From a virus: DNA of 39,082 bases. The position numbers and the translations under genes are program-made. The stretch's first letter is position 1; every line of letters begins with the position of its first letter. The notes beneath the pieces were generated by a model, which was not told the origin of the DNA, searched no databases, and worked only from the letters and a program-made list of their open reading frames with translations. The DNA lies in IMG/VR virus record IMGVR_UViG_3300028392_000011, positions 1 through 39,082 of that record; one strand, written 5' to 3'. This document shows, in pieces, positions 1 to 39,082 of the stretch.

Positions 1-127
1 TTACATTTCCGCTGATACGAATGCACATACAATGGCAATGAGACTAGCGTCGATGATCTCGGGGAAGAATCAAGCAGAGGTCGAGCTTAAGTTGAATGAT
101 GACCTGGGGTGGACTAGAGCCACGCTA
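1..127. repeat. Terminal direct repeat, left copy
   Basis: These 127 bases recur without a change at 38956-39082. An exact repeat of this odd length, cutting through a coding frame, is what an assembler leaves on a circular contig (overlap equal to a k-mer of 127). I read it as proof that the contig closes, not as a biological terminal repeat. The genome would then be circularly permuted or circular, with 38,955 unique bases. Confidence 0.93.
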
Positions 128-592
128 ACTAAAGGGGCGCACATTGTGTGGTCTTTTGACTCTAGTCCATCTCTTCAGGATATTGATGAAGAAGTACAAG
201 CGTTCGAAGAACTATGGGGTTGTCCACCTGTGTGTATTATTGTGGATAACTTGATGGATATTGCCACCGATGGTGGCGAAGAGTTTGCTAGTATGCGTGC
301 CATTATGAAAGAACTAAAGTTCTTAGCACGAGCAACCAACGCAGCAATCATAGTGCTACACCATACAAGTGAAGCAGTACCAGGCACACCGTGCCAACCA
401 CGCTCAGCATTACAAGGGAAGGTGGCTCAACTGCCTGCCTTAATCTGTACGCTGGGTGTAGTGGGTACGTCTATGGCTGTGGCACCAGTGAAGAATAGAT
501 ACGGTAGGGCTAACGCTAATGGCGAGAACCCTACGTGGCTAGCTTTCAACCCTGAATATATGTTCATCGACGATATACCGGAGAATGCATAA
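1..592 (+). CDS. DnaB/RecA-type replicative ATPase (3' part; gene starts at 38765)
   Basis: This is the C-terminal part of a gene that begins at 38765 and crosses the circle junction; joined, it encodes 260 residues in one frame. The Walker A motif (APGAGKSS, residues 43-50) is in the right-hand part. This part carries a Walker B-like strand (CIIVDNLMDI) and a sensor-like strand (IIVLHHTSE). It resembles the single-domain RecA/DnaB helicases common in phages, which move along DNA at the fork. No separate primase domain is fused. Its stop overlaps the next start (TAATG), so it is translationally coupled to the resolvase-like gene. A RecA-like recombinase is the main alternative; position beside primase and nuclease genes favours a helicase. 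Confidence 0.85.
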   Translation, partial: YISADTNAHTMAMRLASMISGKNQAEVELKLNDDLGWTRATLTKGAHIVWSFDSSPSLQDIDEEVQAFEELWGCPPVCIIVDNLMDIATDGGEEFASMRAIMKELKFLARATNAAIIVLHHTSEAVPGTPCQPRSALQGKVAQLPALICTLGVVGTSMAVAPVKNRYGRANANGENPTWLAFNPEYMFIDDIPENA

Positions 593-957
593 TGACAACT
601 AGAGCATCACACAAACAGAGAGGATCACGCTTTGAAGTTGAACTTAGAGACTGGTTTAGATCTCGTCAATACGATTCAGAAAGGCTTGCTCGCGCTGGCA
701 AAGACGATGAAGGGGATGTATCCGTCAAAGGATTCCTTGGCTTCATCGGAATTATTGAAGCCAAAGCCCCAGGCGCGGGCAACAAAATCGACCTCAGCGG
801 TTGGAGCAAAGAAGCCCGCACAGAAGCGAACAACTACACGAAAGCCCGTGGCTTAGACCAAGGGGCAGTACTACCAGCCATAGCAATAAAGGCAAGGGGT
901 AAATCTTTAGCTGATACTTATATAGTATTTAGGCTAGGTGATCTGTTCGATGAATGA
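592..957 (+). CDS. Holliday junction resolvase-like PD-(D/E)XK nuclease
   Basis: A 121-residue protein with the order of acidic residues expected of a PD-(D/E)XK nuclease of the archaeal Hjc type: Glu15 in the first helix (GSRFE), Asp42 in EGDV and Glu56-x-Lys58 in the strand GIIEAKA. Such enzymes cut branched DNA and could resolve recombination or packaging intermediates. Length is normal for the family. The start overlaps the helicase stop as TAATG, and the end overlaps the primase zinc-domain gene (ATG at 950), so the three are one transcript. Branched-DNA specificity is inferred from family and context; a general DNA nuclease is possible. Confidence 0.75.
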   Translation: MTTRASHKQRGSRFEVELRDWFRSRQYDSERLARAGKDDEGDVSVKGFLGFIGIIEAKAPGAGNKIDLSGWSKEARTEANNYTKARGLDQGAVLPAIAIKARGKSLADTYIVFRLGDLFDE

Positions 958-1315
958 CCTACCGTCAATTAAAGAAGTACTAGAACACTACGGTGCAAAG
1001 ATCAACCGTGACCACGGGCAAGTAAACTTGAAGTGTCCATTCCACAGTGACTCACACCAATCAGGTACAGCTAATCTTGATGACAATATTTTCATATGCT
1101 TTGCGTGTGGAATGAACGGCAACAGTATCCAAATCATAGCCAAACAAGAGGGGGTGAGCAACAGTGAAGCAAAACATTTCGCAAAGAAATTTGCTAGCAA
1201 CAGCAGCCCAGAAGTATTCAGTAAACATTTATCAGGCAGAAAATTACCTCAAGGACAGGGGCATCAGCCAGGAGGTGGCACGGCTGGCGCGATTAGGCGT
1301 AGTCGTGGAGCCTGA
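950..1315 (+). CDS. Primase, CHC2 zinc-binding domain protein
   Basis: The N-terminal half is a DnaG-type CHC2 zinc finger: Cys29, His32, Cys50 and Cys53 (CPFH ... CFAC), which in primases contacts the template. I chose ATG 950, which overlaps the previous stop, rather than GTG 938. After about residue 80 the sequence turns into low-complexity Gly/Pro/Arg-rich residues. There the reading frame overlaps the TOPRIM gene, which is in another frame and looks conserved, so the tail of this ORF is probably non-functional overprint. Together with the next gene it forms a two-polypeptide primase. A base deletion in the assembly could also explain the split. Confidence 0.8.
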   Translation: MNDLPSIKEVLEHYGAKINRDHGQVNLKCPFHSDSHQSGTANLDDNIFICFACGMNGNSIQIIAKQEGVSNSEAKHFAKKFASNSSPEVFSKHLSGRKLPQGQGHQPGGGTAGAIRRSRGA

Positions 1316-1790
1316 AGTAGGTCACGAGAACTTTGCTGGAAGGCTAGCCATCCCCTATATTACTAAGACTGGGGTAGTTGACATACGTTTCAGGTCACTG
1401 AACCCAGCAGTGGAACCCAAGTATATGGGCATCACTGGTATGGAAACAAAAATGTATAACGTATTAGACATCGAGAAGGCAGGTGATTGGATTGGAATAT
1501 GTGAAGGAGAAATTGATACCATCACCCTATCCCAATGCATCGGCATCCCCTGCATCGGGGTTCCGGGGGCGAATAGTTGGAAGAAACATTACAACAGATT
1601 ACTCGCTGACTTTGAACGGGTCTTTGTCTTTGCGGATGGAGATCAACCTGGGCAAGAGTTTGCCCGAAACCTTACACGAGAACTGCCAGTTACTATCGTG
1701 CAAATGCCTGACAATGAAGACGTTAACAGCGCATATATTAAATACGGTGCAGGGTTCATTAGAGAAAGAGCTGGTTTAAATGAAGCATAA
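1164..1790 (+). CDS. Primase TOPRIM catalytic domain protein
   Basis: 208 residues with a TOPRIM fold signature: Glu114 and Glu116 in GICEGEID, then VPGANSW, then the metal-binding pair Asp158/Asp160 in FVFADGDQPGQ. The N-terminal region (RLARLGVVVEPEVGHE, then GRLAIPY) is typical of phage DnaG-like primase cores. The protein begins with GTG at 1164, with a strong ribosome site (GAGGGGGTG) eight bases upstream, all inside the zinc-domain gene. The 152-base overlap is in a +1 frame relative to that gene. It would make RNA primers with the zinc protein and the helicase. No C-terminal helicase-binding domain is seen. Confidence 0.82.
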   Translation: MKQNISQRNLLATAAQKYSVNIYQAENYLKDRGISQEVARLARLGVVVEPEVGHENFAGRLAIPYITKTGVVDIRFRSLNPAVEPKYMGITGMETKMYNVLDIEKAGDWIGICEGEIDTITLSQCIGIPCIGVPGANSWKKHYNRLLADFERVFVFADGDQPGQEFARNLTRELPVTIVQMPDNEDVNSAYIKYGAGFIRERAGLNEA

Positions 1791-2130
1791 AAATTCAGAG
1801 ATCCCACCGTGTGATGAATGCGGTACAAGGTTTGAGAATAGTTTTGAAATGTCAGACCACCTATTAGAAGATGATGAAGAACCATTCAACCCTGGGTTAC
1901 TGTTACCCAATGGGTATCATCTTATGATGGGATCACTACTTAGATATTTTTATAACTGTTCAGACAATCCAGAAAATGTTAGACATACAGCAAACTCTAC
2001 TTACTATGCACTATGGTTAGCAGAGAACAGCCCTGACCTAGTAGATAAAACAATAGAAGAGATAATTGTATCTGCTGCAGTGAGGGACATTGATAAGAAC
2101 TTAAAGAACCTATTAGAGAATGGACAATGA
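1780..2130 (+). CDS. Zinc-finger protein of unknown function
   Basis: 116 residues, not assigned to a family. The start is a C2H2-like finger: CDECGTRF followed by ESDH-like spacing (Cys-x2-Cys about residues 11-14, then His near residue 27), then an acidic linker. The rest is predicted helical (residues 50-116) with no catalytic motif. It overlaps the TOPRIM gene by 11 bases and lies in the replication operon, so a role in replication or in regulating it is a reasonable guess, no more. Confidence 0.7.
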   Translation: MKHKNSEIPPCDECGTRFENSFEMSDHLLEDDEEPFNPGLLLPNGYHLMMGSLLRYFYNCSDNPENVRHTANSTYYALWLAENSPDLVDKTIEEIIVSAAVRDIDKNLKNLLENGQ

Positions 2131-2133
2131 ACT

Positions 2134-2505
2134 ATGGCAAGTTATCCACTGGCTACAGAATCACGGGTTCAAGACAGAAAAAGTATTGACACTAGAGGAC
2201 ACGTACGAGTTAAAGATAGTGATCCCCAGGTTCACGACTTCGAAACCAACGTCCGCAACCTGATGCTAGAACTGGGTGACTTGCTTATCCGAAAGCATTA
2301 CGACTACGGTCCTAAGAATATCAGCGACTCACCTTATGGTCCCATCCCTGGTCTTGTCACCCGAATATGGGACAAGCTGGCAAGGATCAGGAACCTGACC
2401 CAGAAGGAAATCAATCCTCTTAATGAATCCCTTGAGGATTCCTTCCTTGATACAGCCAACTATGCCATCATAGGTATGCTAGTCCTCCGTGGACAGTGGG
2501 ATTAA
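2134..2505 (+). CDS. DUF1599 (Nmad1) MazG-like protein
   Basis: 123 residues. The block KHYDYGPKNI, then GLVTRIWDKLARI, then NESLEDSFLDTANYA is the pattern of DUF1599, which relates to all-alpha MazG-type nucleotide pyrophosphohydrolases; the clustered Asp and Glu residues would bind metal. The family has also been named nucleotide modification associated domain 1 because it turns up in phages that alter their bases. Here it could clean up or shape the dNTP pool. It is the last gene of the plus-strand replication block, followed after 32 bases by a terminator. Substrate is unknown. The first 35 residues are poorly conserved-looking and the true start could be further in. Confidence 0.72.
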   Translation: MASYPLATESRVQDRKSIDTRGHVRVKDSDPQVHDFETNVRNLMLELGDLLIRKHYDYGPKNISDSPYGPIPGLVTRIWDKLARIRNLTQKEINPLNESLEDSFLDTANYAIIGMLVLRGQWD

Positions 2506-2537
2506 AACCCACCATATGACGAGAATGAACGACAAAA

Positions 2538-2574
2538 AACCCCGGCACCTAGTAACTTCACTAGGACCGGGGTT
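2538..2574. terminator. Bidirectional intrinsic terminator between convergent blocks
   Basis: A hairpin with outer stem AACCCCGG / CCGGGGTT and inner stem CCTAGT / ACTAGG around a 6-base loop. Read on the minus strand it is followed by a run of six T (from 2539 down to 2534), ending the late virion/lysis transcript; on the plus strand it ends the replication transcript less strongly (GGTTTAAG). It sits exactly between the two convergent gene blocks. Confidence 0.88.
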
Positions 2575-2587
2575 TAAGTCGCTCTAT

Positions 2588-2602
2588 GCCCCCTTCAGGG
2601 GC
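2588..2602. other. Small hairpin next to the terminator
   Basis: GCCCC / GGGGC stem with a 5-base loop (CTTCA), 13 bases from the main terminator and just after the holin-like stop codon. It has no T run, so it may only protect the 3' end of the late mRNA or help the neighbouring terminator. Confidence 0.5.
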
Positions 2603-2611
2603 GTTTAAAGA

Positions 2612-2806
2612 CTACTTCTTGGGGACACCAAGGCCATAATCTTTAGCCTTAGGATCAAGGGCCTTCAGCAGAGGGCCAGCAACAGCCGCTAAACCAGCAG
2701 CAGCCAAAGCCTTCGGGTTAGTATTGCCAGATAAATACATTGCCATCACCGTAGCCATAGCAGCACGGAAATAGGACATCAACATAGCCTGTAACTTCGG
2801 GTTCAT
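2612..2806 (-). CDS. Holin-like small membrane protein
   Basis: 64 residues with two hydrophobic stretches (about residues 7-25, including AAMATVMAMYL, and about 33-50, including AAAGLAAVAGPLL) and a charged C-terminus ending in two lysines. This is the size and layout of small phage holins, which make lesions in the cell membrane so the lysin can reach the wall. It begins directly after the lysin stop and is the last gene of the late block. I see no family signature strong enough to name a class; an r1t-type holin is the nearest in look. Confidence 0.62.
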   Translation of the reverse strand: MNPKLQAMLMSYFRAAMATVMAMYLSGNTNPKALAAAGLAAVAGPLLKALDPKAKDYGLGVPKK

Positions 2807-3280
2807 TTACTCACTCCATTTTGGTCGGACAACAACCCTCACGGTTGAGGGATTGCGATGCTTGTAATAAACGCCGTCCCCGTTGGCCTGTGAGCCAGCC
2901 CCGTCCTCGCAGGTATTCCCCTCCACAGTGTTAATCAAATGCGTATTCTTATCTACTGGGCCCAAGGCAAACCCTACGTGCACAGCCTTGCCTTCCTTGT
3001 GGAAATCGAAGAGCAAGATATCCCCAGCCTCAACCTTATCCACAGGAACAGTCATCTTATTCTTTACTGCCCAGGCTTCCATAGCCTCACAACCAGCAGT
3101 ACGAGTCACCAAATCCTTAGCTTTACCAGCAGACATACACCACATTACGAACATCATACACCACGGATTATTATCCAAACCAAACCATTTCCCAAAAAGT
3201 GTTTGATTGTTCGGTCCCTCTTTATATTTCTCATCCGCGTGCTTACGTGCATACTTCAACACATTGTCTGCTTGACTCAT
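2807..3280 (-). CDS. CHAP-domain endolysin
   Basis: 157 residues forming a single CHAP (NlpC/P60-like) cysteine amidase or endopeptidase. Cys41 in NPWCMMFV is the nucleophile, His101 in AVHVGFAL the base, and Glu120/Asn122 in TVEGNT the third polar site; AGDILLFDF is the usual CHAP strand before the histidine. It would cut peptidoglycan peptides or the amide to muramic acid. There is no wall-binding domain and no signal peptide, so release depends on the holin next door. The start codon overlaps the stop of the 38-residue ORF upstream (ATGA). Confidence 0.88.
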   Translation of the reverse strand: MSQADNVLKYARKHADEKYKEGPNNQTLFGKWFGLDNNPWCMMFVMWCMSAGKAKDLVTRTAGCEAMEAWAVKNKMTVPVDKVEAGDILLFDFHKEGKAVHVGFALGPVDKNTHLINTVEGNTCEDGAGSQANGDGVYYKHRNPSTVRVVVRPKWSE

Positions 3281-3393
3281 ATTAATAACCCACCCTCTGA
3301 TTCATCTTCATCATCGTCCAACCAACTAATATCAAGTTCAGGGAAATCAACACCCAAAGGAATAACTTCACTAGGACCAAAACCAAAACTCAT
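3277..3393 (-). CDS. Tiny acidic protein, coupled on both sides
   Basis: A 38-residue ORF. It starts MSFGFGPSEV and ends in an acidic run (WLDDDEDESEGG) followed by GLLI. Its ATG overlaps the stop of the gene before it, and its stop overlaps the lysin ATG, both as ATGA. The ribosome site (GGTAGGGAA) lies in the upstream gene. Two coupled overlaps make it very likely translated. Function unknown; the place between a membrane protein and the lysin suggests a lysis accessory. Sixteen bases inside it are shared with the late terminator (see findings). Confidence 0.7.
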   Translation of the reverse strand: MSFGFGPSEVIPLGVDFPELDISWLDDDEDESEGGLLI

Positions 3394-3584
3394 TTCCCTA
3401 CCAACAATCTATAGATTTCATCAACACGAGTCTCAAGACGATTCACCTTATCCATCATAGAAGCACCACCATTAGGTTTAAGTTCAGACAAATAATGTTT
3501 CACCAACCATTTAATACTCATAGCAACACAAGAAACAATAGTAAGAATAGAAACAAGAAGGGCAGCCCAATCAACAGCACTCAT
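3390..3584 (-). CDS. Small membrane protein with coiled-coil tail
   Basis: 64 residues: one transmembrane helix near the N-terminus (about residues 8-25, AALLVSILTIVSCVAM), a basic stretch (IKWLVKH), then an amphipathic helix with heptad character (MDKVNRLETRVDEIYRLL). The layout is common in lysis cassettes, where such proteins act as holin partners or spanin-like parts. It overlaps the tail gene before it and the tiny acidic ORF after it by 4 bases each. Naming it a holin would be a guess, since another holin-like gene follows the lysin. Confidence 0.65.
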   Translation of the reverse strand: MSAVDWAALLVSILTIVSCVAMSIKWLVKHYLSELKPNGGASMMDKVNRLETRVDEIYRLLVGK

Positions 3585-5548
3585 ACTGTCTTCACCGTAA
3601 TCTCAATAACGCCACCGAAACCATCAAACCTACGGTCAGGTGGACTCATACGAGTAAACGTAGTTTCTTCAATAACAACCTGCAATGTTTCACCAGTAGT
3701 AAGATCCTGAAAAGTAAGAACATCACCACTTCTTTCAATGTCTTCCAACAATTGAATGCGAGCATAAGCTCGCCCCTCATAACCAACAACAACATTGAAA
3801 CGATCAGTCTCAGCATCATAACACCACACAGGGAACTTAATGACACGTTGCCGTGGTGTAGCAATAGTTGCTTTAGCTTGATAGCCACGGAATGTAGGAC
3901 CAGTACTAGTCGTAGTGCTGTCTCGTTCTAAAGTAAACTTATATGCAAGAGATTCCTGTGCCACCGCTGGGGTAGAAGTAGTTACCTCTACAGCAGGAAC
4001 ACCAGAGTTGTAAGTGATATGATCATAAACTGTTTCAACACCAGCAGTACTAGTAGCAACAGAGGACATAGTAAAATTACCTGCAGTAAACGTACCACGA
4101 GCAACAAGGCGTTTAAAGTTTTTAGGTTCAAGAGTATTGAAACGAATCTTGCCCGTAGTAATATATCCTGAAGTAGCAAGAACAGTTGCAGATTGTATAG
4201 CAATACCATTGCTACCCGATGTAGTAAATACTAGTTGATCAGTATCACCAACGAAACAAATAGATGTAGCATAACCTGTTGCTGTACTCAAAAAAGTATC
4301 AGTAGCTGAAGGATACCTGCGGGTAGAAAGATAGTAAGAGTTAGCTGTTGTAGTTATTTCTTCAGCAAGATTGATACGATAACATCCAGCATATCCACCA
4401 ACGCTTCCTGCTACATAAATAAAAGTATCACGAGCAGCAAAATCATAACCCACATTGCTTGCCTCAACACTTAACGGACCATATGTGAGACTACCATCAT
4501 TGGCTAAGGTTGCAGTACGTACACCTTTATTGGTACCTATAATAAGAAAGTTAAGATAGCCATAGATACCATTAATGATTTCACCAAAAGGTAAAGCAGC
4601 AGCAGTGACAGCACTAGTAAGAACTGGCATAGAACCAGAGCCAGGTATTGTGAACTTATATATTGTTGAATGAAGTCCAGCATAACCAGAAACGTAGACA
4701 GCATTCTCACCTTCAGTAATACTATTCCATTTCCACGAAGGATTAGGATGTGTGTAAACTGGGGTGGGGAGAGTGTTATAAGTACCACGAGGTCCAGTCA
4801 ACTCATATACAGAGTTACCGATACCAGCAACAAGGCGTTGCTTGACCCAACCTAAACGCACATTAGAATTACCTGTATTATAGTATTGAGTCCAAGAAGA
4901 ACCAGAATTATTGATAGGACCATAATAAATACGAGTAGCATCTGCAACATAAAGGTAAGTACCATCAGTAATAACATCAAGAATATTACCCAACCCAGCT
5001 GGTGCATATGTAGTGATAGTGGTACCTGCAGCATTTAAAGATTTAATTGTAGTGCTACCAGGAATCCAAGCAATAACAACATCAGTAGAATCAGACTTAG
5101 CTGCAATAGTTTTATATATACCAGTAGTATAACCAGTCATATTGGCTGTCTCTTTAAGGAGAGTCACCTGACCCTTGGTCCATACATCAACATTTTGTGA
5201 ATCATTAAACCTGTTAAGTACTGTTTCACCAGCAGAAGGGTCATAAAATTTTATGCCAGTACCGTGATGGAAGGATGATTGGGAACGTAACCAAAAACCT
5301 GTTAAAGATTGTTCGCCTGGTTCTGCACCAATATCTGATTGGTCTTTACGAAATGGTGCTGTTTGGCGTATGTATGGTCGTGTATCGTTGATAGCAAAAA
5401 AGAATGGTAATCCACCTACTGCTATATCAAATGATTCGGTAGTGTTTTGCCAGATGGATGTGGATGATACGATACCGAGGTCGACGGCAATGGAGCGACC
5501 GTATCCTGATGTGTCTCCACGACCTTCGGTAATGTCACGACCAGTCAC
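3581..5548 (-). CDS. Large tail/adhesion protein, beta-propeller-like
   Basis: 655 residues, rich in Thr, Ser, Gly and Val, with repeated beta-strand blocks of the kind seen in propellers: GNILDVITDGTYLYVADATR, then NAVYVSGYAGL, then NFLIIGTNKGVRTA, then FIYVAGSVGG. The N-terminus (DITEGRGDTSGYGRSI) may anchor it to the virion, and the last 60 residues (VYEG/RIQLLEDIE region) form another strand-rich domain. Minor tail proteins of this look are common at the distal end of actinophage tail modules and probably touch the cell surface. It has no visible enzymatic motif. The gene closes the structural block before lysis genes. Confidence 0.68.
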   Translation of the reverse strand: MTGRDITEGRGDTSGYGRSIAVDLGIVSSTSIWQNTTESFDIAVGGLPFFFAINDTRPYIRQTAPFRKDQSDIGAEPGEQSLTGFWLRSQSSFHHGTGIKFYDPSAGETVLNRFNDSQNVDVWTKGQVTLLKETANMTGYTTGIYKTIAAKSDSTDVVIAWIPGSTTIKSLNAAGTTITTYAPAGLGNILDVITDGTYLYVADATRIYYGPINNSGSSWTQYYNTGNSNVRLGWVKQRLVAGIGNSVYELTGPRGTYNTLPTPVYTHPNPSWKWNSITEGENAVYVSGYAGLHSTIYKFTIPGSGSMPVLTSAVTAAALPFGEIINGIYGYLNFLIIGTNKGVRTATLANDGSLTYGPLSVEASNVGYDFAARDTFIYVAGSVGGYAGCYRINLAEEITTTANSYYLSTRRYPSATDTFLSTATGYATSICFVGDTDQLVFTTSGSNGIAIQSATVLATSGYITTGKIRFNTLEPKNFKRLVARGTFTAGNFTMSSVATSTAGVETVYDHITYNSGVPAVEVTTSTPAVAQESLAYKFTLERDSTTTSTGPTFRGYQAKATIATPRQRVIKFPVWCYDAETDRFNVVVGYEGRAYARIQLLEDIERSGDVLTFQDLTTGETLQVVIEETTFTRMSPPDRRFDGFGGVIEITVKTV

Positions 5549-5575
5549 GGGCTACTCCTTATGGTTGAAATAAAA

Positions 5576-5800
5576 TTAGAGTGCAGCAATCTCTTCAGCA
5601 GTCAAACCTAGTGCAGCCAGTTTAGCGTTAGCGGATGCTTTAGCTTCAGCCTTTGCTGTTTCAGCGGCTTCACGTTCTGCTTGTTGTGTAGCGTAAGCAA
5701 TAGCGTCTAGTTCTTGTTGTTCTAGTTCAGCATCTGTGAGGATGTGTTCTATGATTTCTCCTGTGGAACAATTTACTTCGATGCGTGTTTGTTGAGTCAT
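5576..5800 (-). CDS. Small coiled-coil protein, possible fibre chaperone
   Basis: 74 residues. After a short strand (RIEVNCSTGEIIEH) the rest is one helix rich in Ala, Glu and Lys (about residues 22-70), with AKAEAKASANAKLAALGL. Short helical proteins encoded directly after tail fibres often help fibres trimerise or attach, which is the likely role here by position. It has a strong ribosome site (AAGGAG) and follows the glycine-rich fibre gene by 9 bases. Confidence 0.62.
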   Translation of the reverse strand: MTQQTRIEVNCSTGEIIEHILTDAELEQQELDAIAYATQQAEREAAETAKAEAKASANAKLAALGLTAEEIAAL

Positions 5801-5809
5801 TGTTTCTCC

Positions 5810-7189
5810 TTATAATTTATATCGAATAATGATAACACCGGAACCGCCAGCACCACCAGCGCCGTAGTTTGCTCCGCCACCACCCGAACCCGTATTAACG
5901 GTGCCTGCGGTACCAGGAACTCCTGAACTGTTTGAGCCAGAACCAGTCCCCCCGCCTCCAGAGCCACCAGCGCCAGGTGAAGTGTTCGAAATGCCTGCAT
6001 ACGTACCTGCTCCACCGCCACCACCGCCAGCAATATATCCTGAAACTCCAAGTCCCGTTGCATTCATCCAAGATGAATAAGTATTTATTCCATTTCCACC
6101 AGCGCCGCCACCGACGGAATTTGCGTCTGTACCGGCAACGCTCGAACCACCGCCACCTCCAGCACCAAAGTAAACATAAGTTCCATCGTTGTATCCTCGT
6201 CCGCCAGCAAAACCTTGACCACTTGTTCCAGTTCCACCAGCAATATATCCACCAACAACTGCGCCATCTCCACCACCACCAGAACCACCACTACTTGCGT
6301 CCGCGCCGCTACCTCCGCGACCGCCACCTACTGCTGCAGTTAAAGATAATGTGCCGGCAGTGATGTTTGAGTTAGTTCCATTGACTGTAGATGCCCCGCC
6401 TGCACCAATGGTTGTAGTGTATGAAGTTCCACTAGCAAATGATTGTGATGCTGTGTAAACAAGACCACCCGCACCACCGCCGCCACCACCACGGTTTCCT
6501 CTTGTACCTCCGCCTCCGCCACCGGCAACCACCAAAACATCAGCAGTCAAAGCACGCTTAGGAACAAACGCACCTGTAGAAATAAATGCGTGATACCAGT
6601 ATGTTCCATCATTAACAATAATGTCACCACCTTGTGCTTGTGGTGTAGGTGATGCAGGAACACTACTAGTAGTAACACCATAAAGGGAAAACGTGGAGTA
6701 TTGATTCCACGCCGTACCACCACCAACAGTAATAACAAGAGAAGTAATGGCTGCAACATTTGACCACAAGCCTGCACCCAATCCCATCCAGGCTTCTGTA
6801 ATACTATTTTCCCCAACTCCATCAAATGATGCAGACTTATAATTGCTTCCAGCATAATTAGGAAGGTAATATTCAGCATTACTAAAAGCACTGGCAATAG
6901 CAGCATTGGAATCTACTCCACCAAGTCCATACAAACTTGTTGTATCTGTAGTAGCAGTAGCAGTAGTTCCATCACCATAAAGAATACGATTTGTATATGA
7001 ACTAGATGACCCATTAACTTTTAATACTATTGAATCTACTATAGGAGCGCCAGTGCGATTACTTCTTGCACTTACTTTTAAGCAAAGGTCAGTGTAAGTA
7101 GCAGGGATAGAACTAAAAGTAACAGACGTAGTACCAGCAGAACCCACAGTAATTTTTTGTATCAGTGTATGTGTACCTACTGCACCCAT
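5810..7189 (-). CDS. Glycine-rich tail fibre with fibre-module N-terminus
   Basis: 459 residues in two parts. Residues 1 to about 175 repeat the fold of the two proteins encoded just upstream (shared block TFSSIPATYTDL, ending FSLYGV). A linker VNDGTYWYHAF leads to a glycine-rich domain (residues 215-459) with runs of GGGGGG, strands such as ADVLVVAGGG and the closing GGSGVIIIRY. Glycine-rich domains of this kind are used by phages as host-binding tips. The second glycine-rich protein at 8694-9590 has the same domain, so the two probably bind related receptors. The very biased composition reflects the domain, not a repeat artefact. Confidence 0.72.
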   Translation of the reverse strand: MGAVGTHTLIQKITVGSAGTTSVTFSSIPATYTDLCLKVSARSNRTGAPIVDSIVLKVNGSSSSYTNRILYGDGTTATATTDTTSLYGLGGVDSNAAIASAFSNAEYYLPNYAGSNYKSASFDGVGENSITEAWMGLGAGLWSNVAAITSLVITVGGGTAWNQYSTFSLYGVTTSSVPASPTPQAQGGDIIVNDGTYWYHAFISTGAFVPKRALTADVLVVAGGGGGGTRGNRGGGGGGAGGLVYTASQSFASGTSYTTTIGAGGASTVNGTNSNITAGTLSLTAAVGGGRGGSGADASSGGSGGGGDGAVVGGYIAGGTGTSGQGFAGGRGYNDGTYVYFGAGGGGGSSVAGTDANSVGGGAGGNGINTYSSWMNATGLGVSGYIAGGGGGGAGTYAGISNTSPGAGGSGGGGTGSGSNSSGVPGTAGTVNTGSGGGGANYGAGGAGGSGVIIIRYKL

Positions 7190-7756
7190 TTAACCAGCCG
7201 CCTTAATTCCATAAAGATTAAATGTAGAACCAGTAACAAAGTTACCACTATTAGAACAAGTAAAAGAAATAGAATTAATAACAGCAGTAGATTCCCAATT
7301 ACCAACTCCTAACGCTAATCCATCACTGGCAGACAAATTTGATGAACTACTAATTCTAGTTAAAACAGTTTTCCAAGTAGAATTATTTGAATAGTTTAAT
7401 ACATTAACAATGTAAGGAGAAAAAATACCGGAAGTGTGGTCAGGTGTAGTTATACCACCAAAGTTAAATAAATTTTGACTTGATTGTTTATCACCATTAA
7501 TAGTATTTGAAGTAGTATTTCTAAAATACATAGTACTAAATGCATAATTAGCACCAGTGTCACCATTGAGTTGAATAGTTGTAAAGTTCATATGATTGTA
7601 TGTAACAGTATCTGACCTAAAAGAACCTACCATTACTAAATCGGTGTATGAATTAGGGATATTGCTAAAAGTATATGAAGCCTGTGCAGTACCAACAGTA
7701 TATGTAGCAATAGGAATATATGTACTAGCATTACCAGTAGTAGAAGTAACACCCAT
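7190..7756 (-). CDS. Fibre module protein (paralogue 1)
   Basis: 188 residues, mainly beta strands. Shares with its two neighbours the pattern S-Y-TFSNIPNSYTDLVMVG near residue 30 and a C-terminal block FTCSNSGNFVTGSTFNLYGIK. The same module forms the N-terminal part of the 459-residue fibre. It is probably a trimeric jelly-roll-like domain of the fibre or baseplate. The stop codon is directly followed by the next ATG (TAAATG). No enzymatic motif. Confidence 0.65.
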   Translation of the reverse strand: MGVTSTTGNASTYIPIATYTVGTAQASYTFSNIPNSYTDLVMVGSFRSDTVTYNHMNFTTIQLNGDTGANYAFSTMYFRNTTSNTINGDKQSSQNLFNFGGITTPDHTSGIFSPYIVNVLNYSNNSTWKTVLTRISSSSNLSASDGLALGVGNWESTAVINSISFTCSNSGNFVTGSTFNLYGIKAAG

Positions 7757-8353
7757 TTATCTCACCCCATATAAATCAAACCGTGAATACTGTCTAGTGG
7801 TAGTACCGCTAGTATTAATTGTTAAACTGTTAATAGCATTAGTGCTTCTGTAAAGGGTAGAAAGAAATTGCAATCCACCATAGGAAGAACTTTGACTCCA
7901 ACCGCTAATGTTTTTTGCTGTCTTAAACTTGTTAGTATTGCTGTAATCAAAAATGTCAGTAATGCATCCTGCAAATATGTTTGTATTAGCAACACCATCT
8001 GGAGTATTGCCAGCAAAATATGCAACAGTAACACCAGTACCTGCGCCAGAAGTAGGTGTACCACCTATATAAGAATCTAATGCGTGATAAGTATATAACG
8101 CACTGCTATCACTATTGTATGTCATATAATAATTACTATTAGTTAAATTACTATTACTATGTATAGTGGAACGTAATTGTAAATTAGTAAAAGTTTGAGG
8201 AATACCACTAAAAGTAATAGCACCAGTACCACCACTAGTCACCACAACAGAAGCAATCTGAACAAAATCACCCACATAAGTAGACTGATTCCAAAACTTA
8301 TTAGACTTCGAACCCGTCACAGCAGACGCAGAAGACAACTGCCGAATACCCAT
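7757..8353 (-). CDS. Fibre module protein (paralogue 2)
   Basis: 198 residues. The block GAITFSGIPQTFTNLQLRS aligns with TFSNIPNSYTDL and TFSSIPATYTDL in the two following genes, and the C-terminus YSRFDLYGVR matches FNLYGIK. The N-terminal 40 residues (SASAVTGSKSNKFWNQSTYV) differ and may be an attachment segment. Three tandem copies of one module, one fused to a glycine-rich tip, point to gene duplication in the adhesion apparatus. It overlaps the preceding gene's stop by one base. Confidence 0.65.
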   Translation of the reverse strand: MGIRQLSSASAVTGSKSNKFWNQSTYVGDFVQIASVVVTSGGTGAITFSGIPQTFTNLQLRSTIHSNSNLTNSNYYMTYNSDSSALYTYHALDSYIGGTPTSGAGTGVTVAYFAGNTPDGVANTNIFAGCITDIFDYSNTNKFKTAKNISGWSQSSSYGGLQFLSTLYRSTNAINSLTINTSGTTTRQYSRFDLYGVR

Positions 8354-8694
8354 TACACACTCTCAATCCACGCAACAGTACTCTCATCCCAAGTAAACAA
8401 CTTACCCTCAACAACAGGCATAGGAACAGGAGACTGCCATAGGCAAGTCTCTTCCATTAAAGTCCAAGAAGGATAGGGTTGTGGTGGAATGAATGCATCA
8501 CGGGTAGTATCGTAAGTGTATCCAATACCAGCATAATTCTTACGGATAGTACCGTTGTAAGATGTTTTTACCCAAGTGCCACCAAGGTTATGTGTCAACC
8601 ATTGGTAGCCTTCGTCCCCTGCGGGGTCGTTGTTGTTGCCCACTAGTACTCGGAGTACTATGTTGTTGTTGTCTATTTCAGCCCAATGGGACAT
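8353..8694 (-). CDS. Tail-fibre associated protein of a widespread aquatic-phage family
   Basis: 113 residues beginning MSHWAEIDNNNIVLRVLVG, followed by GGTWVKTSYNGTIRKNYAG and the tail YPSWTLMEETCLWQSPVP. From memory this belongs to a family very common in cyanophages and other aquatic phages, usually beside fibre genes; no biochemical role is established. It sits between a glycine-rich fibre and the fibre-module genes, with one-base stop-start overlaps on both sides. Likely a fibre accessory or assembly protein. Confidence 0.68.
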   Translation of the reverse strand: MSHWAEIDNNNIVLRVLVGNNNDPAGDEGYQWLTHNLGGTWVKTSYNGTIRKNYAGIGYTYDTTRDAFIPPQPYPSWTLMEETCLWQSPVPMPVVEGKLFTWDESTVAWIESV

Positions 8695-9590
8695 TATGCT
8701 ACCGCCGTCTTTAAGTATCGAATAATTACCACACCAGAACCACCATTACCTGCCGAACCAGCACTATCATTATAAGCACCACCTCCGCCTCCACCAGTAT
8801 TTGATGTACCACTAGTGGCGCTACCCGCTGCTAAATAATTACCAGCACCTCCACCGCCAGAACCACCAGAACCCGCAGCACCCAATGTATTACCACAACC
8901 CCCACCACCACCAGCAATGTAACCTGATACGCCTAATCCGGTAGGAGTCATCCAAGATGAATAAGTATTAACACCCGCACCACCAGCTCCACCGTGACGG
9001 TAAGAATATGAATCTTGACCTACAGCACCAGCACCACCTCCACCACCGCCAGCAAGACCATTTAATACACCAGCACCGCCAGCATATCCCTGACCAGATG
9101 TACCAGCAGCACCAGCACGAGCAGCGGAAGCGTCATCATAACCTCCGCCACCACCAGAACCATAAGTTCCAGAAGGTGCAGCAGTATCGTAACCTCCGCC
9201 ACCACCGCCAGGGTTTGCTGTAGAAGAACTAAAAACTGATGCAATTCCTATAGTTCCATTATTAGAAGCACCACCATAAACAGCACCCGCACCACCAGCA
9301 CCTACAATTACAGAATATAAAATACCAGAACTCAATGATTGAGATGAAGAATAAACAAGACCACCCGCGCCTCCACCGCCACCAATTCTTCCACCACCAC
9401 CTCCGCCTGCAATAACTAACACATCAGCAGTAACAGATTGAGAAACAGCAAGGGAACCGTTACTAGTAAAAACATTATAGTAATAAGTAGCATCAGAATA
9501 AACAAGACCACCCTTTAAAAAAGAAGTAGTAGTCTGATACTTAGGGAACCCCTGTGCCAAAGAAGAACTTCTGAATCGGCTAATAGCCAC
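8694..9590 (-). CDS. Glycine-rich tail fibre/adhesin, second copy
   Basis: 298 residues. A short N-terminal segment (SRFRSSSLAQGFPKYQTTTS) precedes a glycine-rich domain that follows the 459-residue fibre block by block: ADVLVIAGGGGGG, GGLVYSSSQSLSSG, NTYSSWMTPTGLGVSG and GGSGVVIIRY. A 22-base stretch is identical in both genes, so they can recombine. It lacks the fibre module the other copy carries. Probably a host-recognition protein; swapping between the two copies could change receptor binding. Confidence 0.72.
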   Translation of the reverse strand: MAISRFRSSSLAQGFPKYQTTTSFLKGGLVYSDATYYYNVFTSNGSLAVSQSVTADVLVIAGGGGGGRIGGGGGAGGLVYSSSQSLSSGILYSVIVGAGGAGAVYGGASNNGTIGIASVFSSSTANPGGGGGGYDTAAPSGTYGSGGGGGYDDASAARAGAAGTSGQGYAGGAGVLNGLAGGGGGGAGAVGQDSYSYRHGGAGGAGVNTYSSWMTPTGLGVSGYIAGGGGGCGNTLGAAGSGGSGGGGAGNYLAAGSATSGTSNTGGGGGGAYNDSAGSAGNGGSGVVIIRYLKTAVA

Positions 9591-9609
9591 AACAAACCCC
9601 TAAAATAGA

Positions 9610-9972
9610 TTAAGCGATTTCAGAACCATAAACGTGAAACGACATAGTGGATGCAGACGCATACACGGTAATGATATCTGTAGTAGCCAACGTCAAACCA
9701 AGAGTCAACGCAGTCGTATCATTAGCAGCAATCGTCACATCATAAGCAATATAATGCTGTGCAGCAATAGAAGCACCAGAAGGACGAATAGCAATACGAT
9801 ACGTACCAGCAGTCGCAGCCTGATTTGCTACCGTAATAGTAGACACAATAGTTGCTGTAGAAGCAGGAACCGTATAAAGATTAGTGTTAGTAGTAGCAGT
9901 CAGCGTGGCTGAACCGTTACCAGTTGAACCAGAAGAACCTGTTTGTGCTAGTACTTTATATGTTGTTGCCAT
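9610..9972 (-). CDS. Small beta-sandwich virion protein
   Basis: 120 residues rich in Ala and Thr, predicted all-beta: TSSGSTGNGSATLT, then YTVPASTATIVSTITVANQ, then TYRIAIRPSGASI, then ITVYASASTMSFHVYG. This pattern is common among small decoration or fibre-linker proteins near phage tail genes. It lies between two fibre genes. No catalytic or metal motif. Confidence 0.65.
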   Translation of the reverse strand: MATTYKVLAQTGSSGSTGNGSATLTATTNTNLYTVPASTATIVSTITVANQAATAGTYRIAIRPSGASIAAQHYIAYDVTIAANDTTALTLGLTLATTDIITVYASASTMSFHVYGSEIA

Positions 9973-9974
9973 TG

Positions 9975-12200
9975 TTACGCTCCCATAAGCATAAAGATAG
10001 ATGGATTAGGATCGGTAGTAATAGCAGCCCAGGAAGCGGTACTACCATCGGTTGTAAGATATTTACCGGAATTACTTGTTTGACTTGGTAAACCAGAAGG
10101 AGCAGCAATCCATTGGACACCTGTTCCTGTTGAACTTAATACTTGACCTGATGTACCAGCAGCACCACCAGCGGTTACTGTTCCAGTAAGAACACCAGCA
10201 GATATTGTTTTATTAGTAAGAGTATCTGTAGTAGCGCGTCCTACTAAAGTATCAGTTGAAGTAGGAAGGGTTAATGTACCAGTATTAACAATGCTAGCAA
10301 TGACTGGAGTGGTTAATGTAGGACTAGTTCCTAATACGTTAGCTCCACTACCAGTTGATGTTCCTACACCAGTACCACCATTCAATACTGGCAAGGTTCC
10401 AGTAACACCAGTACTTAAAGGCAAACCAGTACCACTAGTAAGAACAATTGCAGAAGGCGTACCAAGTGCGGGAGTTACTAATGTTGGTGATGTGGCAAAC
10501 ACCAATGCACCACTACCAGTCTCATCCGAAATAACACCAGCAAGTTGAGCAGAAGTAGTAGCAGCGTGAACAGCAAGACTATCCGTAGTCACCACAAGAG
10601 TCTTAGTAGACGGAATAGTAGTACCATTAATAGAAGTGGCAGTAGCCACACCCAACACTGGAGTTACCAAAGTAGGGCTAGTGTCCACCACAAACTTAGT
10701 ACCAGTACCAGTCTGAGAAGCAATAGAAGTAGCAGCACCAACAGAAGTAATAGGACCAGTCAAGTTACTAGGTGCAACAGTTACACCATCCACATAACCC
10801 TTAGTGGCAGCATCAGTAGACACTGTAGGCGTACCCATACCAGTAATCTTATTTGTTCCCATTGCAATAGCACCAGACATAGTGCCACCCGCAAGAGGCA
10901 ACTTACCAGCAAGAGCAGTAGTAATTGTAGTTGAATAGTTAGCATCATTACCCAAAGCACTTGCTAACTCGTTAAGAGTATCAAGCGCACCAGGAGCACC
11001 ATTAAGAAGGTCAGTAAGTTCCGTCTGCACATAAGCAGTCGTAGCAATTTGAGTAGTATTAGTATTTGCTGCAGCCGTAGGTGCAAGTGGAACACCAGTC
11101 AACGTAGGAGAAGCAATCGGTGCATACGTACTTGCTGCCGTAGTGGTAGCCAACTTGGAATCTAATTGTGTTTGAATGGCTGAAGTGACACCATCAACAT
11201 AACCAATTTCGGTAGAAGATACTGTTGAAGATATACCTAGTTTAGTCCAGTCAATTGCTGCAGCAGTATTAATGTCAGCATTAACAATAGTATCGTTAGC
11301 AATATCTGTAGAAACAATAGCACCCGTTAAAGCAAGTTTACTGTATGCTACAGCAGCAGATGCGTTAATGTCAGCGTTAACAATAGTACCATCAAGGATC
11401 ATAGTGCTAGTAACAGAACCAGTATCACTAGTCTTAACAAGTGTTGCACTAGTTGGAATAGTTGTACCGTTAATGCTAGTGGCTGTAGCCACACCAAGAA
11501 CGGGTGTAACTAAAGTGGGACTAGTAGAAAATACTAAATTACCACTACCAGTTTCATCAGTTACAGCAGCAGCAAGATTAGCACCAGTTGGAGTGCCAAG
11601 AAATGTAGCAATACCACTTGCTAGAGAAGTGATGCCAGTGCCACCATTAGCGACAGGCAAAGTGCCAGTCACGCCAGTGGTAAGAGGAAGACCTGTAGCA
11701 TTAGTAAGAACACCAGAAGCAGGAGTACCCAATGCTGGTGTAGTAAGAGTGGGTGCAGTTAAAGTTTTGCGAGTAAGTGTTTGCAACGCATCAGTTCCCA
11801 CCACGGAACCATCAGTAGTGCCTAAACCGTGGAGACTTTTTGTAGTATCCCCAGTACCATTATTATAATAAGTAGAAGCTTCAATATGATTATTAGATTC
11901 TTGAAGATCACGACCAACAACCATATGGCGCACAATAGCTCCAGCAGAGTGAGCCTGTGCTGTTGAACCATCAATACCACGAGTAATAGTAAGAGTATCA
12001 GTAGACCTAGCAGTTACGTCTACAATTTCTTCAAGAGCAGTATCAGGATCAATGACAACCGTAAATGTTCCAGAAGGGCTAAAGGCCACAGATGCTAAAA
12101 GGTTAGAACCAGAAACCACTGTCATAGTTGTGGCAATAGAAGTGAGCGCACCACTTAAAGTAGTTTGTTGAGAACGAGAGGAATATTTTCTAGTTGTCAT
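9975..12200 (-). CDS. Long repetitive tail fibre protein
   Basis: 741 residues. The N-terminus ([14 protein letters not shown], then [17 protein letters not shown]) looks like a virion attachment domain. The rest is a shaft of repeats: [20 protein letters not shown] occurs twice with close variants, LPVANGGTG / LPVLNGGTG twice, and LTNKTI and DETGSG blocks recur. Such GGTG and T-N-K-T repeats are typical of trimeric phage fibres. The end ([18 protein letters not shown]) leads to a short tip. It is the longest fibre of the module and probably the main side or tail fibre. Confidence 0.75.
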
Positions 12201-12211
12201 CTATCTGCCTA

Positions 12212-13159
12212 TCAAAGACTATAATGGATACGAATGGGATACTTGTCTTGTTGTTTATTTATTTCCTCATTCAAACGTTGATTAAACAAAGCATACACTT
12301 GCTTAGTAAGAGAAGAAGAAGAACCATAAGGACGCTTCGAATCAATCTCATCAGCTTGAGGACTTACCATACCAGCACGGGCGGGATCAAGATTAGAAAG
12401 CAAACGATAAGTGGCACCAAGAATAATAAGATCTTTACACGACTCAGGTAAACCAGTAGTGTCAGTAAATATTTGAGCATTAGTTAAATCCAATGTAGAC
12501 AATGTATCAAATGCGCTAGGTTCAGTAGAGTAAACAATTTGTATAGTACGACCCGAAGGGATCTGATCGTAAATAGAAATGGTTTGACCACTAGTAAAAG
12601 CAGTAGTGTTAGCATTATTATCTAAACGCCAAGAACGAATAGGTAGCCATTCTTTACTAGCACCAATAGTTTGATATGCTACGGAAAGAATGTTTTTAAC
12701 ATTTAAAGTAGCACCAGTAGCGGGCAACCTGAACGCTGCAACAGCAGCATTGGAAGTAATGGTGGTAGTCTTAGCTGCAAATAGAGAAGAACCAACAGCA
12801 CGAATAGTATCATTGATGGCACGTTTAATAGTAAACTTTGGAAAAGTTGGTGAAAGAGTTACCTTAGCATAAAGTGCGTGAGTTGCCCCAGTAGTACCAA
12901 GATACCCACGACCATAAGGAGCAATGGTTGCCGTATTACTCACACGGTCAGTAACGCTTACCCACAAAAGTTCTTCATCAATTTCAACAATTCCTTTGCT
13001 TAAACTATCACTAGATGCCACACTTAAAACAAGTGGATCAGCACCAGTAGAAGAAGCAGTAGTAACAGCAGAAACAAGATGAGTAGTTCTATCCTGAGTC
13101 AGGGTATAACCCGCCAGGTTCATTGCAACTTCATCAATCATATTAGTTAAAGTAGTCAC
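12212..13159 (-). CDS. Connector/neck or baseplate structural protein
   Basis: 315 residues. The start (TNMIDEVAMNLAGYTLTQDR) is helical, then strands with DEELLWVSVTDR and APYGRGYLGTTGATHA, a block common in phage proteins near the neck that recognise fibres; then FPKFTIKRAINDTIRAVG. The last third is helical (LDLTNAQIF, CKDLIILGATYRLL). The layout resembles podovirus or actinophage head-tail connector and tail-hub proteins encoded before fibres. I cannot name a family with confidence. It overlaps the upstream gene by 4 bases. Confidence 0.6.
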   Translation of the reverse strand: MTTLTNMIDEVAMNLAGYTLTQDRTTHLVSAVTTASSTGADPLVLSVASSDSLSKGIVEIDEELLWVSVTDRVSNTATIAPYGRGYLGTTGATHALYAKVTLSPTFPKFTIKRAINDTIRAVGSSLFAAKTTTITSNAAVAAFRLPATGATLNVKNILSVAYQTIGASKEWLPIRSWRLDNNANTTAFTSGQTISIYDQIPSGRTIQIVYSTEPSAFDTLSTLDLTNAQIFTDTTGLPESCKDLIILGATYRLLSNLDPARAGMVSPQADEIDSKRPYGSSSSLTKQVYALFNQRLNEEINKQQDKYPIRIHYSL

Positions 13160-13431
13160 GAACTTATACTCCTCAACGCTACAGTGGCAGCCAAACCAGT
13201 AGTGCCAGCAAGTTCATTACACACAGCATTAAGTCCCTTGAACGCTGATGGTTGCCTACTGGCACTAGCTTTAATATTCAATGCAGCAAGAAGTCCACGA
13301 CCAGTAGTACCAGCCCAAGCATTAGCAGCACCAGTGCTATCTTTCATAGCAGTCATAGCAGGATACGTGCCACCATTAGCTAGACGGTTAAGTTCAGAAC
13401 ATAAAGTTCTACCCGCAGTACCCACTGTCAT
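13156..13431 (-). CDS. Small virion-associated protein with a twofold repeat
   Basis: 91 residues with two similar halves: RTLCSELNRLANGGTYP...NAWAGTTGRGLLAALNIKA and KGLNAVCNELAGTTGLAATVAL. The repeated L-x3-LN-x-LA and AGTTG patterns are seen in many actinophage structural clusters. No enzymatic motif; likely a minor capsid or connector accessory. It is coupled to genes on both sides by TAATG and ATGA overlaps. Confidence 0.62.
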   Translation of the reverse strand: MTVGTAGRTLCSELNRLANGGTYPAMTAMKDSTGAANAWAGTTGRGLLAALNIKASASRQPSAFKGLNAVCNELAGTTGLAATVALRSISS

Positions 13432-13727
13432 TATTTAGCCTTATTTCTCTTAGAAATTGCTGCAGCCTTCTTCTTAGCGTCAGCCTTTGATGAAGCACCC
13501 CACACCTGTAGGGACAATAACAATCTGGTAGGTTCACCATTAGGTTTCCTTTCAGGCCCAGGAGCATTTCCCATACGTGCCAAGAACGAGGCCCTACGGG
13601 GGTTGTCGCCGCTCTTCACGGGTGCCTTAAGGTTAGACCCTTGTGCTTTAGCCGAAGCCCGCCCACGGGCGTTTAAACCGCCCTGTGGGTTCTTGCCTTC
13701 TTTACGTGTCCAAGCCGGAGTAGCCAT
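13431..13727 (-). CDS. DUF6321-like basic protein
   Basis: 98 residues, very basic. PAWTRKEGKNPQGGLNARGR, then SGDNPRRASFLARMGN, then PTRLLLSLQVWGASSKADA is a conserved text I recognise from aquatic phages (the DUF6321 family), where it lies among structural genes. Function unknown. High charge and place among virion genes suggest a DNA-binding or capsid-internal protein. One-base overlaps couple it to both neighbours. Confidence 0.72.
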   Translation of the reverse strand: MATPAWTRKEGKNPQGGLNARGRASAKAQGSNLKAPVKSGDNPRRASFLARMGNAPGPERKPNGEPTRLLLSLQVWGASSKADAKKKAAAISKRNKAK

Positions 13728-14098
13728 TACTTCTTCTTAATAGCTTTCATACCACGAGCATTACCCTTAGCAGTACCAAGTTGTCCCTGAGTAGGCATTT
13801 CTTTAACCTTAGGGAAACCATCTAATGGATTATTTTTAGGATTAACTCTGACAGTTCCTTCATTGACAACAGGTTGAGGTTTTTTACTACCTTGAGTGTT
13901 ACCCGAATACTTGTATTTATTATTGTTAAGGGCGGGTTCTCCCAATGGGCGCGGTCCCTCTAAAGGATTAGCATTACCATTTTTGAATAAAGGTCTAACA
14001 TTGGAACCAGGTTTTCCTTCAATGCCAGCACCAACACGAGCACCACCACCAATACCTGCTCCACCACCAGTACTATCGGGTCTATCTAATCTAGACAT
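13727..14098 (-). CDS. Low-complexity Gly/Pro/Asn-rich protein
   Basis: 123 residues, disordered in appearance: GGGAGIGGGARVGAG near the start, then KPGSNVRPLFKNGNANPLEG. Not assigned to a family. Its NPLEGPRPLGEP / NPLDGFPKVKEMP segments are loosely repeated. One of a run of small disordered basic genes between the fibre module and capsid; probably packed with or on the capsid. Confidence 0.6.
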   Translation of the reverse strand: MSRLDRPDSTGGGAGIGGGARVGAGIEGKPGSNVRPLFKNGNANPLEGPRPLGEPALNNNKYKYSGNTQGSKKPQPVVNEGTVRVNPKNNPLDGFPKVKEMPTQGQLGTAKGNARGMKAIKKK

Positions 14099-14259
14099 TA
14101 CTTACCCTTCACTTTCTTCAAATTAGGATTAGCCTTCTTAGCAGCAGGACTAGCCTTGCGAGCACCAGCAGCCAAAATAGCACCAGCATTCTTTAAAGGA
14201 ATACCCTGCTTCTTAGCAATACTTTTCTGTGCAGCAGCAAAACCCATACCCTTAGCCAT
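14098..14259 (-). CDS. Short basic Ala/Lys-rich protein
   Basis: 53 residues, starting MAKGMGFAAAQKSIAKKQG and ending KKANPNLKKVKGK. Its stop overlaps the next start as TAATG. High Lys and Ala content gives it a histone-like look, as in small DNA-binding or capsid-packed proteins; this is inference from composition. Translated in step with its neighbours. Confidence 0.68.
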   Translation of the reverse strand: MAKGMGFAAAQKSIAKKQGIPLKNAGAILAAGARKASPAAKKANPNLKKVKGK

Positions 14260-14286
14260 ACCATTTACCCTTACTATTATATATTA

Positions 14287-14979
14287 TTAGTTAGTATTAT
14301 TTTTATTAAAAGCATCATAATAATGTTCATCCATATTGAAACGCTTCATATGACCAACAGTGGCACCAGTATCACACCACAAAGGAACCTCAGCCTTATT
14401 AACAACAGCAAAGAAATAAATATCCTCACCAGTAAACTGCTTACCAGCCCCCACCTCAGTAAAGAAAGGAACACCAGGCAAAGCCTCTTTAATACGAGTA
14501 ATCACATTACGATGCATCAAACAAAAACCCATACCCGCAGCACTCACTTGCATAAAAGTATTCTTAGGCAAAGGATCAAGCCGCCTGATACCCACACCAT
14601 CATCAGTATCAGCAAACTCATACACAGTAGCCAAAGGCTGCATCAAAGGCTGCTCAGGTTCGTTACTAGTAAAATACACACCAGTCAACAAAGGAAACTT
14701 TTCAGCATCACGATGCGCCCACAATTTAAGGAACTTATCTGGAGTAATCATAATGTCTGAATCAAGCCACAACAACCAATCAGATTTATTACTATCATAC
14801 CAACGATTAACTAACAGTTCGCGTTGACGAGCAATCTGATTGCCATATGCCCGAAGTGAACCACAGAAATCAACACCAGAATTTATGAGAGTATCTACAA
14901 CACCTTCCATAAACTTGCCATCAACTATGCCGTTGTCACACCAGGCTACTGCTAAGGTTTCTTTCTTTTGTTTAGCCAT
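14287..14979 (-). CDS. GT-A fold glycosyltransferase-like protein
   Basis: 230 residues. A nucleotide-sugar transferase pattern of the GT2 kind is visible: NQIARQRELLVNRW, then WLLWLDSDIMITPDKF with the metal-binding Asp-Ser-Asp at 73-75, and later FTGEDIYFF (a likely catalytic acid region) with GHMKRF near the end. Soluble, no signal peptide. Placed among capsid accessory genes, it may add sugar to a virion protein or to a host surface molecule; the acceptor cannot be told from sequence. A start further in is unlikely, since the start follows a clear ribosome site. Confidence 0.7.
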   Translation of the reverse strand: MAKQKKETLAVAWCDNGIVDGKFMEGVVDTLINSGVDFCGSLRAYGNQIARQRELLVNRWYDSNKSDWLLWLDSDIMITPDKFLKLWAHRDAEKFPLLTGVYFTSNEPEQPLMQPLATVYEFADTDDGVGIRRLDPLPKNTFMQVSAAGMGFCLMHRNVITRIKEALPGVPFFTEVGAGKQFTGEDIYFFAVVNKAEVPLWCDTGATVGHMKRFNMDEHYYDAFNKNNTN

Positions 14980-14994
14980 CGTCCCTACCTTAGT

Positions 14995-15720
14995 TTATTT
15001 GAAGAGTTGGTTTACTGATTTGCCAGACTTGCCAGCGATACCAGCAGTACTGCGTACTGTAGGTTGAGGAGCAGGAGCACCTCGACCATTTACACTATTC
15101 AAAGCATTACCCAAAGACTTAAACATAGAACCAAGATTAGATGATGCAAAAGAATTAGGATCTGGTTTCTTATTAGCAGTTGGAGCAGCAGGTTTTACCT
15201 GACTTGCAAAACTACGATTGTTTTGCATTGCTGGATAGTTACCCGACTTTTTCCCATTGCCCAAAGAACCACTCAAAGACTTAAATGTTTGAGCAAGATT
15301 GGAAGAAGCAAAAGAATTGGGATCTGGTTTCTTGACAGCAGGCTTGGCCGCAGACTTAGATGCAGGTGCACTAGCTGATGGCTTAGCAACAGCACGAGTA
15401 GAACCACCAGGGGCAGGATTTCCCTTATAAGCAGAAGAACCACCAGGAGCAGCAACACCCTTAGAGGGAGAAGATCCACCAGGAACAGCAGGAGCTTTCT
15501 TCTGTGCTACCTTAGGCATAGGACCAGCAGCCTTCTTAGTAACAAACTTACCAAACTTAGGATCAACAGGCTTATTCTTAACAACAGCCTTAGCCGGAGC
15601 AACCTTCTTCTTAGACTTTAAAGAAGCAACCTGATCCTTCATAATCTGATTATTTAAAGCCATCGTTTGATTCATCTGATTAAAAACATCAGTCTCTTTC
15701 TCTAACGATTCTCTAGCCAT
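14995..15720 (-). CDS. Disordered Ala/Lys/Pro-rich protein with internal repeats
   Basis: 241 residues. The N-terminus is a short coiled coil (MNQTMALNNQIMKDQVASLK), the middle is low complexity with PGGSSPSKGVAAPGGSSAYK, and the C-terminal half holds two copies of a motif, KPDPNSFASSNL followed by FKSL, about 65 residues apart. The repeated motif looks like a short binding peptide in a flexible chain. No known family; a scaffold, linker or capsid-internal protein is plausible from its place. Biased base use follows from its Ala and Lys content. Confidence 0.6.
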   Translation of the reverse strand: MARESLEKETDVFNQMNQTMALNNQIMKDQVASLKSKKKVAPAKAVVKNKPVDPKFGKFVTKKAAGPMPKVAQKKAPAVPGGSSPSKGVAAPGGSSAYKGNPAPGGSTRAVAKPSASAPASKSAAKPAVKKPDPNSFASSNLAQTFKSLSGSLGNGKKSGNYPAMQNNRSFASQVKPAAPTANKKPDPNSFASSNLGSMFKSLGNALNSVNGRGAPAPQPTVRSTAGIAGKSGKSVNQLFK

Positions 15721-15721
15721 A

Positions 15722-15943
15722 TTACTTACCCTTCTTCTTAACAGTCTTCTTCACAGGTGCAGCCTTCTTCATCATATACATACCTTTAACCTTGGCACCA
15801 AGAGCCTTATCCATTTTAGCATCAGCCTTAGGAGAAGGCTTCTTAGCATCCATCTTACTATCACCCTTTTTAAATGCAGCCTTCTGAGTAGAGTTCATAC
15901 CCTTCATAACCTTAGCATCCTGCTTGTCATCATTATAAGCCAT
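15722..15943 (-). CDS. Small lysine-rich protein
   Basis: 73 residues, about a third Lys, starting MAYNDDKQDAKVMKGMNSTQ and ending KKTVKKKGK. No motif beyond charge. It resembles small nucleoid-like or DNA-condensing virion proteins, though no family is recognised. Coupled to the next gene upstream by a one-base overlap. Confidence 0.6.
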   Translation of the reverse strand: MAYNDDKQDAKVMKGMNSTQKAAFKKGDSKMDAKKPSPKADAKMDKALGAKVKGMYMMKKAAPVKKTVKKKGK

Positions 15944-16272
15944 TACTTTATTCCCGCTTCCTTTAGTTGATTCATTACATTGGCAGTGCGTTTATCTAAC
16001 TGATTTGCCTTAACCATAGTATTAGCATCATAAGCAGAACCCAAAGTTTCTGAAGCCCTATGCGCTTCCACAATATTTTTCATAGAAGTACCAGCAGGTT
16101 GAATACCCTGCGCCCTAGCATCACGATAAGCCTGCAGCTCACCATCCCACTTCTTAGTAGCCATACTCTTATTACCAGAAGCATCACCAGAATTAGTTTG
16201 AAGAGTACTTATCTTACAACCAAAACATCCCTCAACATATTCAGGATGTTCACGTTCCCTATGTAAAGACAT
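15943..16272 (-). CDS. Phage protein with HPEYVEGCFGCK motif
   Basis: 109 residues. The N-terminal HPEYVEGCFGCK (Cys-x2-Cys with preceding His) is a motif I have seen in actinophage and cyanophage virion clusters; with the early His it may bind a metal. The remainder is helical and basic (KKWDGELQAYRDARAQGIQP). Function unknown; it sits directly after the capsid and its neighbour in transcription order. Confidence 0.65.
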   Translation of the reverse strand: MSLHREREHPEYVEGCFGCKISTLQTNSGDASGNKSMATKKWDGELQAYRDARAQGIQPAGTSMKNIVEAHRASETLGSAYDANTMVKANQLDKRTANVMNQLKEAGIK

Positions 16273-16547
16273 TATTCCACCGTAAAGTTAGTAGCGGTAA
16301 TCCCAATATTAGCTGCAATCATAGCAGTACGAACATCATCAGACACACCAGTATGAATACAACCACCCATATAATAGGCAGTATAAGTCTTAAGATCATC
16401 CTCAGAAGGATACTGTGTTAAAGAATAAACACCACCATCATTAATGACAGTATAACCTTTAGTGCGTTGTTTAAAAAATTGATGCAACCTATGTCCACCT
16501 ATAAGTCCCTGTTCAAGGGTAGGTGTAAGGAATGTATATGTAGCCAA
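16272..16547 (-). CDS. Small virion-cluster protein
   Basis: 91 residues beginning MATYTFLTPTLEQGLIGGHR and containing LFQ-like aromatic strands (GYTVINDGGVYSLTQYPSE). Not assigned to a family. It is the first gene after the capsid gene and its weak terminator, a position often held by head completion or decoration proteins. A GGAGAC ribosome site precedes it. Confidence 0.62.
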   Translation of the reverse strand: MATYTFLTPTLEQGLIGGHRLHQFFKQRTKGYTVINDGGVYSLTQYPSEDDLKTYTAYYMGGCIHTGVSDDVRTAMIAANIGITATNFTVE

Positions 16548-16573
16548 TCTGTCTCCTTAATTTAAACATAGAA

Positions 16574-16600
16574 AGACAGGGAAGGATTGCCCCCCTGTCT
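16574..16600 (-). terminator. Partial terminator or stability hairpin after the capsid gene
   Basis: AGACAGGG / CCCTGTCT, 8 bp with an 11-base loop, 13 bases beyond the capsid stop codon. On the minus strand it is followed by TTTCTATGTTT, a weak T-rich tail. A leaky terminator here would make capsid mRNA more abundant than the downstream fibre mRNA. Confidence 0.6.
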
Positions 16601-16613
16601 AACTATCAATCAA

Positions 16614-17570
16614 CTATGAAGCGATTGAAGAACCAGACTCAATACGGTACAAGGCTTCTTCGCGGTAACGCTTGAAACCAAGAACACCGTACCAACCCAT
16701 TGGACGGAAACGCATCAGTTGGTCAATGACCGGACCGATAACTACGTGTGGCTCTTCAGCTACAGCCTCCGCGAGTCCTTGCTGTCCAGCAAGAATAGTG
16801 CGGTAGTTGCGTGCGCTTGATGCACCATCAGTAGTATTGTACATACGAGGAGACTCAACGAAGTAAGCACCTTCATACGTACCGATTTCTCCAGCCCAAA
16901 TACTGTCCTGTGAAGAACCGTATTGATGAGGAAGGAGCCAGCCAGAAGCACCCGTTTCTGCACGAAGATCGTGTGAAACTTCAGGGTGAATACCGCACCA
17001 GTAGAGTGCGTTCTTGCGTGGGATAGACTTACCGGAACGCAACTTAGCAACAGACTTACGCAAGTTAGCGGAAGTAATAGTTGCAGCAGCAGTAATTGTT
17101 GCAGTCGAAGTTGCAGTAGCACCAGCATAAATTACGTTGGTTCCGCCACGAAGTTCTGTTTGTGCAACAGTATCAATTGAGCCAGCAAGGTTGAATGCAA
17201 TGATGTTAGCCACGGCTGGATCAACGTCAGCAAGGCTGAAGAGTTCCAACGCACGAGTAACAAGAACCGAGTTACCGTACTCAGCGAGAGTAATGGTAAC
17301 AGAGGTTGGTGTACTGATAGCAACAGAGTCACGCTCAGTTGCTTCAGTGAGAGCAGTTGCCTGCTCAGAAAGATCCTGATGGATCTGAAGAACTACAGTT
17401 GAGCCAGGATTCGCCAATTTAGCAGGGCGCTTGTCAGCAACACTACGAATAAGCGGCTCCGAACGCAATGCAAATTCTAGCAAACGGTCGTATGCTTTTT
17501 GTACTAAACCGGCAGAACCGGCGGTTCCACCAAGAGTAGCAGAACCAGTACTGGTATAGGCATTAGCCAT
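16614..17570 (-). CDS. Major capsid protein (N4 gp56-like, HK97 fold)
   Basis: 318 residues. The order of segments fits N4 gp56-type capsid proteins: LVQKAYDRLLEFALRSEPL, then KLANPGSTVVLQ, LTEATERDSVAI, ITLAEYGNSVLVT and SIDTVAQTELRGG. The C-terminal half carries NALYWCGIHPEVSHDL, EIGTYEGAYFVES and PMGWYGVLGFKRYREEALYRIE, as in that family. The gene is led by the strongest ribosome site in the window (GGAGGTGA) and flanked by a small hairpin on each side, both consistent with very high expression. The scaffold gene lies just upstream. No cleavable delta domain is visible. Confidence 0.85.
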   Translation of the reverse strand: MANAYTSTGSATLGGTAGSAGLVQKAYDRLLEFALRSEPLIRSVADKRPAKLANPGSTVVLQIHQDLSEQATALTEATERDSVAISTPTSVTITLAEYGNSVLVTRALELFSLADVDPAVANIIAFNLAGSIDTVAQTELRGGTNVIYAGATATSTATITAAATITSANLRKSVAKLRSGKSIPRKNALYWCGIHPEVSHDLRAETGASGWLLPHQYGSSQDSIWAGEIGTYEGAYFVESPRMYNTTDGASSARNYRTILAGQQGLAEAVAEEPHVVIGPVIDQLMRFRPMGWYGVLGFKRYREEALYRIESGSSIAS

Positions 17571-17576
17571 TGTTCG

Positions 17577-17592
17577 TCACCTCCAAAGGTGA
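17577..17592 (-). promoter_or_regulatory. Capsid gene ribosome site inside a perfect hairpin
   Basis: On the minus strand TCACCT-TTGG-AGGTGA forms a 6-bp stem whose 3' side is the Shine-Dalgarno sequence GGAGGTGA, seven bases from the ATG. The site is the best match to the 16S tail in the window and can pair with itself, so translation of the capsid may be tuned by opening of this stem. Confidence 0.6.
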
Positions 17593-17609
17593 TAGGAAAT
17601 TACTATGGA

Positions 17610-18086
17610 TTATTGTTGAGAGTAGATAAGATCAGTGAGCTCTTCAGCGGAAGCCGCATTAATTACTCGGTTCAATAAATCTTCTGCTCTACCAGGAGTC
17701 GTACCCAATTGAGTAACAATATCTTGTTGACGCAATGCAGCAAGATTAAGTTCTTTCTCTTCAGACACCTCAGGTTGAGTCAATCCAAATAGATCACCAT
17801 TATCTTCAAGCCAGTTATTTACTGACTCTTCATTAACTTCATCTAAATCCTTGAGAATCAAACGCTGTGCCTTAGGGTTAACGCCCCTCTTTTCTAGGAC
17901 TTCTTTGACTGTACGCTCACGCTGCGACTTGGATAAACCCTCAAGTTGCTCAGTGAGTTCCTTAATACGTTTCTCATCAGAACGCTTGGCTTTGCGTAAC
18001 TTTTTAAGTAAGTCACTACCATCCATTTGCGCCTCAGATTCAGTATCAAGGTCGTCTTCGTCTTCATCCCAGTAGTTGTTGCTCAT
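17610..18086 (-). CDS. Capsid scaffolding protein
   Basis: 158 residues, acidic at the start (DEDEDDLDTESEAQ), then a charged coiled coil (LLKKLRKAKRSDEKRIKELT), then a less charged helical end. Size, charge pattern and place immediately upstream of the capsid gene are those of phage scaffolding proteins, which guide shell assembly and leave before DNA enters. No protease is visible nearby, so the scaffold would exit whole. Family-level sequence identity cannot be judged by eye. Confidence 0.75.
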   Translation of the reverse strand: MSNNYWDEDEDDLDTESEAQMDGSDLLKKLRKAKRSDEKRIKELTEQLEGLSKSQRERTVKEVLEKRGVNPKAQRLILKDLDEVNEESVNNWLEDNGDLFGLTQPEVSEEKELNLAALRQQDIVTQLGTTPGRAEDLLNRVINAASAEELTDLIYSQQ

Positions 18087-18131
18087 AGCAACCCACCCTT
18101 TTCTATTTGTAGTAGTCGCAAGCCTCAGGTT

Positions 18132-18199
18132 CCAATCGGGGAATTGGTCTGGATCTCACTGCCAGTCTTATACGCTATGTGTGCTGGTGGGTCACATAG
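18132..18199. other. Two inverted repeats in the internal-protein/scaffold gap
   Basis: The 120-base gap between the internal virion protein gene and the scaffold gene holds two hairpins: CCAAT/ATTGG (18132-18147) and CTATGTG/CACATAG (18175-18199). Neither is followed by a T run on the minus strand. They may be mRNA processing sites or a partial terminator separating ejection-protein from capsid expression. I see no clear promoter here. Confidence 0.5.
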
Positions 18200-18206
18200 G
18201 AATCTA

Positions 18207-19448
18207 TTAGTATTGTCCTGATGGTGCGATGTTGGATCTTTGATCATTACCAGCATCGCCACTAAAAACATCCGTACCGTATCGAATAAGTCTATCTCTA
18301 GTAAGTTGAGCTGGAGCCAATCCCTTGATGTTAACATCTTCAGCCATTGCTTGAGTATAAACATTTTGCCCAGGAGTAATTCCCTTAGCGTCACCAGTCT
18401 GTTGACCAAACGTATTACCTAATGCTTGCAGACCTGGAAGTTCAGTAGCAATAGTTTTGTAAGCAGTAGCAGCAGTGTCTCCAGTTACACCGCTAGCAGC
18501 ATACTGTTGAGCCAAAGCTGCTTGATCTGAAGCATTACCCATACCTACGGTCAGGCCTTGAGCGGCAGCAGCGCCACCAATCTGGGCAGCAGTAATCTTT
18601 TTGTTAAGAATATTGACATCGGCTTGATTCTTAGTACCAAGAAGTATAGAAGAGACAATATCACCAGTGTTCAACATAGGATAATATTTTTTAAAAGAAT
18701 CTAAAGTTTCTTTATCTTGCAAAACTCTACCATAAACATCATTAACGACACTAGCCGCAGTAGTAACATCAAGACCCTGACCAATGATCTTATTTAAATT
18801 ATCTTGTGTAGCAAGCGCGGGCATATCATAAGCCTTAGCGTAATCTTTCATAGTATCTTCATACTGAAAGTATGCTTCCATACTTAAAGGATTTTTGCCA
18901 GCAGCAATCAAAGTTTGATTACCAGCAAAACGATCCAAGTATGGTTGATTATATTTTTTGTCAAGAGTCAATGCATCATATGCTTGATCTGCCGTATATC
19001 CTGGATTGTCTTCATAAATTTTCATAAAAGAATCAGCTACCTTGGCTCCAGCCTTAAGTGCAATTCTTTCCTTAAGTGCTTTAATTTTAGGATCAAGATC
19101 ATCTAATACTTTTTGTTTAGCAACAGCAGTTGCAGTATCAGCAGCAGTTTGAGCAGCAGTAGCTTGAGCAATAGCAAGACCTTCTGCCCCAGTGCCTAAA
19201 CCAGTAGGAGATTTAAAAGGATTAATTACAGGTGCAGAAGCAACAGCTTCATAACTAACATTTGGAGTAAACGCAGTACCACGCTCACCAGCACGATAAA
19301 GAGAAGCAGCATAAGAAGGATCTCCAGCAGCAACGTCCTGCTGTACCTTAGCCAAAGCATCCGCACCAGGAGCAAGGATTTCTTTTACGCTAGGTGGAGC
19401 GATATAGGTAGGATCTCCTACCGCAAGAGTATCAATACTACGTGCCAT
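18207..19448 (-). CDS. Internal virion (ejection) protein candidate, 413 residues
   Basis: Ala-rich, mostly helical. Segments include TAAQTAADTATAVAKQKVLD and a long C-terminal Ala/Gly/Gln-rich stretch (IGGAAAAQGLTVGMGNASDQ). It has no enzymatic motif. It lies between the 409- and 1611-residue genes and the scaffold. In podoviruses, large Ala-rich helical proteins near the portal are carried inside the capsid and injected with DNA; this is the best reading here, by position and composition. Coupled to the gene before it by a TAATG overlap. Confidence 0.55.
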   Translation of the reverse strand: MARSIDTLAVGDPTYIAPPSVKEILAPGADALAKVQQDVAAGDPSYAASLYRAGERGTAFTPNVSYEAVASAPVINPFKSPTGLGTGAEGLAIAQATAAQTAADTATAVAKQKVLDDLDPKIKALKERIALKAGAKVADSFMKIYEDNPGYTADQAYDALTLDKKYNQPYLDRFAGNQTLIAAGKNPLSMEAYFQYEDTMKDYAKAYDMPALATQDNLNKIIGQGLDVTTAASVVNDVYGRVLQDKETLDSFKKYYPMLNTGDIVSSILLGTKNQADVNILNKKITAAQIGGAAAAQGLTVGMGNASDQAALAQQYAASGVTGDTAATAYKTIATELPGLQALGNTFGQQTGDAKGITPGQNVYTQAMAEDVNIKGLAPAQLTRDRLIRYGTDVFSGDAGNDQRSNIAPSGQY

Positions 19449-20677
19449 TATACCACTATACCCATCTTAGTTGCAAGATTATTTAAACCATCAGCAATAT
19501 TATTTTTGTAAGTATCACTTGTTTTAAACTTAGGAGCATTAGTTATAGCCATATTAAAATCTTTAGGCATCATAGGTTTGTCATCAGCTCCAGCAAAAGC
19601 AACATCATCAATTTTTACTTGATCCTCTGGTATGCCATACGTTTTTGCGTACATAGAAATATATGGAGACAAAACATCACGAGCAGACTTACCTGCATTA
19701 ATACCATCTTTAAAAGCTGGAACAAATATAGCAGCCTTACTATGAATATCAGCAATAATATTATCGTAAGAAGCTTTATCCTTAAGGGCAGCAACACCCT
19801 GCTTACGTATCTTATCTTCAGTAAAAGAAATACCATTATCTATATAAGTAGTACGAATGGCATTAATATAACCACCAAGATTACCAGTAGATATTTTAGC
19901 TAAAGCATCCTTATCATCAGGATTAGAAGCCTTAGCCACAAGAGCAGCAGCTTCCTTCTGAATAGAAGATATGATCAAAGCATCTCTTTGAGCAGCAGAG
20001 AACTGACCCTTTTGATTAGTTTCTATCTTATTGACAGCTGAATGATATGCAGCTATTTGTTTAGTTGTAGGATCAGTACCAAGGATACTGCGATGCGCAC
20101 TTGAAAGATCGGCTGCAGCCATATCGAGAGGAGTCAAATTATAGTTAGGACCCGCAGGAACCTTGTAGTTAAAGTAAGCAGCAGCCGCTTGAGGATTAGA
20201 TTGTAACTTTAAAATTGCTTGACCATACTTAGGGAAGTCTGGCTTACCCGATGCCCCTGGAATATTAGCAAAACCAGATATATCAGCAAAAGCCATTACT
20301 TTACCAAGAGCATCAAAATCTTCTGGTCTAAAATTACCATCTAAATATTTAGGTTCTTTACCTTTAGCATAAAGACCAACAATATTTCGGAGATTACCTT
20401 GAAGATTGATACGATCGTTAACGTTTAGTTTTCCATAATAAAGCTCTGGATCGCCTTGTCTATAAACTTCAGTACTAGTACTGATTATATTTCCCGATGC
20501 ATCCCTATAATTAATTTCAGTCAATCCACTAAGACTTTTAGGAGGATTAGGATTAACAGCTGCTGCAGCACCCGCATCTAAAGCAGCCTTGCTTGCTTCA
20601 GCATCTGGACTTGGAGTTAAGTTTGCAGTCTTAGATGCAGTTTTAGATGGAGGAGTAGGTACTTTAGTTGTTGCCAT
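19448..20677 (-). CDS. Internal virion (ejection) protein candidate, 409 residues
   Basis: Begins with a disordered basic segment (TPPSKTASKTANLTPSPDA), followed by a helical body: NDRINLQGNLRNIVGLYAKG, DALGKVMAFADISG, then AAYHSAVNKIETNQKGQFSA. No known family by eye. It is encoded between the 1611-residue protein and the 413-residue protein with one-base overlaps on both sides, so all three are made together and probably act together, as the trio of ejection proteins does in T7- and P22-like phages. A structural role in a tail tip cannot be ruled out. Confidence 0.55.
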   Translation of the reverse strand: MATTKVPTPPSKTASKTANLTPSPDAEASKAALDAGAAAAVNPNPPKSLSGLTEINYRDASGNIISTSTEVYRQGDPELYYGKLNVNDRINLQGNLRNIVGLYAKGKEPKYLDGNFRPEDFDALGKVMAFADISGFANIPGASGKPDFPKYGQAILKLQSNPQAAAAYFNYKVPAGPNYNLTPLDMAAADLSSAHRSILGTDPTTKQIAAYHSAVNKIETNQKGQFSAAQRDALIISSIQKEAAALVAKASNPDDKDALAKISTGNLGGYINAIRTTYIDNGISFTEDKIRKQGVAALKDKASYDNIIADIHSKAAIFVPAFKDGINAGKSARDVLSPYISMYAKTYGIPEDQVKIDDVAFAGADDKPMMPKDFNMAITNAPKFKTSDTYKNNIADGLNNLATKMGIVV

Positions 20678-23600
20678 TATGCTCCTAGTTCCTTGCTAAA
20701 GAAAGCCCAAAAGATTTTTTGAAAACCTGGGTTCCTTTGAATAATTTTAGCAGACTCACCAATCAACCAATCCCTCAATTGTGCAGAAGTTTTGTTGTTT
20801 AAAGTTTTCATACCACTTTTTTCCAAAGCGGTCTTACGAAGATAAAGATAATCCCTAGCACCAGTGATAGCATCAGAATCAGCAAATCTAGGATCTTGTG
20901 TAGCCCTATCTAATTGAATCATCACTTTATCATTCAAACCAACATCAACAAGTTTATTAACGCCACCACCATAAGAAGCCTTAAGGCTATCCATAGCAGC
21001 AGCTTGTTGATCTTTAGTCCAATTCTCTGCAGTAGCACGAGTAAGCAAACGATCCTTAGCCGCATAGAAACGAATATCGTCAACCTGTTCCATAATGTCT
21101 TTAGCGGACATACGACCACCAGCATTCTTAAGAGACCACGTATACATTGCTTGAGAGAAATTAGCATTAGGATACATATACCCAAAAATGTCAGGATAGG
21201 TTGCTACAATAGTAGGATCTTTTTTAATCATTTCATAAGTTGGCAACCCACTAGCACCAGCCTTGTTGGAGGTAAGGGCAAAGAGTGCATCTGGACCATA
21301 CAAATCTTGAAAATCTGCATAAGATTTATCTCTATTGTTGTTATTATTTTTTTCAATAGTTTTAAAATCATTCCATAAAGCTATTTGCATAGTAGTCTTG
21401 CCATCTTTATCTTTACCAAGAGCCTCAGGGATAAGAGTAGCAGGAGCACCCATACCAGTAATGCCACGGAAAATACTAAACCATCTAGCAAAATGATTAG
21501 TTTGCTCAACAAGACGTGCTTGATCTAGCGGATCTTTCATATTGAAATCTCCACTATTAGCAAGATAACTCATAGTAGGTTTAAACGCTGCAGCATAACC
21601 AGCCTCAATGCCACTAGCTCCACCAATAATACGTGACCAGTTACCCGATAAGAAAGAATCAAAAAGACCAAGACCAGCACTAGTATCTTTGGTACCGAAA
21701 GGAGCAATCCAATCTGTAACAGTTTTTCTCAAACTGTCTGGCATCATATCTGTAGGGTTCATACCAAAACTATCAAGGACAGCAGTAGGTATAGTTATAC
21801 CAGGGCCAATAGGTGGAAGCACTGAACCAGAACCAACAGCAAAGTTAAAAGAATTAGGGCTTGCCGAAAATGCTATTGGTGTTCCACCAGTAAAAGGATT
21901 TTTACCAGAAGCAATATTTGAAGCAGCAGCCATAAGGGTACCAGCGAAAGGAACCCAAAAACGTTTTTCATTAGTCGTAGGATCATTATAGAAAAAACCC
22001 TGATTAGGATCATAAAAATCATTAACATCTGTCAAGCCATAGATGGCAGAACTTTTAGAACTACTAAGCCAGTCCAACGATTTAGAAAATTTATAAAGTT
22101 GAATAGGGTTATCAAAAGATAACTTTCCCCATTCCTTAATAGTATTTTCCCAAGCCTGACCAAAAGGAATAACTAAACGAAACTGATGCCAGAATTGATT
22201 CTTCTCAGTAGCATTATAAAAAAGATCCTTAACCCGATTAGCCGCCACCTTAGAAGCATAATTGTGTGCCTCATCAAGAGTAAGAAGACCAGGGTTACTT
22301 TTGTCAGCCATCTTAAAAGCATCCCAAACAGGATGATTCTTACCAACTGGCAAACCAGTGGCAGTACGGATCTTTGGTAAAGTTTTGTTAGCTACTTCTT
22401 CCAAAGCTTTGATAGCGTCAGCATCTAAAGAAGTAGAAAGGGAACGTATAGTATCCCAGTAAGCCATCTGATACTCTGGACCCATAGAAGTAGTTTTTTC
22501 AAAACCAACAGAAGTATCAAAAAAAGCGTCATTAAATCTGGTAATAAACTTTTTTTCAGACTTAGATCCAGCTGCAGCGATATTGTCTGGAACATTAACT
22601 AGAAAACCATTATCCCATTTACCATTAGTAGCAAAAGCATCTTTAAGTTGACTAGCAAAAAGTCTATGGATAGAAGAGTTTCCTTTTTTAATAGGAACTC
22701 TTATAGCATTCTTTTTTGATTCTTTTAGAAAAGCAGCTTCTTGTTCAATGGTAGGAATTTCTATTGTTTTATTTCCAATAGTGACCTTGCCAGTTGCAAT
22801 GATCTCACGAAATTGTTTCAACCCACCAGTGAGTTCATTGATACGTCCATCAACGGAAACAGAAGCTCCAGTAGCGTCTACGCCAGTAAACAAAAATCTA
22901 TTAAGACCATCACGAGTAAACAATATTTCTGAATCTTTACCCTTAGCCCCAACATATCTTGCCAAAAATTCTTTACCATTACCAGTAAGATAATAATCTA
23001 AAGTGGCATTTCTAGCTTCATTTGTATTTTCTGTCGTAGCAACTTTTTTAGCAAAATTACTATTTCTTAAAATACGTACCTGGTTTGCTATACCATCCCA
23101 CGCACGAGGATGATTAATTCCAACAGCAGTAATGTTATTGTTTTGCAAAACTTCATTAAGTCTAATATCTGAAGAACCAAGTTCAGCATTGGATACAGAA
23201 TTAACATAAGAATTTTTTGCACCAATGCCAGCAGAAAGTTGAGCAGTCTCATCTTCTTTAGTCAATGCCTTAAACTCTTTGCCAGGAAGCGTGTAACGAG
23301 TTCTATCATATTGTGCTAATAGGCGTCGCCAAGCTGGACCGTTATCACGACCGAGCCACATAGCAGCAAAGGCAATAGGATTATTAAAAACACTATTGTG
23401 ACCTATAGCAAAAATACGAACTTGTTCTTCCATAATGTTACGTATCACAAATGCTGGACGAACAAGTTGAAACTTTTTCCATACATCACCAATGGCATAA
23501 TCTAAAGCATCTCTAGTTACGCTACCCAAAGGAATTTTATTTACTCTAGAAATTATATCCATAATGTCTTTAGCACCAGGAATAAAAACGTGTTCGTGCA

Positions 23601-25512
23601 AAAGTTCAGAATCTAAATGAGCACTGCTAATGGTAAATGCTTTTCCCTCAAGGCTAGGCATTATATTAATATTAGCACCGTTAACGTGCATAGATGCCCA
23701 ATAGCTAGAAAGTTCATCTTGTGATTTTTTAAAAACTGTTGTTGCTTCTTTTAATTGCTCAGCTAGTTTTGGAGAAATTTTATCTGCATTGGCTTTAAAG
23801 ATAGCATCGAATACTCCAGCACTAGCTTTATATCCTGCTTCATATCCAGAGTTGGCATTAATGATTTCATTTAAAAGTTTTTCTGATTCAACAGCAGAAA
23901 CTCCGCCAACAGATAAATGATTACGTGCTACTTCAACTAAAGAATCACGATCATTTACATTAAACAAAGCGCCATTAGGAATCACAGTGTTATATTTGCG
24001 TTTGATTCCACTGGCAATATTGGTTATTTTTTCAGTCCCTGGAATATTATTATAAAGTTCGTGCAAACTTTTACCAATATTTTGTACGTGTGTATTACGC
24101 GCCAAAGAACGTATACCTGGGGCGCTCATAACTTTTCTACCCATACCAATGGTTGTACCAGTCTTGAGGATGCCACCTACAACATCACCATTGTTTACAA
24201 ATGGAGCAAATGCTTTAAGGACTTCTTCACGGCTGCTTGCGTTAGCAAGATCGGCAGCAAGATAAGCGGGGATCTTACCTTTGCCCAATTCAAAAATTTT
24301 TGCTGGACTATTGATGCCAACAATTTTGTCAATGATTGGTGACATATGTTTGCCGGAAATAAAAGTAGCTATAGCTTCGGGATTAATAGTAACGTTACCA
24401 TATGCATCTTTAATTTTTGTTTGTTCATCTACAGCAAGTTTTAATTTATTTGCAATCCCAATTTTATCTGGTACATTAGTAGAAGCCAAAAGTTCTTGAC
24501 GAAGATTGTTTACATTTTTAGTAGCTTCTGCATCTTTTAAAAGAAACTCTTTTTCAGCAACAATGTTCCTTGCGGAAGCAAGACCTTCTTTTGTTCTAGA
24601 TGCTTCTTTAACAACATCAGCAGCTTTACTAATTTTGCTTGCAGCAATAAAAGGATCAATGTAAAAACTTGCAACAAGTTCCCCAATACCATCCACCACT
24701 TGTGCAGTGTGTCCCTCTAGGCCACCAAACCATTTCTTGCCGTATGCTCCACCAGTAAGCATCCAAGAAACTGGATCAACAAAACTATATGGACGATAAA
24801 TCTGATGACCATTCTCATCAAGTTTACCATCAACTTTAATACTAAAAGTTTCTAATTGTTTTTTACGTGCAGCAAGACCAGCACCCTCAGACTCGCTAGG
24901 GAAAAATCCTGATCCAAGATGAACACCACGACCGCCAACTGCATCACTAGCAATTTGTCCAAGGGTTGTTTGAGCAAACATATTTTTATAATCAGCAATA
25001 CCCTGATTTTTGTCAATCTTTTTTCCATCAGCCCATTGATGGTAGATTCCAGACAATTCTTTAGCAGCAAGACTAAACTGCGCATTAACCATTTCTATAG
25101 GAAACAATGATACAGCAGTAACTCCACGCGCTGCAGATTTTAAAGCAGACCAAAATTTTCCAACAAAAGTTCCTTCAAATTTTTTGGTTGACTCAAGATT
25201 ATATTTTTGTTGAGTATCTAAAGCTTGTGCTTCTTTAGTTACACGATTAAGTTCAACAAGATTTTTTGTAATACTATTGTTAGGAGTAAGACCAGCAAGA
25301 CCACTAGATACCATAAGTCCAGCAGCATTAGCAGGATTATCTTTTAATAATTTTACAATATTATCGCCAGTGGCACCCTTTAACCTAGAGGCAGTTCCTA
25401 AAATATCAGAAACTTCTACTTGTTTTTTTGTATAATACTGTGGTTGATCCTGAACTCCCTTAATGATAGGAAGACCATTAGCGTCTTTTTCAATCTTTGG
25501 CAGGATACTCAC
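20677..25512 (-). CDS. Giant internal virion/ejection protein
   Basis: 1611 residues, about 12 percent of the genome. It has many amphipathic and some hydrophobic helices (LVASFYIDPFIAASKI, PIAFAAMWLG, FAGTLMAAASNIA), a conserved-looking patch KFQLVRPAFVIRNIMEEQVR near residue 690, and a Gly/Pro-rich stretch (FNFAVGSGSVLPPIGPG) near residue 1225. I see no lysozyme or peptidase motif. Its place between portal and capsid genes argues against a tape measure, which normally follows the tail tube gene; I read it as a podovirus-style protein that lines or extends the DNA ejection channel. Proteins of similar size occur in uncultured aquatic actinophages. Confidence 0.6.
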   Translation of the reverse strand: MSILPKIEKDANGLPIIKGVQDQPQYYTKKQVEVSDILGTASRLKGATGDNIVKLLKDNPANAAGLMVSSGLAGLTPNNSITKNLVELNRVTKEAQALDTQQKYNLESTKKFEGTFVGKFWSALKSAARGVTAVSLFPIEMVNAQFSLAAKELSGIYHQWADGKKIDKNQGIADYKNMFAQTTLGQIASDAVGGRGVHLGSGFFPSESEGAGLAARKKQLETFSIKVDGKLDENGHQIYRPYSFVDPVSWMLTGGAYGKKWFGGLEGHTAQVVDGIGELVASFYIDPFIAASKISKAADVVKEASRTKEGLASARNIVAEKEFLLKDAEATKNVNNLRQELLASTNVPDKIGIANKLKLAVDEQTKIKDAYGNVTINPEAIATFISGKHMSPIIDKIVGINSPAKIFELGKGKIPAYLAADLANASSREEVLKAFAPFVNNGDVVGGILKTGTTIGMGRKVMSAPGIRSLARNTHVQNIGKSLHELYNNIPGTEKITNIASGIKRKYNTVIPNGALFNVNDRDSLVEVARNHLSVGGVSAVESEKLLNEIINANSGYEAGYKASAGVFDAIFKANADKISPKLAEQLKEATTVFKKSQDELSSYWASMHVNGANINIMPSLEGKAFTISSAHLDSELLHEHVFIPGAKDIMDIISRVNKIPLGSVTRDALDYAIGDVWKKFQLVRPAFVIRNIMEEQVRIFAIGHNSVFNNPIAFAAMWLGRDNGPAWRRLLAQYDRTRYTLPGKEFKALTKEDETAQLSAGIGAKNSYVNSVSNAELGSSDIRLNEVLQNNNITAVGINHPRAWDGIANQVRILRNSNFAKKVATTENTNEARNATLDYYLTGNGKEFLARYVGAKGKDSEILFTRDGLNRFLFTGVDATGASVSVDGRINELTGGLKQFREIIATGKVTIGNKTIEIPTIEQEAAFLKESKKNAIRVPIKKGNSSIHRLFASQLKDAFATNGKWDNGFLVNVPDNIAAAGSKSEKKFITRFNDAFFDTSVGFEKTTSMGPEYQMAYWDTIRSLSTSLDADAIKALEEVANKTLPKIRTATGLPVGKNHPVWDAFKMADKSNPGLLTLDEAHNYASKVAANRVKDLFYNATEKNQFWHQFRLVIPFGQAWENTIKEWGKLSFDNPIQLYKFSKSLDWLSSSKSSAIYGLTDVNDFYDPNQGFFYNDPTTNEKRFWVPFAGTLMAAASNIASGKNPFTGGTPIAFSASPNSFNFAVGSGSVLPPIGPGITIPTAVLDSFGMNPTDMMPDSLRKTVTDWIAPFGTKDTSAGLGLFDSFLSGNWSRIIGGASGIEAGYAAAFKPTMSYLANSGDFNMKDPLDQARLVEQTNHFARWFSIFRGITGMGAPATLIPEALGKDKDGKTTMQIALWNDFKTIEKNNNNNRDKSYADFQDLYGPDALFALTSNKAGASGLPTYEMIKKDPTIVATYPDIFGYMYPNANFSQAMYTWSLKNAGGRMSAKDIMEQVDDIRFYAAKDRLLTRATAENWTKDQQAAAMDSLKASYGGGVNKLVDVGLNDKVMIQLDRATQDPRFADSDAITGARDYLYLRKTALEKSGMKTLNNKTSAQLRDWLIGESAKIIQRNPGFQKIFWAFFSKELGA

Positions 25513-25964
25513 GGAACAAGACGTCCTTGTTGGTCGAGTGTTTCTACAATGGCACGCAAATCTTGATTGTGTGGATCACTCATATATAATGCTCTAATAA
25601 TTTGTACGGCAGGATCTTTTTCTTGAACCATAACTGTAGGCGCAGGCAATGCTTCAGGTCCTGCACCCGGACCACTTGCAAGTCCGTGAGTTTGAGGCAC
25701 ACCATCAACTGGTGCAGTATCAAACAAACCCACAAGAGGATTAGATTGAGGCACTGGTGCAGTAGTATTACCAGCCAATGGTGCCGCTACTTGCATATCG
25801 TATGTTGCTTGACCTTGTCCTTGAGGCAAACCAGGAATGTATTGAGCGGCCTGAGTAGCATTAGCCATCTGACCCGCACCACCAGTTGCAGATACGTTAG
25901 AAGGATTATTTTGTGGGGCAGTAGGTCGCATACCGCCACGGTTCTCTGGAGTCATTTGGCTCAT
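25509..25964 (-). CDS. Pro/Gln/Ala-rich virion-cluster protein
   Basis: 151 residues. The first 120 are low complexity (PTAPQNNPSNVSATGGAGQM), the last 30 are ordered (DPAVQIIRALYMSDPHNQDL, then RAIVETLDQQGRLVP). The ordered tail could be a peptide that docks on the portal or the giant protein. It overlaps both neighbours by 4 bases. Function unknown. Confidence 0.6.
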   Translation of the reverse strand: MSQMTPENRGGMRPTAPQNNPSNVSATGGAGQMANATQAAQYIPGLPQGQGQATYDMQVAAPLAGNTTAPVPQSNPLVGLFDTAPVDGVPQTHGLASGPGAGPEALPAPTVMVQEKDPAVQIIRALYMSDPHNQDLRAIVETLDQQGRLVP

Positions 25965-26212
25965 TCTTCTTCGACCTCCTCTTCAATATCTTCTTCATAA
26001 CTTTGCTCGATGGAATGATACAACATACCCACCGAGTTCCAAGGAGTCATCTCTTCATTAGTATCAGTAAGAATGAAACGATTGTTTTTAAAATCGGCCC
26101 ACTCAGTTACCAATATCCAATTAAGACAATACTGTTCGAAACCCTTAGGGTCTTGTTTTTTCAATATTTGTATAGCTTCTTCTATTTTTTTGATAAAAGT
26201 GTCCCCAGCCAT
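25961..26212 (-). CDS. Small acidic helical protein after the portal gene
   Basis: 83 residues: an N-terminal helix (GDTFIKKIEEAIQILKKQD), a strand-rich centre (YCLNWILVTEWADFKNNRFI) and a very acidic end (SYEEDIEEEVEEE). Not assigned. Directly downstream of the portal gene and coupled to the Pro-rich gene; a portal-associated role is likely but unproven. Confidence 0.6.
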   Translation of the reverse strand: MAGDTFIKKIEEAIQILKKQDPKGFEQYCLNWILVTEWADFKNNRFILTDTNEEMTPWNSVGMLYHSIEQSYEEDIEEEVEEE

Positions 26213-26214
26213 AC

Positions 26215-28005
26215 TTATCCTCTCGGACGGTTAATGGTTCTCACGCTAGCGTTTGCTTTACCACCGCTAGTTAAACTTGAAAGTAAACTTTGAATACTGG
26301 GCGATTGTGGCTCTGGAGGCAACTGTTGACCTTCGGGAGGAATAGCGCCTCCTGCCGGTGTGCCGGGAGCAAGGGACGGTTGCTCTACCGCAGATGCAGC
26401 ACCGACAGGAGGAGACTCGGGTTGAGGTGGAGGAGCAAAGACCTTACCAATAACGTCTTCTATTGCTACACCCTTTTGACGTGACTTAATGACGTCAGCA
26501 ATCTTTCGAATAATATCGCTAGGATCTCCACCAGATGCAGCCATTTGTGGAATGGCTTGAGTGTATCCTTGCAGTGCGCTCATCAGGGAATCACGTAAGG
26601 TTTCTACTTCAATTTTTTCTTGCTCAAGGGTAACATTGACACCAAATGGTAGTTCTCTCATTGCCATATCTTTGGAAATAAGTTTACCGCCAAGGGCTTG
26701 TAGCATAAAAATAAGTCCTTGTGCTGGGTTAAGTCCAGCAAGCATACCGTATCTTACGTCAGCAGAGTAGTCCCCGTTGATGTCTTTGCTTGGTAGGTAG
26801 GTGACAGTGTAGGGTGATCCTGCGTCTACGCCACGAATAGTTTTTTCTGTATTAAAAATCTTTTCATCAAGTTCAAAACAGGTAACAATAACGTCACGGA
26901 GCACTGTGGCAAAGATTGCTTGTGCTGATTTAACTTGTGTATCAAATGCACCAAGGAGTGCTTGTACGCCCTGTCCAGTAACAACACTAGCACTCAGGTT
27001 TCCTGTACGTGATTCAGGGTATCGTGCACCTACACGAAGTTCTTGATTGAGGATATCTTGTTCAGTGAACGCTCCTGGTGGGATGTTAAGATCAACACGT
27101 CGCACACCAGCAGGGTTAGAGGTACGGATAACCGAGTCTCCACCCAATTGTAGTTCTTGAACATCGGAAGGAATAACAATAGGTGACTGTACTGACTTCT
27201 CCGCAGCTTCCATTGCAAGCAAAGCAAACCTATTGCGAAGCAATTGAATACCCAGAACATCATCAAACTGTCCACGCATTTCACCATCAATGCTCGGACG
27301 GCGTGCAATGATGACCATCATTTTACCGATAGGGTTTAATGCTTGAGAAAGAACAAGATTTTTTCTTGACGGAATATATACTACTGTTTGATCTTTATCG
27401 TAGTATCTTACCATCTCTATTGGTGTGTGTGAACTTTGATTGTATCCGTCAGGTCCAAGTAGTTGTGTTTCGTATTCAGGGAATTGTACACATAGTTCAC
27501 CAAGGGTGAGCATATAGCGTTTAGTGAATGACGAGCAGCGTCCATAACGATCAAACTCAGGATACGAACCTATAGGATTTTCTACACGAATCCTTGGAAT
27601 GTTGTCTTCGGCATTGAGTTCGATAATGAATGGAACAAAACCATAAGTGATATACATATCTGCACCGGAGTACATTTGTACTTGGAGATCACTGTGGTTA
27701 AAATAGTTTGATGCAATACGTGTACGCTTGTCAGCGAATTGACGTGCGCGATCTGATACTTGGTTGGCTGCACTACAGTTAATGGCAGGCAATGGAGCCA
27801 TTACTTCAGATAAATCCCGTGCAACAATGTCAATGAAGTTGGCTACAACATTTTGATCTATACCATCTGGAAAAAAGTTAGGGTATACTTCAGCAATTTT
27901 TCCTTGGCGTACAGCAAGAACACTGAGGCTTCTGTTGTCGCGTTCGGTAGAACGCATACGTAAAGACTCTACCTTAGAGGTAATCTCTCTAATACTTAAA
28001 GCCAT
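26215..28005 (-). CDS. Portal protein
   Basis: 596 residues. The N-terminal two thirds follow phage portal architecture: a helical start, GADMYITYGFVPFIIELN, VENPIGSYPEFDRYGRCSS, then the long stem helix and crown, ending in a disordered Pro/Gln-rich tail (PPPQPESPPVGAAS). The protein forms the dodecameric ring through which DNA is pumped. Directly after the terminase in transcription order with one small gene between. No protease or capsid fusion. Confidence rests on size, place and the general fold pattern. Confidence 0.8.
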   Translation of the reverse strand: MALSIREITSKVESLRMRSTERDNRSLSVLAVRQGKIAEVYPNFFPDGIDQNVVANFIDIVARDLSEVMAPLPAINCSAANQVSDRARQFADKRTRIASNYFNHSDLQVQMYSGADMYITYGFVPFIIELNAEDNIPRIRVENPIGSYPEFDRYGRCSSFTKRYMLTLGELCVQFPEYETQLLGPDGYNQSSHTPIEMVRYYDKDQTVVYIPSRKNLVLSQALNPIGKMMVIIARRPSIDGEMRGQFDDVLGIQLLRNRFALLAMEAAEKSVQSPIVIPSDVQELQLGGDSVIRTSNPAGVRRVDLNIPPGAFTEQDILNQELRVGARYPESRTGNLSASVVTGQGVQALLGAFDTQVKSAQAIFATVLRDVIVTCFELDEKIFNTEKTIRGVDAGSPYTVTYLPSKDINGDYSADVRYGMLAGLNPAQGLIFMLQALGGKLISKDMAMRELPFGVNVTLEQEKIEVETLRDSLMSALQGYTQAIPQMAASGGDPSDIIRKIADVIKSRQKGVAIEDVIGKVFAPPPQPESPPVGAASAVEQPSLAPGTPAGGAIPPEGQQLPPEPQSPSIQSLLSSLTSGGKANASVRTINRPRG

Positions 28006-28007
28006 TA

Positions 28008-28268
28008 TTATAGCCCTCTTAATCTATTTTTAATATTATTAGTCCTTTTGACTTCTCTTGCTTCGTCAACTTTCTTAACGGCTTTAGTTACCTCTTCAGG
28101 TTTCTTTGGCATATTTAAAGTCTTACGGATATTGTCTACAGCAGTTTGATTTGTTTGTCTTTGAATTTTAAAGTCTGGTTGAACATTTTTACCTGCAGGA
28201 CCATCAATGCCACCGGATGATCGTGATGCTCCAAAGCCTACGCTTTCAGGGCCAGTAAGTTTAGACAT
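28008..28268 (-). CDS. Small basic protein between terminase and portal
   Basis: 86 residues starting MSKLTGPESVGFGASRSSGG (ATG 28268 preferred over GTG 28271, since AGGA lies about eight bases before it). It is basic with a helical tail rich in Lys, Val and Asn (VKKVDEAREVKRTNNIKNRL). Not assigned; its place suggests a head completion or packaging accessory. Confidence 0.6.
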   Translation of the reverse strand: MSKLTGPESVGFGASRSSGGIDGPAGKNVQPDFKIQRQTNQTAVDNIRKTLNMPKKPEEVTKAVKKVDEAREVKRTNNIKNRLRGL

Positions 28269-28277
28269 CACATAATC

Positions 28278-30131
28278 CTATCCGTATATTTCATTCCATT
28301 GATCAGCAAATGCTTCATCAAGATTAATAGTAATACGACTATTCGTTTGAGACTTAGTAGCCCACCTGTTGTAAGCAAACTTACTGGACTGTGACGATTG
28401 TTGCATCAGTTCACGAACGCGAATAATAGCAAACCATAAAGCCATCACACAGTCAGTTTTACCTTTAGTGTCAGGTTTCCACGTCAACAACTGTTGTGTT
28501 AAAGCCTTCAACCCTTCAGAACCCTCCAGTGATGGGAACTCTAAAACGTTATTAGATTGATGTCTTTCATCACGAGTAGAGCCAAGGAAGCTAGCCATAG
28601 ATGCTACACCAAAACTTACATCCCATTTGTTTTTGCCAGTGAAGTGAGAATTCAATGTCGTGCCCCAGGAAGATAACCAGTTACGCAGGTCATCATCTAA
28701 AGCATAAGCTTTCTGATGGGCATTGATTTCGATACGCAGTTCTTGCGGACGATATCTTTCAACCCACTCTTCAATCAATGTACGGATCTTCATAGGATTA
28801 GGGTCAACCATATTGACACAATCAAGTACATAAATTTTACCATCAGACCTATTATAGGTAACGATGACGGCTGCAGTGTTACCTGTCATAGCGGGGTCAA
28901 GACCCATTATAGTATAGGCACCTTCAATATGTTTAGGGTGCCCTGGGGTTCCTGCCTTCAATGGCCCACGTTTACGCATCCCATTTGTGGAACCAGCTAT
29001 GCAAGTAGGTGAAAAGATAGAATCAGCCTGTACATCTTCTTGCTGATATACCATTGCCCAGACAGAGGAAGCTACTTCACTGCGGCGAGTAAAAAGAGCC
29101 GGGCCATCCCATTTCTGGTACAAGCCATCCTCATTAGGATCATCCTTGTCCGTTTCAGGACGATCCGTAAGAGGCCATAAGGTTTTCCAATTGGCTGGTT
29201 TCTCATCAAACTCCAACACAGCAGGTTGGGAGAAATAGGTGAAGGGGGAAACCCCACCAGACCATTGGGCACCATCTCGTATCATTTTATATAAGTCGAT
29301 GGGCGCGACACGGGTTCCTACAACAAGTAGTTTTCCGTGCCGCCCCAGTCGTGTGATAACGTCCTTCTGAAGCCATTCAAGTTGCTTCTGCCACTCGTGG
29401 GCATTTGCGTTCATCACAACATCATCAAGAATAATCAGGTCAGCACGAGCACCATAAATTTGGGAACCAAACCCTAAAGCCTGCACAGTGGGGTCAGGTG
29501 CACCCGTTTCACGCCCAGCACCCAAGTAAATCATATCAGCAGTCCACGTAGCAGAGTCAGCCTTATAGCCACCCTGTGGCCCAAAAGCTACTTGCATCTT
29601 TGTCCAGTTAGGATGAGACAACCGAGACTTGATAGCAGCCAAAAATTTTCTTGCCATACCTTGAGTCTTAGAGACAACAATGATACGCACATTAGGATCA
29701 GTAGCAATACGGTAGGTCACATAATTAATGGTAATGACTGTGGACTTGGCGTGCTCAGGGGGAACATTAATAAGAACCCGGTTAGTGGCATTGGGTTCAT
29801 AAATCATATTAGGATGCAACCAGCGAGGCTCTTTACCCTCAATTAGGTCAACCCAATCAAGATGATGATCAAACAACTGGGTATCTAGGAACTGGGTACA
29901 GAAGTCCTCAAAAGAAATATTTTTTAAATCAGCAAGGTCAGTATGAACACCCTTGCCATCAAGACGAGCTTTATCGGTAGCCAACTTAAAGTCAGGGTCC
30001 GTAAATTGCCACTGCCGGAAAGCCGATTCAGAACGCCCTACAGCATCCATAGCCATCTTAATGGTTGCACCATTAGCCAGTAAACCAAGAACTTGAGCCT
30101 GAGCTTGTTCCTTAGGAACATTAGGTTTCAC
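28278..30131 (-). CDS. terL: Terminase large subunit
   Basis: 617 residues, the packaging motor. The ATPase has a Walker A-like loop PPEHAKST (residues 124-131) and Walker B ARADLIILDD (228-237). The nuclease has Asp in MGLDPAMTGNTAAV, acidic residues in ELRIEINAH and GKTDCVMALWFA near the end. The first 50 residues look like a helix-turn-helix (GATIKMAMDAVGRSESAFRQ), as in small terminase subunits; no separate small-subunit gene is seen, so DNA recognition may be fused to the motor. It begins with GTG 30131 after AGGGG. It is the first gene of the late block, 234 bases after the promoter candidate's -10 box. Confidence 0.92.
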   Translation of the reverse strand: MKPNVPKEQAQAQVLGLLANGATIKMAMDAVGRSESAFRQWQFTDPDFKLATDKARLDGKGVHTDLADLKNISFEDFCTQFLDTQLFDHHLDWVDLIEGKEPRWLHPNMIYEPNATNRVLINVPPEHAKSTVITINYVTYRIATDPNVRIIVVSKTQGMARKFLAAIKSRLSHPNWTKMQVAFGPQGGYKADSATWTADMIYLGAGRETGAPDPTVQALGFGSQIYGARADLIILDDVVMNANAHEWQKQLEWLQKDVITRLGRHGKLLVVGTRVAPIDLYKMIRDGAQWSGGVSPFTYFSQPAVLEFDEKPANWKTLWPLTDRPETDKDDPNEDGLYQKWDGPALFTRRSEVASSVWAMVYQQEDVQADSIFSPTCIAGSTNGMRKRGPLKAGTPGHPKHIEGAYTIMGLDPAMTGNTAAVIVTYNRSDGKIYVLDCVNMVDPNPMKIRTLIEEWVERYRPQELRIEINAHQKAYALDDDLRNWLSSWGTTLNSHFTGKNKWDVSFGVASMASFLGSTRDERHQSNNVLEFPSLEGSEGLKALTQQLLTWKPDTKGKTDCVMALWFAIIRVRELMQQSSQSSKFAYNRWATKSQTNSRITINLDEAFADQWNEIYG

Positions 30132-30226
30132 AACGCCCCTAACAATAAACTAACACAATCCTATAATACCCATTCAGGGTAATACTCTCCCATATATCTA
30201 AAAGACTATATAATATATTACTAGAA

Positions 30227-30257
30227 GCAGTTCCGTAACCATAAGTGAAGGAACTGC
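30227..30257 (-). other. Hairpin in the late-transcript leader
   Basis: GCAGTTCC / GGAACTGC, a perfect 8-bp stem with a 15-base loop, about 100 bases upstream of the terminase start and downstream of the promoter candidate. It has no T run, so it is more likely a leader structure (stability, or a protein-binding site) than a terminator. Confidence 0.5.
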
Positions 30258-30364
30258 GTTCCTCCAATAATAAAACAATACACATAAGATAACCCGTTAA
30301 AAACACCCAAACGAACAAACAACACAAACTTAGAGATAGAAACCTGACTAGAATGTCCATATAT

Positions 30365-30393
30365 AATATAATATCCCCCCATATACATAACAA
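30365..30393 (-). promoter_or_regulatory. Late-block promoter candidate (minus strand)
   Basis: On the minus strand TTGTTA (30393-30388), a 17-base spacer, and TATATT (30370-30365) make a sigma-70-like promoter pointed at the terminase. The spacer has a run of six G. Other AT-rich matches lie nearby, so the exact site is open. Confidence 0.45.
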
Positions 30394-30465
30394 AAAATAA
30401 TGACCAAAGACATACATAGATAGCCGTCGGCGGATTCAATAACCCTGGGTCAAACGTGTGTCAAT

Positions 30466-30546
30466 TTGTCTACATATTGACATAGCGTTATAGAGATTTA
30501 TTGACTTATAGACTGACATAGATAGTTCCATTGTCTGACATATAAG
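30466..30546. repeat. Cluster of TGAC(A/T)TA boxes
   Basis: TGACATA at 30478, 30514 and 30536 and TGACTTA at 30502. The start-to-start steps are 24, 12 and 22 bases. The longer strings TTGTCTACATAT (30466) and TTGTCTGACATAT (30531) also repeat. They lie between the two divergent transcripts, just upstream of the plus-strand leader. Repeated boxes of this kind bind a regulator or a replication initiator; WhiB- and sigma-like proteins of the phage are candidate partners only by context. Confidence 0.55.
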
Positions 30547-30593
30547 TATCCGATTCCTAGCAGGCACTCAATCCCCCAATAGAGAGGTGGAGT

Positions 30594-30665
30594 ATGCGTC
30601 TATCTGCCTGCTGTTTGTGGGGGTGGGTTGAGCGTGTAAATAATTGGGGGGGTGTAGGTCGTTGA
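30594..30665 (+). CDS. Possible 23-residue leader peptide
   Basis: ATG 30594 follows AGAGGTGG and reads 23 residues starting MRLSACCLWGW before a TGA. The 5' part can be hidden: AGCAGGCA (30559-30566) pairs perfectly with TGCCTGCT (30605-30612), placing the start codon in the loop. The Trp- and Gly-rich reading could instead be chance. It is kept because a ribosome site and a stem-loop coincide. Confidence 0.3.
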   Translation: MRLSACCLWGWVERVNNWGGVGR

Positions 30666-30690
30666 CTCTCTTCTATGGTTCGTGTATTCT

Positions 30691-31060
30691 GAGACTTGCA
30701 AGGAAAGAAGTACGGAAGTGCCGACTCAGAGCCGGTGTGATTGAGGGAATCCAGAGTCTCCTAGACCACTAGGAGGGTGAACCGATTGAACGCCCGACAT
30801 AAATTGAGATCCGGCAAGGTGAAGACCGGCGAAAGCGTCGCCCCCTTCTTTACCCGCGAATAGTGCTGAGTGAGTCTCAGATAGCGGGAGGGCAAGCGTA
30901 GATGAGTAGTCGGTTAGGTTCCCTTAAGATTCTCTAATGAGTCTCCACCCTTTGAGGGTGAGGGATTGAGAAGGTCAGATAGTTAGAAGTCAGAACCGGT
31001 CGCCGGTGGTCTATCGCTCCTCATATAATCTTCTCACTCTCTTAGGGTGGTGATTCTAAG
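30691..31060 (+). ncRNA. Candidate large structured RNA
   Basis: About 370 bases with few long open frames and a dense series of perfect hairpins: CTCCTAG/CTAGGAG (30758-30775), GGCGA/TCGCC (30828-30842), CCCGC/GCGGG enclosing CTGAG/CTCAG (30853-30888), CACCCT/AGGGTG (30946-30960) nested in TCTC-AAT/ATT-GAGA (30931-30971), and ACCGG/CCGGT (30995-31007). GCCGG (30731) can pair long-range with CCGGC (30826), and GAGACT (30691) with AGTCTC (31085-31090) in the following tRNA-like part, closing the whole. Loops are short and purine-rich. It is purine-rich against AT-rich flanks. I cannot match it to tmRNA, RNase P or a group I intron by eye. Strand is inferred from the downstream elements. Confidence 0.5.
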
Positions 31061-31092
31061 GGGGGCTAGGGGTTCGATTCTCCTAGTCTCCA
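31041..31092 (+). ncRNA. tRNA-like minihelix 1
   Basis: A hairpin CTTAG/CTAAG (31041-31060, 10-base loop) is directly followed by a 12-bp helix, 31061-31072 with 31080-31091, capped by the 7-base loop TTCGATT (31073-31079). A single A (31092) and CGC follow. Twelve pairs (nine Watson-Crick, three G-U) equal the 7 + 5 pairs of a tRNA acceptor and T stem, and TTCGATT is the canonical T-loop. There is no D arm and no anticodon arm between the strands. RNase P, RNase Z and the CCA enzyme recognise this part of a tRNA, so the element could be cut or tailed by host enzymes. It lies 30 bases before the basic-protein gene. Confidence 0.65.
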
Positions 31093-31121
31093 CGCTAACT
31101 AGACGAACGATCTAGAGCAGA

Positions 31122-31439
31122 ATGGAATCTACTATGAGCGGAATCTATGCGGGCGGTTGGTACGTCACGACAAGGTCGGTTCGAGTGAGTTCTGATAAGT
31201 GGAGAACGAGCGATGAGGCTACGAGTAGGGTGAACGGCGTTACGCCGAAAGTTAAGCGCAAGTCTAAGCCTAAGTCTAAGCCTACCCGTAAGCGGGTTAA
31301 GGTGAAGAAGTCGCAAGTGCGGGGTGCTGTTGGTGCTGGTGTATTAACGGTGCGCGAGATTGAATTGCTGGCACGTCAAGAGAAGTATGCTGAGAAACAG
31401 AAGGCTGAACGTGTTAAGCAAGTGGGAGATTACCTGTAG
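31122..31439 (+). CDS. Very basic protein between two tRNA-like elements
   Basis: 105 residues from ATG 31122, or 101 from ATG 31134; neither has a good ribosome site. The centre is a dense run of Lys, Arg and Pro (TPKVKRKSKPKSKP, then TRKRVKVKKSQVRG) that would bind nucleic acid; the C-terminal 35 residues form a helix (GVLTVREIELLARQEKYAEK). No family recognised. It is flanked on both sides by tRNA-like helices, the second overlapping its stop codon, so an RNA-binding role is attractive but only inferred. Confidence 0.62.
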   Translation: MESTMSGIYAGGWYVTTRSVRVSSDKWRTSDEATSRVNGVTPKVKRKSKPKSKPTRKRVKVKKSQVRGAVGAGVLTVREIELLARQEKYAEKQKAERVKQVGDYL

Positions 31440-31491
31440 AATAGGTGGTCTAGTCTGGTGAGTGAGTGCGGTTCGATTCCGCACCTAGACA
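31431..31491 (+). ncRNA. tRNA-like minihelix 2
   Basis: TACCT/AGGTG (31431-31435 with 31443-31447; T-G closing pair, 7-base loop GTAGAAT) abuts a helix of GTCTAG/CTAGAC (31448-31453 with 31485-31490) and GTGCGG/CCGCAC (31466-31471 with 31479-31484), 12 Watson-Crick pairs in all, capped by TTCGATT (31472-31478) and followed by A (31491) and CGC. A 12-base bulge (31454-31465) stands where D and anticodon arms would be. Same plan as element 1, though the stems share no sequence, so pairing has been kept while bases changed. It overlaps the end of the basic-protein gene. Confidence 0.68.
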
Positions 31492-31528
31492 CGCAAGCTA
31501 AAAACTACTACTAGAGAAGGTGGTGAAT

Positions 31529-31720
31529 ATGTATTCACTAGATAGTGGCACTATGTGGGCGTTGATTATTGCGCTTTCATCTAGTGCGTTGGTGATGGTG
31601 TTGCAAGGTAGGCAGATCGGGAAACTATCGCGGGCGTTGGCTCGCAAGAATCGTGACTATGCTTATATGCAAAAGCATTACGACGTGTTAGAATCGGTAC
31701 GCATTAGTAACCAACTATAA
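31529..31720 (+). CDS. Small single-span membrane protein
   Basis: 63 residues starting MYSLDSGTMW at ATG 31529 (ribosome site AGAAGGTGG; GTG 31520 is less likely). One transmembrane helix (about residues 8-27, WALIIALSSSALVMVL), then a basic helix with coiled-coil character (GRQIGKLSRALARKNRDYAY). Orientation by the positive-inside rule puts the C-terminus in the cytoplasm. It precedes the amidoligase gene by 12 bases and is probably its partner in the same transcript. Function unknown; a membrane anchor or exclusion protein is possible. Confidence 0.62.
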   Translation: MYSLDSGTMWALIIALSSSALVMVLQGRQIGKLSRALARKNRDYAYMQKHYDVLESVRISNQL

Positions 31721-31732
31721 GAGGGGGTTAGT

Positions 31733-32941
31733 ATGGATATCGTAGAAGATACAATAATTCCGCAAGTTATTTGCGCTTATTGTGGCAATACGCAAGGTCA
31801 CATTGACGAGTGGGTTTCGTATCGTGACGGTTTTCTGTGTGACGATTGTGTAAGTTCGTGCGATTCGTGCTGCGAAATTGGCGTACGTGAAGAGATGACG
31901 TGGGCAAGCGACCAGATGTACTGTGAGTCGTGCGCTGATAGCCACCTCTTTTGGTGCGATCATTGCGCTACACATTATGACCACAACGTGGAAGAGATGG
32001 CTCACGCAGGCGGTAGTACTTACTGTGAAACGTGTCGAGATCGCAACCTAAGTTGGTGCGAGAGACACGACGAGTATGAGCACGACGGTGATCTATGCGA
32101 GCAAGAGGAGGACGAGGAAGAGGAAGAGAGTGTGATCAACTCATACTCTTACAAGCCTGACCCGATCTTCCAAGGTGTAGATAAACACGGCGTGTATTTA
32201 GGGTGGGAGTTAGAGACGGTTCCCAAAGCCAATAGGTCGTTCAATAAGAGGGCGTCCGCTAGGTTTGCTCACGAAAGTTTTGGCGGTCTAGCGTATCTCA
32301 AACAGGACGCTAGTATTAGTGAGGGGTTTGAGATAGTGACGCACCCGTTCGCCCATAATAAGATCAGAGAGTTCGATACTTATTGGGATACGATTGAGAC
32401 ACTACGTCGAGATCACTATATGAGATCGTGGGATACCGACAATTGCGGGTTCCATATTCATATCTCGCGTGATGGATTCTCTGGCGGTTCCCACTTGCAT
32501 AGGTTCTTACAACTTCTCTACGGCAACGCTGAGATGATGGCTAAGTGTGGCGGTCGTAAGTCCAATCATTACGCTGATTGGGCGGACGTGTGGCAGACGA
32601 ATGACTACGGTGTACCGCGTAGATCGTATGCTCAGAAGGTAAAGGGTCGCTACTCTACCCGTCACGCTGCGGTCAATACGAGCAACGAGCATACGATAGA
32701 ACTCCGGTTCTTTCGTGGCACTATGAATAAGTCTAGTATCTTGGCTCACTTAGATTTGGCTCACGCTTGTGTAGAATATACGCGTGACTTGAGATCGAAA
32801 GATGTTATAGACGGTATGCTCAAGTGGGATATGTTTATGCTATGGGTTGAAGAAAATAATGGTATCTACCCTGACTTGTATGTGAAGGGTAGTAAGGTAA
32901 GCGGTATAAATCTAAATAATCACGAGACGCAACAAGCATAA
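31733..32941 (+). CDS. Amidoligase (COOH-NH2 ligase) with N-terminal zinc modules
   Basis: 402 residues. Residues 10-125 hold a chain of Cys/His pairs (ICAYCG, LCDDC, CDSCCE, YCESC, WCDHC, YCETC, WCERH) forming several zinc knuckles, followed by an acidic linker (EQEEDEEEEES). The catalytic domain matches the Amidoligase_2 family of glutamine-synthetase-like ligases: GWELE (157-161), QDASISEGFE with Asp192 and Glu200, GFHIH (239-243) and ELRFFRG with Glu323/Arg325. Such enzymes use ATP to join a carboxylate to an amine or ammonia. The next gene supplies a glutamine amidotransferase, so ammonia may be the nucleophile. Substrate is unknown; the zinc modules may recruit a nucleic acid or protein. 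GAGGGGGTT ribosome site. Confidence 0.82.
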   Translation: MDIVEDTIIPQVICAYCGNTQGHIDEWVSYRDGFLCDDCVSSCDSCCEIGVREEMTWASDQMYCESCADSHLFWCDHCATHYDHNVEEMAHAGGSTYCETCRDRNLSWCERHDEYEHDGDLCEQEEDEEEEESVINSYSYKPDPIFQGVDKHGVYLGWELETVPKANRSFNKRASARFAHESFGGLAYLKQDASISEGFEIVTHPFAHNKIREFDTYWDTIETLRRDHYMRSWDTDNCGFHIHISRDGFSGGSHLHRFLQLLYGNAEMMAKCGGRKSNHYADWADVWQTNDYGVPRRSYAQKVKGRYSTRHAAVNTSNEHTIELRFFRGTMNKSSILAHLDLAHACVEYTRDLRSKDVIDGMLKWDMFMLWVEENNGIYPDLYVKGSKVSGINLNNHETQQA

Positions 32942-32950
32942 GGGGGACAG

Positions 32951-33757
32951 ATGTGTTTGCTGATAGTGTGTGAGCCTGGTCATCAGCCTACCATTGAGCA
33001 ATTGAAACGTGCTGCGTGTGCTAACCCGCACGGTTTCGGTTTCGCTATGGTGGCAGGGGATCAAATAATTCACAGGCGCGGTATGTCTGCTAACAAGATC
33101 AACGCAGAGTTCTTGCGCTTGCGAGCCGAGCATCCTAATGGGTGGGCTATCTGGCATAGCCGGTATGCTACTCACGGTGTTAAGAATGAATCTAATTGCC
33201 ACCCGTACCCTATGGGTGATGATGGACTCACGTATCTTGCACATAATGGGATACTCGATCAGCCTATACCGGCTGGTGATAAACGATCAGACTCTAGGGT
33301 GTTTGCTGAGGATACGTTGCCTGCTATGGGCGGGATAGCTGCCCTCAATAACGATACGGTGCGGGCTATAGTAAGTGAGTGGGCTGGTAGTAGTAAGATC
33401 GCTATCCTCACACTCGACCCTGTCGCTGACTATCAAGTGATTATTCTTAACGAGAATCTTGGTACGTGGGATGATGGCGTGTGGTATTCCAATGGTAGTC
33501 ACAAGCCTGCGGTGGTGTATGATTACCCCTTGTATAGTGTGCCGTCCAAGTCTCCGACTCTTGTCGAAGTGTTCGATGACCCGATAGAGTTCGAGTGTCC
33601 CGAGTGCTTGTCTCCTCAATCGTATGATGACTGTATGAGTTGGTGTTCTCAATGCGGAATATGTTTCGAGTGCCAAGATCACGTGAGTGCTTGCCTATGT
33701 TGGGCTCCTGGTGAGGAATCCTATAAGGCTCAAGCGCTCCGACTATATGCTTACTAA
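32951..33757 (+). CDS. Class II glutamine amidotransferase with C-terminal zinc ribbon
   Basis: 268 residues. The initiator Met is followed by Cys2, the N-terminal nucleophile of Ntn-type glutaminases. Conserved parts: HSRYATHG (69-76), the CHPYP loop (83-87), AHNGIL (97-102) and Ser-Asp-Ser at 113-115. It would release ammonia from glutamine for the adjacent amidoligase. The C-terminal 65 residues carry clustered cysteines (ECPECL, WCSQCGICFECQ, CLCW), a zinc-binding segment not usual in this family and matching the zinc-rich front of its partner. No synthetase domain is fused, so it must work with another protein. Ribosome site AGGGGG, nine bases after the amidoligase stop. Confidence 0.85.
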   Translation: MCLLIVCEPGHQPTIEQLKRAACANPHGFGFAMVAGDQIIHRRGMSANKINAEFLRLRAEHPNGWAIWHSRYATHGVKNESNCHPYPMGDDGLTYLAHNGILDQPIPAGDKRSDSRVFAEDTLPAMGGIAALNNDTVRAIVSEWAGSSKIAILTLDPVADYQVIILNENLGTWDDGVWYSNGSHKPAVVYDYPLYSVPSKSPTLVEVFDDPIEFECPECLSPQSYDDCMSWCSQCGICFECQDHVSACLCWAPGEESYKAQALRLYAY

Positions 33758-33787
33758 TATAAAACTACAACAGAAAGGAAATGCAAT

Positions 33788-34069
33788 ATGAGTATAAATA
33801 CAATAGAGCTCGTAGATACTCTGCGTGCTCTGATCGCTGACGGAAACGAGGATAGCGATATCCTCAAGCAATTAGTAGATAGGCTCGACCCGATTCACCC
33901 TCGCGGTACCATTCTGCAAGCGGACGGTATTTTCTCTGACCGTTTCAAGCCTGACTCTATGTGGGTATCCAATGGTGACGGTACCTATCTTCATCTTACT
34001 GGCGAGAGTGGTCTTACCGCTAAGCACTCTCGTCTTTCCGGTCATACGTATATCCGCTTCTCCGTATGA
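33788..34069 (+). CDS. 93-residue protein ending the amidoligase operon
   Basis: Not assigned. Residues 1-38 are helical and acidic (TIELVDTLRALIADGNEDSD), the rest strand-rich (GTILQADGIFSDRF, then GDGTYLHLTGESGL and HTYIRFSV). It ends in a hydrophobic segment and has a clear ribosome site (AAAGGAA). As the last gene before a strong terminator in an operon with an amidoligase and an amidotransferase, it could be their substrate or a specificity factor; this is inference from position. Confidence 0.62.
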   Translation: MSINTIELVDTLRALIADGNEDSDILKQLVDRLDPIHPRGTILQADGIFSDRFKPDSMWVSNGDGTYLHLTGESGLTAKHSRLSGHTYIRFSV

Positions 34070-34072
34070 TCT

Positions 34073-34120
34073 AAAGGGTAGGCGTTCCTTTACTGTCCTT
34101 TGGGAGCGCCTATCCTTTTA
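34073..34120 (+). terminator. Strong intrinsic terminator of the amidoligase operon
   Basis: A 16-bp stem, AAAGGGTAGGCGTTCC with the complementary GGAGCGCCTATCCTTT (two G-U pairs), and a T-rich end (CCTTTTATAC). It begins three bases after the last stop codon of the operon, so the genes after 34139 probably have a separate transcript or are read through less. Confidence 0.85.
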
Positions 34121-34138
34121 TACTATGTAAGGGGTGTA

Positions 34139-34369
34139 ATGAAACTTTTCTCTGCACTAAAAAGAAAACGTGACAAGTTCGCGGGGTATGATCTTACTGG
34201 CATACCTACGCACACTTGTGTGTGTGGCTGTAATGTTTTCGAAACCCTTGTGTCTTTCGATGAAGGCAAGGTGGCGTGGTACACGCTCAATGGATACTGT
34301 TATGCGTGCAACAATAAGGTAACTTTGCCAACAGAAATAGATGAGGTTAATTCTTATGGCGAAGTATGA
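34139..34369 (+). CDS. Small zinc-binding protein
   Basis: 76 residues from ATG 34139, which follows AAGGGGTG. A CxCxC cluster (Cys27, Cys29, Cys31 in TCVCGCNVFET) and a distant Cys54/Cys57 pair (GYCYAC) would bind zinc. The basic start (KLFSALKRKRDKFAGYD) suits nucleic-acid binding. Proteins with this text occur in other aquatic actinophages, function unknown. Its end overlaps the next gene by 14 bases. Confidence 0.7.
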   Translation: MKLFSALKRKRDKFAGYDLTGIPTHTCVCGCNVFETLVSFDEGKVAWYTLNGYCYACNNKVTLPTEIDEVNSYGEV

Positions 34370-34526
34370 GTTCAAGTGTGATGGTTGCGGTCTAGGTGTC
34401 GAGCTTGACCGTACTATGGGTGATAGTGAGCCACCGGATTGTATGTGTGGTGATAGAATGAGACGTGTCTATCATAGTGTGCCTGTAAAGTTTAATGGTT
34501 CTGGATTCTATTCAACGGGAGGTTAA
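34356..34526 (+). CDS. FmdB-type zinc ribbon protein
   Basis: 56 residues. Cys8-x2-Cys11 (KCDGCG), Cys29-x-Cys31 (DCMCG), then RRVYHSVPVKFNGSGFYSTG, the typical end of FmdB family zinc ribbons, putative regulatory proteins of bacteria and phages. The GSGFY-S-T end is well conserved. Start at ATG 34356 (GAGGT upstream). It may help transcription of middle genes, by family only. Confidence 0.78.
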   Translation: MAKYEFKCDGCGLGVELDRTMGDSEPPDCMCGDRMRRVYHSVPVKFNGSGFYSTGG

Positions 34527-34527
34527 T

Positions 34528-34626
34528 GTGTGTGAGTTTGAAGAGATCGGTATGGATGAGGACGAATTGCGTGATGCTATAAGTGAGCAAGCACAATGGG
34601 ACGAAGATGGCATTGGTGATATGTGA
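34528..34626 (+). CDS. Tiny acidic protein (GTG start)
   Basis: 32 residues with many Asp and Glu, including EFEEIGMDEDELRDAI and a WDEDGIGD end. GTG 34528 is placed right after the FmdB stop, behind GGGAGG; an alternative ATG at 34526 gives only 18 residues in another frame. Its stop overlaps the next start (GTGA), so the pair is coupled. Function unknown; an acidic decoy or inhibitor is one guess. Confidence 0.55.
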   Translation: MCEFEEIGMDEDELRDAISEQAQWDEDGIGDM

Positions 34627-34748
34627 AAAAACTTTTGATAGGTGGAGGTTCCATTGTCCTGTGTGCTTTTATAGGTGGTGGATCTGCTAGTTCTTTACCG
34701 TTCTTATTTATTATCATCGGACTACTATGGATTGTGGGGGTGTTATGA
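34623..34748 (+). CDS. Tiny two-span membrane protein (GTG start)
   Basis: 41 residues in two hydrophobic halves: KKLLIGGGSIVLCAFIGGG, then LPFLFIIIGLLWIVGVL. GTG 34623 overlaps the preceding stop, and its TGA overlaps the WhiB ATG (ATGA), so it is in a chain of coupled genes. The start has two Lys, suggesting the N-terminus is in the cytoplasm. Membrane-inserted microprotein of unknown role. Confidence 0.58.
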   Translation: MKKLLIGGGSIVLCAFIGGGSASSLPFLFIIIGLLWIVGVL

Positions 34749-35125
34749 TAACGGCTCTTCGAGAAGGCAACGCTATGATCGGGTTGTGTACTGATCATTG
34801 GGACCCAGACATTTGGTTCCCCGAAGTATCATCTAAAGAAATGGAAAATCTTCTTGGTCATATCAGACCTGACCCAGAGTATAGGATACAAGTTTCTTTA
34901 GAAGCTATCGTCATATGCAATGAATGCCCTAGCCGTGTGCCTTGCCTTGAGGCTGGTATGAAAGAAGAAAATATTAACCACGGTATTTGGGGTGGCTTGA
35001 TGGTTGCCGAGAGACGACAGAAGGCAGGCTTGTCTGCTACTACTAATTCAAATATATCTGACGTTAAAGTTTCGCGCATCGTCAGAAATAAGTTGTTGAA
35101 AATTTATGAAAAAAATAATAGTTAA
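34745..35125 (+). CDS. WhiB-like transcription regulator
   Basis: 126 residues. The four cluster-binding cysteines are Cys15 (GLCTDHWDPDIWFP), Cys58, Cys61 and Cys67 (VICNECPSRVPCLE), followed by the GIWGG turn (80-84) and AERRQKAG, the DNA-contact segment. WhiB-like proteins hold a 4Fe-4S cluster, bind the main sigma factor, and occur only in Actinobacteria and their phages; in mycobacteriophage TM4 such a protein blocks host WhiB2 and superinfection. It probably switches host or phage promoters here. Start at ATG 34745, after TGGGGGTG. Overlaps the next gene by 20 bases. Confidence 0.88.
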   Translation: MITALREGNAMIGLCTDHWDPDIWFPEVSSKEMENLLGHIRPDPEYRIQVSLEAIVICNECPSRVPCLEAGMKEENINHGIWGGLMVAERRQKAGLSATTNSNISDVKVSRIVRNKLLKIYEKNNS

Positions 35126-35516
35126 TTCTATTTTTGTTTCTATCATTGTGTTGATTTCTTTTGTTGCCTTTGCGCATACAACTAAAGAAGTTAAGCAAGA
35201 TAAAGCTGTGATCATTCCTCGTGTTTGGAGTGTGGCTGACAGTCGTGCTTATGCTAGGGATAAAATGTTTGAGTTGGCTGATAAAGAGTTTGGTTGTTTG
35301 AATAAGTTGTGGTCTAAGGAATCTAATTGGAATCCTAAGGCTTACAATAAAGAAAAGGTAGGTGGTAAGAATGCTGGTGGTATACCTCAAGTACTTGGTA
35401 TGGACCCAGCTTTGCCTGCCCCTGCACAAATAGATAGAGGTATCGAGTATACTTTGTATAGGTATGGTACCTTTTGCAAAGCGTGGAAGTTCTGGCAGAG
35501 ACATAGATATTACTAA
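35106..35516 (+). CDS. Secreted transglycosylase-like protein
   Basis: 136 residues. Residues 1-23 are a signal peptide or anchor (KKIIVNSIFVSIIVLISFVAFA). The mature part matches the lysozyme-like C-terminal domain of aggregation-promoting-factor and related actinobacterial proteins: Cys64, LWSKESNWNPKAYN with the likely catalytic Glu72, GGIPQ (91-95), and YTLYRYGTFCKAWKFW with Cys124, which may pair with Cys64. It would cut glycan strands outside the membrane. It is encoded with regulators, not with the lysis cassette, which points to a role before lysis, such as cell-surface change or exclusion of other phages. Start overlaps the WhiB gene. Confidence 0.78.
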   Translation: MKKIIVNSIFVSIIVLISFVAFAHTTKEVKQDKAVIIPRVWSVADSRAYARDKMFELADKEFGCLNKLWSKESNWNPKAYNKEKVGGKNAGGIPQVLGMDPALPAPAQIDRGIEYTLYRYGTFCKAWKFWQRHRYY

Positions 35517-35531
35517 CGATAGGAGTATGTG

Positions 35532-36017
35532 ATGGAATATAAAGCTAAAGAAGAACTACTGTTCAAGTTCTTGAAAGAAGAATACTATCCTGATCTTGAA
35601 CTATTATCGTATGAAGTTTACTCTGGTCACGATGCTATCTCTGATAATGATGAAGTGTTTGTTGAATTAAAATGTCGCAACACTCATTACGATAATCTTA
35701 TGATAGAAAAAATTAAGTACGATCATATGATCTCTATAGCTTCGGCATTGAACTATGGTGCATTATATATTTGTGAAACACCTAAAGGTATATGGCAATT
35801 CAATCTTCTTAAAACTCCACCCAAGTGGGAGGAACGAGATGACTTACCTGCTACCACCTCGTTCATCAACACTAACCGTGTTAGTAAAACTGTTGGCTAT
35901 CTAAACATTAACCAAGGTAAAATACTTTACCCTGTGTCAGATGATCTTTGGGATCAGGACTTCGATTATGAATCACTCGTGTTCGATGGTGATGATTCAA
36001 TATTTGTTGTCGATTGA
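35532..36017 (+). CDS. PD-(D/E)XK nuclease-like protein
   Basis: 161 residues. N-terminal helix (KAKEELLFKFLKEEYYPDLE), then Asp34/Asp38 in SGHDAISDND and Glu45-x-Lys47 in VELKCR, the strand-order of a restriction-like fold; an Arg/Lys-rich helix (IEKIKYDHMISIASALNYG) follows. The C-terminal 60 residues (LYPVSDDLWDQDFDYE) are acidic. The fold assignment is from the motif only. Its last 52 bases overlap the sigma-like gene on the other strand, a convergent overlap. Host DNA cutting or end processing is possible. ATG 35532 lies six bases after AGGAG. Confidence 0.62.
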   Translation: MEYKAKEELLFKFLKEEYYPDLELLSYEVYSGHDAISDNDEVFVELKCRNTHYDNLMIEKIKYDHMISIASALNYGALYICETPKGIWQFNLLKTPPKWEERDDLPATTSFINTNRVSKTVGYLNINQGKILYPVSDDLWDQDFDYESLVFDGDDSIFVVD

Positions 36018-36655
36018 TCTGTCTCAACTATATCATTATCATTCTTGGGTCTATGCCCACCTATCTTAGACACTAGCCTTTTCAATGCACGCTTAGTTGC
36101 CATACGCGCAGCAGCGGGGCTAGCTAACTCCATCTTGGTGGCAATTACTTGGAACTCATCAAGGGTAATGTACCTGTGGAAGAGGATAGTGGAATCTTTC
36201 TTATCCAATTTCCAGTAAGCAATATTAATTTCGATAAGCATCGTCATCATATTGCCACCCTCTGCGGGCGTGGGTGCTTTACCTGACCTGCCTAAGTCTA
36301 CCTGTTGTGTCATCTCTAGATCACCACGGATAGCATTAGGTAGAAGTATCTCTACCATATCCATATCATAGTAATACAAGTCGGATACTTCATACCCTAG
36401 TGTGAGAGATTTCCATAGTTGACAGTAGTCTAAGGCTTGGTTCCTGAGGGAACGGTACAATAAGTTCTTTGCATCTTTCTCACCTATTGAATTCCAATGC
36501 TTAAGTTTATTGGGATGGGCAGCAAACCATTCGTAGAGAGATTGTTTAATGTCACCAAGTTCTACCATATCAAACTTCCTATGGTACTCAGCAGCCACGC
36601 TGGTGATGACATACTCCCAGGGTTCAATCAGATCCCATTCAATCATTTTCCCCAT
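35966..36655 (-). CDS. Sigma-70-like RNA polymerase factor
   Basis: 229 residues, or 226 from the second ATG (36646), which overlaps the upstream stop as ATGA and is preceded by GGGGAAA. The arrangement resembles phage sigma-like factors: a region 2-like helical part (LYEWFAAHPNKLKHWNSIGE to LWKSLTLGYEV), a linker, and a region 4-like end (DKKDSTILFHRYITLDEFQV, then SPAAARMATKRALKRLVSKI) that would be a helix-turn-helix for -35 boxes. The acidic Ser/Asn tail is disordered. It could redirect host polymerase to late promoters. Similarity is by pattern, so a different DNA-binding protein is possible. Confidence 0.62.
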   Translation of the reverse strand: MGKMIEWDLIEPWEYVITSVAAEYHRKFDMVELGDIKQSLYEWFAAHPNKLKHWNSIGEKDAKNLLYRSLRNQALDYCQLWKSLTLGYEVSDLYYYDMDMVEILLPNAIRGDLEMTQQVDLGRSGKAPTPAEGGNMMTMLIEINIAYWKLDKKDSTILFHRYITLDEFQVIATKMELASPAAARMATKRALKRLVSKIGGHRPKNDNDIVETDQSTTNIESSPSNTSDS

Positions 36656-37386
36656 ACCTTCTTGTCTACCACGAATGTTCCATCTTTTTGAATAGGCACT
36701 AGGTGCGGTGTTACTGTGTTGCCATCGACGTAAAGGATTCCGAATCCTTGCTGCCAGTTGAACAGTCCACCCTTAATATATTTGGCGTCTTTGTAATTCA
36801 TTAGGTTCCCGACTTCCATACCCCAGCTGGTACGCCCCGTGTAACCGGCGTAGGATTGGCTGTGGTGGACTAGACCCATACGGTGGGTATGCCCACATAC
36901 AACTGACATTCCTGCCCGTTTAGCCAGCCCCAGGGCTGTCATCCCACCGGTCTGGTTCATTGATCCTTCATCACCGTGCATCAGCAGCCAGCCTGGTGCC
37001 AGTTGGTAAGGATTTTTGTGGTAAGTTGTACCTATTTGATCTAGTTTGAGGAAGTTCTCTAAGTTAAGTTCAGGTAATCCAAGCAGTCCTGGTGCTCGCA
37101 TCATTACTGTATTAAATAATCTATCAGTATGATTGGAGCGTATCATATGTCTGACCTGCAAGGATTCAAGTGTCCGTACTGTTTCGTCACGATCTTTACC
37201 TATTGATCGTTCAAATTCTAATGGTGTGCCTTTGCTCCATTTTGATATGGTTTGCATATCCATCTCATCACCAACAGATACTACGTGATCAGGCTTGTAT
37301 GCCTTGATAAAAGCTGCCAAGTTTTTTACGGCACGCCTATCGTGATAGGGTACTTGAAGATCGGATACCACAACGATTGGTTTCAT
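36643..37386 (-). CDS. Calcineurin-like metallophosphoesterase
   Basis: 247 residues from ATG 37386 (GAGGC nearby; a start at 37407 adds 7 residues). All core motifs are present in order: SDLQVPYHD (Asp9, His15), VGDEMD (Asp40), SNHTD (Asn85, His86), LMHGDEG (His137) and CGHTHR (His166, His168). The enzyme hydrolyses phosphodiesters using two metal ions. Related phage proteins are found near sigma-like and replication genes; substrate unknown (cyclic nucleotides, RNA ends and nucleic acids are possibilities). First gene of the small minus-strand transcript. Confidence 0.85.
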   Translation of the reverse strand: MKPIVVVSDLQVPYHDRRAVKNLAAFIKAYKPDHVVSVGDEMDMQTISKWSKGTPLEFERSIGKDRDETVRTLESLQVRHMIRSNHTDRLFNTVMMRAPGLLGLPELNLENFLKLDQIGTTYHKNPYQLAPGWLLMHGDEGSMNQTGGMTALGLAKRAGMSVVCGHTHRMGLVHHSQSYAGYTGRTSWGMEVGNLMNYKDAKYIKGGLFNWQQGFGILYVDGNTVTPHLVPIQKDGTFVVDKKVWGK

Positions 37387-37448
37387 TGTTGCCTCTCGGT
37401 TTGACAAGTCAGGTAGCGTTCTTTATAATTGTCTTTACACTACTAGAT

Positions 37449-37512
37449 AGAAACCCCTTCGGGGGTTTCATTAATATACTACATTATCATACGATAGTTT
37501 GCGGAGCAAACT
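37449..37512. promoter_or_regulatory. Divergent spacer with two strong hairpins
   Basis: Between the phosphoesterase and nuclease genes, which point away from each other. GAAACCCC-TTCG-GGGGTTTC (37449-37468) is a perfect stem with a UUCG tetraloop, and AGTTTGC-GGA-GCAAACT (37496-37512) is a perfect 7-bp stem. AT-rich sequence follows (TATATATGTATATATAG). A plus-strand promoter could use TTGCGG (37499) and TATATA (37521), spacer 16, but the -35 box is poor. Neither hairpin has a T run, so they may serve as RNA leaders, attenuators or protein sites. Confidence 0.5.
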
Positions 37513-37545
37513 TATATATGTATATATAGTAAGAATTGGACAATC

Positions 37546-37734
37546 GTGATTCAATTAGATGAATACACATTACCTGAACACATATCGTATTCAGCCTTAA
37601 CAACCTATCTGACCTGCGGTTATCAATATTATTTGGGTAGATTATTGAACCTGAAAGAGAAGCCTAGCGTATGGTCAGTCGGAGGAAATGCTTTCCATAA
37701 AGCAGCCGAGTACTACGATACGGAAACACTATGA
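37546..37734 (+). CDS. Cas4/RecB-like nuclease, N-terminal part
   Basis: 62 residues from GTG 37546. It carries the start of a Cas4/RecB-family nuclease: ISYSALTTYLTCGYQYYLGR with Cys24, and GGNAFHKAAEYYD with His51 of the first catalytic motif. It stops at TGA inside ATGA, where the second part begins. In similar phages as I recall them the two parts form one protein of about 270 residues. There is no clear ribosome site and the GTG is near the 5' end of the transcript. Confidence 0.75.
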   Translation: MIQLDEYTLPEHISYSALTTYLTCGYQYYLGRLLNLKEKPSVWSVGGNAFHKAAEYYDTETL

Positions 37735-38339
37735 GTATCGAACGATGGAACAAAGCTTGGGATGAATGCGCAGAAGGCATAGACCTGAATGGCGCAAGGG
37801 TAGGTGGCACAGCCACCATAGCTAACCCCAACAAAGAAGATGCTATCTGGTGGAACAACACCGGACCAAAATGGTTAGAGACTTACATCAACTGGCGGAA
37901 GAACAACCCTGAATGGAAAGTATGGGTAGCACCTGACGGTCAGCCTGCTATCGAACTTGCTATGGCTCCCGTCATAGCCGGAGTACAGGTAAAGATGATC
38001 CTTGATAGAATCTTTGAAGTCAACGGTGAGTTAGTTATTGTAGATCTTAAAACATCTAAACAACTACCATCTAGCGCATTGCAACTAGGTATGTATCGTG
38101 CTGGTATTCAAGCCACGTACGGTATTGATATCAAGTTCGGTAACTATTATATGTCTAGGAAATCCGGTACTGGAATGATGATAGACCTGACTAAGTACAC
38201 GTATGATAAAATAGAATATCTAGTTGCAGCTTTTGATAAGGCAAGAAAAGCAGGACTGTTCCTTCCGAACAACAGCAATTGTAATACCATATGTGGTCTT
38301 ACCGATTACTGTCAGTTCTACACCGAGAAGATAGGATAA
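37731..38339 (+). CDS. Cas4/RecB-like nuclease, catalytic part
   Basis: 202 residues. Asp92 (MILDRIFE), Asp105-x-Lys107 (VDLKTSK) and Gln118-x3-Tyr122 (QLGMY) are the PD-(D/E)XK core, and three cysteines at the end (Cys184, Cys188, Cys194 in CNTICGLTDYC) would bind a 4Fe-4S cluster together with Cys24 of the preceding ORF. Cas4-like exonucleases process DNA ends for recombination. The split is a 4-base stop-start overlap, so reinitiation can make both parts in equal amount. It lies upstream of the zinc protein and helicase. Confidence 0.82.
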   Translation: MSIERWNKAWDECAEGIDLNGARVGGTATIANPNKEDAIWWNNTGPKWLETYINWRKNNPEWKVWVAPDGQPAIELAMAPVIAGVQVKMILDRIFEVNGELVIVDLKTSKQLPSSALQLGMYRAGIQATYGIDIKFGNYYMSRKSGTGMMIDLTKYTYDKIEYLVAAFDKARKAGLFLPNNSNCNTICGLTDYCQFYTEKIG

Positions 38340-38342
38340 CAA

Positions 38343-38732
38343 ATGAACAACGAAGGATATAAACTACAGGTGTCATACAAGACACCGACGGGCGATATGA
38401 TTAACGTCCGAGCTGACACGTCTGATGAACTGAGTGTCCTACTCGAAGGGGTGGGAGACTATGCTACGCAGATTGCTTCTGTACAAAAGTTGTTGGTGGG
38501 TGCATACAATGCAGTCCCTTTATCAACGCCGGTTTCCACTCCACCGGCTACGGTGTACAGTTCACCCACACCGGTGATCCAGCCTACTGGTCAGCCTATG
38601 ACCGCGACGCCTACCTGTCAGCACGGACAACGGTTACACAAGGCAGGGGTAAGCAGCAAGACGGGGAAACCTTACTCGATGTGGGTGTGCCCACTTCCGC
38701 AGGGTCCCGATCAGTGCAAGCCGACGAACTAA
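38343..38732 (+). CDS. Zinc-motif DNA-binding candidate
   Basis: 129 residues: an N-terminal strand-helix part (KLQVSYKTPTGDMINVRA), a Pro/Thr/Ser-rich linker, and a C-terminal knuckle with Cys92, His94, Cys116 and Cys125 (TCQHGQRL, WVCPL, QCKP). A basic KAGVSSKTGKPYSMW sits inside the knuckle. Zinc-tailed proteins of this kind are common in actinophage replication blocks, between the Cas4-like nuclease and helicase; single-stranded DNA binding is the probable role. Confidence 0.65.
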   Translation: MNNEGYKLQVSYKTPTGDMINVRADTSDELSVLLEGVGDYATQIASVQKLLVGAYNAVPLSTPVSTPPATVYSSPTPVIQPTGQPMTATPTCQHGQRLHKAGVSSKTGKPYSMWVCPLPQGPDQCKPTN

Positions 38733-38764
38733 TACAAGATTCATTATTCGACTAGGAGGTAGCA

Positions 38765-39082
38765 ATGCGTACACTCGTCCGATCTGTTGGGCGTGAATCA
38801 ATCGGAGGAGAACCATTGCCCTCCTGTTTCAAAGCGTTCGATGCTAATAAGATTGTCATCAGACGTGCAGAGGTATCAATGTTTGCTGCCGCACCAGGGG
38901 CGGGCAAGTCTTCGCTTGCTTTGGCGTTAGCATTAAAAATGAAAGTACCAACACTTTACATTTCCGCTGATACGAATGCACATACAATGGCAATGAGACT
39001 AGCGTCGATGATCTCGGGGAAGAATCAAGCAGAGGTCGAGCTTAAGTTGAATGATGACCTGGGGTGGACTAGAGCCACGCTA
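38765..39082 (+). CDS. DnaB/RecA-type replicative ATPase (5' part; continues at base 1)
   Basis: The N-terminal 106 residues lie here; the last 127 bases are the same as bases 1-127, and the gene continues to 592. ATG 38765 follows a textbook ribosome site (AGGAGGT). The Walker A loop AAPGAGKSS (residues 42-50) is present. A short N-terminal part (SIGGEPLPSCFKAFD) precedes it, too short for the DnaB primase-binding domain, so this is a minimal RecA-fold ATPase. See the left-hand part for the rest. Confidence 0.85.
   Translation, partial: MRTLVRSVGRESIGGEPLPSCFKAFDANKIVIRRAEVSMFAAAPGAGKSSLALALALKMKVPTLYISADTNAHTMAMRLASMISGKNQAEVELKLNDDLGWTRATL
38956..39082. repeat. Terminal direct repeat, right copy
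   Basis: Identical to bases 1-127. The copy begins mid-gene, in the DnaB/RecA-like ATPase, and the reading frame continues across the join without a break, so the two ends are one locus. Confidence 0.93.

Follow-up and report, generated by a model that had tools for sequence, protein, structure and literature searches.

A family of phages carries, between its genes, short elements whose transcripts are predicted to fold into a miniature tRNA. Judged from sequence, the usual plan is an acceptor stem stacked on a T arm, 11–12 pairs in all, so that only the upper half of a tRNA is represented, and alignment of the copies argues strongly that this structure is kept by compensatory change while the sequence varies. 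We give about an even chance to the reading that host RNase P cleaves at these mini-tRNAs and so sets the ends of viral mRNAs.

Two mini-tRNAs in a freshwater phage genome

The window analysed here is the whole of a 39,082-base viral record (IMG/VR, IMGVR_UViG_3300028392_000011). Its genes for WhiB, an amidoligase and GATase-like proteins mark the virus as actinophage-like. The features that concern us are the following.

28278–30131, minus strand: terminase large subunit, the anchor for finding relatives
30662–30690, plus strand: promoter-like site TTGACT-17-TATTCT from a consensus scan, candidate start of a rightward transcript
30691–31040, plus strand: non-coding leader from the candidate promoter to element 1, without a long plus-strand ORF
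31041–31060, plus strand: hairpin abutting element 1; folds, not conserved among relatives
31061–31095, plus strand: mini-tRNA element 1, with a 12-bp acceptor and T helix, TTCGATT loop, A73 and CGC, and no insert
31099–31115, plus strand: small hairpin CTAGA-CGAACGA-TCTAG downstream of element 1, from sequence reading; relatives also have hairpin-forming sequence at this place
31122–31439, plus strand: gene for a small basic protein of 105 aa; an ATG at 31134 is also possible
31431–31447, plus strand: hairpin abutting element 2 and spanning the stop codon at 31437–31439; folds, not conserved
31448–31494, plus strand: mini-tRNA element 2, with 6 bp, a 12-nt insert, 6 bp, TTCGATT loop, A73 and CGC
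31520–31720, plus strand: next gene, for a small membrane-type protein, with the ATG at 31529 the likely start; looks by eye like the ORF that follows the element in L009

The original prediction had placed two tRNA mimics of one plan here, on either side of a gene for a basic protein, and sequence, folding and shuffles bear out their positions, the 12 pairs, and the TTCGATT, A and CGC of each. In element 1 the 5′ strand consists of GGGGGCT (31061–31067) and AGGGG (31068–31072), followed by the loop (31073–31079), CTCCT and AGTCTCC (31080–31091), A at 31092 and CGC at 31093–31095. It folds as one 12-bp hairpin with 12 of 12 pairs, G-U included, at −20.6 kcal/mol (z −4.9). Element 2 has, as predicted, 12 perfect Watson-Crick pairs and a 12-base bulge that element 1 lacks: GTCTAG (31448–31453), the bulge (31454–31465), GTGCGG (31466–31471), the loop (31472–31478), CCGCAC and CTAGAC (31479–31490), A at 31491 and CGC. 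Folded alone it is weaker than element 1 (z −1.9). A pattern search of the window (12 pairs, a TTCRANY loop, G53-C61, A73 and a bulge of at most 20) returned exactly these two elements, and nothing in 200 dinucleotide shuffles.

The gene between them does encode a small basic protein, which matches no Pfam or PHROG family but resembles by eye the proteins at the same place in L006, L041 and L065. The promoter-like site at 30662–30690 is, taken alone, not above chance (shuffle mean 1.5). The 350-base leader behind it is hairpin-rich and contains AGTCTCC twice, a motif also found once in element 1; as a candidate conserved RNA it was rejected, no relative being found by blastn. Farther to the right (31733–33757) lie an amidoligase-like gene, distantly homologous to genes of mycobacteriophages, Marvin among them, and then a class-II glutamine amidotransferase-like gene.

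A family maintained by compensatory change

Relatives were collected through terminase homologues as three sets of environmental sequences. The terminase query succeeded among viral contigs where the neighbouring amidoligase gave no relatives; a DNA search of a phage collection with the element region, and a search of all viral contigs with a 25-mer of element 2, found no match. The window terminase shares 73% identity with its counterparts in OX376640 and OX376641. These are the cultured Planktophila phages E7 and F5 (PMC10202952), whose host is LanE-43, and from this kinship the host of the window virus is probably a member of Ca. Nanopelagicales. The terminase query returned nothing from genome contigs, and host sequences were therefore located with the acI 16S probe AcI-852 (PMC3699509).

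A first pattern scan of the relatives showed the same structure in differing sequences. A hand alignment of fourteen examples, made with padding, had 98% of cells paired and 53 double changes, where shuffles gave 14, and a covariance model built from them, R1, detected copies that the pattern scan had missed. Over 82 related sources R1 gave 71 matches, 66 of them distinct. Element 2 scores 40.7 bits (E 4.7e-7 in the window), being itself among the 14 examples. Pairing fills 95.6% of the cells of the R1 alignment and 66.7% in its shuffles; as an alignment fitted to the model favours pairing, we took the double changes and the slid controls as decisive. There are 197 double-changed cells, against 50 in shuffles and at most 45 in slid controls, and both-sided changes occur in 10 of 11 pairs, as expected of the claimed acceptor and T-arm plan with compensating changes.

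Every one of the 71 matches is upstream of the terminase and on the opposite strand, at a distance of 0.9–2.3 kb among the copies measured. Instead of the two-copy pair first described there is a family, of which a genome usually has one to three members: R1 finds one or two in whole records, and three occur at some loci (L055, L142 and L163). The elements are present in both E7 and F5; G1 falls at minus-strand positions 1434 and 2208 of L083. A degenerate pattern from another subfamily hit 24 contigs, and in the 13 stretches containing a terminase it belongs to this family. Among Streptomyces-phage relatives (598 kb) R1 gave two weak matches and no mini element was recognised; Streptomyces phage Immanuel3 has 22 tRNAs and no mini element. 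In Immanuel3 (L084, 41600–44400) ordinary GC-rich hairpins after stop codons separate leftward genes, at the place that the mini-tRNAs take in the freshwater phages. So far, then, the family is restricted to one phage family of Ca. Nanopelagicales, where nearly all relatives with enough sequence carry it, yet standard tRNA and Rfam searches miss it.

Anatomy of the mini-tRNA

Position 1 is G in all 66 distinct sequences, and pair 1 is G-C or G-U. The acceptor stem has 6–7 bp, usually 7, and the T stem about 4–6 bp, with a 7-nt loop of consensus TTCRANN. The loop drifts (TTCATGA, TGCAATT and AGCGAGA are variants): roughly one distinct sequence in four lacks A58, and the loop of L016 is unlike a T loop. 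From the T loop to A73 the 3′ strand measures 12 nt in 53/66 and 11 nt in 12/66. A73 is present in 61/66 and C74 in 66/66; CCA is encoded in no copy, and position 75 is never C. On the other side, A(−1) precedes the element in 54/66.

An insert of about 0–20 nt replaces the D and anticodon arms and forms a mini-hairpin in most copies, pairing of at least 4 bp being found in 78% against 38% of shuffles. Since most relatives carry this insert or mini-hairpin, the insert-less element 1 is a minority form, shared with L039, L066, L067 and L071. The 5-bp hairpin on the 5′ side, originally taken as part of the design, folds at both window elements but occurs in 27% of the 66 relatives against 16% of shuffles, and we no longer count it as such.

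Position between genes

An ORF of at least 45 codons stops within 25 nt before G1 in 65 of the 71 copies, mostly 6–12 nt before it, and the next usable start codon lies mostly 28–75 nt past C74. The proteins encoded upstream and downstream differ between phages; the element is thus not bound to one gene and looks like punctuation. The flanking genes probably share one transcript. About 15 copies have a promoter-like site of the TTGAC type beginning 4–20 nt past the element, a consensus match counted without shuffle control, and an ATG often comes soon after it. In L006, L019, L151, L171 and L152 the hairpin behind the element has TTGACT as its 3′ arm, and these letters are also the −35 box of the promoter-like site that comes next. 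A palindrome, TCCGATAATCGGA, occurs at several intergenic places in L009 (3885–4415, minus strand), where it is repressor-operator-like, and one copy of it is the hairpin after the mini-tRNA.

The promoter-like sites imply that the element often ends a transcription unit. A mini-tRNA might then act as a cap, staying on the upstream mRNA without any RNase P cut and blocking 3′-exonucleases, possibly with CCA added. Plant RNA viruses have tRNA-like 3′ ends, and here the start of the element just past the stop codon, the presence of a CCA-adding enzyme in the hosts and the greater weight of a stable stem over an exact loop would all suit such a cap. For this purpose, however, a plain GC hairpin would suffice, with no need of the 12-nt ruler, the T-loop consensus or the conserved G1, A73 and C74, and we regard a cap as rather unlikely.

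Most copies are followed within a few nt by a further hairpin (mean z −2.1), and the elements are found where the first genes of one block lie. A transcription signal could also be built from two hairpins in succession, which counts against RNase P cleavage: either an intrinsic terminator lacking a U-tract, or an antitermination RNA of the put or nut kind with two stem-loops at the start of an early operon. The put sites of HK022 consist of two adjacent stem-loops, although we know of no likeness between put and tRNA. A terminator scan found none at the elements: the stem is not followed by a U-run, as the GC hairpin of an intrinsic terminator would be, and the 3′ flank reads ACG or ACT. The copies sit after genes, often ahead of a new promoter-like site, and a transcription signal leaves the T-loop consensus and the 12-nt ruler unexplained. 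We consider it distinctly unlikely.

Several further explanations were considered because the core resembles a tRNA T arm and the helix begins near a stop codon, and together they are exceedingly improbable. As a phage attachment site the element should share a long identity with the 3′ part of a host tRNA, and the longest found against 30 fetched LanE-43 tRNA loci was 14 nt. A relic of a tRNA gene is contradicted by the acceptor 5′ strand adjoining the T arm and by the compensatory changes, a stimulator of stop-codon read-through by the frames after the stop codon, which are not kept open (median 19 codons), and chance by the empty shuffles.

Host genomes and tRNA-processing enzymes

R1 gave weak matches only in nine Nanopelagicales genomes, LanE-43 included; the best match in each of six genomes, and all three in LanE-43, fall on true tRNAs. 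The hosts encode a type A RNase P RNA, an actinobacterial CCA-adding enzyme and RNase III. RNase Z over the curated cut-off was found in none of six host genomes (L086, L087, L094–L097), which makes RNase Z cleavage unlikely. Matches to the RNase Z superfamily domain fall mainly in ORFs of 560 aa and of 730–760 aa, probably of RNase J and ComEC types, and these streamlined bacteria may leave the 3′ maturation of tRNAs to exonucleases. The earlier suggestion that the elements are cutting sites fits the stop-start placement, while the part given to RNase Z has become doubtful.

CCA is encoded in 9 of 31 LanE-43 tRNA genes read, and the 3′ context of the CCA-less genes is that of the phage elements. 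In LanE-43 (L108–L137) nearly all CCA-less tRNA genes have the discriminator and C74 but no C75. A(−1) is present at only 8 of the 31 host genes and is not a rule there. In the host RNase P RNA, L15 falls short of its consensus by about 6 nt. One should therefore not take the usual RCCA contact for granted, and pairing of L15 with A73-C74 was rejected as the reason for the conserved C74 because part of L15 is missing.

The elements contain the acceptor and T-arm part that tRNA enzymes bind, and they are phage-only, being absent from the nine host genomes. A freed mini-tRNA of 35–55 nt might therefore be a small RNA or decoy, acting on RNase P, the CCA-adding enzyme, EF-Tu or tRNA-targeting defences. 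The strict stop-start placement and the one to three copies per genome are better suited to punctuation, and most acceptor pairs vary freely, so that no aminoacylation identity is evident. A decoy is accordingly, in our judgement, quite improbable.

Comparison with known RNAs

No Rfam family exceeded its gathering score in the window and nine relatives, and the open-access literature searched on tRNA-like RNAs and RNase P describes no such phage element, in keeping with the original statement that none of this plan was known. As for canonical tRNAs, the 7-bp acceptor stem and 5-bp T stem with a TTCRANN loop are there, but D and anticodon arms with an anticodon are not, and ARAGORN, proposed as a check, found no tRNA gene in the window. 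A tmRNA likewise has a tRNA-like domain of acceptor and T arm without an anticodon arm. The mini-tRNA differs in having neither tag frame nor pseudoknots, in its length of 35–55 nt and in lying between genes, and the Rfam tmRNA model gives element 1 only 7.4 bits (E 1.8) against a gathering score of 47.

Nearest in working principle are the t-elements of plant mitochondria. There, as in mitochondrial tRNA punctuation, intergenic tRNA-like structures set mRNA ends through tRNA-processing enzymes. The phage elements share the tRNA-like structure between genes and, probably, the common transcript; they differ in belonging to a phage, in depending on a bacterial RNase P if on any, in consisting of acceptor and T arm only and in that no host RNase Z was found. 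Nearest in shape are the pAT hairpins, in which, as in element 1, acceptor and T stem are stacked in one hairpin. These are laboratory constructs with a 3′ CCA, whereas the mini-tRNA is natural, lacks CCA and mostly has an insert.

Host nucleases act on other phage RNAs. In T7 the host RNase III cuts at sites between early genes, with another enzyme, another structure and no tRNA mimicry. The C4 antisense RNA of phages P1 and P7 is matured by host RNase P (a reference on it is listed in PMC11143913). C4 is an antisense regulator, and the mini-tRNA has no match to the Rfam C4 family.

A possible role for RNase P

The acceptor and T stem are the part of pre-tRNA that bacterial RNase P recognises, and hairpins of the pAT type are its standard model substrates. 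One of them, pATSerUG, was used in this way in PMC12710915. If RNase P acts on the phage transcript, the mini-tRNA would fold as a substrate of the host enzyme and be cut before G1. The upstream mRNA would thereby gain a 3′ end 6–12 nt past its stop codon, and the downstream message would be separated, beginning with the mini-tRNA and, in most cases, a second hairpin. On its 3′ side the mini-tRNA would be trimmed by exonucleases, and perhaps tailed with CCA, rather than cut by RNase Z. In this way an early phage operon would be punctuated as if by tRNAs, with no real tRNA in it. Reasons for caution are that the loop drifts, that A(−1) is conserved and that L15 is reduced in the hosts, and where a promoter-like site follows the element cutting is not needed for expression of the next gene.

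Our fuller proposal, which we hold tentatively and at somewhat less than even probability, is that this phage family punctuates its early operon with purpose-built mini-tRNAs that recruit RNase P, an arrangement that evolved apart from that of mitochondria and uses the minimal acceptor and T-arm substrate. The carriers are phages of the dominant and most abundant freshwater actinobacteria, and with E7, F5 and their host LanE-43 in culture the system is directly testable. If RNase P does cut, the minimal substrate of this enzyme would have a natural counterpart in the mini-tRNA, and these phages would process their early operon with machinery borrowed from tRNA maturation.
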